Source: Candidatus Delongbacteria bacterium (GTDB lineage: Bacteria; Delongbacteria; UBA4055). Taken from it: a DNA stretch of 62,073 bases. This document shows positions 1-62,073 of this stretch, one piece after another (position 1 is the first letter of the stretch; each line of letters starts with the position of its first letter). The notes under the pieces are model-generated. The model was not told where the DNA came from. It ran no database searches and worked only from the letters and a program-made list of their open reading frames with translations. Location: positions 1 to 62,073 of the forward strand of contig JAQICF010000196.1 of the NCBI GenBank assembly GCA_027858795.1. Direction: 5' to 3'. Made by a program: the position numbers and the translations under genes.

Positions 1-594
1 CCTATCATTCTAATTAAAGAAACAGAATTTAAATTTTTAAATGTAAGAGTTAAATTTTCTTTCTTATTTTATTTTACAATCATTATTTTTTCATTAAACA
101 TTATCAGAAAGAAAGACAACATTTACAGAGAATCCAAATTTGAATTTCTTGCAAAGCCTTTTCAAACCTCATCTTTATTATGTATAAAATCATCACCTCA
201 AAGAGTTGAAGTGGTTGATTCTTTGCTTATGTATTTAAATGAAATCCCGGATTTCAGTGAAAAAAAAGTGATTTTTACACATAGTAATGCCATAATGTAT
301 TATTTAACGAATACAAATTATTTCCTTGATTCACCATGGGACATATTGCATAATTACAACACTTTAGAGCAGAGGTTATTTTCTGTAATGCCGGATTATT
401 TTGTAATACCCAAAGAATCTCATCGCATATTAACATGGCCATTGAAGTCTAATCCGGACGTCCTAGAATCAAGAGCCCAAGGTCATTATGATATTTACAA
501 TAAATTCATAAAAGAAAATAATTATATTGAAATATATAAAAATTCTTTTTATACTGTTTTCAGTAGCAAAGTTAAGGAATTGACAAATGAGTAA
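1..594 (+). CDS. 3' part of a membrane protein, probably a GT39/PMT-like glycosyltransferase
   Basis: The reading frame is open from the first base, so the true start lies outside the window; 197 residues are visible. Residues about 19-35 form a hydrophobic helix (core FSLNII), followed by a soluble tail of about 160 residues. The layout of last membrane helix, then a segment like VVDSLLMYLNEIP and EKKVIFTHSNAIMYYLTNTN, resembles the C-terminal periplasmic domain of dolichyl-phosphate-mannose-type (GT39) membrane glycosyltransferases. That assignment rests on general resemblance, not a catalytic motif. It lies 85 bp before pseC in the same direction, which fits a role in building the same surface glycan. 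Other multi-spanning polysaccharide proteins remain possible. Confidence 0.5.
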   Translation, partial: PIILIKETEFKFLNVRVKFSFLFYFTIIIFSLNIIRKKDNIYRESKFEFLAKPFQTSSLLCIKSSPQRVEVVDSLLMYLNEIPDFSEKKVIFTHSNAIMYYLTNTNYFLDSPWDILHNYNTLEQRLFSVMPDYFVIPKESHRILTWPLKSNPDVLESRAQGHYDIYNKFIKENNYIEIYKNSFYTVFSSKVKELTNE

Positions 595-679
595 TAATAT
601 GAAAATCAGATGTTTGAAGTTTATATAAAAGATTAATCGATTTGATTCTAAACCTTGAAAAATAGAGAGAGAGAAAGAT

Positions 680-1858
680 ATGAATCACATACCTTATGGA
701 AAACAAACGATAGAGAAAGATGATATTACAGCTATCGAAAATTCAATGTATGAGGAATTGCTTACTACTGGACCAACTGCAAAAAACTTTGAAAGTAAGT
801 TTGCATCTTACACAGGTTCAAAATATGCTGTTGCAGTATCGAGTGGGACAGCAGCTCTGCATTTAGCGTCAATGGTACTATTGAAAAAAGGAGATAAAGT
901 TTTAACAACTCCTAACTCCTTTTTAGCTACTTCAAATTCAATTTTGTATGTTGATGCGATTCCAATATTTGTTGATATCGAAAGTAATGGAAATATAGAT
1001 TTAAACATTTGTGAGGAAAGAATTCAGAAAGACAGATCAATAAAGGCAATATACGGAGTCCATTTTTCGGGTAATCCTATTGATCAAAATAAACTAAAAA
1101 ATATAAGGGACAGTTATAATACTACGGTATTGGAAGATTGCTCACACTCTATTGGTGGTAATTATAATACAAAAATAAAAGTTGGTAGCTGTATAAATTC
1201 AGATTGCTCAATATTCTCTTTTCATCCTGTAAAAAATATTACGATGGGCGAAGGTGGGGTTGTAACGACTAATTCTAAACAGATATATGAAAAATTGATT
1301 AGACTGCGTAATCATGGTATGACAAGAGATATAAATCTTCTTAATAATAAAGAAATGATTTACGATAAAAAGGGAAACCTAAATACTTGGTATTATGAAA
1401 TGATTGAACTAGGTTATAATTATCGCATTACAGATATTCAATGTGCATTAGGATTATCTCAGCTTACGAAACTTGATAGATTTACTAATATAAGGCGTAA
1501 AATTGCAAAAAATTATGATGATGCTTTTTTAAAGCATCACAATATCATGCCTCTTTACCCATTTAACGAAAATTCCTCGTATCACCTATATGTTGCAAAA
1601 ATCAACTTTAAAAAAATAAAATTAACGAGAGCTGAGTTTTTTGCTAAAGTAAGAGAAAAAAACATTGGATTAATGGTTCATTATATTCCGATTAATAAAC
1701 AACCTTATTACACTAATCTCGGTTATGGGAATGAATTTACACCAGTAATGGAGAAATATTACAATGAATGTGTCACTTTGCCAATGTATCCAAAACTAAC
1801 AGATGAAGAGCAAAAATATGTTATAAAGATAATTTTAGAGAATCTGTATGAAGAATAA
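680..1858 (+). CDS. pseC: PseC: UDP-4-amino-4,6-dideoxy-N-acetyl-beta-L-altrosamine transaminase
   Basis: A 392-residue DegT/DnrJ/EryC1 (fold-type I) PLP aminotransferase. It opens with IPYGKQTIEKDDI and LLTTGPTAKNFE, which is characteristic of PseC, and keeps AVSSGTAALHLA for the PLP phosphate and the Schiff-base lysine K185 in FHPVKNITMGEGG. PseC transfers an amino group from glutamate to C4 of the 4-keto sugar nucleotide, the second step of CMP-pseudaminic acid synthesis. The next three genes are PseF, PseGH and PseI types, which supports PseC over other sugar aminotransferases. PseB, the preceding dehydratase, is not in the window. The ATG follows a purine-rich GAGAGAGAAAG stretch. The 3' end overlaps pseF by 11 bp. 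Confidence 0.93.
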   Translation: MNHIPYGKQTIEKDDITAIENSMYEELLTTGPTAKNFESKFASYTGSKYAVAVSSGTAALHLASMVLLKKGDKVLTTPNSFLATSNSILYVDAIPIFVDIESNGNIDLNICEERIQKDRSIKAIYGVHFSGNPIDQNKLKNIRDSYNTTVLEDCSHSIGGNYNTKIKVGSCINSDCSIFSFHPVKNITMGEGGVVTTNSKQIYEKLIRLRNHGMTRDINLLNNKEMIYDKKGNLNTWYYEMIELGYNYRITDIQCALGLSQLTKLDRFTNIRRKIAKNYDDAFLKHHNIMPLYPFNENSSYHLYVAKINFKKIKLTRAEFFAKVREKNIGLMVHYIPINKQPYYTNLGYGNEFTPVMEKYYNECVTLPMYPKLTDEEQKYVIKIILENLYEE

Positions 1859-2552
1859 TGCTATAGCCATTATTCCTGCCCGCAGGGGAAGTAAAAGGAT
1901 CCTAAGAAAGAATATTAAAGAGTTCTGTGGGAAACCAATTATTGCTTACTCCATACAAGTTGCCTTAGAATCAAAACTCTTTGATAAGATTATTGTCACG
2001 ACTGATGATGAGAAGATTGCCAATATTGCAAAAAAATATGGAGCAGATGTCCCTTTTATAAGACCAAAAGAGTTATCTGATGATTTTACAGGTACAGCGG
2101 ATGTAGTAAAGCATGCTCTTGATTGGTTAAGGAAAGATGGTGAAATATATGATTATGCTTGTACTATCTATGCAACAGCACCATTACTCAAGTCTCAATA
2201 TCTTATCGAAGGATTTGAGAAGCTAAGGGGCTCTGATGCTATCAATGCATTTTCCGCGACATCTATGCCATCCCCAATTCAAAGAACATTCAAAGTCAAT
2301 GATGAGGGTAGATGTGAAATGTTTACTCCTGAATACTATATGACACGTTCTCAAGACCTAGAAAAGGCGTATCAAGATGCCGGGCAGTTTTACTGGAGCA
2401 AAGTAGATAAAACATCTGATGAGATTATGTTTGGTAAAGATAGCATTCCAATTATTTTACCTAGATATTTAGTCCAAGATATCGATACATTGGAAGATTG
2501 GCAACGCGCTGAGATAATGTATAAAGTTATTAAAGAACAAGAGAACCTATAG
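1848..2552 (+). CDS. pseF: PseF: pseudaminic acid cytidylyltransferase
   Basis: A 234-residue member of the acylneuraminate cytidylyltransferase (NeuA/KdsB-like) family, of normal length. The N-terminal CTP-binding signature IPARRGSKRILRKNIK and the segment GKPIIAYSIQVALES are intact, as is TTDDEKIANIAKKYGADV. It activates pseudaminic acid with CTP to CMP-pseudaminic acid, the last biosynthetic step. The assignment to PseF rather than NeuA or a legionaminate enzyme rests on the neighbouring PseC, PseGH and PseI types. The ATG lies inside the end of pseC (11 bp overlap), and the next gene starts 2 bp after its stop, so translation is probably coupled. Confidence 0.92.
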   Translation: MKNNAIAIIPARRGSKRILRKNIKEFCGKPIIAYSIQVALESKLFDKIIVTTDDEKIANIAKKYGADVPFIRPKELSDDFTGTADVVKHALDWLRKDGEIYDYACTIYATAPLLKSQYLIEGFEKLRGSDAINAFSATSMPSPIQRTFKVNDEGRCEMFTPEYYMTRSQDLEKAYQDAGQFYWSKVDKTSDEIMFGKDSIPIILPRYLVQDIDTLEDWQRAEIMYKVIKEQENL

Positions 2553-2554
2553 CA

Positions 2555-3934
2555 ATGAATATTCTCTTTCGAACCGACTCATCATCAACCATTGGAACAG
2601 GTCATATTATGCGAGACTTGGTCTTGGCTGAACAATTTAAAGATGCAAATATCATCTTTGCAACACAAGATCTATCGGGCAATATAAATCACAAGATAGA
2701 AGAGAAAGATCATACGATTAAGATTCTGAATTCTAATGATATTGAAGAACTCATTAACATCATTAAAAAATACTCCATCGAGATGATTGTTATTGACCAT
2801 TACGAAATTGATCATGATTATGAGAAAGCCTTAAAAGAAATTACGGGCATAACTATTTACGTATTAGATGATACTTATAAAAAGCACTATTGTGATATCT
2901 TGCTAAATCACAACATATATGCAGACAATTTAAGGTACAAAAGCTTAGTTCCGGAAAATTGTGAGCTTAGATGTGGGGCAGATTTTACTCTTTTAAGAGA
3001 AGAATTTAAATTTGAAAAAACAAAACAAAGTCAATCTACTCAAGAAATAAAAAATATTTTTATAGCCATGGGTGGAGCAGATCATTCTAATTTAAATATA
3101 AAAATTTTAAAAATTTTAGAAGATTTCACGAGTATACATGTAAATGTTGTAACAACTACAGCTAATAAATATTTAACGGAGTTACAAGATTATATTTTAG
3201 ATAAAGACAATGTTACGTTATATATCAATACTAATCATATAGCTAATTTAATGAATGAAGCAGACTTTGCAATTGTAACACCAAGTGTCACTCTTAATGA
3301 AATAGTTTATTTAAATGTTCCCTTTATTGCCATCAAGACTGCCTACAATCAAGATGAGATGTACATGTATTTAACTCAACATGGTTATTCAGTTCTTGAA
3401 AAATTTAATGCAACCGTCTTAAAAAGTAAGATTGAGAACACTCTTGATAGTATAAAAACAGAGCTTATCAATTTTATTGACTTGTCCATAGATGAAAAAA
3501 AGATGGTCTTAATGTGGCGAAATGATCCAAATATTCGTAAGTGGATGTTTGCTCAAGAAATAATAAGCTTGAATGATCATCTAAACTATATAGATTCTTT
3601 AGAAGAAAAAGAAGATAGAACTTATTTTTTAGTCAAAAAAGCTTCTCAGGCTATTGGTGTAATTGACTTTACTAATATTGACAATAAAAATAAAAGAACT
3701 GAGTTTGGTATTTACTCAAATCCTGAAATAAAAGGGGTAGGAAACTCGTTAATGAATTCTATAATTGATTATGCATTTAATAAGCTCAAGATTAATACCT
3801 TAGTATCTGAAGTGTTTGATTCAAATAACGCTGCGATTAGTCTTTATATTAGATATAGTTTCGAAGAAATTGAGGTTAAAAAAGTTAATGGTCAAAGTAT
3901 AGTATGTATGGAGTTAAAGAATGAAAATAGGTAA
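2555..3934 (+). CDS. pseG-pseH: PseG-PseH fusion: UDP-sugar hydrolase plus N-acetyltransferase
   Basis: This 459-residue protein joins two enzymes that are usually separate. Residues 1 to about 300 match PseG, a GT-B-like UDP-sugar hydrolase: the start MNILFRTDSS, then TIGTGHIMRD carrying the expected catalytic histidine H17, and FIAMGGADHSN further on. Residues from about 309 to the end form a GNAT acetyltransferase (MWRNDPNIRKWMF, FGIYSNPEIKGVGNSLM, SNNAAISLYIRYSFEEI), which matches PseH. PseH acetylates the C4 amine of the PseC product; PseG then removes UDP. The fusion would place consecutive steps on one chain. The 3' end overlaps pseI by 14 bp. Confidence 0.92.
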   Translation: MNILFRTDSSSTIGTGHIMRDLVLAEQFKDANIIFATQDLSGNINHKIEEKDHTIKILNSNDIEELINIIKKYSIEMIVIDHYEIDHDYEKALKEITGITIYVLDDTYKKHYCDILLNHNIYADNLRYKSLVPENCELRCGADFTLLREEFKFEKTKQSQSTQEIKNIFIAMGGADHSNLNIKILKILEDFTSIHVNVVTTTANKYLTELQDYILDKDNVTLYINTNHIANLMNEADFAIVTPSVTLNEIVYLNVPFIAIKTAYNQDEMYMYLTQHGYSVLEKFNATVLKSKIENTLDSIKTELINFIDLSIDEKKMVLMWRNDPNIRKWMFAQEIISLNDHLNYIDSLEEKEDRTYFLVKKASQAIGVIDFTNIDNKNKRTEFGIYSNPEIKGVGNSLMNSIIDYAFNKLKINTLVSEVFDSNNAAISLYIRYSFEEIEVKKVNGQSIVCMELKNENR

Positions 3935-4967
3935 TTTTGACTTAAATAGTAATGGCATTTATATTATTGCTGAAATGAGCGCAAATCATAATGGTAGTTT
4001 ACAAACAGCATTAGATACTATTAAAGCGGCAAAAGAGATAGGTGCAGATGCAATTAAACTTCAAACATATACTGCTGATACAATGACTATTAATTGTGAT
4101 AAAGAAGATTTTATTGTTAAAGGTGGAACATTGTGGGATGGGAAAACTTTATATGAATTATATAAATGGGCGTCTACTCCGTGGGAATGGCACAAAGAAT
4201 TATTTCATTATGCTAGAGAGATAGGCATAGATATCTTTTCTTCGCCTTTTGATAAAACAGCTGTTGATTTCCTAGAACAGTTCAATCCATCTGCTTATAA
4301 AATAGCTTCTTTTGAGATAACAGATTACGAACTTATCAGATATACAGCTTCAAAAGGAAAACCTATTATCCTCTCAATAGGTATCGCAACCATTAATGAG
4401 ATTAAAGATGCTGTAGATATCTGTAGATCTGAAGGAAATAATGATATTATTCTTCTTAAATGCACATCAGCATATCCGGCAGAGTTAGAAGATGCAAATC
4501 TACTGACGATTCCTAATCTAGCTGAAACATTTGGAGTTATTAGTGGTTTTTCTGATCATACTCTTGGTACAACTGCTCCAGTTGTTGCAGTAACATTAGG
4601 TGCAAAAGTCATTGAAAAGCATTTTATTTTAGATAAATCTATCGGTGGAGCTGATGCGGATTTTTCTTTAGATAAAAAAGAGTTTGCAGAAATGGTAAGA
4701 GCAGTAAGAGATGCTGAAAAGTTACTTGGGAAAGTAGATTATAGTATGAGTGAAAAAAAGAAAAAAAACAGGCAGTTTACAAGAAGTTTATATGTGTCAA
4801 AGGATATAAAAAAAGGTGATTTTTTTACAGAGGAAAATATAAAGAGTATTAGGCCCGGATATGGAATGCATCCTAAGTATTTTAAATATATTTTAGGGAA
4901 AAAGGCAAATTCAGACATAGAAAGAGGTGTTTCATTAAAATGGAATTTAATAGATAATAAACAATGA
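3921..4967 (+). CDS. pseI: PseI: pseudaminic acid synthase
   Basis: A 348-residue NeuB-family synthase. The TIM-barrel part covers residues 1 to about 265 (AEMSANHNGSLQTALDTIKAA, GADAIKLQTYTADTMT, FSSPFDKTAVDFL, GFSDHTLG, KVIEKHFILDK); a C-terminal SAF (antifreeze-like) domain starts near residue 285 with RSLYVSKDIKKGD. It condenses 6-deoxy-AltdiNAc with phosphoenolpyruvate to give pseudaminic acid in the cytoplasm. The ADTMT and GGTLWDG motifs are those I associate with PseI rather than sialic acid or legionaminic acid synthases. The start overlaps the end of pseGH by 14 bp. A 42 bp gap follows before the next gene. Confidence 0.93.
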   Translation: MKIGNFDLNSNGIYIIAEMSANHNGSLQTALDTIKAAKEIGADAIKLQTYTADTMTINCDKEDFIVKGGTLWDGKTLYELYKWASTPWEWHKELFHYAREIGIDIFSSPFDKTAVDFLEQFNPSAYKIASFEITDYELIRYTASKGKPIILSIGIATINEIKDAVDICRSEGNNDIILLKCTSAYPAELEDANLLTIPNLAETFGVISGFSDHTLGTTAPVVAVTLGAKVIEKHFILDKSIGGADADFSLDKKEFAEMVRAVRDAEKLLGKVDYSMSEKKKKNRQFTRSLYVSKDIKKGDFFTEENIKSIRPGYGMHPKYFKYILGKKANSDIERGVSLKWNLIDNKQ

Positions 4968-5009
4968 TATTAGCTTACAAAACAACATTAATTTTGAGAA
5001 CTAAGTAAA

Positions 5010-6563
5010 ATGCGAGTGATTTATAATACATGTTTTGCTGACCCATGGATAAAAGTGGCTCTGAAACTAAAAGAAGAGCATGGGTTTGAGCCGATATATT
5101 GGAATGGTTATGATGATGATGATTCGAAGAATATAGTTCCTCAATATTTTCCTGATGCTATCTACCATTCGTATTACGATGCATGGAAGGGTGTTTTTCC
5201 AAATGCGATTAGTAATAAATTTGCAGAATCTCATATTGATATTGATTTTTTAAGAGATTATGCTTCCTATGAATTACAAGCCATTAAAATGATGGATAGA
5301 ATGGATCCCGATAGACATAGCTTTAGTTTTTCTGAACGACAAAGGCATTTTAGAAATATGTTAAAGTATTGGACAGCCTGTATTGATGAAATTAAACCAG
5401 ATTTGGTAATTAGTTCAATAGTTCCACATAGGGTATATGACTACATACTCTATTTATTATGTAAATTTAGAAAAATAAAATATATAACTTTTCGTGAAAC
5501 TGCTTTTTCAGGAAGGATTATAGCTGTAGAAAGTATTGCTAATCTTGGGGATATACTTGACGAGCAGTACGAGAGAATATTAAACTCCAAGGTAAATTCA
5601 CAAATTATAAAAGAAGAAATAGGAAACGATATCTTAGATCGTTTTAATAAAGTACAAAAAGATTATGATTTAGCAGAACCAGATTACATGAAACAACATA
5701 TAATTGACCATAAATTTAGTTCAACTATTTTTGGATTAACTAAGAAGTTTTTCATCGATGCAGTTCAACAAAAAGATCGTTATTTTGGAAAAAAGGGATT
5801 TCTAATAAAAGGAATACCTACTTATTTTAAGAAACGAAACAAAAGTATTGAAAAAAGTTATGTAAATTTACTGGGATACTCAATTAGAAAATTGAAAGCT
5901 AATTCCTATAAAAAGAAATTAAAGGAGTATTATAGATTAAATACTAGCAAACCTAATTTGAATGTTCCGTATGTAATTTTTACTTTGCACTACCAACCTG
6001 AAATGACAAGCAATCCATCAGGGGGTATTTTTGTTGATCAGATGCTTTGTATTGATATTCTCTCTAGGTATTTACCATCGAATTATCTAATTTATGTCAA
6101 AGAACATCCTGCTCAGTTTTACTCTCATCAAGAAGGTCATACTGGTCGAATTCAAGAATTTTATGATGACTTAAAACGGAATCCTAAAGTGCGATTAATT
6201 CCATTAGAGTATGATACATTTTCTTTAATAAAAAATTCTGTTGGTGTGGCTACTATAACCGGAACTTCCGGCTGGGAGGCAATGGTGTTGGGTAAGCCTG
6301 TAATTTGTTTTGGATTGTCATGGTATGAAAAATATAATGGTGTATTAAAGATTACAGATGAAAAATCGGGATCACAGATCCAAAATTTTATTGAGAACTT
6401 TAAATTCAACGAAAAAGATCTCCTAGCATATCTATACGCCTTTAGTAAAATCTCGATTAAAGCATATTTTTACAGAGGATTAAAAGAAAAAATGAACCAA
6501 CCAGAGGAAGAGTGTATTGAGAATCTTGTAAACAGCATAATCAGGACAGCGGAAAATGAGTAA
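5010..6563 (+). CDS. Capsule-type surface polysaccharide protein, putative GT-B glycosyltransferase
   Basis: A 517-residue soluble protein with no signal peptide. The C-terminal half has landmarks of capsule-polysaccharide/CMP-sugar-dependent transferase families: FTLHYQPEMTSNPSGG, YVKEHPAQF, and TITGTSGWEAMVLGKPVICFG, where the GTSGWEA loop and the following GKP are typical of the nucleotide-sugar-binding half of GT-B folds. The N-terminal half (PDLVISSIVPHRVYDYILY) looks like a second Rossmann-like domain. It follows pseI directly and overlaps the flippase gene by 8 bp. From the context it may transfer pseudaminic acid or another nonulosonic acid, but no substrate can be read from the sequence. 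Confidence 0.6.
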   Translation: MRVIYNTCFADPWIKVALKLKEEHGFEPIYWNGYDDDDSKNIVPQYFPDAIYHSYYDAWKGVFPNAISNKFAESHIDIDFLRDYASYELQAIKMMDRMDPDRHSFSFSERQRHFRNMLKYWTACIDEIKPDLVISSIVPHRVYDYILYLLCKFRKIKYITFRETAFSGRIIAVESIANLGDILDEQYERILNSKVNSQIIKEEIGNDILDRFNKVQKDYDLAEPDYMKQHIIDHKFSSTIFGLTKKFFIDAVQQKDRYFGKKGFLIKGIPTYFKKRNKSIEKSYVNLLGYSIRKLKANSYKKKLKEYYRLNTSKPNLNVPYVIFTLHYQPEMTSNPSGGIFVDQMLCIDILSRYLPSNYLIYVKEHPAQFYSHQEGHTGRIQEFYDDLKRNPKVRLIPLEYDTFSLIKNSVGVATITGTSGWEAMVLGKPVICFGLSWYEKYNGVLKITDEKSGSQIQNFIENFKFNEKDLLAYLYAFSKISIKAYFYRGLKEKMNQPEEECIENLVNSIIRTAENE

Positions 6564-7845
6564 ATTTAAAGTAGACTTAAGAGGATTGCTTCATCTTCGA
6601 GATCTATCAAGTGGGTATTTTGTTATTACAATTATAAAAAACGCACTTCCTTTACTGATTTTGCCAATTCTTACTAGGTACTTGAATCCAGAAGAATACG
6701 GAAATGTAGCATTGTTTACTTTTTATTTTTTAATATTCAACTCGCTGGCAGGTATTTCTATTCCTACGGTAATATCTAAATATTTTTATAAATTGGAAAA
6801 GAAAAATTTATCGGAAATAATTGGAAATTCGATTCTTATCTCAGGTGTGATTTCTCTTTTTCTAGTGTTTATTGTATTTGTTTTTTATTCCTCAATAGAA
6901 ATATTTGTATATATACCGAAGATGTGGTTATTACTAATTCCCATAACTTCGTTTGCTTTTATTCTATTTTCTGTCGGTTTGAATGTTATGCGAAACTCAA
7001 AAAAAGTTTTTGACTTTGGAGTTTATCAAGTAGGAAATATTGCAATAAATATAGTTTTATCTATACTTTTTGTTGTTGTTTTTAATTTTAATTGGCAAGG
7101 TAGAATATTGGCAATAGTTTTATCATTTATTATTTCTTCAATTGCCATATTTTATTATTTAAGAAAAAATGGTTATTTAGTATTTAACTTTTCAAGCATT
7201 ATAACGCGAAAAGTATTAAAAGTAATGGTTCCCCTTGTGCCAAATTCATTGCAAGCCGTTGTAATTTCGCAAATTGGAATATTTTTTATTCAATATTACT
7301 ACACAAAAGAATTACTCGGAATTTATTCAATAGGCTTTCAGTTGGCTTTTGCCGTGAAAATACTTGGTGATACTTTGAACTTATCTTGGTCTCCATATTT
7401 ATTTGAACAAATTTCAAATGATAAAATTTTGAACAAGCTGTATATAACTAGGATGATATATTTACTTATTGCTATTGTTTTTGTGGGATTAGTTTTTGTG
7501 AATCTATTTTCAGAATCTATTTTGAGGTTGTTAACAACTCCAAAATATTATGGCTCTGCTGAGTTTATTCCATGGTTTTCAATAGGGTTCTTATTTCAAT
7601 CTTTATATATATTTTTATTTCCTATTTTGATAAGATATGAAAAACAAAATTATATAAGTATCGTAACATTCTGTGGAATGTTTGTAATGATAATTCTTAA
7701 CATCTTACTTTCTAATGCCTTTGGCTATATCGGAATTTCTTATTCATTTGCTATAACTTATCTACTTATTTTTATAGCAATGTTTTGGAAAGTACAGGGA
7801 ACTATGCCTTTACCTTGGTTGAGAGCATTAAAAATTTGGCAATAA
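6556..7845 (+). CDS. wzx: Wzx-like oligosaccharide flippase (MOP superfamily)
   Basis: A 429-residue integral membrane protein, very hydrophobic throughout, with about 12 predicted helices. The N-terminus (ALPLLILPILTRYLNPEEYG) is the usual opening of polysaccharide flippases of the MOP superfamily, and the central SLQAVVISQIGIFFIQYYY with the following ELLGIYSIGFQLA fits the second repeat. Wzx proteins move undecaprenyl-linked repeat units across the inner membrane for Wzy-dependent O-antigen or capsule assembly. It overlaps the preceding gene by 8 bp. No Wzy polymerase can be identified in the window, so the symbol is a functional class, not a proven ortholog. Confidence 0.85.
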   Translation: MSKFKVDLRGLLHLRDLSSGYFVITIIKNALPLLILPILTRYLNPEEYGNVALFTFYFLIFNSLAGISIPTVISKYFYKLEKKNLSEIIGNSILISGVISLFLVFIVFVFYSSIEIFVYIPKMWLLLIPITSFAFILFSVGLNVMRNSKKVFDFGVYQVGNIAINIVLSILFVVVFNFNWQGRILAIVLSFIISSIAIFYYLRKNGYLVFNFSSIITRKVLKVMVPLVPNSLQAVVISQIGIFFIQYYYTKELLGIYSIGFQLAFAVKILGDTLNLSWSPYLFEQISNDKILNKLYITRMIYLLIAIVFVGLVFVNLFSESILRLLTTPKYYGSAEFIPWFSIGFLFQSLYIFLFPILIRYEKQNYISIVTFCGMFVMIILNILLSNAFGYIGISYSFAITYLLIFIAMFWKVQGTMPLPWLRALKIWQ

Positions 7846-7865
7846 ATAAAATTAAAAGAGAAAAT

Positions 7866-9167
7866 ATGAACAAGCTAATACTATATTCTAAACTTTTGAA
7901 GTATTTTATAAGTTTGTATTATTGGGATTTGGCTTCTGAAGATAAAGTTAGAAGAATGCAATTAAAAAAATTTATACAGATTTTTGATCATGCAAGAAAA
8001 AGATCTAAATTTTACAGAGAATTTTATGGCGATCATGGGGTTTTAGACTTAGAGATTAAAACTTATAGTGATGTAAAAAAAGTTCCTATTATTACTAAAG
8101 AGATACTTAGAAATTATTCCACCAGAGATATTATGACATGTGATATTGGGAATGATATCAATATTCATAGCACTAGTGGATCTACGGGAGAACCATTTAA
8201 AATTGCATTCAATAAATTTGAGGATTATACATCCCATGTAAGGTTAACAAAAGAAATGATTAAACATGGTTATAATCCATTTAAAAAAGTTCTTCTTTTA
8301 TCTCGTTACGAAATTGAGGATAAATTTGAAGTTGAGGAAGACCTATCAACAATTTCTATGCTTCAAAATAAATTTGGATTATTTCGAAGAAACATAATTT
8401 CTATTTTTAAACCAATTAAAAACATAATTTCTAAATTAAAAGAAATAAAACCTTTTGTACTTTGGTCCACTCCTTCCATGATTCAGTTGATTGCGATTGA
8501 ACTAAAAAAGAGAAATGAACAAATAAATATACCACTTTTAGTTTTAATGTCAGAAACAATATCTTCAGAACAAATTGATTTGTTCAGAAGATGGGTTTGT
8601 AGAGATTGTCTTGATATATATGGGTGTATGGAATCCCCATCAATTGGATTTAGTTTTAATCAAATAATATCTAAAAAAATAATTAGTACTTCTGCATATG
8701 TTGAGGTAGTAAATAAGAGAGGAGAAAAGAATAATGAAGTTGGAGATATTATTATAACTAATTTATTAAACAAAACAATGCCATTTATCAGGTACGATAT
8801 AGGAGATTATGTTGGTGTTCTGGGAGAAAGACAATTTCCATACAAAAAAATTGGCAGCATATATGGTCGTTTTGATGATATTATACACTTTGGTAATGAT
8901 TATACTCTAACTTATCACCAAACATATCAATTGTTTCGTAATTTTCATGAGTGTGAACAATATAAATTCATACAACGAGTATCGGGAAGTATTGTTTTAC
9001 AACTTAAAGTAAATCAAACTGCCAATAAGGAATTCATTCTTAATAAAGCAATGGATAGATGGAGTGAGAAGTACCCTAATTATCCTTTAACAATTGAATG
9101 GAAAGAGAGTTTTCCTATCGATAAAAAAACGGGTAAATTTAAAGTGATTGAAAAAGAGGATAGTTAG
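7866..9167 (+). CDS. CapK/PaaK-like adenylate-forming enzyme
   Basis: A 433-residue protein of the phenylacetate-CoA ligase-like branch of the ANL superfamily, often called CapK in capsule clusters. The ATP-binding loop STSGSTGEPFKIAF near residue 100 is well preserved, and YGCMESPSIGF and FIRYDIGDYVGV are the expected adenylate-binding and hinge motifs; the C-terminal GKFKVIEKE carries the late conserved lysines. I chose the ATG at 7866, preceded by AAAAGAGA, because an earlier in-frame start would overlap the flippase gene by about 60 bp. Enzymes of this type activate a carboxylic acid; here the acid is probably added to the glycan or to an amino sugar, but this is inference. Confidence 0.75.
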   Translation: MNKLILYSKLLKYFISLYYWDLASEDKVRRMQLKKFIQIFDHARKRSKFYREFYGDHGVLDLEIKTYSDVKKVPIITKEILRNYSTRDIMTCDIGNDINIHSTSGSTGEPFKIAFNKFEDYTSHVRLTKEMIKHGYNPFKKVLLLSRYEIEDKFEVEEDLSTISMLQNKFGLFRRNIISIFKPIKNIISKLKEIKPFVLWSTPSMIQLIAIELKKRNEQINIPLLVLMSETISSEQIDLFRRWVCRDCLDIYGCMESPSIGFSFNQIISKKIISTSAYVEVVNKRGEKNNEVGDIIITNLLNKTMPFIRYDIGDYVGVLGERQFPYKKIGSIYGRFDDIIHFGNDYTLTYHQTYQLFRNFHECEQYKFIQRVSGSIVLQLKVNQTANKEFILNKAMDRWSEKYPNYPLTIEWKESFPIDKKTGKFKVIEKEDS

Positions 9168-9171
9168 CTTT

Positions 9172-10497
9172 ATGAATGTTGATACTGAAACAAAGAGGCT
9201 TATACTTCAGAGAATTGCTTTCATGGCAAATTCGGGAAAATCATTTGATAAAATTTCTATTGCCCTAAGAAAGTACTTTGGTATTCGGCAAAAATATTCA
9301 TATCAAAGAATACCTGATAAGATATTACATTACATCTATGATTATTTTTTATTTCTTCAAAAGGGAAAAAAAATTCAAAATATTGGGAATGCATTTGAAA
9401 CAATGTTAGATAATGATATGAAATTTGAGCAACATCCAATACATAGAGGTTTCTATTACGATAAGAGTAGGCATTCTCTTGTAGGTATTGCCACAGGGAT
9501 AGATATTAATGTAAGTAATGGGAAGCACCACATTATTGAATTAAACCGCTCAATAGGAATATTAGAAAACATTAGACCAATATATTCAACAAGATATAGT
9601 CCTGAAATATTAAATATTGTCAAGTTTATGAAAGAATTTGAATTCAAAAAAGTATATGTAATGTATAGTAGATTACACTTGTATCGAAAAGAAATCATTG
9701 AGGCCTCTGCTGAGTTTAAAGTTAAAATGATTCCAATAAGCTATCCTTGGGTTGAATTTGACAAACAAAGTTATAATCGGCATTTTATGCCTGACACACT
9801 AGAAAGAGATACTGTTTACATGAGGTTAGAGCCAGGCTATAGTCCAATCATGCACTACTTGAGCGACAAATATGTATCGTATAAGTGGCTCTCGAAAATA
9901 TATACCCAATCTCCTGAAGAATATTCGTTACTAAACATCCCTAAAACCACTAATTACTTAAGTATAGATAAGTCAAATTATTCTGAAAAGTGGCCAAATA
10001 CTGTTATTAAGTTAAGTGGAAAAATGCAAGGACTTGCCGTGGCAATGCTTAAAGCAGAATCAGAAGAGAAAGCATTAATAGAGTTGAAAATCAAAAACAG
10101 AAACGAAGTACCTATGATTTTTAAGTCAACATTGGTCGATAAAGTTGTAGATAAATTGTTTGGTAATACTAAAACTGTAATTTATCAGGATTTTGTTAAA
10201 CCCACAATAAAGAATGATAGAGCAGGAAGAATAAGGTTAAATATTTTTTCCAACCCATTAAAAACAATTTCGCTATCCGATTATTATATGTGGACAGTTT
10301 TTAAAACACCTGATATTTGCCTAGATGGGTTATTGGTAGATCCTAGTCCATATATAGTTAATTGGGCTTTCTCCGGTCAAAAAGCACAATTTTCGGAGTT
10401 AACATCCTCAGAGCGACAATTAACCGATCCTGCGATACCACAAATTTGCCAGTTGGTACAAAAGGGTTTGGAACAAAAGTTTATTACAAAAGGATAA
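9172..10497 (+). CDS. Unrecognised protein of the glycan cluster, possibly a divergent ATP-grasp ligase
   Basis: A 441-residue soluble protein with no signal peptide that I cannot assign to a family. The ATG at 9172 is 4 bp after the previous stop with AGAGGA upstream, so I prefer it to a TTG at 9148. Weak signs of an ATP-grasp fold are present: KLSGKMQGLAVAML around residue 285 looks like a glycine-rich ATP-binding loop after a strand, VIYQDFVKPTI could be the hinge, and GRIRLNIFSNP and NWAFSGQ lie where metal-binding residues would be expected. The N-terminal half contains IELNRSIGILENIRPIY. It sits between the CapK-like enzyme and a GT2 transferase in a tight run, so a role in the same modification is likely. 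Confidence 0.45.
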   Translation: MNVDTETKRLILQRIAFMANSGKSFDKISIALRKYFGIRQKYSYQRIPDKILHYIYDYFLFLQKGKKIQNIGNAFETMLDNDMKFEQHPIHRGFYYDKSRHSLVGIATGIDINVSNGKHHIIELNRSIGILENIRPIYSTRYSPEILNIVKFMKEFEFKKVYVMYSRLHLYRKEIIEASAEFKVKMIPISYPWVEFDKQSYNRHFMPDTLERDTVYMRLEPGYSPIMHYLSDKYVSYKWLSKIYTQSPEEYSLLNIPKTTNYLSIDKSNYSEKWPNTVIKLSGKMQGLAVAMLKAESEEKALIELKIKNRNEVPMIFKSTLVDKVVDKLFGNTKTVIYQDFVKPTIKNDRAGRIRLNIFSNPLKTISLSDYYMWTVFKTPDICLDGLLVDPSPYIVNWAFSGQKAQFSELTSSERQLTDPAIPQICQLVQKGLEQKFITKG

Positions 10498-10499
10498 AT

Positions 10500-11450
10500 A
10501 TGAAAACATTTAAAGTAGATCTCTCAATAATCATTCCGGTATTTAATGATGAAGAAGTTCTAGAAGAACTGTATGATCGTTTGATGAATATAATTCCTTC
10601 ACGGTATGATGATTATGAAATCATTATGGTTGATGACGGTAGCAAGGATAATTCTTTCGAAAAATTAAAATTATTTCATCAAAAAAATAACAGAATTAAA
10701 ATATTGAAACAATCACGTAATTTTGGTCAAGCAAACTCTATATTAGCAGGATTGCAGTATTCGAAGGGTGAAATAGTTGTTATAATGGATTCTGATTTAC
10801 AGGATCGTCCGGAAGATATTCCTGTTTTGATAAAAGCACTGCAAGAAAAGAATGTAGCAATGTCAATAGCAAAGTGGGAATCAAGAGAAGATTCGTTAAG
10901 AAAAAAAATGGCGTCGTGGCTATTCTATCAGTTTTCGCAACGAATTACCGATATAAAATATGAAAAAGGATTGGGTGTTTTCAGAGCAATAAAAAGAGCA
11001 GCAATTAAAGAATTGATAAATGTACCTGAAATAACAGGAACTGTTCTCAGCTTACTTTATTGGTCCGGGATTAGCCGTGTTTCAGTTCCGTTAAAAAGAG
11101 ATAAAAGATTTGCAGGAGCAACAGGATATACTCTAAAAAAAATGTTTAAGTTAAGCATGGAAAGAATATTTTCATACTCGCTATTTCCAATGAGACTAAT
11201 GACTAATACTGGGTTGATTATTGGGTTTGTAAGTATTGTTGTAGGTCTTTTTTTTATTATTAGAAAATTTTTCAACACTGAAGTTTTGCCTGGATGGACT
11301 TCTTTAATAGTAATTGTATCTTTTTTATTCGGTGTAAACTTCATATTTATGGGATTGTTGGGTGAATATATTGGGCGCATTTATTTAGAAACAAAAAAAA
11401 GACCCAAGTATGTAACCGAAATTATTTTGGATTCATCAAAAGAGGATTGA
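10500..11450 (+). CDS. GT2 glycosyltransferase, GtrB/ArnC/DPM1-like, membrane anchored
   Basis: A 316-residue family 2 transferase. The GT-A domain begins SIIIPVFNDEEVLEEL, contains IIMVDDGSKDNS, RNFGQANSILAGL and the metal-binding DSDLQDRPEDIP near residue 95. Two C-terminal membrane helices (about 233-255 and 267-290) are those of polyprenyl-phosphate glycosyltransferases, which load a sugar onto undecaprenyl phosphate at the inner membrane. I use the ATG at 10500, with AAAAGGA a few bases upstream, instead of upstream in-frame starts that would lie inside the previous gene. The product would supply a lipid-linked sugar for the glycan made by this cluster; the sugar cannot be read from sequence. 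Confidence 0.85.
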   Translation: MKTFKVDLSIIIPVFNDEEVLEELYDRLMNIIPSRYDDYEIIMVDDGSKDNSFEKLKLFHQKNNRIKILKQSRNFGQANSILAGLQYSKGEIVVIMDSDLQDRPEDIPVLIKALQEKNVAMSIAKWESREDSLRKKMASWLFYQFSQRITDIKYEKGLGVFRAIKRAAIKELINVPEITGTVLSLLYWSGISRVSVPLKRDKRFAGATGYTLKKMFKLSMERIFSYSLFPMRLMTNTGLIIGFVSIVVGLFFIIRKFFNTEVLPGWTSLIVIVSFLFGVNFIFMGLLGEYIGRIYLETKKRPKYVTEIILDSSKED

Positions 11451-11454
11451 TTTT

Positions 11455-12111
11455 ATGAAAAAAATAATTATTTTAGGAGGTTTAGGCAACGGAAGTATAA
11501 TTGCGAATGCTATCCTTGATGCGAACAAACTAGATTGTAAAGAGTGGAAATTTGCAGGTTACCTTAATGATCGAGCCAAAATAGGTGAAGAAATTCAAGG
11601 CTTTAAAGTACTTGGAAGTTTAGCGGATACTAAGAAGTATTTAGATGAAGGTTATTATTTTATAAATACAATTTTAAGAATTGATGGACAGCAAGAGAGA
11701 ATTGAACTTTTTGAAACATTATCAATACCCAAAGATAGATTGGCAACCTTTATTCATCCAAAAACATATATTGCCCCAAATGTGGTATTGGGATCTGGCA
11801 CTGTAATTATGCCTAATGTTTCAGTAAACTCAGGTGTAATATTTGGAAATGGGTGCTTGATTTTAAACGGAGCCACAATTGCTCATGATACTATTTTTGG
11901 AAATTACTGCCATGTTGCCTCCCAAGCTTGCTTAGGAGGATATTTAACCATAGGGAGTGGGGTACACATTGGTTTAAATGCGACAATTCGTGAGAATCTT
12001 ACTATCGGTAGAAATTCAACGATAGGAATGGGAGCGGTGTTAACTAAGGATGTTAAGGAAAATGAAATTTGGGTAGGTAATCCTGCAAAGTTTTTAAGGA
12101 TGGCTAAGTGA
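11455..12111 (+). CDS. NeuD/PglD-like sugar O- or N-acyltransferase
   Basis: A 218-residue protein. The first 95 residues form a Rossmann-like PglD_N domain (IIILGGLGNGSIIANAILD, GFKVLGSLAD), and the rest is a left-handed beta helix built of hexapeptide repeats (NVVLGSGTVIMPNVSVN, IAHDTIFGNYCHVA, IGSGVHIGLNATI, IGRNSTIGMGAVL, WVGNPAKFLRM). His in IAHD is the likely catalytic base by analogy with PglD. Such enzymes acylate amino sugars or nonulosonic acids with acyl-CoA. The gene stands before an ATP-grasp ligase and wecE, so the Fuc4N made by WecE is a good candidate acceptor, but pseudaminic acid is also possible. Its TGA overlaps the next start by 4 bp. Confidence 0.82.
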   Translation: MKKIIILGGLGNGSIIANAILDANKLDCKEWKFAGYLNDRAKIGEEIQGFKVLGSLADTKKYLDEGYYFINTILRIDGQQERIELFETLSIPKDRLATFIHPKTYIAPNVVLGSGTVIMPNVSVNSGVIFGNGCLILNGATIAHDTIFGNYCHVASQACLGGYLTIGSGVHIGLNATIRENLTIGRNSTIGMGAVLTKDVKENEIWVGNPAKFLRMAK

Positions 12112-13262
12112 AAAAACTTGTAATAATCGGCGCAAGCTATTTGCAACTTCCTCTTGTGAAAAAAGCAAGAGAATTAAATTTAGAAACGCATGTTTTTGCT
12201 TGGAAGGATGGAGCAGTAGCTGAAGAAATTGCGGATTATTTTTATCCAATATCCATTATTGAAAAAGAAAAAATACTTGCTGAATGTAAAAAAATAAATC
12301 CTGATGGAATTACTTCAATAGCATCAGATTTAGCAATGCTTACAGTTAGTTATATTGCAAAAGAGTTGGATTTGGTAGGAAATTCATTGATTTGTACTCA
12401 AAATGCAAGGAATAAATACTTAATGAGAAAACAATTCTTAAAGAATGGAATTAAGTGTCCAAAATTTGTCAAAGTACTAGAAAATTGTAATTTTGATATT
12501 AAAGGATTAAAATTTCCTTTAATTGTTAAACCAGCAGATAGTTCAGGTAGTAGGGGTATAAATAAGGTTGACTCAAAAGAAAAAATAAATGAAGCAATTG
12601 ATAATGCTATTTACTATTCTTTAAGCAGAGAAGTAATTATTGAAGAATTTATTGAAGGAGAAGAAGTCAGCGTTGAAACAATATCTTTTTCAGGAAAACA
12701 TTACTATTTAACAATTACAGATAAAGAAACAACAGGCTCCCCTCATTTTGTAGAAACATCTCATCATCAACCTTCTATGTATATTCCAAGGTTAGAATGT
12801 AGGATAAAAGAATTAGCTTTCCGTGGATTATTTGCTTTAGGATTTAAAAATGGTGCAGCTCATACTGAAATTAAGATCACACCTAATGCCGAATTGTATA
12901 TTATCGAAACTGGAGGAAGAATGGGGGGGGATCTGATAGGGTCTGATCTCGTAAAACTATCAACAGGTTATGATTTTGTAAAGGGAGTAATAGAAGTAGC
13001 ATTAGGAGAATTTAATATCCCTAAAATAGATAAAAATATGTTTTCAGGAGTTCATTATGTGTATCCTAGAACGAAAGGGATTGTAAATAAAATCATTGAT
13101 ACTACAGGAGATTACACTATAATTACTAATAAAGAACTAGTTCTGCAAATTGGGGACAAAGTTAAACCAATAAGTAAAAGTATTGACAGAAAAGGTTTTT
13201 ATGTTTACAATGATTCTAAGAAATTAGAAGACAGAGATTTAATTAAACTCATAATAAAATAA
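12108..13262 (+). CDS. ATP-grasp ligase of the glycan cluster
   Basis: A 384-residue protein with a clear ATP-grasp layout: N-terminal pre-grasp domain (LVIIGASYLQLPLVKKARE, PDGITSIASDLAM), then the ATP-grasp domain with FPLIVKPADSSGSRGINKV, VIIEEFIEGEEVSVETIS, and the metal-binding stretch YIIETGGRMGG. This is the CarB/PurK-like class that forms amide or related bonds through an acyl phosphate. The start is GTG, sharing GTGA with the previous stop. It lies between an acyltransferase and WecE, which produces an amino sugar; linking an amino acid or carboxylic acid to that amine is a reasonable guess, not a demonstrated function. Confidence 0.8.
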   Translation: MKKLVIIGASYLQLPLVKKARELNLETHVFAWKDGAVAEEIADYFYPISIIEKEKILAECKKINPDGITSIASDLAMLTVSYIAKELDLVGNSLICTQNARNKYLMRKQFLKNGIKCPKFVKVLENCNFDIKGLKFPLIVKPADSSGSRGINKVDSKEKINEAIDNAIYYSLSREVIIEEFIEGEEVSVETISFSGKHYYLTITDKETTGSPHFVETSHHQPSMYIPRLECRIKELAFRGLFALGFKNGAAHTEIKITPNAELYIIETGGRMGGDLIGSDLVKLSTGYDFVKGVIEVALGEFNIPKIDKNMFSGVHYVYPRTKGIVNKIIDTTGDYTIITNKELVLQIGDKVKPISKSIDRKGFYVYNDSKKLEDRDLIKLIIK

Positions 13263-13266
13263 CAAT

Positions 13267-14391
13267 ATGAAAATACCTTTTAATAAACCACTAATATTGA
13301 ACGACGAATTCGAGAATCTGAAAAAAGTCTTTGAAAACGATAGATTTTCCGGTAATGGAGATTTCTCAAAAAAATGTAATAAAATTTTAGAAAATAAAAC
13401 TGGATGTTCAAAATCAATTGTTACTTCTTCATGCACAGATGCTTTGGAGATGACTTCTCTTTTGACAATGATTTCTCCCGGTGATGAAGTAATAATGCCT
13501 TCGTTTACTTTTGTTTCGACTGCAAGTGCTTTTGAATTAAGGAAAGCAAAGATTGTATGGTGTGATATCAGGTATGACACAAAAAACATTGATGAAAATA
13601 AAATCGAAGAATTGATTACCCCTAAAACAAAAGCAATTGTCGTCGTACACTACGCAGGAGTTGCCTGTGAAATGGATCGAATTAAAGAAATTTGCATAAA
13701 ACATGGTATTTACTTGATCGAAGATGCTGCTCAATCAATAGATTGTTACTACAAAGGTCAACATCTTGGGAGTATTGGAGACCTAGGAACATTAAGCTTT
13801 CATGAAACTAAGAATATACATTGTGGTGAAGGTGGTGCTTTGCTCGTTAATAATCCATCAATGGTAGAAAAAGCGGAATTTATCAGAGATAAAGGCACAA
13901 ATAGATCACATTTTAATCAAGGTAAAGTTGATAAATATACTTGGCATGAACTTGGTTCAAGTTACTTAATGTCCGAATTGCAGGCTGCATTTTTGTATTC
14001 CCAATTAAAAGTATCAGAAGAAATAAATGAAAATAGATTAAAAAGCTGGCGACTCTATTATGATTTATTGTTAAAAACATTACCAAAAGAACAGCTTCCT
14101 CACATACCAGAAGAATGCATACACAACGCCCATATGTTTTATGTTTTAGCAAATGACGAGAAAGAAAGGGAAGAATTATTGAAACACCTTGCAGATAATG
14201 ATATTAACGCAATATTTCACTATATACCTCTTCATGAAGCCCCTTATTGGAAGGGTAAATACAGCAATATTCATCTTTCAATAACTGAAAAAGTGAGCAA
14301 GACAATAATAAGATTACCACTCTTTTACAAAATCAAAAAAAGTGAGATATTACATATCGTTGACACTTTAGAACGTTTTTACAAAAAATAA
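13267..14391 (+). CDS. wecE: WecE/RffA-like dTDP-4-amino-4,6-dideoxygalactose transaminase
   Basis: A 374-residue DegT/DnrJ/EryC1 aminotransferase. It matches the WecE subfamily closely by eye: IPFNKP at the start, VTSSCTDALEM, PGDEVIMPSFTFVSTASAF, VVVHYAGVACEMD and LIEDAAQSID, with the PLP lysine K182 in SFHETKN and GEGGALLVNN behind it. WecE converts dTDP-4-keto-6-deoxyglucose to dTDP-Fuc4N with glutamate, giving an amino sugar used in enterobacterial common antigen and some O-antigens. It is the last gene of the glycan run, 4 bp after the ATP-grasp gene. The RmlA/RmlB enzymes that would supply the substrate are not in the window. Confidence 0.9.
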   Translation: MKIPFNKPLILNDEFENLKKVFENDRFSGNGDFSKKCNKILENKTGCSKSIVTSSCTDALEMTSLLTMISPGDEVIMPSFTFVSTASAFELRKAKIVWCDIRYDTKNIDENKIEELITPKTKAIVVVHYAGVACEMDRIKEICIKHGIYLIEDAAQSIDCYYKGQHLGSIGDLGTLSFHETKNIHCGEGGALLVNNPSMVEKAEFIRDKGTNRSHFNQGKVDKYTWHELGSSYLMSELQAAFLYSQLKVSEEINENRLKSWRLYYDLLLKTLPKEQLPHIPEECIHNAHMFYVLANDEKEREELLKHLADNDINAIFHYIPLHEAPYWKGKYSNIHLSITEKVSKTIIRLPLFYKIKKSEILHIVDTLERFYKK

Positions 14392-14446
14392 GATTTACTT
14401 ACTTATTCTATAAAAACAATCTCCTTTTTCTTCAATTTTTATCTTT

Positions 14447-14475
14447 TTGCCTTATTAAGTAATAATAGTTATATT
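14447..14475 (+). promoter_or_regulatory. Sigma-70-like promoter for the 14.5-20.2 kb envelope operon
   Basis: TTGCCT and TATATT are separated by 17 bp. The -10 hexamer is the same as in the promoters before secD, rplU, the OmpA gene and several accessory genes. A transcript would start near 14482, which supports translation from the ATG at 14533 instead of 14491. Confidence 0.5.
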
Positions 14476-14532
14476 GTAAAACTATGCATTATGTATGGTA
14501 TGTATGGGATAACTAATCAAGTAGGGATTGTA

Positions 14533-14928
14533 ATGCCTGTAAAGATAAAAATCACCGATGAACAAAAAGCTCTTCTAGCTAAAATAGCCAGAGTAATAGC
14601 CTCAAAAGGTATGACAACACCAACAATATTTTTTCTGGAAACAATGCAACCTCTTAACTATATTGGAAGTCAATTCATGGCATATTTAGAGCCGTTTTTG
14701 ACATTTGTTATACCTAGAGATGCATACAATGACATTCAAAAAATTTTAGAACAGAGAAAGGGAATAGATTATTTCCTTTCGATCTTGGAAGATGAAGAAT
14801 TTAAAAAACAGAAGCATGATAAGCAGGTAAGGCAGGATATTAAAAATATTAAAAAAATGGAAAAAGTTGCTCAACAAGAAAAGAAAAAGTTGGAAAAAAA
14901 GCTGAAGAAGCAAAAGGAAGAAAAATGA
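14533..14928 (+). CDS. Small conserved-looking protein with a lysine-rich coiled-coil tail
   Basis: A 131-residue cytoplasmic protein without signal peptide. The N-terminal part is helical (ITDEQKALLAKIARVIASKG, TPTIFFLETMQPLNYIGSQF), with a pattern I associate with conserved hypothetical proteins of FCB-group genomes; I know no function. From about residue 85 it becomes a lysine/glutamate coiled coil ending KKLEKKLKKQKEEK. I chose the ATG at 14533, with TAGGG 7 bp upstream, over the ATG at 14491, which would add an unusual MYGMYG leader very close to the probable transcription start. Its TGA overlaps the start of the downstream protease gene by 4 bp (ATGA). Confidence 0.65.
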   Translation: MPVKIKITDEQKALLAKIARVIASKGMTTPTIFFLETMQPLNYIGSQFMAYLEPFLTFVIPRDAYNDIQKILEQRKGIDYFLSILEDEEFKKQKHDKQVRQDIKNIKKMEKVAQQEKKKLEKKLKKQKEEK

Positions 14929-16646
14929 AAAAACTGATAATCGCTGTTACAATAATTTTTACATTTAATTTATTTTCGAATGGGTTATATACACCCCCAA
15001 AAGAGAATAAATTTTCTCCCCGAGCAGAATATTTTATCAATTCCGGGACAAAAGAGAATAAAGCATTTGTAATATATTTTACAGATAAGAATGTTTTAGA
15101 CCAAAAAAGCTATGAAGAAGCCATATCTAAAGTAGAGATCAGTGAAAAAGCTTTAAATAGAAGAGCAAAAACTTTCAGAAGACAGGATAATTTAATATCA
15201 TTCTCAGATCTACCGGTTCATCAAGGTTACATAGAAGAACTAGGTCTAAAAAATATTAGATCTGAGTCAAAATGGTTTAATTTTGTGTCTGCAGAGATCA
15301 CAGCAGATAAAGCAATTGAAGTTTCAAAAAATAACTTTGTAAGATACATTGACATACTTCCAGCTAAAGGCAAAAAATTAGACACTAAATCTATAGAAGT
15401 GAATAGTTCTAAAGATCCCCGTTTTTACGGAGATGCATATGACCAAGTAAATCAGATCAATATACCAGCCGTTCATGATCTTGGATACCATGGAGAAGGG
15501 GTAACTCTGTTGATAATTGATACTGGTTTCAAGAAGGATCATGAAGTCTTTGACAGTCTGACTGTTATAGGGGAAAGGGACTTTATATTTGATGACAACA
15601 ATGTTTCTTTAGACTCAAATGATGTGATAACATATCAAGAGACACACGGTACGGCATGCTGGTCTATAGCTGCAGGTTATAAACCAAATACTTTAGTAGG
15701 ACCTGCTTATAGGTCTAATTTTCTTTTAGCCAAAACAGAAGATTATCTGAATGAAAGTACACTTGAAGAAGATTACATGGTAGAAGCTCTTGAATGGGGG
15801 GAAGCTTTGGGAGCAGATGTTGTTTCAAGTTCTCTGGGATACAGTGAATTTGATGATCCCTTGCAAAATTATGCTTACGAAGATATGGATGGTGAAACTG
15901 CGATATGCACACAGGGTGCAAAAAGAGCTGCTTACCTAGGTGTGTTAATATGCAATTCCATGGGTAATTCAGGTGGAGATACATGGAAGTATATGACGGC
16001 TCCATCAGATGCGGATAGTATTATTTCTGTAGGTGCGGTTGATCTTAATGGAGATATCGCATTGTTTTCATCTTACGGCCCAACTTATGATGGTAGAATA
16101 AAGCCGGAAGTAGTTGCTTGGGGAGTAAATAACTATACAGCAGTATATACTTCAACCACTTCTTATGGAACAGGATCTGGTACATCATATTCAACTCCAT
16201 TAACAGCCGGAGTTGCATGTTTATTACTTTCAGCGCATCCTGAATGGACAAATATGGATGTAAGAGAAGCGATGATGATGACTGCTGACCGTTCAAGTAA
16301 TCCTGATACAGATGGAAGATATGGATGGGGTCTGATAGATGCTCTTGCTGCTGTAAATTATAATCCAACAGGAATTGAAACTACTGAAAATCTTGTCAGT
16401 GGAATAAAATTATATAATTACCCTAATCCCTTCAACCCGGAGACAGTCATACACTACACTGATCTTGCGAAAAATTCTAAGATAAATATTTATAATATAA
16501 GCGGAAAATTAATTTCAGAATATTCAAATTTGTCAGGATCAGGTAAAATAAATTTTAATGCTGAAAATTTACCTGCGGGAGTATATTTTTGTAGCGTAAA
16601 CAATGAAAATATGATGAATACTATAAAAATGTTGTTACTAAAGTAG
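14925..16646 (+). CDS. Secreted S8 (subtilisin-like) serine protease with T9SS sorting domain
   Basis: A 573-residue protein with an N-terminal signal peptide (MKKLIIAVTIIFTFNLFSNG), a pro-region to about residue 165, a subtilase domain and a C-terminal T9SS type A domain. The catalytic triad is complete: D199 in LLIIDTGF, H241 in ETHGTACW and S421 in GTSYSTPLTAG. The tail from about residue 495 (LYNYPNPFNPETVIHY ... LPAGVYF ... TIKMLLLK) is the usual sorting signal for type IX secretion. The mature enzyme would be released or anchored at the cell surface and degrade protein. It is translationally coupled to the preceding small gene by an ATGA overlap. Confidence 0.93.
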   Translation: MKKLIIAVTIIFTFNLFSNGLYTPPKENKFSPRAEYFINSGTKENKAFVIYFTDKNVLDQKSYEEAISKVEISEKALNRRAKTFRRQDNLISFSDLPVHQGYIEELGLKNIRSESKWFNFVSAEITADKAIEVSKNNFVRYIDILPAKGKKLDTKSIEVNSSKDPRFYGDAYDQVNQINIPAVHDLGYHGEGVTLLIIDTGFKKDHEVFDSLTVIGERDFIFDDNNVSLDSNDVITYQETHGTACWSIAAGYKPNTLVGPAYRSNFLLAKTEDYLNESTLEEDYMVEALEWGEALGADVVSSSLGYSEFDDPLQNYAYEDMDGETAICTQGAKRAAYLGVLICNSMGNSGGDTWKYMTAPSDADSIISVGAVDLNGDIALFSSYGPTYDGRIKPEVVAWGVNNYTAVYTSTTSYGTGSGTSYSTPLTAGVACLLLSAHPEWTNMDVREAMMMTADRSSNPDTDGRYGWGLIDALAAVNYNPTGIETTENLVSGIKLYNYPNPFNPETVIHYTDLAKNSKINIYNISGKLISEYSNLSGSGKINFNAENLPAGVYFCSVNNENMMNTIKMLLLK

Positions 16647-16694
16647 TAAGTTGATTATATCAAAATAAATAAGTGAATTTCACTTGGAGGTTAT

Positions 16695-18836
16695 ATGAAA
16701 GTAAAAATAATTATTTGGGCATTGATACTGATCTGGTTCATTTCGTGTTCAGTTCCGTCAGACGCATCTGATGATATTACGATCGAGAATTGGAAACTTG
16801 AATTTTCATTTGACAGAGAAAAATTTGAGTTTGATACAATGAAATTGGAAATTGAATTAGATCCAATAGCTTTCCCTGAAAGTTTGAAGGTTGCATCTAT
16901 ATTAGACTCAACAAGTCAGGATTTTAATGACTATGTTGTTGAAGGTGGATCGGAATCAAAATCCATTCAGTATCGTAATGGAGTTGGTATTGGTGGCAAT
17001 GTTGCAGTGCCTCTTGTTATTTATAAAGATTCGTTAACAGGACTTCCGCAAGATCCAATGTTTCTATGGGCAAATACAGATAGTATGAAAATACATATGA
17101 CAATTACAAATAACTATAGTGAATTGACCTATGATTCGTTGAATCTTGTTCTTTTGAGAAAAGACTCACTATTCACTGATCCAGTCAGCGCTCCACCAAA
17201 TATTCCAACAAATAGAGTCATAATAGATACTACATTGTACGATTTCTTGCCTGGAACAGTTCGAGAGGATTCATTGCTTTTAGATAAAGTATGGATAACC
17301 GAGGATATGACATTAAGATTGACCGCATATAATAGGGATTTGACTACGGGTGAAAATATTTCAGGAGTCGATTCTAATGATGACCTTGTTTTTAATCTAA
17401 CCATAGACGATTGTACTTTCCATCGTGCTTATGCTGATTTTTCTGCTCAATCTGTACAAGAAACAGACGTTTATGGCAGAGATGACACAGGTACCGGATA
17501 TAGTAACATTAAACTTAGGTCGGTAATATTAAAAGATGCACAATTAGCTGTTGATGCAAGAAACGTAACTGATCTTGAAGTCTATATTGATGGAAACTTG
17601 GATAGGTTCTACGATCTTAAGTTGGATTCAAATGAGACTGTAATTGTTAATGTGGATCCGTTTACGGTAAGCCCAAGGACATACACTGAAGATATCTTGA
17701 CACCGGTTAATCTTGATAGCTGCAAGCTTTATGTAGATTATGATTTACAAAGTGCAACAGTGACGCATTCTGCTACAGCCCAAGCGGCATCGTCTTCATC
17801 GGATCGTCCGTATGTTCTTCTTACTCAACAGGATAGTGTAAGCTTTTATTTTGAAGTAGAAAGTAGTGGTGGATCATTTGATTTTGTACCTTTCTATGAG
17901 TTTGATGGTGTAGTTGAAAGTGAAACAATAGAGATTTCTGAGACTACAGGGGGCTTTGCTGATGATATTGACTGGGATGACTATAATGGTGTAACTTTAA
18001 ATTCAATGAACCTGAATATTCTGGCAAAATTTACAAGATCTGATTTATATATGCAAACATTGGATTTGGAAGATTTTGAAATGAGAGGGATTAAGGCTGA
18101 TGGTTCGACTAGTGCCTGGGTATGGTTAGAAAGTCATAATTTAACGAATTTTAACAACGATACTCTTCTTATTACAGAGAGACCAGGTTCTCCAGCAGTA
18201 TTTGAATCTATAATAAACTTTCAACCGGACAGTATAGAATATCGAGCTAATGCAACTATGTCATTTGATGGAAAGTTATTTTTCGATGATAAATTAAGCC
18301 TAGAACTACTTGTAAGCACACCATTGGAGATAACTATTACTGATTCATTAGTAAAAAAATTAGAAGTTCATGATATGGACACATTGGATATTGGCGGTGA
18401 TTCTGAAATCCTTAGTTTAAAAGTAAATTCTTTTATAAACAATCCACCTGACCCTCTTGACAGAAATGCAAAGATTAAATTCACTATCAATATTTCTGAC
18501 TCAATTGTTATTGACCCTATAGATTCTACGGATGTTCTTGCCGGGGATGTTAAGGAAATATTTAGTTTGTACATAACTGCGAACCCGGATGCTTTACCAA
18601 ACGGTTATATGCTTAATAATCTAGCTGACAACCAAGGATTAGATATTGATGAAGATGGAATATCATTTCCACCAGATATTATTACAATGATGATGGAATC
18701 GGATACTTATATGCAGGAAATAATCACTATTTATCCTGATGGAGTAGGATCCATTTATCTGAATGATACAGGATTTATTGAGGTTCAAACAAAAATTAGC
18801 GGAGAGTTAAAATTAAGCACAGGAGATGGTGAATAA
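16695..18836 (+). CDS. Large predicted lipoprotein of unknown function
   Basis: A 713-residue protein with a type II signal peptide; the lipobox WFISC places the lipidated cysteine near residue 18, followed by SVPSDASDD, an acidic stretch that does not suggest inner-membrane retention by itself. The mature part is rich in Asp, Ser, Thr and beta-type sequence, with repeated patterns of hydrophobic residues alternating with LDS/TDS turns, so it is probably a stack of beta domains. I recognise no catalytic motif. A good ribosome site TTGGAGG precedes the ATG. It lies 48 bp after the T9SS protease and 1 bp before a beta-barrel gene, so it may be part of an outer-membrane complex. Confidence 0.7.
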   Translation: MKVKIIIWALILIWFISCSVPSDASDDITIENWKLEFSFDREKFEFDTMKLEIELDPIAFPESLKVASILDSTSQDFNDYVVEGGSESKSIQYRNGVGIGGNVAVPLVIYKDSLTGLPQDPMFLWANTDSMKIHMTITNNYSELTYDSLNLVLLRKDSLFTDPVSAPPNIPTNRVIIDTTLYDFLPGTVREDSLLLDKVWITEDMTLRLTAYNRDLTTGENISGVDSNDDLVFNLTIDDCTFHRAYADFSAQSVQETDVYGRDDTGTGYSNIKLRSVILKDAQLAVDARNVTDLEVYIDGNLDRFYDLKLDSNETVIVNVDPFTVSPRTYTEDILTPVNLDSCKLYVDYDLQSATVTHSATAQAASSSSDRPYVLLTQQDSVSFYFEVESSGGSFDFVPFYEFDGVVESETIEISETTGGFADDIDWDDYNGVTLNSMNLNILAKFTRSDLYMQTLDLEDFEMRGIKADGSTSAWVWLESHNLTNFNNDTLLITERPGSPAVFESIINFQPDSIEYRANATMSFDGKLFFDDKLSLELLVSTPLEITITDSLVKKLEVHDMDTLDIGGDSEILSLKVNSFINNPPDPLDRNAKIKFTINISDSIVIDPIDSTDVLAGDVKEIFSLYITANPDALPNGYMLNNLADNQGLDIDEDGISFPPDIITMMMESDTYMQEIITIYPDGVGSIYLNDTGFIEVQTKISGELKLSTGDGE

Positions 18837-18837
18837 G

Positions 18838-20193
18838 ATGAAGAAAAAATTATTTATTATTACAACTCTCTTTCTACTTTTAAATCTTTACGCGGGATTA
18901 AATAATCCTACGGCTATGGGATCATCGTATAGTAACGGATTATTGTTAAAAGGGATAGATGCAGTAAGATATAATCCTGCAAATCTTGGTTTTTCTACTG
19001 ATTATAGAGGATCCATAAATTTCTTTCCAGTTAGTGTTTTCTTTGAAAATTCTTTCTCTCGTAATATTTATGACGATTATATTGCCGATGGTGGAGATAA
19101 TTCATGGTCAGAAAGCGATATTGATGATATACTATCTCAATTGAGTGATAAATGGAGATTGCAGAATAATGTAAATGTAGATCTGATTGGATTCAGTACA
19201 CACCAAAGAGCTTTCACATTGAATGTGCAATCTGTCGTTGACATTTCTTTTCCAGAAGCTGTATTTGAGCTTTTGTTAAGAGGAAATGAAATGGGAGAAG
19301 AGTATGATTTCAATGATTTTGATGCTGAAGTAATGAATACGGCATCTCTTGGTTACAGTTTTGCTGAGCAGGTTAAATTAGATGGTGTTAAAGAGATATT
19401 TAAAGAACTTTCTGTAGGTGCTACGATAAGATATATATATGCTATACCTACAGCAAAAATGGAAGATCTCGATGAAAACAGTGATAAAGATATAACGGTA
19501 GCTTATTTTAAAATGGACAATGTGAATGCTTACTTAGATACTGATGATGTAATCGACAGCACTTCAACCTCTGAAGGTGCTACTACAGTAAAAGGTGCAT
19601 TCGATCTTCTTACATCTGAAGGTGGCCAAGGTATTGGTATTGACTTGGGAGTTGCTGCAAAGATAAACAAGCGAATGAACATAGGTTTAAGTGTGACCAA
19701 CGCTTTAGCAGGTATCAGCTGGTATAAAAATAATAAGATTTACAGATATGATTATGAAATAGATGGAATATTATTGACTGAGATGGATTCAGTAGGAGTT
19801 GATTCGATGTACACTCTGAAAGATGTTGCTGAGACTAGAAAATTCTTTACAGTTCTTCCGCCTGAATTAAGATTGGATTTCACTTGGGAATTTCATCCGG
19901 GAAATCAGAGAATTTTCTGGACAAATTCTTATGTTCAAGGTTTTAAGAACGAATTACTTTCTACAACAATGCCAAAGTTCTCAACAGGTATTCAGTGGAA
20001 TCACAAAAAAGCAGATTGGTTTGTTTGCAGAGCAGGAATTACAGGTGGTGGAGATGCTTTATATTCTTCGGCTATCGGATTTAGCCTAGCATTTAGTCAT
20101 TATTCATTTGATATTGCAGTGGAAAATAAGTATGGGTACGGTGCAAGTTCGAAGGGACTTGGAGTAGCAGTAGGACAAAAGTTTTACTGGTAA
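18838..20193 (+). CDS. Outer-membrane beta-barrel protein, DUF5723/PorV-like
   Basis: A 451-residue protein with a cleavable signal (MKKKLFIITTLFLLLNLYAG) and the early motif VRYNPANLGFS common to PorV/TraF/DUF5723-type barrels. The body alternates hydrophobic and polar residues and ends in an aromatic residue (VGQKFYW), as expected for the last strand of an outer-membrane barrel. I use the ATG at 18838 because AGGAG lies 12 bp upstream; an in-frame ATG at 18826 has that AGGAG directly against it. The gene starts 1 bp after the lipoprotein stop. A partner role for the lipoprotein is inferred from position only. No convincing terminator follows. Confidence 0.75.
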   Translation: MKKKLFIITTLFLLLNLYAGLNNPTAMGSSYSNGLLLKGIDAVRYNPANLGFSTDYRGSINFFPVSVFFENSFSRNIYDDYIADGGDNSWSESDIDDILSQLSDKWRLQNNVNVDLIGFSTHQRAFTLNVQSVVDISFPEAVFELLLRGNEMGEEYDFNDFDAEVMNTASLGYSFAEQVKLDGVKEIFKELSVGATIRYIYAIPTAKMEDLDENSDKDITVAYFKMDNVNAYLDTDDVIDSTSTSEGATTVKGAFDLLTSEGGQGIGIDLGVAAKINKRMNIGLSVTNALAGISWYKNNKIYRYDYEIDGILLTEMDSVGVDSMYTLKDVAETRKFFTVLPPELRLDFTWEFHPGNQRIFWTNSYVQGFKNELLSTTMPKFSTGIQWNHKKADWFVCRAGITGGGDALYSSAIGFSLAFSHYSFDIAVENKYGYGASSKGLGVAVGQKFYW

Positions 20194-20318
20194 AATGGTA
20201 AAAGCTTCGAACTTTTGCGTTATTGGTCAAATTTATATCAAGGTCACTTAGTTAAGCTAAGCTCCCTTTCAAAATTTAACCAGTTCCTTGAACTTCTTTG
20301 CTTTTAAACATTTTCTAT

Positions 20319-20324
20319 TATAAT
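20319..20324 (+). promoter_or_regulatory. Possible -10 box before the oxidoreductase gene
   Basis: A perfect TATAAT lies 66 bp before the ATG at 20390, but I find no convincing -35 hexamer at 16-18 bp. The rest of the 20194-20389 interval shows only short, weak inverted repeats. Confidence 0.3.
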
Positions 20325-20389
20325 ATTGGCTGGATGATTGAAATTCAGTCGATTTTATTTAAAGTTTATCATTTAAAATAAGGAAATAT

Positions 20390-21370
20390 ATGAGCAAATT
20401 AAAAATCGGTGTTATAGGTTGTGGACATTTAGGTAAATTTCACACAAAGATGCACACAATGTTACCAGATATCTCTGAATTGATAGGTGTTTACGATCTT
20501 AATCCGGAGCAAAGCCAAAAAGTATCAGGAGAATTTAACTGTAAGCAATTTCATAGTATTGATGATCTACTTTCAATGGTAGATGCAGTAATAATAGCAT
20601 CAGCAACACAGTCACATTATGAAGTTGCAAAACAATGTCTGAATGCAAATAAGAGCATTTTCATTGAAAAACCTATTACTGCCACAGTTCCTCAAGCTGA
20701 AGAGATAGTTGCTTTAGCCGAAGAAAAGGGTTTGATCATTCAGGTTGGACATATCGAAAGGTATAATCCAGCATTTTTTCAGATAGAACATATGAAAGTT
20801 GACCCAATGTTCATTGAAGCTCACAGATTGGCATCTTTCAATCCCAGAGGCTCCGATGTTTCTGTTGTTCATGACCTAATGATACATGATATCGACCTTA
20901 TTTTAAGCTTGATCAGTGCTGACGTTGAAAAGGTTGACGCAGCTGGTGTTGCAGCTTTGACAGATACACCTGATATTGCAAACGTAAGGATAAAGTTCGC
21001 AAATGGTGCAGTAGCAAACCTTACAGCTTCAAGAATATCAATTAAGAAGATGAGAAAATTTAGAATATTCCAGAAAGAAATGTATATATCACTTGACCTT
21101 GACAAAGGTGCAGCCGACGTATTCTCCCTTGCTGATGAAAGTGATACCACTGCTAAAGGAATGGCTATTGCAAACATAGAATCCAAAGGCAAGAAGATCA
21201 TGTATGTCAAGAATGAGGAAGGTCAGATAAATGCACTTCTTGAAGAGAACAGGGATTTTGTTAATTCAGTATTGAATGGAGCTCCTGTGAAAGTTACCGG
21301 AAAAGATGGATTAAGAGCATTGATCACAGCAGAAATGGTTATATCGGAAATTGAAAACCAATTAAAATAA
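20390..21370 (+). CDS. Gfo/Idh/MocA family NAD(P)-dependent oxidoreductase
   Basis: A 326-residue dehydrogenase. The Rossmann motif GVIGCGHLGKFH is at residue 7 onward, the catalytic-lysine motif EKPITAT is near residue 93, and HDLMIHDIDLILSLI provides the second conserved histidine region. The family oxidises or reduces sugars and sugar nucleotides. Proteins of this subtype are sometimes found beside lipid A genes, where GnnA oxidises UDP-GlcNAc, but no lpx gene is present here, so the substrate stays open. The ATG has AAGGAA upstream. A palindromic repeat separates it from prmA. Confidence 0.8.
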   Translation: MSKLKIGVIGCGHLGKFHTKMHTMLPDISELIGVYDLNPEQSQKVSGEFNCKQFHSIDDLLSMVDAVIIASATQSHYEVAKQCLNANKSIFIEKPITATVPQAEEIVALAEEKGLIIQVGHIERYNPAFFQIEHMKVDPMFIEAHRLASFNPRGSDVSVVHDLMIHDIDLILSLISADVEKVDAAGVAALTDTPDIANVRIKFANGAVANLTASRISIKKMRKFRIFQKEMYISLDLDKGAADVFSLADESDTTAKGMAIANIESKGKKIMYVKNEEGQINALLEENRDFVNSVLNGAPVKVTGKDGLRALITAEMVISEIENQLK

Positions 21371-21374
21371 TGTA

Positions 21375-21396
21375 GAGACGTAATATATTACGTCTC
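21375..21396. repeat. R1 palindromic repeat, copy 1
   Basis: A perfect 22-base inverted repeat with arms beginning GAGACGTAATA, preceded by GTA and followed by CAC. The same element, with arms GAGACGCAA/TTGCGTCTC and a 4-base loop, occurs at 28242, 39300 and 60941. Here it lies in the 44 bp leader directly before prmA. Confidence 0.85.
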
Positions 21397-21414
21397 ACAA
21401 CACAGGGAATAATA

Positions 21415-22299
21415 ATGGAATGGTATTCAATTGATATAAATATTACAGATGAAATTTTGAAAGATGTCATTACGGATTTTGCTTTTTCGTTAGGATGTCA
21501 AGGCATTGAAGACCTTGACGAGACTACATTTGAGGATAAAACGGGACTTAGACTTTTCTTTGGAGATGATAACAATCCAGAGAAGATCATAGGCCAATTG
21601 AAAGTTTTCTTCAGAGATAAAGATATTGAAGGTATGGCAGATATCAGTATTGAAAATATTCCTAAGCTGGACTGGAGAGAGGAATGGAAGAAGAGCTATA
21701 AACCTATTGATGCAGGTAAATTTATTGTTATTCCTTCCTGGCAGACCGTTGAATCTGACAAAATTAAGATATTCATTGAGCCGAAGATGGCTTTCGGAAC
21801 AGGAACTCACGAAACTACGAAACTCATGCTTGAACAGATAAGTAAGCTTGAACTCAAAGGTAAGAAAATTTTTGACGCAGGTTCAGGGTCAGGTATTTTG
21901 TCTATTGCAGCTGTAAAAAATGGAGCTGAGATAGTTACTGCGGTGGATATTGACGAAGAAAGCTATGATAATTGCAGAGAAAATGCTGAATTGAACGGAG
22001 TTGCTGAGAAAATAATTGTAAAATTCACCAATGATCAGGATTATGCTGTTAAAGATGAATATGATGTTATTCTTGCAAATATAAATAGACTGGTGCTTGA
22101 GAAACTGTTGCCGAATTTCAAAAAGATCGTAAAACCCGGTGGGATCATTCTTCTTTCAGGTATTCTTGTGGATGACAATGAGAAGATGTATAAAAGAATA
22201 CAGGAAGTCGGCGGATTTAAATCGGATGGGTATTTTGAAATGGGTGAATGGTGTTGTATGAAGATAAAAAGAATTGCCAATTTACAAAGAGAAAATTAA
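21415..22299 (+). CDS. prmA: Ribosomal protein L11 methyltransferase PrmA
   Basis: A 294-residue SAM-dependent methyltransferase of normal PrmA length. The N-terminal substrate-recognition part (EWYSIDINITDEILKD) is followed by the PrmA hallmark AFGTGTHETTKLML near residue 125, the SAM-binding loop FDAGSGSGILSIAAVKNGA, and VILANINRLVLEKLLPNF, which corresponds to the catalytic NPPY-like motif region. It trimethylates amino groups of ribosomal protein L11. Its TAA overlaps the start of the next gene (TAATG), so the two are probably translated together even though their functions are unrelated. Confidence 0.93.
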   Translation: MEWYSIDINITDEILKDVITDFAFSLGCQGIEDLDETTFEDKTGLRLFFGDDNNPEKIIGQLKVFFRDKDIEGMADISIENIPKLDWREEWKKSYKPIDAGKFIVIPSWQTVESDKIKIFIEPKMAFGTGTHETTKLMLEQISKLELKGKKIFDAGSGSGILSIAAVKNGAEIVTAVDIDEESYDNCRENAELNGVAEKIIVKFTNDQDYAVKDEYDVILANINRLVLEKLLPNFKKIVKPGGIILLSGILVDDNEKMYKRIQEVGGFKSDGYFEMGEWCCMKIKRIANLQREN

Positions 22300-23483
22300 T
22301 GAAATCAAATAGGGTTCAATATAAAAAGGAACTAACAACTACATTTGAGAAAGAGGTTGTTGCATTCTTAAATCACCGTGAAGGTGGTATTATTTACATT
22401 GGTATTGAGGAGAATGGTTCCATTTTTGGGGTAAAAGAACCAGATAGACTTCTGCTTCAGATAAAAGATAGATTTAAGAACAATATTCTTCCATCAACCT
22501 TAGGGTTATTTGATGTCTTATTAGAAAATCGAAAAAATAAAGTTGTAATAAGGATAGCTTTAGCCGGTGGAATGGAAAAACCTTATTACATGAAAAAATC
22601 AGGAATGACCGAAAAGGGATGTTATATCCGAATTGGAAGTGGCTCTGAACCTATGCCTATAAAAATGATTGAAGAATTATTTGCAAGTCGTACACGAAAT
22701 TCTATTGGTAAGATAAAATCAAACAGCCAAGATCTAACATTTGAGCAATTGAAAATTTATTATAGTGTATCGGGATTTGATCATGGAGAAAAATTTGCTT
22801 CGAATCTTGAATTATTAACCGAAGATGGTTCTTATAATTATGCAGCATATCTTCTTGCTGATGCTAATGGAAATTCAGTGCAGGTAGCAAAATACCGAGG
22901 TCTAGACCGATTAGATTTGATCGAAAGCAATGAATATGGTTATTGTTCACTTGTAAAATCATGTAAGCAGGTATTGGATAAACTTGAAGTGGAAAATAGA
23001 ACTGTTACAAAGATAACTCCCAAGAAAAGAATTTCTATTAGTCTTTGGGATCCAATTGCTTTACGTGAGGCTGTGATAAACGCAATAATTCACAATAATT
23101 ATACAAATGAAGCGGTTCCAAAATTTGAAATATTCGATGATCGTATTGAAATTACTTCCGCAGGTACTATTCCGTTGGGAATTGAAAGGGAAGAGTTTTT
23201 TCAGGGATATTCAATTCCTCAGAATAGGATACTTATGCGTATTTTCAAAGATATAGATATGGTGGAGTATCTTGGTTCGGGTATGCCTCGTATTCTGAAA
23301 GCATACAAACGCAAATCTTACATTTTTACTTCGAATTTTATTCGTACAGTATTCCCGGTTTCTCTGAAAGCATTAAAGTTAGATGGAGTGTCAGATAAAA
23401 CTACAGGTAAGAAAACTACAGGTAAGAAGTCTACAGGTAAGAAGTCTACAGGTAAGAAAACTACAGGTAAGAATAGGGAGTAA
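22299..23483 (+). CDS. AlbA_2 (Schlafen-type) / HATPase_c_4 transcriptional regulator, C-terminally truncated
   Basis: A 394-residue protein. Residues 5 to about 115 form the AlbA_2 domain (EVVAFLNHREGGIIYIGIEE, MTEKGCYIRIGSGSEPM); the middle carries a divergent GHKL-type ATPase (LREAVINAIIHNNY, FDDRIEITSAGTIPLG, DMVEYLGSGMPRILKAY). It ends in a lysine-rich linker of five TGKK-type repeats and then NRE. Relatives continue after such a linker with a winged-helix DNA-binding domain; here that domain is present only as a frameshifted remnant (23480-23637). I chose the ATG at 22299, which overlaps the prmA stop. It is likely a damaged regulator that may keep its nucleotide-binding part. Confidence 0.82.
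   Translation: MKSNRVQYKKELTTTFEKEVVAFLNHREGGIIYIGIEENGSIFGVKEPDRLLLQIKDRFKNNILPSTLGLFDVLLENRKNKVVIRIALAGGMEKPYYMKKSGMTEKGCYIRIGSGSEPMPIKMIEELFASRTRNSIGKIKSNSQDLTFEQLKIYYSVSGFDHGEKFASNLELLTEDGSYNYAAYLLADANGNSVQVAKYRGLDRLDLIESNEYGYCSLVKSCKQVLDKLEVENRTVTKITPKKRISISLWDPIALREAVINAIIHNNYTNEAVPKFEIFDDRIEITSAGTIPLGIEREEFFQGYSIPQNRILMRIFKDIDMVEYLGSGMPRILKAYKRKSYIFTSNFIRTVFPVSLKALKLDGVSDKTTGKKTTGKKSTGKKSTGKKTTGKNRE
23397..23471 (+). repeat. Five tandem 15-bp units coding TGKK repeats
   Basis: Five exact-length units of the type AAAACTACAGGTAAG or AAGTCTACAGGTAAG, in frame with the regulator gene and coding (T/S)TGKK. Such a tract is prone to slippage in units of 15 bp, which would change linker length without a frameshift. 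Confidence 0.9.
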
Positions 23484-23637
23484 ATTTAGAACTAGTATCT
23501 GAAAACCAGTATATCACTATTCTCAAAAAGACTGAAGCTTTAGGATTAACTTTAAATGGGATAAACTATCAGCTTCGTTGATAGCAGAAAAATAATCAGA
23601 TGATCCGTATTGGGGGACGATTTCCATTCGTACCCTA
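23480..23637 (+). pseudogene. Decayed winged-helix domain of the AlbA_2 regulator
   Basis: Directly after the regulator's stop, another frame beginning at 23480 encodes NLELVSENQYITILK, EALGLTLNGINYQLR, then two stops; LIAEK is readable in a further frame and MIRIGGRFPF in the first one again. Together they follow the order of the winged-helix module normally found at the C-terminus of AlbA_2/HATPase proteins (iTi..la..lglt..gi.yqlrkL..e..i.RiGg). At least two frameshifts are needed to read through. The end merges into an R2-type repeat. Confidence 0.75.
23611..23636. repeat. R2 palindromic repeat, degenerate copy without promoter
   Basis: GGGGGACGATTTCCATTCG followed by TACCC and TTTTCTTTTGTAAAA matches the R2 copies at 28318 and 30561 with a few changes. 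The TTGTAA is present but no TATATT follows at 17 bp. It lies at the end of the decayed winged-helix region, just before the stop of the convergent gene. Confidence 0.7.
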
Positions 23638-23653
23638 TTTTCTTTTGTAAAAT

Positions 23654-25141
23654 TTATTTTATCAACAACATTCGTTTTGTATCAACAGGTTCGCTATTCA
23701 GCTTTAATTGAGAAAAATATACACCTGAATTTAAACTGTTACCGTCAAATTTAATATTATACAACCCTGTATTTTGTTCTCTATTGACTAATTCAGATAC
23801 AACTTCCCCTTTTGTATTATAAATAACCAAGCTGACCATTCCTTTTTCTGAAAGTGAGTAAGATATTGTTGTTTCAGGATTAAAAGGATTCGGGTAGTTT
23901 GTAAATAATTGCGATGTTTTTGGGATTGATGGTTGATCATCAATAGAAGTATCATCTTTTACTTTGAATATATAAAGCTCATCATTAACTATTATCCCTG
24001 AAATAAAACCATCAGGTATAACTTTAAAAATATCCAGATTAGAATATACTTGTGTCCAAAGCAAATCCATTCCTGTTCCATTATATCTAAATTTCCAAAT
24101 AGTATTGGTATCTAATCCACGAACAATAAAATCTTTGTGTGACATCTCTTCTACTTCAATAGATTCATTGAAAGGAGTATATTCCCATGATACATCTCCT
24201 TGTCCGTTAATGATCAAAAGATGATTTTCACCCTCGTCAACATCATTATTATCATTTTCATCAACCCAACAAGTTGTCAGATAAGTAGAATCGGTAAGTG
24301 TCTCAATGGAAGTGTATATTAAGTTTATTTCATCTGGGTCATTAATATAGGGGTAAGGATCGTATGGATAGTATAACTGCCAGTCTATATTGAAAGATTT
24401 ATTTAATTTTATTATGAATGAATATGATTTTATTGTGTCAAGTTGGGATTTCGTTAGATATGATTGAATTTCACCAGTCATAATAACACCATTATCTTTA
24501 GTAATATCAACACTCCAAGCATTGAATCCATTACCTCCAGTTGTATATAGTGAGTCAGGTGGAAAATTTGGTGTGTCATTTGGAAATAACTTACATAGAC
24601 TATCGATGGGACTAATTCTACTTACAGCTCCCCGAGAATAAACGTATCCATTATCACTCGTAGGCAAAATATAATTTAAATGGTAGCTATCACCATATAA
24701 ATAATTAGGGATATAATCAGTAGTGTCGATTAGTGCACCTTCTTCATTACAAGTAGCCAAAGTGTAGTATCGGTATGATAAAGGATTATATCCTGAATCT
24801 GTATTGCCAGCTAGGATTATACCTTCATAGCATGAAACCATACCGACTAGATTATGGAATAACTTCCCGTAATCTTGCTCAAAGATCAACTCCCCATTTG
24901 GACTTAACTTAAGTAAATTGATATCCGGTGAAGATATTAGCGAGTCAAATGTACTGGAAGCCCAGTTTGCATAATTTGGAGCACCACTATAACCTCCAAT
25001 ATATATGTCCCCATTTTCATCAGTATCTATCTGAACAACACCATTATCTTCAGTATTCAGCGGTATTGCATAACTCCATTCTATGCTCTGAGAAAAAGAA
25101 ATTGTCAAAGAAATCAATAGAAAATAAATAATGTATTTCAT
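23654..25141 (-). CDS. Secreted protein of unknown function with T9SS sorting domain
   Basis: A 495-residue protein with signal peptide MKYIIYFLLISLTISFSQS and a C-terminal T9SS type A domain from about residue 410 (LFTNYPNPFNPETTISYSL, SGVYFSQL, TKRMLLIK). Between them, the sequence has repeated GG-containing beta patterns (NGDIYIGGYSG, NGYVYSRGAVS, NGVIMTGEIQSY) that resemble propeller blades of the kind seen in surface proteins with repeated NGG/DGG turns. No catalytic motif is visible. A strong ribosome site AGGAGG precedes the ATG. It is divergent from the DUF294 sensor gene, and probably surface-exposed. Confidence 0.85.
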   Translation of the reverse strand: MKYIIYFLLISLTISFSQSIEWSYAIPLNTEDNGVVQIDTDENGDIYIGGYSGAPNYANWASSTFDSLISSPDINLLKLSPNGELIFEQDYGKLFHNLVGMVSCYEGIILAGNTDSGYNPLSYRYYTLATCNEEGALIDTTDYIPNYLYGDSYHLNYILPTSDNGYVYSRGAVSRISPIDSLCKLFPNDTPNFPPDSLYTTGGNGFNAWSVDITKDNGVIMTGEIQSYLTKSQLDTIKSYSFIIKLNKSFNIDWQLYYPYDPYPYINDPDEINLIYTSIETLTDSTYLTTCWVDENDNNDVDEGENHLLIINGQGDVSWEYTPFNESIEVEEMSHKDFIVRGLDTNTIWKFRYNGTGMDLLWTQVYSNLDIFKVIPDGFISGIIVNDELYIFKVKDDTSIDDQPSIPKTSQLFTNYPNPFNPETTISYSLSEKGMVSLVIYNTKGEVVSELVNREQNTGLYNIKFDGNSLNSGVYFSQLKLNSEPVDTKRMLLIK

Positions 25142-25194
25142 AAAGTTCCTCCTAGGGAAATATTGTATTTTCGAACAAAAGTTATATCAATATT

Positions 25195-25223
25195 AAATTA
25201 GTAAAATATATTTATTTTGTCAA
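25195..25223 (-). promoter_or_regulatory. Putative promoter of the T9SS secreted-protein gene
   Basis: On the minus strand, TTGACA (25223-25218) is followed after 17 bp by TAATTT (25200-25195), 54 bp before the ATG at 25141. Confidence 0.45.
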
Positions 25224-25261
25224 GAAAATAAATTGTGTGTTTCGTTCGGCATCGTTTTGTT

Positions 25262-25290
25262 TTGTAAAACGAATGTATTAGTATTATATT
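25262..25290 (+). promoter_or_regulatory. Repeat-associated promoter of the DUF294 sensor gene
   Basis: TTGTAA and TATATT separated by 17 bp, embedded in a stretch (TTTTGTTTTGTAAAACGAAT and AGTATTATATTATAG) that is nearly the same as the sequences at 28344 and 30586. Transcription would start near 25297 and run through the R2 palindrome at 25318. Confidence 0.65.
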
Positions 25291-25317
25291 ATAGAAAATA
25301 GTTTAAAAATTATAATG

Positions 25318-25345
25318 TAGGGTCGAACCCATGTGTTCGACTGGA
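25318..25345. repeat. R2 palindromic repeat, GTCGAAC variant
   Basis: GTAGG, then arms GTCGAAC (25322-25328) and GTTCGAC (25334-25340). The right end runs straight into GGAAGGGA, the ribosome site of the sensor gene; an ATG inside the palindrome (25331) is therefore unlikely to be the real start. Confidence 0.8.
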
Positions 25346-25351
25346 AGGGAT

Positions 25352-28132
25352 ATGAAAACATCAGAACACGCAGATAGAACAGAAAAGCTGGTCGGTATCA
25401 GAGCCGAGGATATCCATAAATGGATAGACGGTTTCTTTGATTTTGACGGATTTGAAGATTTCCTTCGTTCAGAGAAAGTTACCGGATATGATCCTTATGA
25501 CCATAGAAAATTCAGACATTGTGTTGAGGCTTTGGATGAAGCTTATGAAGCTTTTCAGGATAAATATACAAGACAGCAGATAAAAGCTGTTATTGAGCAG
25601 CATATTAAGGACGATTACAACGGATATATCCCCCATAGAGAAGATTTTGAAAATGGTACTTTTACCGAGCATTACCATGAAAATGATGGATTGAAAGAAA
25701 GTGAATCTATCCTGAGTGAGACCGAGCTTTCAGATTATTTCAAAGGGAAATTCTATACTCAGAGTAAGAAAAAGAATAAAAAACTTACTACCGGATTTCA
25801 GTTGAGGATTGTTCTTCCGACAATTCTGGCTATAATCTTATTTGTATCATCAGTTTTTATAGTGATACTTCCTGTTTTTAGAAGTAATATGCTTGATAGA
25901 AAGAAAGAAATGATCAAAGAACTTACTGCTGCTGCTATAAGTGTAATTGAATTTAATATAGACCTGGAAAAGAAAGGGACTCTCACTAGAGAAGAAGCTC
26001 AAGAGAAATCTATCATTGAAATAGAAGCAATGAGATACGGAGATGAAAATAAAGATTATTTCTGGATCACTGATATGCAACCGAATATGGTAATGCATCC
26101 CTATCGAACCGACTTGAAAGGTCAGGATCTTTCAGATTTCAAAGATGTCATGAACAAAAGTGGAAAATATCTGTTTGTTGAGTTCGTAAAAATAGTCAAA
26201 GCTCAGAAAGAAGGATATGTAGAATATCTTTGGCAGTGGAAGGATGATCAGACAAGGGTCGTTCCAAAGCTTTCATTCGTGCAAGGGATACCTGAATGGC
26301 AATGGATAATCGGCACAGGTGTATATATTAATGATGTAGAAGATGAAATAGCTTTATTGACCAAGAATATCATGATAATATTCTCAATTATTGCGGGTGT
26401 TTTAATACTTATTTTGAGCTACGTGATATTTCAGAGTAAGAGAATAAATAATGATCTTTTACAAGCAGAAGCAGGTTTGACAGAAGCCAAAGACAGATAT
26501 AAAGCCTTGGTAGAAGCATCAAATGAAGGTCATATTCTTGAAGTTGAAGGAGAAAATGTCTATTCAAATTTCACTCTTCAGAAAATGCTTGGATACAGCG
26601 GAAAAGAGTTATCATCAATTAAGACAGTTGATCTTTTAGTTCCAAATTCCAAGGTAAACGAATATGGAGTAAAACAATTAAAGAAACTTTCTACAGGTAA
26701 AACAACATCAGGAGAATTCGAAGCTCAGTTGCGAACAAAGACAGGTGAAGTTTTAGATGTAGTAATAACAACGACCCGTACATTTTTCCTTAAAAAGAAA
26801 GGTCATGTCATATCGATCAGGAAAATATTACGGAAGAAATTAAATGACATGATGGGATCATACGGAGAAACTCAGTTTCATCCTGGAAGCATATTTGTGA
26901 CTAAAAAAGTTAAAGATATTTGCAGAATGGATGCCAGAGATAAGACGATCACGGATAAAATATCTGCTGACACACCGGTATTTGAAGCTCTCGAAATAAT
27001 GAAGAGTAAAGAAAAGGATACTCTTAATGTAGTTAATGAAGAAGGAAAGGTCATCGGCATAGTTGGTTACTACGATATAGCAATGATGTACGCAGGATTG
27101 CCTACAGGTATGCTTTATGAAATTGAAAATAGTGAAAATGTCGGTCATGTGATAAGAACCTTGAACAGATTACCAGATCTGATAAGAGAAATGACAGCTC
27201 AGGGTACAAGATCCGATACTCTCCGGGAAACTATAAGTAAAATGTACACAGCTGCAATAAAGCTTTTTATAAAAATTTCATTGGAAGAAGTAGGTAAACC
27301 TCCTGTTAAATTCGCGTTTTTATCTCTCGGCAGCACCGCACGACAGGAAATGACGATGTTCTCGGATCAGGACAATGCACTTATATTTGAAGATACAAAA
27401 GAGATTGATAAAGCAAAGAAATATTTCATCAGGCTTGCAGATAAGGTCTGTACAAAGCTGAATAAAGCAGGTTATCCGTTCTGCCCCGGTGGAATTATGG
27501 CTGTAAATCCAAAATGGTGCCTGTCATTAACAGAATGGAAAAATAATTTTTCCGAGTGGATACAAAATGCAACTCCCGAATCGATACTTGAAGTTAATGT
27601 ATTCTTTGATATTAAAAATGACTACGGAGATGAAGGTCTAGTTTCTGAGCTTCAGGAACATATCAAAGTTCAGGTCGATGATAATCCTGCATTTTTCATA
27701 AATTTTGCTCAAAATTGTCTAAGATACAAGGAACCGCTGAATCTTCTTGGAAGGATCAAAGCTGAGAGCAAGGACGGTGCTAAGACTTTCAATATTAAGG
27801 ATAATTTAATTCCAATCGTGAACTTCGGTAGGTTGTATGCATTGAAGAATCATATCACAGAATCAAGTACTGTCAAAAGGCTATATTCTCTATTCGAAAA
27901 AAATGTTCTCAAAGAACAGGAATATCACGAAATAGTGTATGTATTCAATCATTTATGGCATCTGAGATTTTACAATCAGATAATATCTCACTCAGAGCTA
28001 AAAAAAGCTGATGATGAAATGGGATTAGAGGAATTGACGGATATCGAAAGATTGAATTTAAGGAATGTATTGTCAGAAATATCGAATTTCCAAGCGAGAA
28101 TTAGCCAGGATTTCCTGGATGGCACGATTTAA
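25352..28132 (+). CDS. Membrane sensor with Cache, PAS, CBS and DUF294 nucleotidyltransferase domains
   Basis: A 926-residue protein. A cytoplasmic N-terminal part of about 145 residues is followed by helix 1 (about 151-176), an extracytoplasmic single Cache domain (about 180-335; KDYFWITDMQPNMVMHPY, GIPEWQWIIGTGVYI), helix 2 (about 340-362), a PAS domain (about 380-490), a CBS-like segment (about 525-580; VFEALEIMKSKEKDT, KVIGIVGYYDI) and a DUF294/GlnD-like nucleotidyltransferase with SLGSTARQEMTMFSDQDNA near residue 655, then a DUF294 C-terminal helical domain. I use the ATG at 25352 with AAGGGA upstream. It probably couples an external ligand to a nucleotidyltransfer or regulatory output; substrate unknown. 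Confidence 0.85.
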   Translation: MKTSEHADRTEKLVGIRAEDIHKWIDGFFDFDGFEDFLRSEKVTGYDPYDHRKFRHCVEALDEAYEAFQDKYTRQQIKAVIEQHIKDDYNGYIPHREDFENGTFTEHYHENDGLKESESILSETELSDYFKGKFYTQSKKKNKKLTTGFQLRIVLPTILAIILFVSSVFIVILPVFRSNMLDRKKEMIKELTAAAISVIEFNIDLEKKGTLTREEAQEKSIIEIEAMRYGDENKDYFWITDMQPNMVMHPYRTDLKGQDLSDFKDVMNKSGKYLFVEFVKIVKAQKEGYVEYLWQWKDDQTRVVPKLSFVQGIPEWQWIIGTGVYINDVEDEIALLTKNIMIIFSIIAGVLILILSYVIFQSKRINNDLLQAEAGLTEAKDRYKALVEASNEGHILEVEGENVYSNFTLQKMLGYSGKELSSIKTVDLLVPNSKVNEYGVKQLKKLSTGKTTSGEFEAQLRTKTGEVLDVVITTTRTFFLKKKGHVISIRKILRKKLNDMMGSYGETQFHPGSIFVTKKVKDICRMDARDKTITDKISADTPVFEALEIMKSKEKDTLNVVNEEGKVIGIVGYYDIAMMYAGLPTGMLYEIENSENVGHVIRTLNRLPDLIREMTAQGTRSDTLRETISKMYTAAIKLFIKISLEEVGKPPVKFAFLSLGSTARQEMTMFSDQDNALIFEDTKEIDKAKKYFIRLADKVCTKLNKAGYPFCPGGIMAVNPKWCLSLTEWKNNFSEWIQNATPESILEVNVFFDIKNDYGDEGLVSELQEHIKVQVDDNPAFFINFAQNCLRYKEPLNLLGRIKAESKDGAKTFNIKDNLIPIVNFGRLYALKNHITESSTVKRLYSLFEKNVLKEQEYHEIVYVFNHLWHLRFYNQIISHSELKKADDEMGLEELTDIERLNLRNVLSEISNFQARISQDFLDGTI

Positions 28133-28137
28133 ATAAT

Positions 28138-28185
28138 TGACAATTTACAATTAAACCATACGGTCGGGCTTTACGTCCGACCTGA
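28138..28185. repeat. R3 element followed by an R2 GGTCGG-variant palindrome
   Basis: TGACAATTTACAATTAAACC (R3, also at 60903) is followed by a palindrome with arms GGTCGG (28162-28167) and CCGACC (28177-28182), the variant also seen at 61027. It lies just downstream of the sensor gene. Confidence 0.75.
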
Positions 28186-28203
28186 AACGAATAAAAGATA
28201 TTT

Positions 28204-28222
28204 ACCACAGAGAACACAGAGA
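28204..28222. repeat. R4 element
   Basis: ACCACAGAGAACACAGAGA. From memory, strings of this type recur between genes in many unrelated bacterial genomes; only one copy is in this window. Confidence 0.5.
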
Positions 28223-28241
28223 AAAGATGAGGGTGGATGTA

Positions 28242-28263
28242 GAGACGCAACACTTTGCGTCTC
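28242..28263. repeat. R1 palindromic repeat, copy 2
   Basis: Arms GAGACGCAA and TTGCGTCTC with loop CACT, preceded by GTA. Identical in arms and loop to the copy at 60941. Confidence 0.9.
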
Positions 28264-28317
28264 ACCACACACACGAAAAAAAAGATTTTACAGGAAGATG
28301 GGAAGATAAGGAAGAAT

Positions 28318-28343
28318 GTAGGGGACGATTCCCATTCGTCCCC
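28318..28343. repeat. R2 palindromic repeat, best copy
   Basis: GTA followed by arms GGGGACGA (28321-28328) and TCGTCCCC (28336-28343) around the loop TTCCCAT. It is fused to a promoter 9 bp further on. Confidence 0.9.
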
Positions 28344-28352
28344 TCTTTTGTT

Positions 28353-28381
28353 TTGTAAAATGAATTAAGAAGAAGTATATT
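28353..28381 (+). promoter_or_regulatory. Repeat-associated promoter of the 28.4 kb lipoprotein gene
   Basis: TTGTAA, 17 bp, TATATT, followed by GTAA. The promoter sits in the conserved right flank of the R2 palindrome and would drive the lipoprotein gene at 28427 and perhaps the HEPN gene after it. Confidence 0.65.
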
Positions 28382-28426
28382 GTAATATAATAGTTAAGTG
28401 GTTTAATAATTTCTGGGAGTTTTATA

Positions 28427-29155
28427 ATGAAATGTTTTGTTTTATCAATACTTTTCTTAGTATTTACGAGTTGTGTAGTTCAAAAATATGTACCACCACC
28501 TCCAGTTACGGTTATGCAACCAAATACGATAAAATGGATTCCTTTGGTGAGAGGTGGCACTATTTCATATAACGAGGGTTATTTTAAACATCCAAATGAA
28601 ATGTATTTGAACAATGGGATGATTTTATCAAAAAATGGTTGGACAATTCTAAAAGAAGTAATAGAGCCATTTTCAACAAAATCTAGTGAAGTAATTATCA
28701 ATGCTTTTTTAAGATATAGTTTTGGTTATGATAAGGTTGATAAAGTAATCAAATTTAGACCACTTCAAGACTTTTCGAGTCCTTATTTAGAAAAATCATT
28801 CATATTGCTTAAAGGATTTATTGAGAATAATAAAGTTTCGGGATCTATTATGTTTAACCATCATGGAAAGTCTTGGTTATTTGCAAAAACAATAAAGATT
28901 GTAGCGGATGATTTTACTTGGGAGTCACCTGAATTAAACTTTATGAGAGAAAATGGAAGTGACTATATCGTAGAATATACTTTTATGGATTTAGAAGATA
29001 AGGATTCAAGAATTCTATTAGACAATATTATTAAATCTAAAGAAACGATTATAAGATTTAGAGGTGATCAATATTATTCAGATTTTATTGTTAGTGACAG
29101 AATGAAATCAGATATAAAAATAATGTTAAAAGCGATTGATATTATAAATGAATAG
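28427..29155 (+). CDS. Predicted lipoprotein of unknown function
   Basis: A 242-residue protein with a type II signal: MKCFVLSILFLVFTSC places the lipidated cysteine at residue 16, followed by VVQKYVPPPPVTV, a proline-rich tether. The mature part (about 220 residues) is mixed alpha/beta with no motif I recognise; segments such as KTIKIVADDFTWESPELNF and VEYTFMDLEDKDSRILLD look like a compact beta domain. The ATG follows GGGAG by about 9 bp. It is the first gene after the repeat island at 28138-28343, and the ApeA-like gene starts 33 bp after its stop, so both may share the promoter at 28353. Confidence 0.65.
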   Translation: MKCFVLSILFLVFTSCVVQKYVPPPPVTVMQPNTIKWIPLVRGGTISYNEGYFKHPNEMYLNNGMILSKNGWTILKEVIEPFSTKSSEVIINAFLRYSFGYDKVDKVIKFRPLQDFSSPYLEKSFILLKGFIENNKVSGSIMFNHHGKSWLFAKTIKIVADDFTWESPELNFMRENGSDYIVEYTFMDLEDKDSRILLDNIIKSKETIIRFRGDQYYSDFIVSDRMKSDIKIMLKAIDIINE

Positions 29156-29188
29156 ATCAGATAAAAATGGAGAAGTAGAGGAATAGAA

Positions 29189-30520
29189 ATGACTGAGAAA
29201 TTCGAACTAATAGGTAAATGGTGGTTTCACGATAATCAAGATAAATCCTATTGCGGTTTATTAAAGTATGAACCGATAAAAGGTAGTACATTAAAAATTG
29301 ATTTGGAAAATTGGAGTACTTGGAAAAGTGAACTTCATTCTGAGGATTATATCGTTCATGGTACTTCAATAAATAAAAAAATCACAATGCTAAAAAATCA
29401 AAATTTGACAAATTCGGAAATTTTAATACTGGGGAACAAGCATCTAAATTCAAGAGAGTTAAATTTCAAAAGCTATGAAGTAGAAATTGCATATCTTAAC
29501 AACTGGTCGTCAATTGAATTATTTAATGACGATAAAACATTAAACAATCGATTACCTCAACTTGTATCAAATATTAATGATACTTTTTCTATAACACTAA
29601 ATCAAAGAATTAAAACGGATAGACCTAATAAAGAAGCTTGGTCGGTTGAATATAGACCATACCTTCAATTTCGTTATAAAGAGGGAAAAAATTATTTTGA
29701 TTTTAAAAAAGATTTATTGCATTTCACAAATTTTATCAGCCTTGCTGTAGACGGGGGTGGGTATTTTGAAAGCATTAGAGCCTATAATGATGATGATACT
29801 TTTGAAATAGTAGAAAAAAGGTATTTTGGTGCTAAAGATGCAAAAGAGAACACATACAATGAGCTTTTCGACTTAAAAGATATTATCAATGAAATGGGAT
29901 TTGATAAAGCGATTAAAAATTGGTACGTAAAAGATAAAGAATTATTAGGTTCATTTAGTGGTTTGTTTTTTGTTTCTCAATATAGTAAGAACTTATTAGA
30001 ATTTGAATTTCTATGCTTGGCTCAAGCTTTAGATTCATTAACAACATATTATATTAACGAAGAAGAAAAAAATAATCATAACATTAAAAATCATTTACCA
30101 CCAAAAGAATTTGATAAATTAAAAGAAGAAATTATATTATCAATTGAATCGGAGGATCACAAAATGTGGTTAAAAGATGCATTAAGGAATGATGTGTCTT
30201 TTAAAAAAAGAATTAATATAATCCTAAATAAGTATCAGAAGATATTAAAGATATCAAATAAGAAGAGCTTTGCTACTTTCATTATTAAAACGAGAAATGC
30301 TATATCACATGGGAGTCATTTGTATTCCACTGACTCAGAAGTTAAAAAAGGTAAAGAACTTGTCGAATTATTTTATGGTGTAAAAATGATTTTAACAACT
30401 GTAATGCTAAGAATAATTGATTTTGACTATGATAGTATTAAATCTAAATTATCAAGATTGTGTTATTATAAAGAAATTTTGAATGGAAAAATTAAATTTA
30501 AAAGCAACTCGCAGGAATAA
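29189..30520 (+). CDS. ApeA-like HEPN-domain protein, putative anti-phage nuclease
   Basis: A 443-residue cytoplasmic protein. The N-terminal region (ELIGKWWFHDNQDKSYCG, LKYEPIKGSTLKIDL) has the look of the ApeA N-terminal domain, which starts with a GxWW and a G-x-L-x-Y pattern. The C-terminal third is a helical HEPN domain with the RNase signature R369-x4-H374 in KTRNAISHGS and a preceding helix LEFEFLCLAQALDSL. ApeA proteins are single-gene abortive-infection-type defences in other bacteria; here the activity is predicted, not shown. Preceded by an AGAGGAATAGAA ribosome site. Confidence 0.7.
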   Translation: MTEKFELIGKWWFHDNQDKSYCGLLKYEPIKGSTLKIDLENWSTWKSELHSEDYIVHGTSINKKITMLKNQNLTNSEILILGNKHLNSRELNFKSYEVEIAYLNNWSSIELFNDDKTLNNRLPQLVSNINDTFSITLNQRIKTDRPNKEAWSVEYRPYLQFRYKEGKNYFDFKKDLLHFTNFISLAVDGGGYFESIRAYNDDDTFEIVEKRYFGAKDAKENTYNELFDLKDIINEMGFDKAIKNWYVKDKELLGSFSGLFFVSQYSKNLLEFEFLCLAQALDSLTTYYINEEEKNNHNIKNHLPPKEFDKLKEEIILSIESEDHKMWLKDALRNDVSFKKRINIILNKYQKILKISNKKSFATFIIKTRNAISHGSHLYSTDSEVKKGKELVELFYGVKMILTTVMLRIIDFDYDSIKSKLSRLCYYKEILNGKIKFKSNSQE

Positions 30521-30560
30521 ATTATTTTAAATAAAGAAAATTTCTAATGATTACAAGATT

Positions 30561-30586
30561 GTAGGCGATGATTCCCATTCGTCCCC
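30561..30586. repeat. R2 palindromic repeat with a mutated left arm
   Basis: GTAGGCGATGATTCCCATTC then GTCCCC: the right arm and loop equal the copy at 28318, whereas the left arm has diverged, so the hairpin is weaker. A promoter follows 7 bp later. Confidence 0.8.
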
Positions 30587-30593
30587 TTTTGTT

Positions 30594-30622
30594 TTGTAAA
30601 ACAAATATATAAGTATTATATT
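30594..30622 (+). promoter_or_regulatory. Repeat-associated promoter of the 30.7 kb lipoprotein gene
   Basis: TTGTAA, 17 bp, TATATT, then GTAA, in a flank almost the same as at 25262 and 28353. The gene starts 43 bp downstream, with CAGGTG before the ATG. Confidence 0.65.
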
Positions 30623-30665
30623 GTAACAACCAACCAAATACTGATAAATAAAAACAGGTGTTTAG

Positions 30666-31883
30666 ATGAAAAAATTAATCTTATTTCTTATGATAATGCT
30701 GTTTGCAGGATTGATATTTGTATCTTGCAGCGATGATACAGTAGGTGCAAACTCGTCAAGCCCAATTACTTTTTATAAAACTTATGACAGTGATGATCAT
30801 AATTACGATAGAGGGTATTCAGTTCAGCAAACAATAGATGGTGGCTATATAGTTACTGGTCGTAAAGGATCATCCTCAAATACAACGCTTAATTATGATA
30901 TGATTTTACTTAAGACAGATATAAACGGTACAAAAGAATGGTTTAAAGCTTACGGTGCTGATTCTAGCGAAGTAGGGATGGCTGTTATACAAACAATCGA
31001 CAGCGGATATGTAGTTTTGGGATATACCTTTTCACTCGGAGCTGGTGAATACGATATTTGGCTAGTTAAGTTAGATGTTGATGGAAATGAAGAGTGGAAT
31101 AAAACATTTGGTGGTGCTAGGACCGATATAGGGAATTACATTCAGCAAACTACGGATAATGGATTTATTATTGTTGGGACAACTCAATCTTTTGAGGATG
31201 GGTATAGAAATGTTTGGTTAATTAAGACGGATGAAAATGGTAACGAAGAATGGAATCAAATTTACGGAACTTCTGATCAGGAAAGAGGTAAGTGTGTACA
31301 ACAAACTGCAGACGGTGGTTATATAATTACTGGTAGTAGAGATGTTTTTGATGTTTATACCGGAAGTGATAGTGATGTTTTATTATTGAAAACAGACAAT
31401 AGTGGTGCCATTGAATGGGAAAAAGTTTTAGGAGAAGAAGATAATGATGAATATGGCAATTCAGTTATTGAAACATCTGATGGGGGATTTATAATAGCAA
31501 GTACTAATACGGTATTTTCATATGTAGAGGGATTGTGGATTCTTGGAACAGACTCAATCGGTAATGTAATATGGTCACGTGAAAAGGATTCGTATCCTGA
31601 TGATCTAATAGGAAACTATATTAGTCCGACTACGGATGATGGTTTTGTTATTGTTGGCAAGGTGGAGTCAAATTCTTATGGGGGTGTATCAGATATAATA
31701 TTATTGAAGTATGGTAATAATGGGTCTTTTAAATGGGATCAGTTATACGGAGAAGAGATTGGAGCTGAATATGGTTATTCTGTGCAGGAAACTACAGACT
31801 ATGGTTTTATTATTACAGGCAACGAAAATATATTTGATATTTTGTTAATTAAAACAGATGAAAATGGTAATGTTGGGGAATAG
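30666..31883 (+). CDS. Lipoprotein with seven beta-propeller-like repeats
   Basis: A 405-residue protein with a type II signal (MKKLILFLMIMLFAGLIFVSC, lipidated cysteine 21) and acidic residues directly after it. The mature part is seven repeats of about 50 residues, each built around a core such as GYSVQQTIDGGYIVTG, GNYIQQTTDNGFIIVG or GYSVQETTDYGFIITG followed by a D-x-x-L-L-K-T-D-x-x-G stretch. Seven such units suggest a seven-bladed propeller. There is no T9SS tail. Repeats of this sort are common in surface lipoproteins of FCB-group bacteria and probably serve binding. The next gene starts 1 bp after the stop, on the same transcript. Confidence 0.8.
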   Translation: MKKLILFLMIMLFAGLIFVSCSDDTVGANSSSPITFYKTYDSDDHNYDRGYSVQQTIDGGYIVTGRKGSSSNTTLNYDMILLKTDINGTKEWFKAYGADSSEVGMAVIQTIDSGYVVLGYTFSLGAGEYDIWLVKLDVDGNEEWNKTFGGARTDIGNYIQQTTDNGFIIVGTTQSFEDGYRNVWLIKTDENGNEEWNQIYGTSDQERGKCVQQTADGGYIITGSRDVFDVYTGSDSDVLLLKTDNSGAIEWEKVLGEEDNDEYGNSVIETSDGGFIIASTNTVFSYVEGLWILGTDSIGNVIWSREKDSYPDDLIGNYISPTTDDGFVIVGKVESNSYGGVSDIILLKYGNNGSFKWDQLYGEEIGAEYGYSVQETTDYGFIITGNENIFDILLIKTDENGNVGE

Positions 31884-31884
31884 A

Positions 31885-32763
31885 ATGACGAAGAATAAAG
31901 TTATTGTACACAGAGTAAACACTTGGTCAAGTTTTACAAAACTTATTGATGAATTGAATTATAAAGTTATAAAACCGGGGCATATTAGACATTCTGGTGG
32001 AGCTATCTTTCGTGGTCATTCAGATCCTAGTTGGAAACTAGAGTCTAAATTAGAAAGAAACCTAGCATTAAGAGTGAGTAAAGAGCAAATAAATCCAATT
32101 ATAAATTTGAAAATACATAATGGAAAAGAATGGTACGATGAAACCTGTGAAAAAATTTTAAAGAGATTTGAAGAAAATGTAAACCAATTACCTGAGTACA
32201 TAAAATTAGAAACTAAAGATGATTTATGGGCACTTGGAAGACATCACGGATTACTAACCCCATATCTAGATTGGAGTACTAATCCATATATTGCTACTTT
32301 TTTTGCATGTATAGACATTTATAAAAAATTTGAAATCGGTGGAATAAACGAAAGTGGCCTTAAAAATAAGAAGGTTATAATATGGAAGTTAAATATTTGG
32401 GATGATCTACTAGATAATAGCGAATTTGACATAATGGTGCCAAGTTCTAAAATTGGATCAAGGATGAATTCACAGCAGGCACTATTTACAATTCTCAAAA
32501 CAACAAAATTTACTGATGTGGAATCTTACTTAATTGATAGAAAAATTGCCTTTTATCTTGAAAAATTTATTTTACCATACAAAATTATTAGAGAAGCTAT
32601 AAAATCACTAAATACAATGGGATTTGATATATTTAAATTGTATCCCGATTATACCGGTGCTGCCGAGCAAGCAAATATTGACAAATGGCAAATTCCATTT
32701 AACTACTCAATAGAAGAATTTAGTAAGGAACAAACAAAGAATGGGTCTTCCCATTTACAATAA
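31885..32763 (+). CDS. FRG-domain protein
   Basis: A 292-residue cytoplasmic protein with an FRG domain: AIFRGHSDPSWKLESKLERN carries the name-giving Phe-Arg-Gly, and DDLWALGRHHGLLTPYLDWS plus NPYIATFFAC are the other two conserved segments. FRG-domain proteins are of unknown biochemical activity but are often found in phage-defence or accessory regions. I chose the ATG at 31885, 1 bp after the lipoprotein stop, with TTGGGGAA upstream; an in-frame ATG at 31858 would lie inside that gene. The position close to an ApeA-like gene supports an accessory role. Confidence 0.75.
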   Translation: MTKNKVIVHRVNTWSSFTKLIDELNYKVIKPGHIRHSGGAIFRGHSDPSWKLESKLERNLALRVSKEQINPIINLKIHNGKEWYDETCEKILKRFEENVNQLPEYIKLETKDDLWALGRHHGLLTPYLDWSTNPYIATFFACIDIYKKFEIGGINESGLKNKKVIIWKLNIWDDLLDNSEFDIMVPSSKIGSRMNSQQALFTILKTTKFTDVESYLIDRKIAFYLEKFILPYKIIREAIKSLNTMGFDIFKLYPDYTGAAEQANIDKWQIPFNYSIEEFSKEQTKNGSSHLQ

Positions 32764-32854
32764 GATTAACAAACTTAGATTACACGGGTTCTTTGATTTT
32801 TGTAAATGCTCCCATGCCTTTCCCCACAACGGGTTGAAAATATGTCACACGACA

Positions 32855-32877
32855 CCCATTTTCCCTACCTATTTTAT
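32855..32877. repeat. Degenerate R2 right half
   Basis: CACCCATTTTCCCTACCTAT followed by TTTATTTGTGAAT aligns with the loop, right arm and promoter flank of the R2 copy at 28318. Further upstream, at 32806-32835, are two CGGGTT motifs and GCTCCCATGCCTTTCCCC, which may be remains of another repeat. Confidence 0.45.
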
Positions 32878-32906
32878 TTGTGAATTCCATATTTTTATAT
32901 TATATT
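32878..32906 (+). promoter_or_regulatory. Probable promoter of the pqqD-like operon, same design as the R2 promoters
   Basis: TTGTGA, 17 bp, TATATT, then ATAA. The spacing and -10 equal those at 25262, 28353 and 30594. The first gene starts 105 bp downstream. Confidence 0.5.
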
Positions 32907-33010
32907 ATAATTCCTAAGCATATTTACATTGGTCAAATCAAAAGAAATAAATTGAACTTAAAACAGAATATTTTCGTTTACAGTGAAATAATAGAATATT
33001 TGGAGATAGC

Positions 33011-33253
33011 ATGGACAGAGATAAATTATCGGTATTAGCCATAAGTGACAGCGGATTCATTTTTGATCCGGTCACAGGTCATTCATATACTGCAAATGCA
33101 ACTGGATTGAGAATTTTTGAATTGCTTAAAGAAAATAAGACCGAAGATGAGATCAAAAGTATTCTGCTGGAAGAATTTGATACAACGGAAGATGAAGTCA
33201 GTGTAGATGTGGATGATTTTATTGAGAATTTAAAAAAATATTTTCTGGTTTAA
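33011..33253 (+). CDS. PqqD-like peptide-binding protein (RiPP recognition element fold)
   Basis: An 80-residue protein matching the PqqD family by pattern: an N-terminal beta part (SGFIFDPVTGHSYTANATG), then ATGLRIFELLKENKTEDEIK, ILLEEFDTTEDEVSVDVDDF and a last helix IENLKKYFLV. PqqD-type domains bind leader peptides and present them to modifying enzymes, though some homologs act in other roles. I see no obvious precursor-peptide gene nearby. The ATG follows TTGGAGATAGC. It is the first gene of an apparent operon with an ATP-grasp ligase and a PLP decarboxylase, so these three may act on one substrate. Confidence 0.8.
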   Translation: MDRDKLSVLAISDSGFIFDPVTGHSYTANATGLRIFELLKENKTEDEIKSILLEEFDTTEDEVSVDVDDFIENLKKYFLV

Positions 33254-33265
33254 CAATCGGACCCC

Positions 33266-33292
33266 GTAGGGGAAGGCTCCCATGTCTTCCCT
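33266..33292. repeat. R2 palindromic repeat, GGGAAGG variant, copy 1
   Basis: GTAG then arms GGGAAG (33270-33275) and CTTCCC (33286-33291) around GCTCCCATGT. The same variant occurs 1.1 kb on, at 34406, before the next gene of the operon. Confidence 0.85.
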
Positions 33293-33309
33293 AATCGGAT
33301 AAAAAGAAG

Positions 33310-33345
33310 ATTGCCACGGATTTTGACAAAATCCTCGCAATGACA
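33310..33345. repeat. R5 palindromic repeat
   Basis: ATTGC (33310) and GCAAT (33337) flank the inner arms GGATTTT (33318-33324) and AAAATCC (33328-33334), followed by GACATAGGAAAG; the AGGAAAG is the ribosome site of the ATP-grasp gene. Confidence 0.75.
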
Positions 33346-33359
33346 TAGGAAAGAACAAC

Positions 33360-34400
33360 ATGAAAATAGTCGTAGCAGTCAGCGGTATAAACGCAGTGGA
33401 TAACCCAGGTCCCGGTACAGGGATTTGTAAAGCATTGAAAGAAAGTGATCTTGACATAAGAACTATCGGATTGGCTTATGATGCAATGGAGCCCGGTGTT
33501 TATATGGACAACATTATTGATAAAAGTTATATCATGCCATATCCATCCGGCAGCAGGGAAGCTTTTATCGAAAGGATCAAACATATTAATTCAGTAGAAA
33601 AAATAGATGTTATAATTTCAGCACTTGATGCAGAGCTTCCTATATATATGGATATAGAGCCGGTCCTTACAGAGATGGGTATAAAAATGTTGATCCCTAC
33701 TAAAGAAATGTTCAAAACAAGAGATAAGCTTAGATTAAAGGAATTGGCAGAGAAGATCGGAGTAAAAGCACCCGAGTACAGAAGCTGTACTTCTATCAGA
33801 GATCTTCATGATTCAACAGAGAAAGTTGGATTTCCATGTATGGTAAAAGGTCCGTTCTACGAAGCTTTCAAAGCAAATAGCATAAGTGAAGCGGAAGACT
33901 ACTTTCATAAGATAGCTATGGCATGGGGATATCCTATCATCGTTCAGAAGTTCATTACAGGTGATGAATATGATGTGGTCGGTTGCGGAGACGGAAAGGG
34001 AAGTGATATAGGTGTTTTTGCGATCAGGAAAATGACAATTACTAAACTCGGTAAGGTTTGGAATGCGGTCAGCATAAAGAATGAAAAACTCATCGAAGCA
34101 ACCCGAAAGGTCGTAAAAGGTCTATCGTGGAAAGGTGGATTTGAGTTTGAAGTTCTTGTCGAAAGTTCAACTCAGGATATATATGTACTTGAGATCAATC
34201 CGAGATTTCCGGCATGGGTTTATTTTGCGGCAGGATGCGGTATAAATCTTCCCGAGAGAATGGTGAAACTTCTGCTGGATAAGGAATATGAAACACATTC
34301 CAATTACGACAGCGGAAAATTAATGATAAGATTCACAAATGAAATGATCAAAGATATAAAGGATTTCGAACAAATTTCGACAACAGGCGAAACGAAATAA
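33360..34400 (+). CDS. ATP-grasp ligase of the PqqD-like cluster
   Basis: A 346-residue CarB/PurK-like ATP-grasp protein. The pre-grasp domain (MKIVVAVSGINAVDNPGPG, DVIISALDAELPIYM) is followed by the ATP-grasp lobes: VGFPCMVKGPFYEAFKA, IIVQKFITGDEYDVVG, and VLEINPRFPAWVYFAAGCG, whose ENPRF-type metal-binding stretch is intact. Such ligases join a carboxylate to an amine through an acyl phosphate. The ATG has AGGAAAG upstream. Being next to a PqqD-like protein suggests a peptide substrate, whereas the neighbouring decarboxylase suggests an amino acid; sequence alone does not decide. Confidence 0.8.
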   Translation: MKIVVAVSGINAVDNPGPGTGICKALKESDLDIRTIGLAYDAMEPGVYMDNIIDKSYIMPYPSGSREAFIERIKHINSVEKIDVIISALDAELPIYMDIEPVLTEMGIKMLIPTKEMFKTRDKLRLKELAEKIGVKAPEYRSCTSIRDLHDSTEKVGFPCMVKGPFYEAFKANSISEAEDYFHKIAMAWGYPIIVQKFITGDEYDVVGCGDGKGSDIGVFAIRKMTITKLGKVWNAVSIKNEKLIEATRKVVKGLSWKGGFEFEVLVESSTQDIYVLEINPRFPAWVYFAAGCGINLPERMVKLLLDKEYETHSNYDSGKLMIRFTNEMIKDIKDFEQISTTGETK

Positions 34401-34405
34401 AATCC

Positions 34406-34433
34406 GTAGGGGAAGGTTCCCATGCCTTCCCGG
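34406..34433. repeat. R2 palindromic repeat, GGGAAGG variant, copy 2
   Basis: GTAG then arms GGGAAGG (34410-34416) and CCTTCCC (34425-34431) around TTCCCATG. It fills half of the 59 bp gap between the ATP-grasp and decarboxylase genes. Confidence 0.85.
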
Positions 34434-34459
34434 GAGCGAAAACCAAAGAAGGAAACACA

Positions 34460-35812
34460 ATGAAAAAAGAATATATTAAACCGTACATTAAGAAGCAGAC
34501 AGCCGGAATTATGAATAAATTCGGTGTTTCTTATAATAAAGGTCACAGAGAAGATATTTTAGGTATTCCTATTGGAAATTTTACAGATAAATTCGGATCC
34601 CCCGTATTCGTTCTCAGTGAAAAGCTTATCAGAGAAAGATATAGAAAAATATATTCACACTTTTCAAGTAAATATCCTAAAGCTAAGATGTCATGGTCGT
34701 ATAAGACAAATTATTTGGATGCTGTATGCTCAATAATGCATCAGGAAGGAGAAACTGCTGAAGTTGTTTCAGACTTTGAATATCAGAAAGCGAGAAGGCT
34801 CGGTGTTCCCGGGAATAAGATAATATATAATGGTCCGTATAAACCACTGGAATCATTGAAGGTTGCTTTTGAAGAAGGGGCTATAGTCAATCTTGATAAT
34901 TTTGATGAAATAATTAAAGCTGAGGAAGCTGCAAAGGCAATAAATAAGAAAGCAGCAGTCGGTATCAGAGTAAATATGGATACCGGAGTATATCCTCAGT
35001 GGTCAAGGTTCGGGTTTAATTTAGAGAATAACAGTGCTTTCAATGCCGTAAAAAGGATCGACCACAGTGAAAATCTTTACTTGGAAGGAATTCATTGTCA
35101 TATAGGAACTTTCATGCTTGATCCGAATGCGTACAGAGAAGCTGTGAAAAAAGTCGTTGCTCTGATGAGAAAGATCGAGGATGAATTTAAAATATCAATA
35201 AAATATTTGGATTTCGGTGGCGGTTTTCCATCAATGAACAAACTGAAAGGAACATATTTGCCTCCTGAAGTTTCAGTTCCACCCGTAGAAGAATTCATTG
35301 ATGCAGTGGCAGATACATTACTGGAGGAACTTAAACCGGATGAATATCCGGATGTTTACCTTGAAACCGGCAGATCGATCATTGATGAAGCAGGCTGGTT
35401 GATAACTTCTGTGGATGCAGTGAAAAGGCTTCCTGACGGGACAAAAAGTTATATTATTGATGCAGGTGTAAATTTATTATATACTTCAACCTGGTATAAT
35501 TATAAGGTCGAAATTGACAGAGAACTTCACGGGGCTTATGAAAATTCAGTGATCTACGGACCTCTCTGTATGAACATTGATGTCGTTGTTGAAAGTGCGT
35601 TTTTACCACCTTTACCAAGAGGTACAAGGCTGATATTGTCACCAATGGGTGCTTACAATGTTACTCAGTGGATGCAGTTCATAAGATACAGACCTGCAGT
35701 TGCAATGATAATGGAAGACGGTTCTCTTGAGGAGATCAGAAGACCTGAAACTCTTGATGATGTGGTCGGACCGGAAAGAATACCGGAAAAATTAAAGAAA
35801 TTTGAGCTATAG
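34460..35812 (+). CDS. PLP-dependent decarboxylase of the LysA/ornithine-decarboxylase (fold type III) family
   Basis: A 450-residue alanine-racemase-fold enzyme. The PLP lysine is K82 in SWSYKTNYLDAV; the barrel shows the usual VSDFEYQKARRLG, GIHCHIGTF and DFGGGFPS (phosphate-binding) motifs, and ETGRSIIDEAGWL. The C-terminal domain has GPLCMNIDVV with the conserved active-site cysteine C370 and then GAYNVTQWMQF, where true diaminopimelate decarboxylases have a GAY followed by a different pattern. I therefore call the family but not lysA. The extended N-terminus (about 40 residues) before GNFTDKFGSPVFVL is also unusual. Its stop lies 9 bp before the next gene. Confidence 0.85.
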   Translation: MKKEYIKPYIKKQTAGIMNKFGVSYNKGHREDILGIPIGNFTDKFGSPVFVLSEKLIRERYRKIYSHFSSKYPKAKMSWSYKTNYLDAVCSIMHQEGETAEVVSDFEYQKARRLGVPGNKIIYNGPYKPLESLKVAFEEGAIVNLDNFDEIIKAEEAAKAINKKAAVGIRVNMDTGVYPQWSRFGFNLENNSAFNAVKRIDHSENLYLEGIHCHIGTFMLDPNAYREAVKKVVALMRKIEDEFKISIKYLDFGGGFPSMNKLKGTYLPPEVSVPPVEEFIDAVADTLLEELKPDEYPDVYLETGRSIIDEAGWLITSVDAVKRLPDGTKSYIIDAGVNLLYTSTWYNYKVEIDRELHGAYENSVIYGPLCMNIDVVVESAFLPPLPRGTRLILSPMGAYNVTQWMQFIRYRPAVAMIMEDGSLEEIRRPETLDDVVGPERIPEKLKKFEL

Positions 35813-35821
35813 GTATTTTCA

Positions 35822-37897
35822 ATGCACGAAAAAAATAAAATGATCGTATTATTTGAAGATCTGACGGGTTCATTCTCGAATTTGATCTTCATCAGAAGTA
35901 AAATAGTCGGGCTTCTGCTCTTTGCCTGTACGCTTTTCAATCTGAATATTGCATCTCAGGGAATTATCTCTCTGGTAGTGGCAGTCCTATTTGCAAGGTT
36001 CATTGGCATAAAAAAGGATGATCCGATAAATAAATTGTACAGTTACAACGCATTACTGACAGGTTTCGCGATAGGATTTATTTTCAAAGTGACCTATCTT
36101 TCAGTAATTCTTACATTTGGAATGAGCATAATGACGGTTCTTCTGACCTATACTTTAAGCTCCGTTCTATATAATTTATTCAAGCTGCCGGTGTTGAATA
36201 TCCCATTCACGATCTCAGCGACAATAATATATCTATCTTCGAGTAAATACAGCAATCTGGTAGTCGATTCATTCTATAAGCAGGATTATTTTAATATAGA
36301 TATCATTCCTGCATATATCCAGGGTTTCCTCAGAGCATCAGGAATATTGGTGTTCATGCCGTACGATATTATCGGAATTGTCGTACTTCTAGCGATACTG
36401 CTATATTCACGCATAACCTTTTTTGTCACAATTTTTTCATATTACACAGGGATCTTATTTCTGGCACTCTTGAAAGGGAGTCTTCCTTTAGCTTTTGCTG
36501 AGATATCATCATTTAACTTTATATTAGTCGGCATTGCTCTGGGTGGAATGTTCCTGATTCCGTCTAAAAGGACATATCTACTGACTTTTACAGGAGTTAT
36601 GGTGTCAGTATTCATTATAGATGCAACATCGGTTTTCTGGGTATCTTTCGGCATACCCGTATTCACACTTCCGTTCAATTTGACGGTATTATTATTTATC
36701 TATGTTCTCGGCAGTGTAAAATACCCAATGATGAACTATACTTCTCTAGATCAACCTGAAAGATCACTGGTAAATTTCTTGAACTACAAAAACCGTTTTG
36801 ACTGGATAACTCCGTCTATAAATCTCCCTTTCATGGGATGCTGGACAGTATATCAGGAGTTTGACGGGGCGTGGACACATAAAGGTGTGTGGAAATATGC
36901 GTATGATTTTGTGATTGAGGATGATGAGGCAAAAACTTATAAAGGCACGGGCTCAGAGAAAGAAGATTTCTACTGCTTTGGTAAACCGGTAATATCTCCG
37001 ATAGATGGAACTATTGTTGAGGTATGTAACGAACTGGAAGATAACGAACCTGAGCAGGTCGATAAGGACAACAACTGGGGAAATTATGTAATAATCTCTT
37101 CTCCAATAGGATATTATATTGAAATATCTCACCTGAAAAAAGATTCTATCAAAGTAAAAAGAGGAGATTCCGTCACAAAAGGAACACCATTGGCGGAATG
37201 CGGTAATTCAGGATACTCACCTCAGCCCCATTTACATATTCAGCTGCAACATTCTCCACATATCGGTTATGCAGGTTATGAATTCAAGTTCAACAGCTTA
37301 AAGTTAGCTGACAGTGGTGAAATAGATCCTGATTTATTAGTCAAAGGCAACAAAGTAATTCCACTTACAACTTCAAAGATTGTCAGCAGAAAATTCCAAT
37401 TCATACTGGATGAAGAGTTTAATTACGATATTTATGAAAACGATGAAAAAGCAAGTGAGCTGAGTTTTATAGTCAAAATGGAGTCTGATGGTACTTATTA
37501 TTTCTCTGACACTGAAGATAACAAACTTTACTTCGGCAAAGACAAAGACAGGTTCGTGTTTTTTAAATATGCAGGAAATAAGCAGTCGTATCTCAGATAT
37601 TTCATGTTAGGATTACCATCTCTTTCGCTAACAGATGAAGAAAAATTATCATGGGAAGAATATTTACCGGATAATTTACTCGAATCAAAACTGCCTAAAA
37701 TATTAAAGTCATTTTACCACTCTGCAGATACTACTATAGGTCGATACTTTAAAACAGGGAGCAATGTGATCGAAGGAAAGATCTCAAAAAATAAGCTAGT
37801 TCTTTTTGATACTGAATTAACTCTTTGCGAGGTGAAAGGTATTAAAGATATTATAATCAACACAGAGAATAAAAAGATTTGGATGACAAAAGTATGA
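35822..37897 (+). CDS. Urea-transporter-like membrane domain fused to an M23 metallopeptidase domain
   Basis: A 691-residue fusion. Residues about 10-310 are a urea-transporter (UT) family domain with the duplicated half-repeats YNALLTGFAIG / FNFILVGIALG and IPFTISAT / LPFNLTVL. Residues about 330-480 are an M23 (LytM-like) domain with the zinc ligands H353 and D362 (THKGVWKYAYDF) and H472 in PHLHIQ. A beta-rich C-terminal part of about 200 residues follows. A UT channel passes small neutral molecules such as urea; M23 enzymes cut peptidoglycan cross-links. Why they are fused is unknown. The TGA overlaps the next start (ATGA). Confidence 0.85.
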   Translation: MHEKNKMIVLFEDLTGSFSNLIFIRSKIVGLLLFACTLFNLNIASQGIISLVVAVLFARFIGIKKDDPINKLYSYNALLTGFAIGFIFKVTYLSVILTFGMSIMTVLLTYTLSSVLYNLFKLPVLNIPFTISATIIYLSSSKYSNLVVDSFYKQDYFNIDIIPAYIQGFLRASGILVFMPYDIIGIVVLLAILLYSRITFFVTIFSYYTGILFLALLKGSLPLAFAEISSFNFILVGIALGGMFLIPSKRTYLLTFTGVMVSVFIIDATSVFWVSFGIPVFTLPFNLTVLLFIYVLGSVKYPMMNYTSLDQPERSLVNFLNYKNRFDWITPSINLPFMGCWTVYQEFDGAWTHKGVWKYAYDFVIEDDEAKTYKGTGSEKEDFYCFGKPVISPIDGTIVEVCNELEDNEPEQVDKDNNWGNYVIISSPIGYYIEISHLKKDSIKVKRGDSVTKGTPLAECGNSGYSPQPHLHIQLQHSPHIGYAGYEFKFNSLKLADSGEIDPDLLVKGNKVIPLTTSKIVSRKFQFILDEEFNYDIYENDEKASELSFIVKMESDGTYYFSDTEDNKLYFGKDKDRFVFFKYAGNKQSYLRYFMLGLPSLSLTDEEKLSWEEYLPDNLLESKLPKILKSFYHSADTTIGRYFKTGSNVIEGKISKNKLVLFDTELTLCEVKGIKDIIINTENKKIWMTKV

Positions 37898-39300
37898 GAT
37901 CGAAGCTGATTTATTTACTATTTATATTATTACTGAATAATATATTATTTTCCACTGAGATTGAGGAGCTGTTAAAGCAGGGAAATGAGCTATATTTTCA
38001 AGGTGATATAGAGAAAGCCCTAAACAAATTTTATGAAGCTGAAAAACTTGACAGATCAGATATTAGACCCAAGGAAGGCGTTTATAATTCATGCATCTAT
38101 TTAGGTAAATATAAAGTAGCTAATAAATATGCAAAGAAACTATATAGGTTATCAAATTCTGATATTAACACTGACAGGCTTGTTTATTCAGATGCACTAC
38201 TGGGAAGGACAGGAAATGCAAAGAAATTTTTAAGTTTGCAGGAAAATTACGAGAGAAAAAAATATTTAATAACATTATCAGGATGGGGACTATTCAATAA
38301 CGGATATTACATTGAGTCAACTGAGTGGTTTGGAGCTGCTCAAAAAAATGGTTTTGTAAACAAAGATGTTTCTTATGGATATTCGTTATCAAAAGATAAA
38401 TTGAGGTCGAAGAAAAAGAAATTTGATATATCAATTTCTCCGTTCAGCTACAGTAAAGATGCAAATTTAAGCGGCGGATTGAATTTGAATTTTAATTACA
38501 ACTACGGATACTTTGATAAAAGGTATGATCTGAATTTTATTATGCAATTCACAACAATGAACCCCGAAAGAGAAGCTGAGAATCCTGATTTTTACGGGGA
38601 TTTAGGGCAATATGAGATATTTTGGCAATACAGAAATCTTCTTTCTAGTAGAAATTCTTTTTACACAGCAGGTAAATTAAGTTTTTGTACAAATGATTAT
38701 GTGAAATTTTCATTAATGGGATTAGGTGGAGCAAGATACGATCTTATGGATCATTTTTTAGTCGATTCATATATTTCAGGTTCATTTATAGAGTATGCGT
38801 ATTATGATATGTTTGATCTGAAACAACCAGGGTTTGCTAAATACAAAGAATATTATAACTCACTGTTTTCACTGCAGTCAACTACAAATTTAACTTATTA
38901 CTCAAAATGTTTTTACATTAATGGAGAGATATTACTCTCAAAACTCTTAGGTTCTACATATTTTGCAGATGTGAATGAATTTCAAGACAGAGAAGATCTT
39001 CCTGACGATGTAGTCGATTCAGAAGATATTGAATATTTCTATACTGCACGGGCAGGAATAACGACAAAGCAGGTAGATGTTTTCGGCAGTTATTCTGAAG
39101 GCAATAAATTCATGATGCATTCTGAAGGTGGCAGGTATTTAAATACAACTGAATTCGGATTTATAAATGGATTTAGCGGTGGTTTTACAGTTAATAAATT
39201 GTTTGATAAATGGGTCATATCATATATATTTACAAAGAAAAATTATGAAGAATATGATGTAATAACAAACACATTGGTAGCCAGTTATAGTTGGAAGTAG
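37894..39300 (+). CDS. TPR protein with C-terminal outer-membrane beta-barrel (YaiO-like)
   Basis: A 468-residue secreted protein. The signal peptide MRSKLIYLLFILLLNNILFS is followed by TPR-type helices to about residue 165 (LLKQGNELYFQGDIEKALNK, NYERKKYLITLSGWGLFNNG), then a barrel-like half with many alternating aromatic strands, ending LVASYSWK with an aromatic near the C-terminus. I use the ATG at 37894, which overlaps the stop of the fusion gene by 4 bp. The stop codon TAG is formed by the first bases of an R1 repeat. It may assemble with the UT/M23 protein in the envelope, judged by coupling only. Confidence 0.75.
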   Translation: MRSKLIYLLFILLLNNILFSTEIEELLKQGNELYFQGDIEKALNKFYEAEKLDRSDIRPKEGVYNSCIYLGKYKVANKYAKKLYRLSNSDINTDRLVYSDALLGRTGNAKKFLSLQENYERKKYLITLSGWGLFNNGYYIESTEWFGAAQKNGFVNKDVSYGYSLSKDKLRSKKKKFDISISPFSYSKDANLSGGLNLNFNYNYGYFDKRYDLNFIMQFTTMNPEREAENPDFYGDLGQYEIFWQYRNLLSSRNSFYTAGKLSFCTNDYVKFSLMGLGGARYDLMDHFLVDSYISGSFIEYAYYDMFDLKQPGFAKYKEYYNSLFSLQSTTNLTYYSKCFYINGEILLSKLLGSTYFADVNEFQDREDLPDDVVDSEDIEYFYTARAGITTKQVDVFGSYSEGNKFMMHSEGGRYLNTTEFGFINGFSGGFTVNKLFDKWVISYIFTKKNYEEYDVITNTLVASYSWK

Positions 39301-39321
39301 AGACGCAATACTTTGCGTCTC
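39300..39321. repeat. R1 palindromic repeat, copy 3
   Basis: Arms GAGACGCAA (39300-39308) and TTGCGTCTC (39313-39321), loop TACT. The GTAG before the arm supplies the TAG stop of the upstream gene, so insertion may have set the present C-terminus. Confidence 0.9.
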
Positions 39322-39350
39322 ATGACAAACATAAAAAGGAGAAAAAATAG

Positions 39351-39962
39351 ATGAAATACAAATTTATAACCTTATTGATAATAACTGTAAGTTTATTTGC
39401 AGAATTAAGTTTCAAGGATATTCAAAATGCATACACCAGTTCATATTCTTACGAAACTGCTCAAAAGTACGATAAGGCTATTTCAAGCATGAATAAGATC
39501 ATAACTACTTATCCAAACGGTTATACTGTTAATTACAGGCTCGGTTGGTTGTATTATCTTGCAGGAAATTACGCTAATTCCGTAAAGCATTTGAATGCTG
39601 CATTATTGGTCTATCCATATTCTGTCGAAGCTTTGAATACTGTAAACTTAGTCAATGTTGCAAGGCTGGACTGGGATAAAGTCGAATCTCAATCAATTAA
39701 TATTTTCAAGATAGATTATTATAATTATTATGCAAATTACTGGTATTCTGTTGCTTTGATCAGGCAGAAAAAATACGATCAGGCAATCAAAGTAGCCGAT
39801 AAAATGCTTGCCGTTTTTCCTACAAATGTTACTTTTTTAAATATTCTTGCTGAAAGCTATTATCTTAATGGTAATACTGCGGATGCTTTGAAGGTTTTTG
39901 AGTCTGTGGTTATTCTGGATAAGGATAATGAGACAGCGAAGTATTATTTAGGAAAGAAATAA
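39351..39962 (+). CDS. Small periplasmic TPR protein
   Basis: A 203-residue protein with signal peptide MKYKFITLLIITVSLFA and about four tetratricopeptide-type repeats (YDKAISSMNKIITTYPNGYT, NYRLGWLYYLAGNYANSVKH, YYANYWYSVALIRQKKYDQA, LNILAESYYLNGNTADALKV). TPRs bind peptide ligands or partner proteins. The ribosome site AAAAAGGAGAAAAAA is strong. It lies 50 bp after the barrel gene with an R1 repeat in between and 14 bp before the symporter gene, so it belongs to the same run. No enzyme motif. Confidence 0.8.
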   Translation: MKYKFITLLIITVSLFAELSFKDIQNAYTSSYSYETAQKYDKAISSMNKIITTYPNGYTVNYRLGWLYYLAGNYANSVKHLNAALLVYPYSVEALNTVNLVNVARLDWDKVESQSINIFKIDYYNYYANYWYSVALIRQKKYDQAIKVADKMLAVFPTNVTFLNILAESYYLNGNTADALKVFESVVILDKDNETAKYYLGKK

Positions 39963-39976
39963 TCTAAAAGACTAAT

Positions 39977-41389
39977 ATGAACATCTATATATTTATTATA
40001 ATATCGTATTTCGCCTTAGTTATCTTAATATCTTTTCTAACCAAAAAGATGGCAAGTAGATCTACTTCTGATTTTCTTGTAGCAGGAAGGAATCTCGGAG
40101 TAGTTGTTTGTGCTGTTGTAGTGGCAGCAGAGTGGCTCGGTGGTATGAGTACAATTGGTGTCAGTGAGCAAGCTTTCAACACAGGAACTCTCAGACCGAT
40201 ACTTTACAATATAGCAACTGCCCTTGGAATGGTAATAATTGGTTTCACGGTAGCATCTCATTATAGAAAGAAAGATGTACACACGGTTAGTGAAATGCTC
40301 AAGTTTTTATTTGGTGATAACGTAAGAACTGTTTCAGCAATATCATTTCTATTGGCCTATATAACCTTAGCCTATGTTCAATTGCAAACTTGTGCTGGTC
40401 TCTTTGGACCATTACTAGGTCTGGATTGGATAACTTCGGTAATTATATCTTCAGTAATAATAACGATATATACGTATATCGGTGGGATGCATGCTCTTGC
40501 TATAACCGGAGTAATCCATGTTGTAGTAATGTTCTTAGGAATAGGGATAGCAACATTCATTGGCATGGATAAAGTGGGAGGTTTCGAAGCGCTACAAACT
40601 TCGTTAATGGCAACAGGAGCTCCTGAAAATTTCTATAATCCTTTCAGTGGGGGTATGAGTAAAGCCTTCAGTCTTCTTCTTGGAGGAATTTTAGGTGGAA
40701 TGGCCGGACAGGCAAGTATTCAACCTATATTTGCTGCAAAAAATGCTATCACAGCTAAAAGAGCAGCAATAGTTTCAAGTATGATAATAGCTCCATTCGG
40801 AATAATGGTGGCATTCCTCGGTCTTATCGCTAAGACAGGTGTATTCTTTGAAATTTCATCAATTACTAATCCTAAGATGGTACTTTCAACTTTACTGACC
40901 ACACCAGAATTTATACATCCAGTATTAGGAGGAATAGCCTTAGCAGGAGTACTAGCAGCCATTCTTTCAACTGTAGGGCCTGTGAATTTTGCAATTGTTA
41001 CCATAGCCACAAAAGATATTTATCAGGGAATTATACATAAGAAAGTTGATGATAAAAAATTGCTAAAAACTGCAAAGAGGATGGTTCTTCTAGTCAATGT
41101 CGTAACTATTCCATTAGCAATATTCATTCACGGTGCTATTCTTGAAGCGGCCTATGTATCTTATGCTATCAGAGCAATTGGAGCGATCGTTATAATTCTG
41201 GGTATTTATAAAAGGAATTGGATAACTTCTTCAGGTGTAGTTCTAGCTTTTATCGGTGGAACAATAACTATATTTGTGTGTATTCTTGCAAATAAGATGG
41301 GATGGTTCTCAGTAGATAAAACCTATGGAGCAGTAATTTCAGCAATAGTTTTTATTCTTATTGGGAATCTGTGGGAGAAGTTCCGATAA
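39977..41389 (+). CDS. Sodium:solute symporter family (SSS) transporter
   Basis: A 470-residue integral membrane protein with 12-13 predicted helices. Family features are the N-terminal STSDFLVAGRNLG (the typical S-x-x-D-F-x-x-A-G-R-x-L-G pattern), AAEWLGGMSTIGVSEQAF, TIYTYIGGMHALAITGVIH and LAAILSTVGPVNFAIVTIA, which contains the conserved Na2-site serine/threonine helix. Substrates of the family range from proline and sugars to short acids and urea, so none can be named. It is the last gene of the run starting at 33011. Its 3' end overlaps the convergent membrane-protein gene by 32 bp. Confidence 0.88.
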   Translation: MNIYIFIIISYFALVILISFLTKKMASRSTSDFLVAGRNLGVVVCAVVVAAEWLGGMSTIGVSEQAFNTGTLRPILYNIATALGMVIIGFTVASHYRKKDVHTVSEMLKFLFGDNVRTVSAISFLLAYITLAYVQLQTCAGLFGPLLGLDWITSVIISSVIITIYTYIGGMHALAITGVIHVVVMFLGIGIATFIGMDKVGGFEALQTSLMATGAPENFYNPFSGGMSKAFSLLLGGILGGMAGQASIQPIFAAKNAITAKRAAIVSSMIIAPFGIMVAFLGLIAKTGVFFEISSITNPKMVLSTLLTTPEFIHPVLGGIALAGVLAAILSTVGPVNFAIVTIATKDIYQGIIHKKVDDKKLLKTAKRMVLLVNVVTIPLAIFIHGAILEAAYVSYAIRAIGAIVIILGIYKRNWITSSGVVLAFIGGTITIFVCILANKMGWFSVDKTYGAVISAIVFILIGNLWEKFR

Positions 41390-41813
41390 CTTCTTCCTTT
41401 GGCACGATTTTACTTTTAAGAAACTCTAACACTTCCTCTCTTTTATCAGCAGGAATTCTTAGTAAAATACCTCTAAATGACTCCATTCTGGAAGATATCC
41501 TGTACGGAGACAGAAAAATACCATTCTTATCCATAACAACTTTTTTATAATATACATATTCATGCCTGATCTTATAAAAATAACGATCTACAACTAATCT
41601 ATCATCGTAAAGCATATATTTAAATGAAAAGAATATCTCAGTTAAAGATAAAATAGTCAAAACTAAAGCAATAATTGCATAAGTCGGGTTGAACATATAA
41701 TAAATCATTATATTTACAAAAAACACAGCTAAAACACCCTTTAAAAAAGTTCTGGGATCATCTCTTAATGTATTTTGGATAAATAAATATTTTGGCTTTT
41801 GCTTATCAGTCAT
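41358..41813 (-). CDS. Small membrane protein with a PH-like domain
   Basis: A 151-residue protein with two adjacent membrane helices (about 24-66; VFFVNIMIYYMFNP and YAIIALVLTILSLTEIFF) and a C-terminal cytoplasmic part whose beta pattern (YMLYDDRLVVDRYFYKIRHE, VVMDKNGIFLSPY, RGILLRIPADKREEVLEFL) is like the bacterial PH-domain membrane proteins (YdbT/PH_2 type). Function unknown. It is the distal gene of the minus-strand group dut-fur-purA and is followed by the convergent symporter, with which it overlaps 32 bp tail to tail. The gap to dut is 29 bp. Confidence 0.6.
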   Translation of the reverse strand: MTDKQKPKYLFIQNTLRDDPRTFLKGVLAVFFVNIMIYYMFNPTYAIIALVLTILSLTEIFFSFKYMLYDDRLVVDRYFYKIRHEYVYYKKVVMDKNGIFLSPYRISSRMESFRGILLRIPADKREEVLEFLKSKIVPKEEVIGTSPTDSQ

Positions 41814-41842
41814 TGATGGACTCCCTGTTATACGTCTCAGTT

Positions 41843-42274
41843 TTATATTCCTGTTGACCCAAAGCCACCCTCACCTCGGCTGGTATCATTTAGATCGTTA
41901 ACTTCAGTAATTTTTACTTCATAAACAGGCTTAATAATCATCTGAGCTATTTTCATCCCTGTAGTGACTTTAAAATCATCTCTACCATGATTGATCATAA
42001 TAACTCCGATCTCACCCCTATAACCTTCGTCGATAGTCCCAGGAGTATTTGTTAGAGAGATAGTATGCTTTAGTGCTAATCCGCTACGTGGTCTGATCTG
42101 AGCTTCAGTATTTTTAGGTAACTGAATGCTGATACCAGTTTTTACAAGATACGATTTTCCAGATTCAAGAGTCTTATTTTCTATAGAGAAAAGATCCAGT
42201 CCTGCATCTCCCGGATGAGCATATGATGGTAGAATTGCTTTATCTGATAATTTTTTAACTTTCACTTCAAACAT
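41843..42274 (-). CDS. dut: dUTP diphosphatase
   Basis: A 143-residue trimeric-type dUTPase with the five conserved motifs: [39 protein letters not shown] (with the catalytic aspartate), then the region [10 protein letters not shown], and the C-terminal arm [10 protein letters not shown] that closes over the substrate. It converts dUTP to dUMP and pyrophosphate, keeping uracil out of DNA and feeding dTMP synthesis. Length is normal for bacterial Dut. The ATG directly follows the stop of the Fur-family gene with no gap, so the two are co-translated. Confidence 0.95.
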
Positions 42275-42745
42275 TTATTTTCCCTTTTTACAATCTTTAC
42301 AAACCCCAAATATTTCAAAACGATACTCAATATTATAAAAATTATTGGACTTTGCTGCTTTAGTTGCATGTTTTTTAATTTGAGTACTCTTGAATTCTAC
42401 TACTTTTCCACATTTTTTACAGATCAAGTGATGATGAAAATAGCTTTGATCGTTACATAGTTCATAATGAAAATGGTTTTCCCCGAATTTTGATTTTCTA
42501 AGGATATACGCATCTGTAAAAAGGGTAAGATTTCTAAAAACAGAAGCTCTTGAGATCTGATAATTCTGTTTTTTTAACTCAAAGTAAATTTCTTCTGCTT
42601 CAAAGTGTGGATTAAGTCCGTTTTTATCAAGACATAAGAATTTTAGTAATTGATCACGCGAATCAGAATTTCTTAATCTCATTTTTTGCAAATATCTTTT
42701 CAAAATATCGTTAAAAAGATCATATGTTTTTACAGTTTGACCCAT
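42275..42745 (-). CDS. Fur-family transcriptional regulator
   Basis: A 156-residue Fur-family protein. The N-terminal winged helix is seen in LRNSDSRDQLLKFLC, FEAEEIYFELKKQNYQISRASVFRNL and TLFTDAYILRKSKFGENHF; the C-terminal dimerisation part has YFHHHLICKKCGKVVEF and ends FGVCKDCKKGK, so the two CxxC pairs of the structural zinc site are present. Members sense iron (Fur), zinc (Zur), or peroxide (PerR); I cannot tell which. The gene lies 19 bp downstream of purA and directly before dut, an unusual but plausible shared transcript. Confidence 0.9.
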   Translation of the reverse strand: MGQTVKTYDLFNDILKRYLQKMRLRNSDSRDQLLKFLCLDKNGLNPHFEAEEIYFELKKQNYQISRASVFRNLTLFTDAYILRKSKFGENHFHYELCNDQSYFHHHLICKKCGKVVEFKSTQIKKHATKAAKSNNFYNIEYRFEIFGVCKDCKKGK

Positions 42746-42764
42746 ATCTTGTAGCTAATTTATT

Positions 42765-44042
42765 CTAATCTCTGAATATTGACTGACTTCTTTCAGGACC
42801 AACTGAAACTATACTCACAGGAACCTTAGTAACATTTTCAATATATTCAATGTATTTCTTTGCATTCTCAGGAAGATCATTATAATTTTTTATATTAGAA
42901 ATATCTTCTGACCATCCGTCAAGATCCTCATATACTGGAACACTATTTTCAAGAACTTTTGCAACAGGAATAAAATCATGAAGTAGCTTATCATTATATT
43001 TATAGGCAGTACATACCTTGATCTTTTCCAAGCCACCAAGTACATCTAGTTTAGTTAAAGCAATTGAGGATATTCCATTAATTCTCACTGCATATTTCGC
43101 TATTAGAACATCAAAGTACCCACATCTTCTAGGTCTGCCAGTTGTTGCTCCAACCTCTCCACCAACTTCTGCTAAAAATTTACCAACTTCGTTCTCTAAC
43201 TCAGTAACAAAAGGTCCATTTCCAACTCTTGTCACGTATGCCTTCATTACTCCAAGTACTTCAGTGATCTTAGTAGGATTGATACCCGCCCCTATGCAAA
43301 CACCACCACTAATTGTATTTGATGAAGTAACATAAGGGAATGTTCCATGATCAATATCAAGAAGTGTTCCTTGTGCACCTTCAAAAAGGATATTTTTGTT
43401 ATGGCTCATAGCTTCATCTAAAAGTATAGATACATCCTTAACATATTTTGCAATTATCTCAAATTTTGATAGACAATCGTTCAATATCTCATCGTAATTA
43501 AATTTATTGCTTTCACCATATAATCTTTCGAACATAAAATTATTGTCTTCAATATTCTCCTTAAGTTTTATAGCGAAATATTCATTATCTAAAATATCGA
43601 TCACCCTAAAACCACATCTACATATTTTATCCTGATATGCAGGTCCAATTCCTTTGAAAGTTGTACCGATCTTAGTTTTTCTAGCGGATTCTTTGGCTTT
43701 GTCTATTTCTTTATGATAAGGCATTACAACATGAGCGTATGGACTAATGAAAAGTTTTCCATTAGGATTAATACCACCATCATTTAACGTCTTAAGTTCT
43801 TTAATGAAAGAATCATAGTCAAAAACAACTCCGTTTCCTATAGCTGATATAACATTATCATTAAGAACACCTGATGGTATCATATGTAGAACGAATTTTT
43901 TATCTTTGATCTTAACTGTGTGACCAGCATTTGCTCCACCTTGATACCTAACAATAAAATCAGCTTGAGATCCTAAAAGGTCAATTATTTTTCCCTTTCC
44001 TTCATCTCCCCATTGTGCACCGATCGCTATTTTTACACCCAT
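42765..44042 (-). CDS. purA: Adenylosuccinate synthetase
   Basis: A 425-residue enzyme of normal length, starting MGVKIAIGAQWGDEGKGK, with the GTP-binding loop at residues 8-18 and the catalytic aspartate in it. Other hallmarks: VRYQGGANAGHTV, KIGTTFKGIGPAYQDK, ILFEGAQGTLLDIDHGTFPY, GATTGRPRRCGYFD and LTKLDVL. It makes adenylosuccinate from IMP and aspartate using GTP, in AMP synthesis. I use the ATG at 44042 because GGAGG lies 7 bp upstream and because the family starts here; an in-frame ATG at 44066 would add eight unusual residues. A hairpin at 44059-44098 separates it from secF. Confidence 0.96.
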   Translation of the reverse strand: MGVKIAIGAQWGDEGKGKIIDLLGSQADFIVRYQGGANAGHTVKIKDKKFVLHMIPSGVLNDNVISAIGNGVVFDYDSFIKELKTLNDGGINPNGKLFISPYAHVVMPYHKEIDKAKESARKTKIGTTFKGIGPAYQDKICRCGFRVIDILDNEYFAIKLKENIEDNNFMFERLYGESNKFNYDEILNDCLSKFEIIAKYVKDVSILLDEAMSHNKNILFEGAQGTLLDIDHGTFPYVTSSNTISGGVCIGAGINPTKITEVLGVMKAYVTRVGNGPFVTELENEVGKFLAEVGGEVGATTGRPRRCGYFDVLIAKYAVRINGISSIALTKLDVLGGLEKIKVCTAYKYNDKLLHDFIPVAKVLENSVPVYEDLDGWSEDISNIKNYNDLPENAKKYIEYIENVTKVPVSIVSVGPERSQSIFRD

Positions 44043-44058
44043 TATTTCCTCCAAAACT

Positions 44059-44098
44059 AAAAACAAGTTTAAAGTTGTTAAGCTCTAAACTTGTTTTT
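44059..44098 (-). terminator. Terminator-like hairpin after secF
   Basis: Arms of 13 bp, AAAAACAAGTTTA (44059-44071) and TAAACTTGTTTTT (44086-44098), with a 14-base loop. Read on the minus strand the hairpin ends in a T run, as needed to stop secD-secF transcripts before purA. Confidence 0.7.
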
Positions 44099-44122
44099 AT
44101 TGATTTTTTTATAATTTCAAAT

Positions 44123-45064
44123 TTAAGCTTTTTTCAATTTTCTTTTCTTCTTTGTCATGTTGTTCCAAGCTATTACGACAGGAGATGCGACAAACATTGA
44201 AGAATATGTACCAACTATAACTCCGATCATTAATGTAGTTGAAAGACCTCTAATTACTTCTCCACCGAATAAGAACAGAACAAAAACTACAACTAGTGTT
44301 GTCAAAGATGTTAAAAGAGTTCTTGTTAGTGTTTCATTTATAGAGACATTAACAATTTTATCAAAATCCATTCCTTCTAATGTTTTAATATTTTCTCTTA
44401 TTCTTGAGAATACAACGATAGTATCATTCAAAGAGTATCCAACGATAGTCAGAAGTGCCGCAATGACAGATAGTGATATTTCATAGTCAAATAAGTAACC
44501 AAGAATTGATAATATACCAAGTGTAATTGCAACATCATGGAATAGAGCAATTATAGCTGCAATGCCATATCTGAATTGGAATTTGATCGTAATATATATC
44601 AATATGAATAGAAGTGACCAAAAGATTGCTTGAACGGCAGAATTTTTTAATTCTTCTCCGATCTTAGGACCAATACTAGATGCTTGTCTAATTTCATAAG
44701 CATCTCTTCCATATTTATCTTCTAAAGCCTTTGTGATCTTTGCTTCGATCTCTTTAAGATTCTGGTCGTTAGTTTCAACTTTAATGATTACTTCAGTCTC
44801 ATACTCAGCATTGGCTGTATTATCACTAAATTCCTGTAACTGAAAACCTTTAATATCATTTTCGTGAATTGTATTTCTTAGATCAGCAATATCAATCGAC
44901 TTACTAAATCCGGCATGCATTAAATACCCACCGTTAAATTCGATGTTATAATTCAAACCTTTCTGTATTACTACAGACAACACACCGATTAAAATCAAAG
45001 AAATCGATAAGATAGCTGCTACTTTACGCTTACCTATAAAATCAATTTTTCTATTATTTGACAT
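44123..45064 (-). CDS. secF: Protein translocase subunit SecF
   Basis: A 313-residue membrane protein with the SecF layout: helix 1 (VAAILSISLILIGVLSVVIQ), a periplasmic domain starting YNIEFNGGYLMHAGFS, and five further helices with DVAITLGILSILGYLF, LTIVGYSLNDTIVVFSRIREN and ETLTRTLLTSLTTLVVVFVL, the last three of which are SecF/RND signature segments. With SecD it uses the proton gradient to help pull proteins out of the SecYEG channel. The lysine-rich end KKKRKLKKA is cytoplasmic. It follows secD by 35 bp and is probably co-transcribed from the promoter at 47229-47257. Confidence 0.96.
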   Translation of the reverse strand: MSNNRKIDFIGKRKVAAILSISLILIGVLSVVIQKGLNYNIEFNGGYLMHAGFSKSIDIADLRNTIHENDIKGFQLQEFSDNTANAEYETEVIIKVETNDQNLKEIEAKITKALEDKYGRDAYEIRQASSIGPKIGEELKNSAVQAIFWSLLFILIYITIKFQFRYGIAAIIALFHDVAITLGILSILGYLFDYEISLSVIAALLTIVGYSLNDTIVVFSRIRENIKTLEGMDFDKIVNVSINETLTRTLLTSLTTLVVVFVLFLFGGEVIRGLSTTLMIGVIVGTYSSMFVASPVVIAWNNMTKKKRKLKKA

Positions 45065-45099
45065 ATTTAAACTCCTAAATTTTATCTATCGTAACAAGG

Positions 45100-47130
45100 T
45101 TACACACTGATTTTCGTTGAATTTTTATTTATGTACAGGTCAGTTAACAACCTTGTTAGTACAACTGCAGTGAACATACTCCACATGATACCGATCATTA
45201 AGGTTAGTGCAAATCCTTTAATTGGACCTGTACCGAATTGATACAAAGTTATACCAGCTATAAAAGTTGTGATGTTAGCATCAAAAATTACTTTGAAAGC
45301 TTGTTCATATCCTGCATTCACCGCAGAAAGAACAGTTCTTTTTTCAAGTAACTCTTCTTTAATTCGTTCAAATATAAGAACGTTAGCGTCAACAGACATA
45401 CCTATAGTTAAGATGATACCAGCAATACCAGGCAAGGTCAATGTTGCTCTGAAATAACTTAATGTAGCAATAGTAAAGACCAGATTAAGGACTAATGCAA
45501 TAGCTGCGAAGATACCACTAAGTTTGTACCAAATAATCATAAATACGATCACTAATAACACACCAACAATAGAAGCTGTTACACCACTGTTTATTGAGTC
45601 AGTTCCCAAAGATGGCCCAATTATTCTTTTTTCCATGATCTCCAATGGGGCTTCTAACGCACCGGCTTTAAGTACAATAGCCATATCTCTTGCTTCAGTT
45701 GCAGAGGAGCCACCCAGTGTTATAACACCTCTTCCGTTAGGAATTCTAGAATTGATATTTGGTGCCATAAACAATTTACCATCAAGTATGATCGCAAGTC
45801 TCCTACCAATGTTGTTTCCTGTTATATCAGCAAATTTTCTACCACCTTGTTTATCAAGTTCGAAAGGAACTTCCCATCCACCCATTGCGGAGCTGCCTGA
45901 TGACACAGTAGCATTTGCTTCAACAATTGATGTACCATCTAATTCAGCCTTTTTCAGAACAAGAAATAGCTCATAATATTTTTCTTCATTCAGAATAACA
46001 GGCTTATTTTTCCATACAAATTCATATTTACCAAGAATAGCTCTTACTTTGTCTTTTTTTACAATATCGTCAATCTTTATTTTGTTTTCTGACTTTACAA
46101 GAATTTCACCACCACGTCCACCAATTAAAAGTGCTTTAAAAGGATGTTTCTTGATCATCTCAGCATCAGTTAATGCAGCATCAGTTGAATCAGTAGTAGT
46201 TCCTGAAAGTAATTTCGTAGCATCTTCGGCAGCAGTAATGCTTGTATCAGTTTTAACAACTTCTTTTTTTACTGCATCAATTACTTCTTCAGTTTTAGTT
46301 TCTTTTTCATTTTGAATAGGAATATCGCTTTGAATAACTTGATCAATTTCATCGAATTTCTTTTGAATCGCTTCATTTTCAGCAACTAATTTAAACTCAA
46401 GGAATGCTGCTCTATTTACAAGATTTGTAGCTCTTTCTTCATCTTTAACACCCGGAAGTTCAACTATAATTCTATGCTTACCTCTTTTTTGAATAGAAGG
46501 TTCTGCAATGCCGAATTGATCGATCCTGTTCCTTAAGACTTCTAAAGTTGTGATAATTCCTTTTTTTGCGGCACTATCTAATGAAGCTATGATCTTATCA
46601 TCAGTATCACCAACTTTTCCAAAATAAGAATTCATTGAAATATTCCTGTTAGAAAAAGCACTTTTTACTTGCTTGAAATAAATAGTCTTATCATTTCCAG
46701 TCTTCGCTTTTACGGCAGCTAGAACATCCTCAAGTTGCTTATCTTTAACTTTAGCTTTGTTTTTAAGTAATTGATCATAATCAATTTCCAGAACCAAGTG
46801 CATTCCACCTTGCAGATCAAGACCAAGTGCTAAGCTTTTTTGGTTCAACTTCTCAAATTCTGCAATTTTATCCAGCTCTCCTTCAGCTAATGAAAGATAT
46901 TCAGGATCATTACCGAATTCGTCGAATAGACTGTTTTCTAAAACAGTGAGTTTTTCTCCCTGTTTTTTCTTTGTTACAATCTTATCAACTTCAACTTTAG
47001 TTTTTATTTTTTCAATCATCTCTTTTTCTGATGAAAAATAAATTTTATAAGTTGGTATTAAAGAGTAGATCGCCCATGAAAATAATAATGCAAAGATCAC
47101 CCATCTTACAATGTTGTTATGTTCGTTCAT
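45100..47130 (-). CDS. secD: Protein translocase subunit SecD
   Basis: A 676-residue membrane protein. After one N-terminal helix come the first periplasmic region, starting with LALGLDLQGGMHLVLEID, then VLRNRIDQFGIAEPSIQKRG and RIIVELPGVKD; the membrane half has GTDSINSGVTASIVGVLLV, LTLPGIAGIILTIGMSVDANVLIFERIKEE and ITLYQFGTGPIKGFALTLMIGI. These are standard SecD signatures. The stretch from about residue 285 to 345, rich in Thr, Asp and Lys (KETKTEEVIDAVKKEV, DTSITAAEDATKLL), is a non-conserved insertion in the periplasmic domain and may be disordered. Partner of SecF. Confidence 0.95.
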   Translation of the reverse strand: MNEHNNIVRWVIFALLFSWAIYSLIPTYKIYFSSEKEMIEKIKTKVEVDKIVTKKKQGEKLTVLENSLFDEFGNDPEYLSLAEGELDKIAEFEKLNQKSLALGLDLQGGMHLVLEIDYDQLLKNKAKVKDKQLEDVLAAVKAKTGNDKTIYFKQVKSAFSNRNISMNSYFGKVGDTDDKIIASLDSAAKKGIITTLEVLRNRIDQFGIAEPSIQKRGKHRIIVELPGVKDEERATNLVNRAAFLEFKLVAENEAIQKKFDEIDQVIQSDIPIQNEKETKTEEVIDAVKKEVVKTDTSITAAEDATKLLSGTTTDSTDAALTDAEMIKKHPFKALLIGGRGGEILVKSENKIKIDDIVKKDKVRAILGKYEFVWKNKPVILNEEKYYELFLVLKKAELDGTSIVEANATVSSGSSAMGGWEVPFELDKQGGRKFADITGNNIGRRLAIILDGKLFMAPNINSRIPNGRGVITLGGSSATEARDMAIVLKAGALEAPLEIMEKRIIGPSLGTDSINSGVTASIVGVLLVIVFMIIWYKLSGIFAAIALVLNLVFTIATLSYFRATLTLPGIAGIILTIGMSVDANVLIFERIKEELLEKRTVLSAVNAGYEQAFKVIFDANITTFIAGITLYQFGTGPIKGFALTLMIGIMWSMFTAVVLTRLLTDLYINKNSTKISV

Positions 47131-47228
47131 AAATCTTTATTCCTCCAAGTAAGCAAATAATTATAGATATCTCAGGATACAGCCTAAATCGATAGAGCCT
47201 AAACCTAGGCGTTTTCCAAGAAGGTCTA

Positions 47229-47257
47229 AATATAATGTAAATTAAATATGTTGTCAA
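47229..47257 (-). promoter_or_regulatory. Strong sigma-70-like promoter of secD-secF
   Basis: On the minus strand TTGACA (47257-47252), 17 bp, TATATT (47234-47229), about 100 bp before the secD start at 47130. The consensus -35 and exact spacing make this one of the clearest promoters in the window. Confidence 0.75.
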
Positions 47258-47352
47258 TACAATTATTAAATATAAAAGATACTTTAACTAGGCTTGATAT
47301 CCTCAAAATCATTTTGAGTAAAATCAATGTTATAAAATCTTCATATAACTTC

Positions 47353-47381
47353 TTGACTTTACCATTTTAATACATTATATT
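47353..47381 (+). promoter_or_regulatory. Promoter of rplU-rpmA
   Basis: TTGACT, 17 bp, TATATT; the predicted transcription start near 47388 leaves a leader of about 33 bases before the rplU ATG at 47421. Confidence 0.75.
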
Positions 47382-47420
47382 TGCACACTCGAAAAAATTA
47401 ATCAAAAAACGGGGCTTGGA

Positions 47421-47735
47421 ATGTACGCAGTGGTTGAGATCTCAGGAAAACAACAATTAGTTAAAGAGAATGAGATTATAAAAATTGATAGATTACCTTA
47501 TAATGATGGTGATAAATTTGAAATTACTAATGTTTTAGCTATTGGTGAAGATGAAGGTGCTACTTTTGGAACACCATACGTGGAAGGTGCATTAGTTAAG
47601 TTTTCTGTATTAGAAAATAAAAAAAATAAAAAAGTAATTGTCTTTAAAAAGAAAAGAAGAAAGGGCTACGAAGTAAAACGTGGTCACAGACAATATTTAT
47701 CTGTGGTAAAGGTAGAGAAAATAATTACAGCTTAA
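47421..47735 (+). CDS. rplU: 50S ribosomal protein L21
   Basis: A 104-residue protein of the standard L21 length: [20 protein letters not shown], then [20 protein letters not shown], and the basic C-terminal half [20 protein letters not shown], which binds 23S rRNA. The ATG follows GGGGCTTGGA. It is the first gene of the usual rplU-rpmA pair, with rpmA 28 bp downstream, read from the promoter at 47353 and stopped by the hairpin at 48045. Confidence 0.97.
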
Positions 47736-47763
47736 TTTAATAATTTATATAAAAGAGGGTATC

Positions 47764-48024
47764 ATGGCTCACAAGAAAGGTGTCGGTAGTTCTAAGAACG
47801 GAAGAGACAGCAATCCTAAGATGTTAGGAGTCAAATTGTATGGTGGTCAACTTGCAAAAGCTGGTGCTATCATAGTTCGTCAGAGAGGAACTCAATTTCA
47901 TCCAGGGAAAAATGTAGGAATAGGTAATGACCATACGCTTTTTGCTAAATCTGAAGGTTTAGTTCTTTTCGCAAGGAAAGCAAAAGGGAAAAAGTTTGTT
48001 TCTATAATGGAAAAAGAGCAATAA
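47764..48024 (+). CDS. rpmA: 50S ribosomal protein L27
   Basis: An 86-residue L27, beginning [20 protein letters not shown], followed by [20 protein letters not shown] and [20 protein letters not shown], all typical. There is no N-terminal extension before AHKKG, so no Prp-type cleavage is needed as in Firmicutes. L27 reaches the peptidyl-transferase centre with its N-terminus. AAAGAGGGTATC precedes the ATG. Confidence 0.97.
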
Positions 48025-48044
48025 TAGAGTGTGTAAAAAAAAAA

Positions 48045-48072
48045 GGTCTTAGCTTTCTAAGACCTTTTTTTT
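48045..48072 (+). terminator. Intrinsic terminator after rpmA
   Basis: Arms GGTCTTAG (48045-48052) and CTAAGACC (48057-48064), loop CTTT, followed by nine T residues and preceded by an A run. Confidence 0.9.
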
Positions 48073-48100
48073 TAGAAAAACTTTAGTCTTAGGAGCAGAG

Positions 48101-48577
48101 ATGCCATACGATCATTGGATAAATATTGTATTATTCGAACCTGAAATTCCAGCAAATACAGGTAATATTGGAAGGTTATGCGTTGGCTTAAAAGCTAAAC
48201 TTCATCTAATTGAACCACTTGGATTTAGTTTAGAAGAAAAGGAAGTTAGAAGGGCTGGTTTAGACTATTGGAAAAATTTAGAATTACAAGTTTATAGATC
48301 GTTAGATGATTTTTTCGAAAAGAATCCAAACATCAATTTATATTTTGCTTCAACAAAAGCTTCAATGAATTATACTGAAGCACAATACAAACAGAATGAC
48401 TATATAGTATTCGGCAAAGAAAGTGCAGGGTTACCGGCGAAATTTCACAATGAATTTAAAGATAAAGGTATAGCAATAGCGATGTCAGACTTGATCAGGT
48501 CAATTAATTTAAGTAACTCTTGTGCGGTTGTACTTTATGAAGCTTATAGACAATTGTCAGATGAAGTTAGCTTGTAA
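48101..48577 (+). CDS. trmL: tRNA (cytidine/uridine-34 2'-O)-methyltransferase TrmL
   Basis: A 158-residue SPOUT methyltransferase of standard TrmL length. Motifs: INIVLFEPEIPANTGNIGRL near the start, LIEPLGFSLEEKEVRRAGLDY, DYIVFGKESAGLPAKF and MSDLIRSINLSNSCAVVLYEA, the last two forming the SAM-binding knot. It methylates the ribose of the wobble base in tRNA-Leu isoacceptors. The ATG follows TTAGGAGCAGAG, a good ribosome site. It starts after the rpmA terminator, so it must have its own promoter or depend on read-through. Confidence 0.93.
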   Translation: MPYDHWINIVLFEPEIPANTGNIGRLCVGLKAKLHLIEPLGFSLEEKEVRRAGLDYWKNLELQVYRSLDDFFEKNPNINLYFASTKASMNYTEAQYKQNDYIVFGKESAGLPAKFHNEFKDKGIAIAMSDLIRSINLSNSCAVVLYEAYRQLSDEVSL

Positions 48578-48654
48578 GGCTAAGAATCATTGTTGAGTAT
48601 CAAGATAAATCTACAGATTTTAAATGTGTAACTATAAAATAAAAAAAAAAATGC

Positions 48655-48683
48655 TTGTCCAAGTTTAGTTTAGTATATATATT
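48655..48683 (+). promoter_or_regulatory. Promoter of the OmpA-family gene with an upstream A tract
   Basis: TTGTCC, 17 bp, TATATT, with a run of twelve A residues (48640-48651) directly upstream that could act as an UP element. A start near 48690 gives a leader of about 115 bases. The gene's ribosome site is AGGAGGAAACAGGA. Confidence 0.65.
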
Positions 48684-48804
48684 TACTCACTGATACCTTA
48701 TAGTCATAGCTATATTTACACTGAAAGACCTGTGTAAATAGGTTGTGGTGTAGAAATCGTATTAAAAAATAATATTAAAAATAGAATGTTAGGAGGAAAC
48801 AGGA

Positions 48805-50256
48805 ATGAAAATTCTAAAAACAGCATTGATAGCTCTATTGTTTTTAACAGGAATGCTAAGTGCTCAAATTAAAGCACATTCGATAGACTTATCTCCGTTC
48901 GTAGGTATTTATGTTTTTGAACAAAACATGGATATTGATCTTGAGAACAAAGGATATCTTGGTATGCGTTTAGGTTACAACATCACAAGCGATTGGACCG
49001 TGGAAACTACACTTGGCTTTACAAGAACTCAAGTATTAAAAGATTGGATGACTCCAAATGGTTGGGTGTTAAGAGAGGATTGGGATGTTGACTTTACGGT
49101 ATTTCATATAGACGGATTGTACCATATCACTCCACAAGAAGTCGTTACTCCTTATGTTGCTCTAGGTTTTGGAGCTTCAAATATTGATCCTTATAACTTT
49201 GATAGTAATATTACTCCTATGATAAACTATGGTGGTGGATTTAAATATTCTATAGTTGAAGTATTGGCTTTCAGAGCTGATGTTAGACACCTACTAGCGA
49301 TTGATACTTTTGAAGATTTTGATACAATGGGAAAAGATTTTCATAATCAGTTATCACTTGATGTGGGTCTTACTTATGCAATTGGCGGAGCAAGTTCTGA
49401 TATAGATAAAGATGGCATTCCTAACAAAAAGGATAAATGCCCTACAGTTCCTGAAGATAAAGATGGATTTGAAGACATAGACGGATGTCCTGATCTCGAT
49501 AATGACAAGGATGGAATTCCAGATCTTAACGATAAATGCCCGAATGTTCCTGAAGATAAGGATGGATTCCAAGATGAAGACGGATGTCCTGATCTCGATA
49601 ATGATAAGGATGGTATATTAGACGTTGATGATAAGTGTCCAAACGAGCCTGAAGATATGGATGGATTCCAAGATGAAGACGGATGTCCTGATCTTGATAG
49701 AGATGGCGATGGTATCCAGGACGTTGATGATAAGTGTCCAGATGATCCTGAAGATTTTGATGGATTCGAAGACGAAGATGGTTGTCCTGAGTTAGATAAT
49801 GATAAAGATGGTATTCTTGATCCAGTTGATAAGTGCCCTAACGATGCTGAAACATTTAACGGGTTCGAAGATGAAGATGGTTGCCCAGATGCTGTTATCT
49901 TAAAGAAAGATGATACTATCAATTTAGATAATATTTACTTTAAGACAGGTAAGGCTGAATTAACACCAGCATCATTCCCAACTTTAGATTCAGTTAAGCG
50001 TATCTTTATTGATAACCCTGGGATACAGATTCAAATTGAGGGTCATACCGATAGTCAGGGAAGTGCAGCTTACAATAAATCACTTTCAGGAAAGAGAGCA
50101 AATTCTGTAATGAATTATCTTACAACTAAACTTAACATACCTCAAAATCAGTTAACTGCAGTTGGTTTCGGAGAAGAAAATCCAATCGCTGATAACAAGA
50201 AAAAAGAAGGTAGAGCTAAGAATAGAAGAATTGAATTCAGAGTGACGTCTAAGTAA
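48805..50256 (+). CDS. OmpA-family outer-membrane protein with thrombospondin type 3 repeats
   Basis: A 483-residue protein: signal peptide MKILKTALIALLFLTGMLSA, an eight-strand-type N-terminal barrel (about 22-195), five calcium-binding thrombospondin type 3 repeats (about 200-365, units such as DNDKDGIPDLNDKCPNVPED and KDGFQDEDGCPDL) and a C-terminal OmpA domain (about 370-483, IQIEGHTDSQGSAAYNKSLS and GRAKNRRIEFRV) that binds peptidoglycan. The nearly identical repeat units also repeat at DNA level. It is a main structural link between outer membrane and cell wall in this group, and the strong promoter and long leader suggest high expression. A terminator follows. Confidence 0.94.
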   Translation: MKILKTALIALLFLTGMLSAQIKAHSIDLSPFVGIYVFEQNMDIDLENKGYLGMRLGYNITSDWTVETTLGFTRTQVLKDWMTPNGWVLREDWDVDFTVFHIDGLYHITPQEVVTPYVALGFGASNIDPYNFDSNITPMINYGGGFKYSIVEVLAFRADVRHLLAIDTFEDFDTMGKDFHNQLSLDVGLTYAIGGASSDIDKDGIPNKKDKCPTVPEDKDGFEDIDGCPDLDNDKDGIPDLNDKCPNVPEDKDGFQDEDGCPDLDNDKDGILDVDDKCPNEPEDMDGFQDEDGCPDLDRDGDGIQDVDDKCPDDPEDFDGFEDEDGCPELDNDKDGILDPVDKCPNDAETFNGFEDEDGCPDAVILKKDDTINLDNIYFKTGKAELTPASFPTLDSVKRIFIDNPGIQIQIEGHTDSQGSAAYNKSLSGKRANSVMNYLTTKLNIPQNQLTAVGFGEENPIADNKKKEGRAKNRRIEFRVTSK

Positions 50257-50280
50257 TCTGAATCAGTTAGTTATAAAAAA

Positions 50281-50313
50281 AAGGACTGCAAATTTTTGCA
50301 GTCCTTTTTTTTA
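50281..50313 (+). terminator. Intrinsic terminator after the OmpA-family gene
   Basis: Arms AAGGACTGCAA (50281-50291) and TTGCAGTCCTT (50296-50306), loop ATTT, followed by a T run. Confidence 0.92.
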
Positions 50314-50376
50314 TATCATTTTATTTGATTTTTTGTGTTAGCTTCCTTACTTTTCGAAAAAATATAGAGGAATATA

Positions 50377-51750
50377 ATGGATTATGATGTATTAGTTTTA
50401 GGTGGTGGCCCAGGTGGTTATACGGCAGCAATTAGAGCAAATCAATACGGATTGAAAACTGCAATAATTGAGAAAGATAAACTTGGGGGCACTTGCTTAA
50501 ACAGAGGTTGTATACCAACTAAGTCAATTCTCGCTTCAACTGATATACTGGCAAAAATAAAAAAAAGCGAAGATTTTGGTATTACAGTTGAAAATATAAA
50601 AGTGAATATTGAAAAAATTATTGATAGAAAACAGGAAATTGTTGATAGTTTAGTTGGTGGTCTTGACAAAATATTCAAATTGAGAAAAATAGAGGTTTTT
50701 AATAATTTTGGAAAAATTACCAGTAATAATGAGATAACTTTAGATAGCGGTGAAAAATTAACAGCAAAAAATATTATCCTTGCTACAGGATCGGAACCCT
50801 TGATACTTCCATTTTTTAATATTGATCATAAAAATGTTATTACTAGCGATGATGCATTAGAAATGAGAGAGATACCTGAAAAATTACTAGTAATTGGAGG
50901 AGGAGTTGTTGGTTGTGAATTTGCAGGTATATATAAAGAACTTGGGTCTGAAGTAACTATTGTAGAAATGCTTAAGAACCTTGTTCCTACCGAAGATGCT
51001 CAAGTCTCCAGAACACTGCAAACATCTTTCAAGAAGAAAGGTGTTACTATTAAATTAAAAACAAAAGTTGAGAAGGTAGAAATAATTGAAGATGATAAGG
51101 TAAAGATATTTTTCAGTGATGGTTCTGAAGAAATATTTACCAAAGTTTTAGCAGCTGGAGGAAGATCAATAAATACCAAAGGAAACGGAATAGACGAATT
51201 GGATCTTAAGCTAACAGATAGTAATTTCATTGATATTAATGAAAAAATGCAAACATCTATTGATAATGTTTATGCAATAGGAGACATCACGGGGAAATGG
51301 ATGCTTGCACATGTTGCTGCAACTCAGGGTTTAGTTGCGGTAGCAAATATAGTTGGAAAAGTAAAAGTAATTGATTATGACTCAATCCCTTCGGCAATAT
51401 TTACTAATCCTGAAATAGCATCCATTGGAGCAAGAGAGCAACAACTAAAAGAAGATGGTATTGTATATAAAACAGGCAGATTTTCTTTCGCAGCTAATGG
51501 AAAAGCAAAAGGTTTAGGTGAGACAGATGGATTTGTAAAAGTATTGACAGATGAATCTGGTGAAAAGCTTTTGGGTGCTCATATTGTTGGTCCACACGCT
51601 TCAGATCTGCTACAGGAATTAGTTTTGATTAAGAGCAATAAATTATCTCTTCACAAATTAATTGATACCGTGCATCCTCATCCAACTTTGTGTGAGTCTG
51701 TATTAGAGGCCGCCGAGAGCGTATTTAGAATGGGTATTCATTCTGTATAA
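50377..51750 (+). CDS. lpdA: Dihydrolipoyl dehydrogenase
   Basis: A 457-residue flavoprotein disulfide reductase. FAD-binding VLGGGPGGYTAAIRANQYG, the redox-active disulfide C40/C45 in GGTCLNRGCIPTKS, the NAD-binding loop VIGGGVVGCEFAGIYKELG, the second FAD motif VYAIGDITGKWMLAHVA, and the C-terminal HPHPTLCE with the catalytic His-Glu pair are all present. It re-oxidises the lipoamide of 2-oxoacid dehydrogenases or the glycine cleavage system. No E1/E2 genes are beside it, so its complex cannot be told. It stands alone between two terminators. Confidence 0.95.
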   Translation: MDYDVLVLGGGPGGYTAAIRANQYGLKTAIIEKDKLGGTCLNRGCIPTKSILASTDILAKIKKSEDFGITVENIKVNIEKIIDRKQEIVDSLVGGLDKIFKLRKIEVFNNFGKITSNNEITLDSGEKLTAKNIILATGSEPLILPFFNIDHKNVITSDDALEMREIPEKLLVIGGGVVGCEFAGIYKELGSEVTIVEMLKNLVPTEDAQVSRTLQTSFKKKGVTIKLKTKVEKVEIIEDDKVKIFFSDGSEEIFTKVLAAGGRSINTKGNGIDELDLKLTDSNFIDINEKMQTSIDNVYAIGDITGKWMLAHVAATQGLVAVANIVGKVKVIDYDSIPSAIFTNPEIASIGAREQQLKEDGIVYKTGRFSFAANGKAKGLGETDGFVKVLTDESGEKLLGAHIVGPHASDLLQELVLIKSNKLSLHKLIDTVHPHPTLCESVLEAAESVFRMGIHSV

Positions 51751-51756
51751 ATAAAA

Positions 51757-51779
51757 AAGGCTGGTTTTAAACCAGCCTT
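51757..51779. terminator. Bidirectional terminator between lpdA and ptsI
   Basis: Arms AAGGCTGGTTT (51757-51767) and AAACCAGCCTT (51769-51779), with A and T runs on both sides, placed between convergent genes. Confidence 0.92.
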
Positions 51780-51804
51780 TTTTTTAATTTAACTATATAT
51801 GTTT

Positions 51805-53574
51805 TTAATGTATCATTCTCTCACCGATCGTGTTAGTGAAGAAATCAGACAGGATCTTATTTATTTTTCTACCGTTACCACTTTTTAAGCATTGCTCAGC
51901 AATTATTTTGCAATCAGAGACAAGTTCTCTACGGATAATTTTTTTAACAACAGGTACTAAAAAAGGTGTTACACTAAAATTTCGTAACCCTAATCCAAGC
52001 AATAGTGGTATTGCAATAGGGTAGGCAGCCATTTGACCACAGATACTAATATATTTATTATGCTTATTTGCTGAATCGATTGATTTTTTTATTAATTGTA
52101 TCACAGCAGGATGGAGTGAATCAAAGATATGATTTACTCTTTCATTACCCCTGTCAGCAGCGAGAGTATATTGTGTAAGGTCATTTGTACCGATACTGAA
52201 AAAATCAACAAGAGGTGCTATATGATCTACTATCATTACTACCGATGGGATCTCCAGCATAATACCGATCTTGATCTTTTTATCGACTTTAATACCCTCA
52301 GAAATAAGCTCATTCTTCACTCTTCCGATTATACCTTTAATTCGTTTAACTTCATATATATCAGTCACGAATGGAATAATTATCCAAATATTATTTCTAT
52401 GTGATGCTCTCAATATTGCTCTAAGGTGAGATCTGAGTATCCCAGGATGGTCAAATAAAAGTCTGATACCTCTAACTCCTAGGAATGGATTATCTTCTTT
52501 TATCCTTATTTTATCTTGAAGTTTATCACCACCGATGTCAAGAAGTCTTATTATAGCATTATTTGGAAAGATGTCTTTACTTACCTTATCATAAATTTCA
52601 AATTGTTGATCTTCGGATAAAATACTCAGACTACTTTCGAATAAAAATTCAGTTCTAAAAAGGCCGATACCTTCTCCTGACCATTTTAAAACACTTTCGA
52701 TCTCTTCTTCAGTTTGAATATTACATGAAATATTTATTTTTATTCTATCTAAAGTTTCAGAAGGAAGCTTTGCAATACTGAGATCTTCTTTATATTGTTT
52801 TTCTTCTTCATGTTGTTTCTTTTTATACAGTTCAAAAGTGCTAGGAGTTGGGTTTATTATTACTTCCCCGGCGTATCCATCTACTATTAGTAATGAAGTA
52901 TCGTCAATCCACTTGCCAATACCTTGGACACCAACAATAGCCGGGACGGCTAAACCTCTTGCCAGGATAGCTGCATGGCTTGTACTTCCTCCAGATTCGG
53001 TTATAATGCCTAATATGTGCTTCTTATCGAAGTTCAGTGCATCCGAAGGAAATAGTTTTTTTGTAACCACTATTTTCTTACCATTAAGAACCGTAGTATC
53101 ATGTTCTTCATTCTTTTCTTCAGCAATTATGTTACGAATTACTCTTCTACAAACATCTTCTACATCAAAAGCCCTTTGTGAAAAATATTCATTCTGTAGG
53201 TTCTCAAAAGCAATTTGATAATCCTTCATTACTTTACTTACTGCGTAAGAAGCTTGTACATTCTGATTTGAAATGATAGAAATAGCTTCATCTATTAAAA
53301 CACCATCATCCAGTATCAAAAGATGAGCATCAAAGATCTTAGCCACATCCTTACCATTATTTTTGATAGCTTTTTTCTTATCCTTAATTATCAATGCTCT
53401 TGATTTATCTAAAGACCTACGATATTTCTCAATTTCAAGTTCGATCTCATGATCTTCGATAACCTCTCTTGAAACATTTAAAGTTTCGTGAACGTAGTGA
53501 AAAGGTGTACCAATGCTAATTCCCGGTGACGCAGGAACTCCTTTCAATATTTTTTCTTTTCTAAGTTTAGGCAC
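51805..53574 (-). CDS. ptsI: Phosphoenolpyruvate-protein phosphotransferase (PTS enzyme I)
   Basis: A 589-residue enzyme I. Near the N-terminus is KGVPASPGISIGTPF; the phosphorylated histidine is H200 in GGSTSHAAILARGLAVPAIVG; the PEP-binding barrel shows GEGIGLFRTEFLFE, RLLDIGGDK, FLGVRGIRLLFDH, KIGIMLEIPSVVMI and FFSIGTNDLTQYTLAADRGN, and the C-terminal catalytic ISICGQMA has the expected cysteine. It passes phosphate from PEP to HPr. It follows ptsH by 45 bp on the same strand, downstream of the IIC/IID-like genes. Confidence 0.96.
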   Translation of the reverse strand: MPKLRKEKILKGVPASPGISIGTPFHYVHETLNVSREVIEDHEIELEIEKYRRSLDKSRALIIKDKKKAIKNNGKDVAKIFDAHLLILDDGVLIDEAISIISNQNVQASYAVSKVMKDYQIAFENLQNEYFSQRAFDVEDVCRRVIRNIIAEEKNEEHDTTVLNGKKIVVTKKLFPSDALNFDKKHILGIITESGGSTSHAAILARGLAVPAIVGVQGIGKWIDDTSLLIVDGYAGEVIINPTPSTFELYKKKQHEEEKQYKEDLSIAKLPSETLDRIKINISCNIQTEEEIESVLKWSGEGIGLFRTEFLFESSLSILSEDQQFEIYDKVSKDIFPNNAIIRLLDIGGDKLQDKIRIKEDNPFLGVRGIRLLFDHPGILRSHLRAILRASHRNNIWIIIPFVTDIYEVKRIKGIIGRVKNELISEGIKVDKKIKIGIMLEIPSVVMIVDHIAPLVDFFSIGTNDLTQYTLAADRGNERVNHIFDSLHPAVIQLIKKSIDSANKHNKYISICGQMAAYPIAIPLLLGLGLRNFSVTPFLVPVVKKIIRRELVSDCKIIAEQCLKSGNGRKINKILSDFFTNTIGERMIH

Positions 53575-53619
53575 TTTTCTTCTCTTATTTTACGTATTAA
53601 TCTTTTCTAATCCTAGGCA

Positions 53620-53886
53620 TTATTCTTCGAAAAATTTATTTTTTACTAAGTTTATAAGTTCACCCATGCACTCATCCTGATCTTCGCCATCGCATTTTAT
53701 TGTTATGAACGATCCTTGTTCTGCTGCGAGCATCATAACACCCATAATCGATTTTGCGTTTACTTCCATTCCGTCCTTTTCGATAAAAACATCACAATCA
53801 TATTGGGTGGTTATTTTTACTAACTGTGCAGCAGGTCTTGCATGCAACCCAAGACTATTAATAATTTCTACTTTGTTTTCAGTCAT
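53620..53886 (-). CDS. ptsH: Phosphocarrier protein HPr
   Basis: An 88-residue HPr. The active-site histidine H15 lies in NSLGLHARPAAQLVKI, and the regulatory serine S46 in VNAKSIMGVMMLAAEQG is also present. A serine at 46 is the target of HPr kinase in organisms that have it; no hprK is in the window. It carries phosphate from enzyme I to EIIA-type domains. It lies 45 bp before ptsI and 108 bp after the IID-like gene. Confidence 0.96.
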   Translation of the reverse strand: MTENKVEIINSLGLHARPAAQLVKITTQYDCDVFIEKDGMEVNAKSIMGVMMLAAEQGSFITIKCDGEDQDECMGELINLVKNKFFEE

Positions 53887-53994
53887 TTGTTCTATTTGAT
53901 TACCTCAAGAATTTCTTTAATTTTTATAGTACAAAGAATAATGTAATACCTTTGAGAGAAAAAAACAATAATAATGCTAAGAAATATATTATTT

Positions 53995-54756
53995 TTACAA
54001 ATTGTAAATATAGAAGATCAAATAGAATAGAATGGCAGAGATCAAGGCTAATTCTCTGAAAAGTGCAGGCAAATATTTAACAATATAGAAAAATAAGAGT
54101 ATGCTAAATGTGAGATTAAGTAAGTATAAATAATTGTAAACAGGTAATTTTATCCGTGTTAATAAATTTATAACTAAGAAAGCGGCAAGAATATCTCGTG
54201 TAAAAGATAATGACCGTAAGATTGTTTTATATTTTTTACTTTTAAAGATTGCAAGAGATCTTTGCCCAAGTAAATATCCTTTTGAAATTCCGTAATATCT
54301 TATAGAAAAATTGAATATATTAAAAACCAGGACTAGGGATAGAATAAAATAAAGTGCAAAAGTATCTAACTTGAACTCATGTATAACGAACATATTCAAT
54401 GAGGAGAATATCATCAGCGGTAAAATTATCTTATTAACTAAATTGTCTCCAATAGCACCTAATGTACCGGATAATGCTTTTTTCAATTCAACTAACTTGT
54501 CATATTCTCCAGATTCTTCCATTTTAATAGCTATACCAACTGCAAATCCTGACAAGTATATGCTTGTATTAAAGAATGAAAAATGTCTTTGTAAAAAATC
54601 TTTCTTATTTGTTTCAGTCCAAAATGATTTTTTCCCTACCGGAAGTAAACAGTAGCTTAACCCTATTCCGAATAAATTCTTGTAATTATAGAAAATTCGG
54701 ATAAAGAATGTTCGCATTGTTAGAATTAATATTTCTTTCTTCGTAAGTGTTTTCAT
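53995..54756 (-). CDS. PTS mannose/fructose/sorbose family EIID-like membrane protein
   Basis: A 253-residue protein with the EIID arrangement: an N-terminal cytoplasmic region (LTMRTFFIRIFYNYKNLFGI, GLSYCLLPVG, KKDFLQRHFSFFNTSIYLSG), the FAVGIAIKMEESGEYD segment and KKALSGTLGAIGDNLVNKII, then C-terminal helices. The usual G-x-L-G-x-x-G-D is kept as GTLGAIGD. The start ATG at 54756 is 1 bp after the IIC-like stop, so I reject an earlier in-frame ATG at 54798 inside that gene. EIID works with EIIC as the sugar channel of mannose-type PTS. No EIIA or EIIB is present here. Confidence 0.85.
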   Translation of the reverse strand: MKTLTKKEILILTMRTFFIRIFYNYKNLFGIGLSYCLLPVGKKSFWTETNKKDFLQRHFSFFNTSIYLSGFAVGIAIKMEESGEYDKLVELKKALSGTLGAIGDNLVNKIILPLMIFSSLNMFVIHEFKLDTFALYFILSLVLVFNIFNFSIRYYGISKGYLLGQRSLAIFKSKKYKTILRSLSFTRDILAAFLVINLLTRIKLPVYNYLYLLNLTFSILLFFYIVKYLPALFRELALISAILFYLIFYIYNL

Positions 54757-54757
54757 T

Positions 54758-55417
54758 TTATTGACTTTTAAGAATGAAGAATATGATTCCAAGCACAATA
54801 CCGATAGAAGATGCTTTCAACTTTTTCTTAGTAATGAAATATGGAATAAACATACCTGCCAAAATAACGATGAGCAGGTTATTGATATCTACTTGAGATT
54901 TAATGGTTTGAGCAAAAAGCTCAAAAGCCTGACGAGATAAAAACAATAGGATCAGCGCATATATTATTCCCGAAATAAATGAATATGTCAAGCTGAGTAT
55001 TAAGTGGTGTCTGATCTTTATTGCTCTAGGTTGATCAATAAACCTTAAAGTTAATTTCTCCAAAAGCTTTCTTTTGTAATAAAGGTAGGTTGCTGTTAGT
55101 CGACTTATTATTACTATAAGTATAAAAGAAAACAATATCAAGACACTCGTATTTCCATCTAACAAAGAAAATACATACTTTGAAGAAGAGAGAACAATGA
55201 AAAATGCAAAAGGATATTCTGGATATTTAGATGCACCTGAGGGGATATAATGTACAAAAAATAAATGGGTTGCTGTTGCCGTTAATAAAACATAATATGG
55301 ATCGTATCCCAGAAATATAAAAAGAAATGAGATAATGAAAGGTTGGGAAAGCATACCTTGCCCAACCTCTCTACTCTCTATAAGTATCAATGAAGATATT
55401 AAAGACGAAAAAAGCAT
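54758..55417 (-). CDS. PTS mannose/fructose/sorbose family EIIC-like membrane protein
   Basis: A 219-residue hydrophobic protein with about six helices. SREVGQGMLSQPFIISFLFI resembles the start of EIIC-Man/Sor, where the product passes a conserved G-x-x-x-SQP; LLTATATHLFFVHYIPSGAS and the following periplasmic turn fit too. At 219 residues it is somewhat short for EIIC. It lies directly between a membrane-protein gene (0 bp gap) and the IID-like gene (1 bp gap), which is the usual C-D order. Function in sugar uptake is uncertain because partner A/B subunits are absent at this locus. Confidence 0.75.
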   Translation of the reverse strand: MLFSSLISSLILIESREVGQGMLSQPFIISFLFIFLGYDPYYVLLTATATHLFFVHYIPSGASKYPEYPFAFFIVLSSSKYVFSLLDGNTSVLILFSFILIVIISRLTATYLYYKRKLLEKLTLRFIDQPRAIKIRHHLILSLTYSFISGIIYALILLFLSRQAFELFAQTIKSQVDINNLLIVILAGMFIPYFITKKKLKASSIGIVLGIIFFILKSQ

Positions 55418-55927
55418 CTACTTAATATAATCTAACCAGTTATCAAGTCTTGAAGTTATTACGAGATCTCTGATAACCAATAGGATCATAGTTCCTATGA
55501 AAAATAACCTCGACATCTTAGATTCGAATGGTTTGTCCTCTTCTAGATCATTTGTTTGAGAATGAAGAGTTTTTAAAGAAACTGCAGCGATTATTAATAT
55601 TAGCCACCATGTAGTATTTATCCAGTCCCAGCTAAAAATGATAGCAAAGAATAAGACAAGAGATGCAATAATACCGATCTTAGTTTCAGTTTCAAACCTT
55701 ACAAACCTTTCAACGATGTTCAAAGATTCACTCTCACCGTTAAAATCATCATTTTCACTTTCTTCTGCAACTGCTTCGGATTTGATCTCTTCTTTTAGTT
55801 TTTCAACTACCTTTTGCTTAACGTCATCCTTGATTATTTCATCCTTCTTCGCTTTTACTTCTTCAGGAGCAGCTTCTACAATATCTTTTTTCTCTGTCTT
55901 TTTCTTAGTTCCTTTTTTTGCAGGCAT
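55418..55927 (-). CDS. Membrane protein with a long charged N-terminal tail
   Basis: A 169-residue protein of unknown family. The first 75 residues are a lysine/glutamate-rich, probably disordered or coiled-coil tail (MPAKKGTKKKTEKKD, VKQKVVEKLKEEIKSEAVAE), followed by two or three hydrophobic helices (IGIIASLVLFFAIIFSW, WWLILIIAAVSL, LFFIGTMILLVIRDLVI). It sits between gyrA (30 bp gap) and the IIC-like gene (no gap), so it is co-transcribed with both. A regulatory or scaffolding role next to the PTS proteins is possible but not shown by any motif. Confidence 0.6.
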   Translation of the reverse strand: MPAKKGTKKKTEKKDIVEAAPEEVKAKKDEIIKDDVKQKVVEKLKEEIKSEAVAEESENDDFNGESESLNIVERFVRFETETKIGIIASLVLFFAIIFSWDWINTTWWLILIIAAVSLKTLHSQTNDLEEDKPFESKMSRLFFIGTMILLVIRDLVITSRLDNWLDYIK

Positions 55928-55957
55928 AATACCCTCCGAAATTTATTGGAAAATTAA

Positions 55958-58537
55958 TTATTCTTCAGAATTTTCTTCAACTGTTGTATCAGTAACGTCT
56001 GTATCTCCTTCTTCAATAACGATCTCTGTTTCAGCTACTATAATTTCAGGTACTTCCTCATACTCTGGTAAGATACATACATCAGCTATCTGATCACCTT
56101 CTCGAAATTTTATAAGTCGTACACCCTGAGTGTTTCTACCCATAACACGGATATTCGAGATTGATTGTCTGATCACAGTTCCATTGATAGTCATGATCAT
56201 AAGGTCATTTTCATCACTTGCTTTTTCCAGATAGATCATTTTACCTGTCTTTTCGGTAACATTCAATGCTTTAACACCCTTAGAGCCTCTCTTTGTTTTT
56301 CTGAAAGCACCTACTTCAGATCTCTTGCCATACCCGTTTTCACTCATAACAAGCAATGATTCTTCCTCGTTATCAGAAACGACCATACCAACAACCTTAT
56401 CGCCTTCTCTCAGATTAATTCCTTTCACACCAATAGAATTTCTACCAACTTCTCTAACTAAACTTTCGTGGAATCTATTAGCGTATCCCAAATTAGTTCC
56501 TAATAGTATTTCGTTATCACCATTAGTTATCATTACATCAAGAAGTTCATCATCATCTCTAAGGTTTATAGCTATAATTCCACCGATATTAGGTCTTGAA
56601 TAAGCCATCAGTTTGGTTTTTTTGATAATACCATTCTTAGTGGCCATTACTATTGATTCACCATCTTTTTCGTAATCTTTTACGATAAGAATAGCTTTTA
56701 TTTTTTCATTTTGAACTCTTTCAAGGATATTTACGATAGGCCTTCCTTTTGAAGCCTTGCCCATTTCAGGTATCTGCCATACTTTTTTCCAGAAGCATTG
56801 ACCTCTTTCCGTGAAGAACATGATATAGTTATGATTAGTAGCATTGAACATGAATTCAATAACATCATCCTCTTTACTGTCTGCACCCCTAGCTCCAACT
56901 CCACCTCTACCTTGTTGCCTGAATTCTGCAGAATTAATTCTTTTAATGTATCCTGAGTAAGACAATGTAACAATAACATCTTCATCAGGTATCATATCTT
57001 CAACTGTTAGATCTTCAGCATAGTAAATGATCTCAGACTGCCTTTCATCACCATACCTCTCAAGGATCTCCTGAACTTCTTCTTTTATTATATCGATCCT
57101 TCTTTCTCTACTGGCAAGAATTTCTTTTAGATCTTCAATCTTTAACTTTAGTTCTTCAATTTCATTTAATAACTTTTCTCTTTCCAGAGCCGTCAATTGT
57201 GATAATCTCATTGCTAAAATAGAACTTGCCTGAATAGGTGACAAGCTAAATTCTTCGATCAGAGCAGTCTTTGCTAGATCAGCATTCTTGCTTCCTCTGA
57301 TTATCGCAATCACTCTGTCTATATTATCCAGAGCAATGTTTAAGCCGAGAAGAATATGTATTCTATCTTCAGCTTTGTTCAGATCAAATTGACTTCTACG
57401 AGTAACTACTTCTTCTCTGTGAAGGATAAATTGCTCAAGAAATTGTTTTAAGTTCAGTTGCATTGGTTTTCCATTCACCAATGCGATCATATTGCCACTA
57501 ATAGATGTCTGAAGTGGAGTGTATTTATAGAGTAGGTTTATAATAACATCTTCATTGGCATCTTTTTTTAATTCAATGACTATCCGGGTAGCTTTACTAG
57601 ATTCATCATTTACATCAAAAACACCCTCGATTCTTTTATCTTTAACCAGTTCAATTATTTTTTCAATAAGCCCTTTTCTACTCACCTGATAAGGAATATC
57701 TGTAATAACCAACTTACTTCTCTCTCCTTTTTTCTCAGTCATGATCTTTTCGATTCTTCCTCTGAGAACAACTCTTCCCCTACCGGTTAAATACATCTCT
57801 TTAATGCCAGAATATCCATAGATAGCACCTTTGCTTGGGAAATCAGGTGCTTTGATATAATGCATAAGACCTTTTTTTTCTTCGATACCGAGTTCTTCAT
57901 CTGCCTTGATGTTGGCTATTGGAATTTCAGGATCGTCTAACAATGCCAAAGTGCCTTGTAGAACTTCAGATAAGTTATGAGGTGGGATAGACGTTGCCAT
58001 ACCAACAGCAATACCTTGAGCACCGTTTATAAGTAAATTGGGGATCTTAGTAGGAAGAACTGATGGTTCCTGCATAGTGTCATCATAATTGGTTACAAAA
58101 TCAACAGTGTCTTTGTTAATATCAGCTAACATTTCATCAGATAGCCTATTTAATTTTGCCTCTGTATATCTTGGGGCAGCAGCAGGAAGGTCAACATTAC
58201 CAAAGTTACCCTGACCTTTTACCAGTGGATATCTAAATGTAAACGGTTGTGCCATTCTAACTAAGGCCGAGTATATGGCTTGATCACCGTGAGGGTGATA
58301 CTTACCCATTACTTCACCGACAATTCTAGCACATTTATTTTCTTTTTTATTGTGATGCAAACCTAATTCATTCATTCCGTAAAGAATTCTTCTCTGAACC
58401 GGTTTTAATCCGTCTCTTACATCAGGTAAAGCACGGGAAACAATTACAGACATTGAATAATCAATGTATGAATTTTTCATTTCATCTTCGATAAATGCTT
58501 CAACGATATTTTGATCTGCTGGTACTTCGAAACTCAT
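55958..58537 (-). CDS. gyrA: DNA gyrase subunit A
   Basis: An 859-residue type IIA topoisomerase subunit. N-terminal winged-helix: [34 protein letters not shown], catalytic tyrosine Y124 in [11 protein letters not shown] and the nearby helix [20 protein letters not shown]. The C-terminal beta-pinwheel contains [12 protein letters not shown], the GyrA-box position, and repeated blade motifs ending with an acidic tail ([18 protein letters not shown]). The presence of the box and the length favour GyrA over ParC. With GyrB it introduces negative supercoils. At the quinolone-pocket positions it carries Gln86 and Ser90 (see findings). It heads the minus-strand run toward ptsI. Confidence 0.94.
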
Positions 58538-58771
58538 TAATTTCTCCGATATATTAATTTCTTATTGATGGTTTATCAGTAGCTAATAATAAATAAAAAA
58601 CTTAGCAATAATGCAAGTGAAATATAATTAATTATTAATTAATATCTAAGAGTATTATGAGGTGGTAGGTAAGGTATTTAATTATTTACAGTTGATATAT
58701 ATAGATTGAATTGTTAAATTGTAAACTAATCAAATAAAAACTAACCACTAATAATTCCGAACAAGAATACT

Positions 58772-60895
58772 ATGGATAAGACAAAGATCAAAATTTTAGC
58801 TCTAAGTATCCTAATATCGATGCTTTCCCTGATCACAGTGACCAGCTTTTTCGACAGGTTCGAGAATCAGTTCACAGATCTTAAGTTCAAGGGAAGATAT
58901 TATGGCAAAGTTAGAGAGAGCTCTATCAAAGATATTGTTGTTGTGGATGTTGACAGCAGATCCGTAAGTAAACTGGGTAAATATTTTGAGTGGCCGAGGG
59001 CATTTTTTGCAGAGACAGTAAAAAATCTTGCAAAGAAAAAGTCAAAAGTTGTCGGATTTGACCTTTTATTTAATCAGAGTAGGTTTGCAGAGGATGATTC
59101 AATTTTCTGTGAAAATATATCCAATGCAGGTAATGTTGTTGCGGGATATAACTTTCAAGCAGAGGACAGATATAGTTTTATCTATGCTGATACAGTAAAC
59201 GCAGAAATAAATTCTATTGTTAATTTTGAGAACAATGGTTTTTTTGCAGAAAGTGAAGATATTCTCGATTATGGATCCAGAAATATAATCAGTTCTGCAA
59301 ATTCAAGCGGGAATGTTGGAATCACAAGCGATGATGACGGAGTTATTAGAAGAATTTCTCTTTTTAGGGAGTATAGAGGTAAGCTTTATCCATCGTTTGC
59401 ATTAGTAATGTGTATGAATTATCTCGGGATAGAGAAAAAAGATGTTGTTTTCAATGATAAGGAAAGTTTGATCCTAAAGAATGCTCAAATAGATAGCATA
59501 AAGCAGGATATTGTCATTCCTTTGGACTCTGAAAACAGAATGTTGATCCATTACAGAGGTACGTGGAAAACCTATAGAACAGTGTCTTTCTATGATATCT
59601 ACAAGAATAGGCTTGGGCGCAAAACTTTTAAAAATAATATAGTTCTTTTAGGGACTTCTCTTCGTGGTTTAATGGACCTGAGATCGACACCGTTACAATA
59701 TCTTCCGGGTGTTGAAGTCCATGCAAATATCATCAATACGATCATAAAAAGTGATTTTATTTCAGAGATAGATCAAATATATATTATCTTGATTATGTTA
59801 CTACTTTCTCTTATAGTTAATCTATTGGTAACAAGCAGATTACACATGTTCTTCTCAACGATGTTTGTAATAATTTCATCGATTGTGTACTATAAACTAT
59901 CATTTTATTTATTCAACAACGAAAATATTCTGATAGATATTACAAGGCCGATCTACGCAATTATTTTCTCGTTTTTAACTACATATACGATCAGTTACTA
60001 CAATGAAAACAAATCAAAAAAATTCATAAAAAGTACTCTAGGTCGATATGTTCCTGAAGTTGTTTCAAAGGAGATGCTTAAGAATCCAGATCTGCTGAAA
60101 GTAGGTGGAATGAAAAAAGAGATAACAATGATGTTCTCTGATATCAGAGGCTTTACTTCTTATAGCGAAAAAACCGACCCGAAATCTCTGGTCGAATTCC
60201 TGAATCATTATCTGAAGGAAATGACTAAAGTTGTTAAGCTTAATCAAGGGACTTTAGACAAATACATGGGTGATGCGGTTATCTGTTTCTTTGGAGCTCC
60301 TTTGGATTGTGATCATCCTCATTTAGCATGTAAGTCAGCTTTGAATATGTTAGAGAACCTTGAGAAAATGCGTCCTCATATAAAGAATGAAATATTCAGG
60401 GATATCGAAATAGGATTGGGTATTAATACCGATGTCGTGACCGTTGGAAATATTGGAAGTGATGAGCTTTTCGACTATACTGCTATCGGTGATGGAATGA
60501 ACCTTGCTTCAAGACTTGAAGGATTGAATAAATACTATGGTACAAAGATATTGACCAGTGGTACAACTTACGAATATGTAAAAGATGATTTTATCTTTAG
60601 AGAAGTTGATCTGGTTTCAGTGAAAGGTAAGGTTAAACCGGTTAGGATCTATGAGTTGATCGATTTTAAAGATAAAAAAGTTATCTCTGATGAAGTTTGG
60701 GAAAAACTGGATATTTACAATAAAGGCTTAAAGTTATATCGGGAAGGTGAGTTCGACAAAGCAAAAGTTGTATTTTCAGAAGTAGCTGAGAAATACAAAG
60801 ATAAAACATCGGAATTACTGATCGAAAGATGCGAATTTATGATCCAAAATCCTCCTGATGATTGGAAGGGTGTTTGGAAGATGGAAGGGAAGTAG
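58772..60895 (+). CDS. CHASE2-domain class III adenylate/guanylate cyclase
   Basis: A 707-residue membrane protein. One N-terminal helix (ILALSILISMLSLITVTSFF) precedes a periplasmic CHASE2 domain (about 35-320; IVVVDVDSRSVSKLGKYFEW, LPGVEVHANIINTII); three helices follow (about 330-410); then a class III cyclase domain (about 445-620) with MMFSDIRGFTSYSEKTDP (first metal aspartate), DKYMGDAVICFFGAPL (second) and GDGMNLASRLEGLNKYYGTK. A short TPR-like tail (LKLYREGEFDKAKVVFSEVA) ends it. It likely makes cAMP or cGMP in response to an outside signal. The gene is divergent from gyrA. Confidence 0.93.
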   Translation: MDKTKIKILALSILISMLSLITVTSFFDRFENQFTDLKFKGRYYGKVRESSIKDIVVVDVDSRSVSKLGKYFEWPRAFFAETVKNLAKKKSKVVGFDLLFNQSRFAEDDSIFCENISNAGNVVAGYNFQAEDRYSFIYADTVNAEINSIVNFENNGFFAESEDILDYGSRNIISSANSSGNVGITSDDDGVIRRISLFREYRGKLYPSFALVMCMNYLGIEKKDVVFNDKESLILKNAQIDSIKQDIVIPLDSENRMLIHYRGTWKTYRTVSFYDIYKNRLGRKTFKNNIVLLGTSLRGLMDLRSTPLQYLPGVEVHANIINTIIKSDFISEIDQIYIILIMLLLSLIVNLLVTSRLHMFFSTMFVIISSIVYYKLSFYLFNNENILIDITRPIYAIIFSFLTTYTISYYNENKSKKFIKSTLGRYVPEVVSKEMLKNPDLLKVGGMKKEITMMFSDIRGFTSYSEKTDPKSLVEFLNHYLKEMTKVVKLNQGTLDKYMGDAVICFFGAPLDCDHPHLACKSALNMLENLEKMRPHIKNEIFRDIEIGLGINTDVVTVGNIGSDELFDYTAIGDGMNLASRLEGLNKYYGTKILTSGTTYEYVKDDFIFREVDLVSVKGKVKPVRIYELIDFKDKKVISDEVWEKLDIYNKGLKLYREGEFDKAKVVFSEVAEKYKDKTSELLIERCEFMIQNPPDDWKGVWKMEGK

Positions 60896-60902
60896 AACAA
60901 TA

Positions 60903-60932
60903 GACAATTTACAATTGATAATGGACAATTAA
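60903..60932. repeat. R3 element, copy 2
   Basis: GACAATTTACAATTGATAAT and the following GGACAATTAA: tandem, imperfect variants of ACAATT. The same string starts at 28139. Confidence 0.7.
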
Positions 60933-60940
60933 AAACCGTA

Positions 60941-60962
60941 GAGACGCAACACTTTGCGTCTC
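60941..60962. repeat. R1 palindromic repeat, copy 4
   Basis: Arms GAGACGCAA and TTGCGTCTC around CACT, preceded by GTA; identical in arms and loop to the copy at 28242. Confidence 0.9.
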
Positions 60963-60978
60963 ATACCGGGTGAAAAAT

Positions 60979-61007
60979 GGATCCCCGGATCAAGTCCGAG
61001 GATGACA
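60979..61007. repeat. R6 palindromic repeat
   Basis: Arms CCCCGGA (60983-60989) and TCCGAGG (60995-61001), one mismatch, loop TCAAG, followed by ATGACA. Similar strings (CCCGG...CCGGGAATGAC) are, from memory, frequent between genes in many bacteria. Confidence 0.65.
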
Positions 61008-61026
61008 GAGAGGAATAACATTAACC

Positions 61027-61054
61027 GTAGGGTCGGGCTCCTATGTCCGACCGG
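61027..61054. repeat. R2 palindromic repeat, GGTCGG variant, before mnmG
   Basis: GTAG then arms GGTCGG (61031-61036) and CCGACC (61047-61052). Its right end runs into GGAATGGA, the likely ribosome site of mnmG, as at 25318-25352. Confidence 0.85.
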
Positions 61055-61067
61055 AATGGATAAACAC

Positions 61068-62073
61068 ATGAAAAAAGATTTTGATATAATTGTGGTCGGG
61101 GCGGGTCATGCAGGTGTTGAAGCTGCATGGATATCGGCTCAGATGAAGAAAAAAGTTCTGCTTATCACTCAAACTGTGGATCAAATTGCTCAGATGTCTT
61201 GCAACCCAGCTATTGGTGGTCTGGCAAAGAGCCATTTAGTTAAAGAAATCGACATTCTAGGTGGTTTAATGGGAGTTGCTGCTGACAAGACTGGTATTCA
61301 GTTCAAGACTTTGAATTTGTCGAAGGGTCCTGCTGTATGGGCTCTCAGAGTTCAGTCTGACAAGAAAAGGTATTCTGCATTTATTAGATCAAAGCTGGAA
61401 AATCATAAGAATATTGATATTCTTCAGGATGAAGTTCTAGATATGATCATCAAGGACAATGAATGTCATGGTGTTAAGACAGAGATAAACGGTATTATTC
61501 ATTGTAAAAAAGTTGTCATCTGTTCAGGTACATTCTTAAAAGCTGTTATTCACATCGGGAAAAAACAGATCCCGTCAGGAAGGCTTGGAGAAAAATCTTC
61601 TGATGCTCTTTCAAAGCACATGCAAAAGTATGGATTTGAAGTTGGTAGATTAAAGACAGGAACACCACCGAGAATTGCAGGATATTCAATAGATTTCAAA
61701 GGAATGGACATACACGGTTCAGATGATCATGTAATACCATTCTCATTCAGACATAATAAAACCTTTTTGAAACAAATTCCGTGTTATCTTACCAATACTA
61801 CCAAAGAAACACATTCTATAATCGGAAGTAATTTAGATAAAACAGCTTTATTCTCAGGTCAGATAAAAGGAACTGGTCCAAGATATTGTCCATCTATTGA
61901 AGATAAAGTATTCAGATTCAAAGAAAAAGTATCACATCGTCTTTTCTTAGAACCAGAAGGGCTTGATACAAATGAATATTACATCAACGGATTTTCATCA
62001 AGTTTACCTGTGAATATTCAGAAGAAGGCACTTCACACTGTTCCGGGAATGGAAAATGCTCATTTTGTAAGAC
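61068..62073 (+). CDS. mnmG: tRNA uridine-5-carboxymethylaminomethyl(34) synthesis enzyme MnmG, 5' part
   Basis: The first 335 residues of MnmG (GidA); the gene continues beyond the window. The FAD-binding start is IIVVGAGHAGVEAAWIS; then MSCNPAIGGLAKSHLVKEID, GPAVWALRVQSDKKRY and ICSGTFLKAVIHIG, SGRLGEKSSDALS and RLKTGTPPRI, which are hallmark MnmG segments. With MnmE it makes the 5-carboxymethylaminomethyl (or aminomethyl) modification at the wobble uridine of several tRNAs. The ATG at 61068 is 13 bp after an R2 palindrome and preceded by GGAATGGA. No stop occurs before the window end. Confidence 0.95.
   Translation, partial: MKKDFDIIVVGAGHAGVEAAWISAQMKKKVLLITQTVDQIAQMSCNPAIGGLAKSHLVKEIDILGGLMGVAADKTGIQFKTLNLSKGPAVWALRVQSDKKRYSAFIRSKLENHKNIDILQDEVLDMIIKDNECHGVKTEINGIIHCKKVVICSGTFLKAVIHIGKKQIPSGRLGEKSSDALSKHMQKYGFEVGRLKTGTPPRIAGYSIDFKGMDIHGSDDHVIPFSFRHNKTFLKQIPCYLTNTTKETHSIIGSNLDKTALFSGQIKGTGPRYCPSIEDKVFRFKEKVSHRLFLEPEGLDTNEYYINGFSSSLPVNIQKKALHTVPGMENAHFVR

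Follow-up and report, generated by a model that had tools for sequence, protein, structure and literature searches.

A recurrent gene cassette in which a PqqD-type RRE accompanies a LysA-fold decarboxylase with a leader-like N-terminal tag

The window analysed here is the whole of a 62,073-nt contig (JAQICF010000196.1, assembly GCA_027858795.1) from a Candidatus Delongbacteria bacterium (UBA4055), read on the forward strand. Positions 33011-41389 hold seven open reading frames (ORFs), all in one direction, and the ORF positions and Pfam matches agree with a preliminary description of seven co-directional genes. The features are:

33011..33253, + strand: PqqD-family discrete RRE, 80 aa (PF05402 match)
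33360..34400, + strand: ATP-grasp ligase, CarB/PylC-like, 346 aa (ATP-grasp_3, 35.6 bits; fold matches)
34460..34525, + strand: leader-like N-terminal tag of the decarboxylase, residues 1-22 (conserved [YW]xxPx[LVIFAM])
34460..35812, + strand: LysA-fold PLP decarboxylase (DEC) of the FigC/BtrK kind, 450 aa (Pfam, solved relatives)
35822..36796, + strand: urea-transporter (UT) channel domain of the UT-M23 fusion (UT, 176.1 bits)
36812..37336, + strand: M23 metallopeptidase domain of the UT-M23 fusion (Peptidase_M23, 50.8 bits)
37337..37897, + strand: C-terminal beta-rich domain of the UT-M23 fusion (confident strands in the predicted model)
37879..39300, + strand: TPR plus barrel-like protein, fast evolving (weak TPR matches; barrel judged by eye)
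39351..39962, + strand: TPR protein with a signal-like N-terminus, judged by eye (PF07719)
39977..41389, + strand: SSS symporter, outside the cassette (SSF, 139.2 bits)

Six of the seven genes, from the PqqD-type RRE to the TPR protein, look like one cassette. The SSS symporter, which the preliminary description had placed in the operon, was rejected as a member because it is absent at the same place in the syntenic closest relative (L018), where the gene next to the TPR gene is already the convergent one that the window has beyond the symporter. A fragment of a close symporter relative lies near the cassette in one other of the 29 mapped loci (L063), two ORFs from the TPR gene. No radical SAM partner is present among the cassette genes, as had been stated earlier.

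DEC was found in 28 of 386 genomes (E<=1e-76) and UT-M23 likewise in 28 (E<=2e-40), and their co-occurrence is near-complete, with 26 genomes holding both; six further genomes with weaker, lysA-level matches to DEC were left out of the count. UT-M23 is present on a different contig from DEC in four of the 28 DEC genomes and lies outside the flank read in 5/27 loci of a second locus set. In two genomes (G267 and G222) UT-M23, on a short contig in each, is found while no DEC reaches the cut-off. The order PqqD-ATP-grasp-DEC is kept in all 55 readable loci of three sets (26 + 25 + 4), so these genes are clustered beyond chance, and the trio recurs in distant groups, a check that the preliminary description had proposed. 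The order counts leave out G013 (where the contig ends) and G108 from the first set, L119 and L120 from the second (the contig starts at DEC), and L141 and L146 from the third, both with ATP-grasp directly upstream of DEC. A wider search gave 39 DEC genomes, comprising 27 newly read, three already read and nine left out; G002 is counted twice in the 29 mapped loci and in the 312 background ORFs used below. A literature search, covering mostly openly accessible papers and no bioRxiv preprints, found no publication describing the cassette. Among plasmids, 38 records are related to UT-M23, none with a single place covering 80% of it, and the incomplete gene table of three plasmid regions (two haloarchaeal, one from Thermus) annotates no PqqD, ATP-grasp or decarboxylase.

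The 80-residue protein is, in line with its first reading, a true member of the PqqD family (PF05402, 49.6 bits, cut-off 23.4) and not of an unrelated small-protein family. It falls short of every more specialized type tried: 34.7 and 23.8 bits against cut-offs of 70 and 80 for the lasso chaperone families NF033530 and NF033536, 16 bits against the equivalog cut-off of 46 for the PqqD of PQQ biosynthesis (TIGR03859), and 26.7, 27.8 and 17.9 bits against 35, 100 and 100 for the HPr-rel-A, SynChlorMet and GeoRSP types. Its nearest solved chains are the lasso RREs TfuB1 and TbiB1. The residues with which LppB grips the Tyr and Pro of its partner (N33, D70 and F74) align with N29, D66 and F70 of the cassette protein, which are kept in 52/52, 52/52 and 50/52 sequences, respectively; the Asn and Asp were also seen by eye in four readable PqqD proteins of a further locus set. 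In 19 of 27 genomes the cassette PqqD is the sole PF05402 match, and thus these genomes show no other RRE.

The motif bound by lasso-type RREs is [Y/W]xxPx[L/V/I/F/A] (PMC13381572), and the start of DEC fits it. The tag core [YW]xxPx[LVIFAM] opens DEC in all 58 loci counted (L063 and L119, whose starts are unreadable, were left out) and in 117 of the 120 homologues listed, the three misses being cut starts; without Met at the last place the figure is 116/120. One natural Tyr-to-Trp change (L106) is itself an accepted variant of the RRE-binding motif. A stricter form of the motif, sought within the first 30 residues, occurs in 5/312 other ORFs, and DEC is the single one of the 49 window ORFs to carry it. 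Since the N-terminus of DEC carries this RRE-recognition motif, PqqD most likely, judging from sequence, binds a peptide that belongs to an enzyme encoded in its own operon. The preliminary description had considered a substrate encoded elsewhere, a protein or a free amino acid; it was right that no convincing precursor gene can be seen nearby, but had overlooked the leader-like motif on DEC.

The presumed partner enzyme belongs to the ATP-grasp family (ATP-grasp_3). Its predicted model (pLDDT 91.3) has 2PN1 as best fold match, with CarB, PylC and RizA also among the matches listed, and there is a sub-threshold match to a PylC-like N-domain. E264, E278, N280 and R282 are invariant in a 15-row alignment, and the catalytic residues of the cassette enzymes are intact.

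DEC itself matches Orn_Arg_deC_N (115.4 bits) and Orn_DAP_Arg_deC (45.9 bits). Its best solved relative is an N-citrylornithine decarboxylase (7kh2, 6e-89), followed by a DAP decarboxylase (5.8e-68), and it also matches BtrK (7ru7, 6.5e-44). Met371 stands beside the catalytic Cys370 in 121/121 sequences; FigC has a Met there too, and this agrees with the clade-2 AR-fold decarboxylases that act on conjugates. At this place L/ODC, ADC and DAPDC have the residue making contact with the side-chain amine, and clade 2 includes DAPDCs as well as BtrK, a decarboxylase of a glutamylated carrier protein. Because DEC is FigC/BtrK-like in this respect, it should act on a conjugated amino acid. DEC falls short of the FslC/FigC family proper (NF041039, 212.7 bits against a cut-off of 500), and it does not keep the citrate residues: H357 and R387 of FigC, proposed to hold citrate, align with Ile373 and Gln403.

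The remaining genes may point to the envelope. The UT domain scores well above the Pfam cut-off (PF03253, cut-off 25) and below that of urea_trans_yut (TIGR03441, 91.9 against 274.6). Its motifs resemble LPxxTxPF, the urea-transporter signature; in the first, the Thr place is taken by Asn, Ser, Ala or Thr, and the second varies in distant members. The M23 domain (PF01551, cut-off 28.7) keeps, in all 25 M23-bearing rows, five residues that are presumably the zinc and catalytic residues of M23. The membrane charge pattern is compatible with this domain lying on either side of the membrane. The UT-M23 ORFs of two loci (L054 and L055) are just 523-526 aa long, and the homologues have automatic names only among the entries listed. 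Relatives of the barrel-like ORF follow UT-M23 in eight loci (seven genomes), and ORFs of another similarity group, ~290-320 aa long, do so in seven. The TPR protein (TPR_2, 68.5 bits) is present in 19/29 mapped loci and 18/28 genomes. An envelope role is plausible from the predicted UT channel, the barrel-like protein and the signal-like start of the TPR protein.

On balance we think it probable, with modest assurance, that PqqD docks the tagged DEC to the ATP-grasp enzyme as a ligase-decarboxylase unit whose product passes to a second module formed by UT-M23, the barrel-like protein and the TPR protein. In the first module, the RRE would bind the tag and so bring DEC together with the ATP-grasp ligase, which would join an amino acid to an acceptor; DEC would then remove the alpha-carboxylate of the conjugated amino acid, following the logic of BtrK and its carrier or of FigC and N-citrylornithine. 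The second module may free or transport the product, or work together with it in the envelope. The DAP decarboxylase as second-best solved relative of DEC, and the DAPDCs within clade 2, count against this reading. As a whole, the preliminary description is supported in part.

The second half of the tag suggests a further role. Outside the RRE-binding core a K-[FYHL]-G stretch is retained as well, with the lysine present in 57 of the 58 loci read (placed by eye in divergent rows). RRE binding does not require such conservation of this NKFG half, and docking alone therefore leaves it unexplained. The ATP-grasp enzyme might also aminoacylate the tag lysine as presented by the RRE, for instance via the side-chain carboxylate of the amino acid; DEC would decarboxylate its own tethered cargo, and the membrane-tethered M23 domain, or a Sir2 deacylase in one variant, would free the product for the UT channel. 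PylC uses the epsilon-amine of lysine, and both the PylC-like N-domain match and the place of PylC among the listed fold matches agree with such a reaction, as does the action of BtrK on carrier-tethered cargo. So does a variant in two genomes (G143 and G523), with two ATP-grasp genes, an altered NKFG half, and a UT that lacks M23 and is followed by a SIR2 gene. However, the lysine is replaced by Val in L061 and by Arg in P0190, and is displaced or lost in P0240, and we consider this scheme unlikely. If true, a leader peptide would have turned into a swinging arm and the decarboxylase would carry its own substrate.

We give an equally small chance to an ordinary RiPP pathway, in which PqqD would present a precursor encoded elsewhere to the ATP-grasp enzyme and DEC, the tag mimicking a leader and so seating DEC. 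PqqD proteins normally serve precursors, and MccE, of the same decarboxylase clade, works on a microcin C intermediate. However, when the gaps and upstream stretches of the window were compared with L018, L019, L020, L064 and L065, no small ORF beside the cassette recurred in all of these relatives. Two short ORFs that span the upstream gap and the beginning of PqqD have matches, one on the + strand (32880-33038) in L018 and one on the - strand (32938-33075) in L018 and, weakly, L065; the window, L018 and L019 also share an upstream - strand ORF of 13 residues. All are broken by stops in other relatives (all frames, eight loci), so they were rejected as precursors and are taken to reflect DNA conservation among close kin; the other matched short ORFs all lie inside coding genes. 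The preliminary description had seen no precursor, and no convincing candidate emerged near the cassette. Stand-alone tag peptides were also sought, giving eight matches among 15 candidates. Seven of these come from short contigs (longest 356-4218 bases); by eye, the whole set of eight resembles truncated or frameshifted starts of DEC. One short tag protein, P0247 (48 aa), is found on 11 contigs of up to 51361 bases; it could be real, and might be a stand-alone product.

It is very unlikely that DEC works in lysine or polyamine metabolism (as lysA, or as an ornithine or arginine decarboxylase) and lies near PqqD by chance, in an amino-acid or urea-nitrogen unit. Source annotations do name its homologues diaminopimelate decarboxylase or alanine racemase, its second-best solved relative is of the former kind, the neighbouring gene is a urea-channel homologue, and 8/9 genomes examined from the window's phylum lack a lysA over the cut-off. 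Against this, DEC stays under the curated lysA cut-off (TIGR01048, 200.5 bits against 297.9), which upholds the earlier view that it is no evident lysA. In none of 27 genomes does DEC exceed that cut-off, whereas a separate gene does in 11. Moreover, Met371 occupies the amine-contact place, and the tag would be left unexplained. Equally doubtful is the idea that the tag serves the decarboxylase dimer as a structural arm and resembles RRE leaders by accident, for although the motif is short and N-terminal and the tag runs directly into the enzyme fold, it is universal among the loci counted and rare in other ORFs, it adjoins an RRE with invariant N29 and D66 wherever the neighbourhood is readable, and the profile match begins at position 26 for FigC and at least 29 for DAP decarboxylases.

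Docking of DEC through PqqD, the reading preferred here, would bear on how RREs are used. They usually serve for finding RiPP pathways via precursor peptides; here a conserved RRE system shows no nearby precursor, and the recognition sequence is instead on a tailoring-type enzyme. If PqqD binds the tag, RREs are also parts for enzyme assembly, and RRE-based genome mining should scan large proteins for leader motifs. The cassette also gives the UT-M23 fusion a concrete setting, with a function testable from the three-protein core.

The cassette combines traits of several known systems. With the lasso pairs (TfuB1/FusB1, TbiB1 and PbaB1) and LppB-LppA it shares a discrete PF05402 RRE and a [Y/W]xxPx[hydrophobic] recognition motif, and with LppB the same gripping Asn, Asp and Phe. 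In those systems, however, the motif is on a precursor peptide, whereas here a decarboxylase of 450 residues bears it at its N-terminus, and the seven proteins at the locus include no precursor, B2 leader peptidase or Asn-synthase-like lasso cyclase. FigC/FslC has the best solved relative of DEC and shares the Met beside the catalytic Cys, but DEC lies far under the FslC cut-off and has other residues in place of those proposed to hold citrate. The butirosin pathway has its own ATP-grasp ligase, BtrJ, and a LysA-fold decarboxylase, BtrK, that acts on a carrier-held amino acid; in contrast, the cassette has no match to an acyl or phosphopantetheine carrier, and has an RRE and a tag instead. Finally, UT-M23 has the UT fold over ~310 residues and LPxxTxPF-like motifs in common with the urea transporters dvUT and UT-B, but varies at the motif Thr, scores under the urea_trans_yut cut-off and continues into a fused M23 domain with a beta-rich tail.

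The cassette of the peptide-recognition (RRE) protein PqqD, an ATP-grasp protein, a LysA-fold PLP decarboxylase (DEC) and a urea-transporter/M23 peptidase fusion (UT-M23) lies within a single run of genes:

33011-41389, + strand: seven co-directional ORFs, namely PqqD/RRE, ATP-grasp, DEC, UT-M23, barrel-like, TPR and SSS (Pfam, NCBIfam)

The layout is the one claimed in the preliminary description. PqqD matches PF05402 at 49.6 bits against a cut-off of 23.4 (Pfam), and the fifth protein has a barrel-like look with weak TPR matches (Pfam/NCBIfam). The closest relatives found are two Candidatus Delongbacteria MAGs, with ATP-grasp proteins 96 and 95% identical to that of the window, followed by two further relatives at 80-81%. 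The TPR protein is present in 19/29 mapped loci, which include G002 twice (18/28 genomes), and the barrel-like ORFs 3' of UT-M23 sort by similarity into one group of 8 loci and one of 7. The SSS symporter, previously counted within the operon, is not conserved: in the closest syntenic relative (L018) it is missing at the corresponding place, where TPR is followed directly by the convergent gene, and the downstream genes are 73-90% identical to those of the window. At the other end, four extra genes separate a 933-aa protein from PqqD in the window (28427-32763), none of them in L018; this stretch includes an ApeA-like HEPN protein (29189-30520, PADLOC PDC-S58) and an FRG-domain protein (31858-32763, PDC-S15) and looks like a small defence insert. 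The AT-rich stretch immediately upstream of PqqD (32811-33010) is similar in the window and close relatives, contains a TATATTATA-like run that occurs more widely, and is possibly the cassette promoter.

Recurrence of the cassette is a strong computed fact. Among 386 genomes, chosen as relatives of one of these Delongbacteria MAGs, the DEC family is present in 28 (E<=1e-76), UT-M23 in 28 (E<=2e-40) and both in 26; six further genomes with weaker, lysA-level DEC matches (1e-60 to 1e-69) were left out of the DEC count. DEC occurs without UT-M23 in G006, where the contig stops just past DEC, and in G143, where the UT protein has no M23; UT-M23 occurs without DEC at the cut-off in G267 and G222, both on short contigs. 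UT, with or without M23, adjoins DEC in 23/28 DEC genomes, counting G340 with one intervening gene (a 352-aa lipoprotein-like gene without a Pfam match, L055:6952-8010). It is on a different contig in G310, G117, G005 and G020, and G006 is not readable. The trio singled out in the preliminary description does recur in other genomes, PqqD and ATP-grasp being found upstream of DEC in all 55 loci readable on the contig (26/26, 25/25 and 4/4 from three locus sets). A single extra gene, encoding a Por secretion tail protein (PF18962), stands between ATP-grasp and DEC in G005 (L105:9715-10500). In the phylum of G023, DEC is present in 39/121 genomes, with UT-M23 within the flank read in 22/27 newly read DEC genomes, and in the phylum of G143 in 7/144. 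Source names among the best 120 homologues per search with DEC or UT-M23 include Cloacimonetes, Desulfobacterales, Magnetomorum, Magnetococcales, Chitinivibrionales, Planctomycetota, Rhodothermales, Persephonella, Desulfurobacterium, Thermovibrio and Phorcysia. All these counts cover partly related genomes and do not represent independent events. Literature searches aimed at the cassette found no description of it.

No convincing precursor gene was found near the cassette in the gaps, upstream stretches and relatives compared, in line with the earlier remark that none is visible; the recurring small ORF that might have supplied one did not emerge there, and a precursor could lie elsewhere in the genome. 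Two relatives have 9 bp between PqqD and ATP-grasp, and no complete ORF of at least 12 codons is present in the upstream gaps of loci L020 and L064. Near the PqqD start, a handful of short ORFs are common to the window and its closest relatives and are broken in other relatives. Short proteins bearing the leader-like tag of DEC (residues 1-22) gave 8 matches in the protein database, which resemble DEC starts that are truncated or slip into another frame; one of them, P0247, found on 11 contigs, might be a stand-alone product.

That DEC itself carries an RRE motif is a strong computed fact. Its aligned N-terminus reads MKKxYxKPxIxxxxxGxMNKFG. Among 120 listed DEC homologues, 111 have the strict form (Y..P, spacer, G..NK) and 117 the core [YW]xxPx[LVIFAM], all three misses being cut starts (116 if M is disallowed); across genomes, the core is found at 58/58 loci with a readable DEC start, Y being replaced by W in L106. 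By comparison, [YW]xxPx[LVIFA] occurs within the first 30 residues of 5/312 other ORFs (at least 100 aa, mapped loci), and DEC is its sole carrier among 49 ORFs of the window. In profile searches against solved relatives, the matched part of DEC starts past the tag, at position 26 for the N-citrylornithine decarboxylase FigC and at least 29 for DAP decarboxylases.

Among solved proteins, PqqD is closest to the lasso-peptide RREs TfuB1 (4.7e-10) and TbiB1 (9.8e-9). Discrete lasso RREs recognise [Y/W]xxPx[L/V/I/F/A]; in LppB, D70 makes a hydrogen bond to the Tyr, N33 holds the kink at the Pro in place and F74, together with V35, sandwiches it, and N33A almost abolishes complex assembly (PMC13381572, 2026). 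LppB N33, D70 and F74 align with PqqD N29, D66 and F70 (HMMER; chain numbering offset of 18, derived from residues named in that paper). Cassette PqqD proteins have N29 in 52/52, D66 in 52/52 and F70 in 50/52, and four more readable ones keep both N and D (by eye). TbiB1 itself has another residue at the Asn place, so not every lasso RRE shares this grip residue. The cassette PqqD is the sole PF05402 match in 19/27 genomes; seven have two to four matches, and G013, where the contig is cut, has none. The grip is thus kept in PqqD and the motif that it would hold sits on DEC; binding is predicted from these alignments. We infer, with good support, a PqqD-DEC complex.

In G143 and G523 (L107, L146), the tag keeps YEKPx[IF] and has an altered second half, the ATP-grasp gene is doubled in tandem, and UT lacks M23 and is followed by SIR2 (PF02146, 148.6 and 136.6 bits). 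This points to joint variation of the tag's second half, the ligase and M23, although both genomes belong to one phylum and may reflect one event. The UT-M23 of the window ends in a confidently modelled beta-rich domain (37337-37894), for which the ORFs of L054 and L055 are too short. Its unusual M23 domain is 34-41% identical to haloarchaeal and Thermus plasmid proteins (L069, L070, L071), which have hydrophobic N-terminal segments (by eye) and no UT; archaea are without the usual peptidoglycan substrate.

The likely chemistry is ligation and then decarboxylation of the conjugate, judging from the fold and invariant residues of ATP-grasp together with the residues of DEC and the group of FigC. 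The ATP-grasp model (pLDDT 91.3) has 2PN1 as its closest fold, with CarB near the top of the list and, lower down, PylC and RizA, an amino-acid ligase; E264, E278, N280 and R282 are invariant in a 15-row alignment. BtrJ is the ATP-grasp ligase that loads the carrier protein of BtrK. In DEC, the PLP lysine, His, glycine loop, Glu, Arg, catalytic Cys and Tyr are all kept in 121/121 proteins, with roles mapped by alignment from PMC7857480. That paper groups FigC with SbnH, AcsE, MccE and BtrK, enzymes acting on conjugates (a glutamylated carrier protein for BtrK), and also with DAPDCs and D-ODC (PMC7857480). In FigC, H357 and R387 are the proposed citryl-binding residues (PMC7857480); they align with Ile373 and Gln403 of DEC, and because of these replacements, the acyl part handled by DEC should differ from the citryl of FigC.
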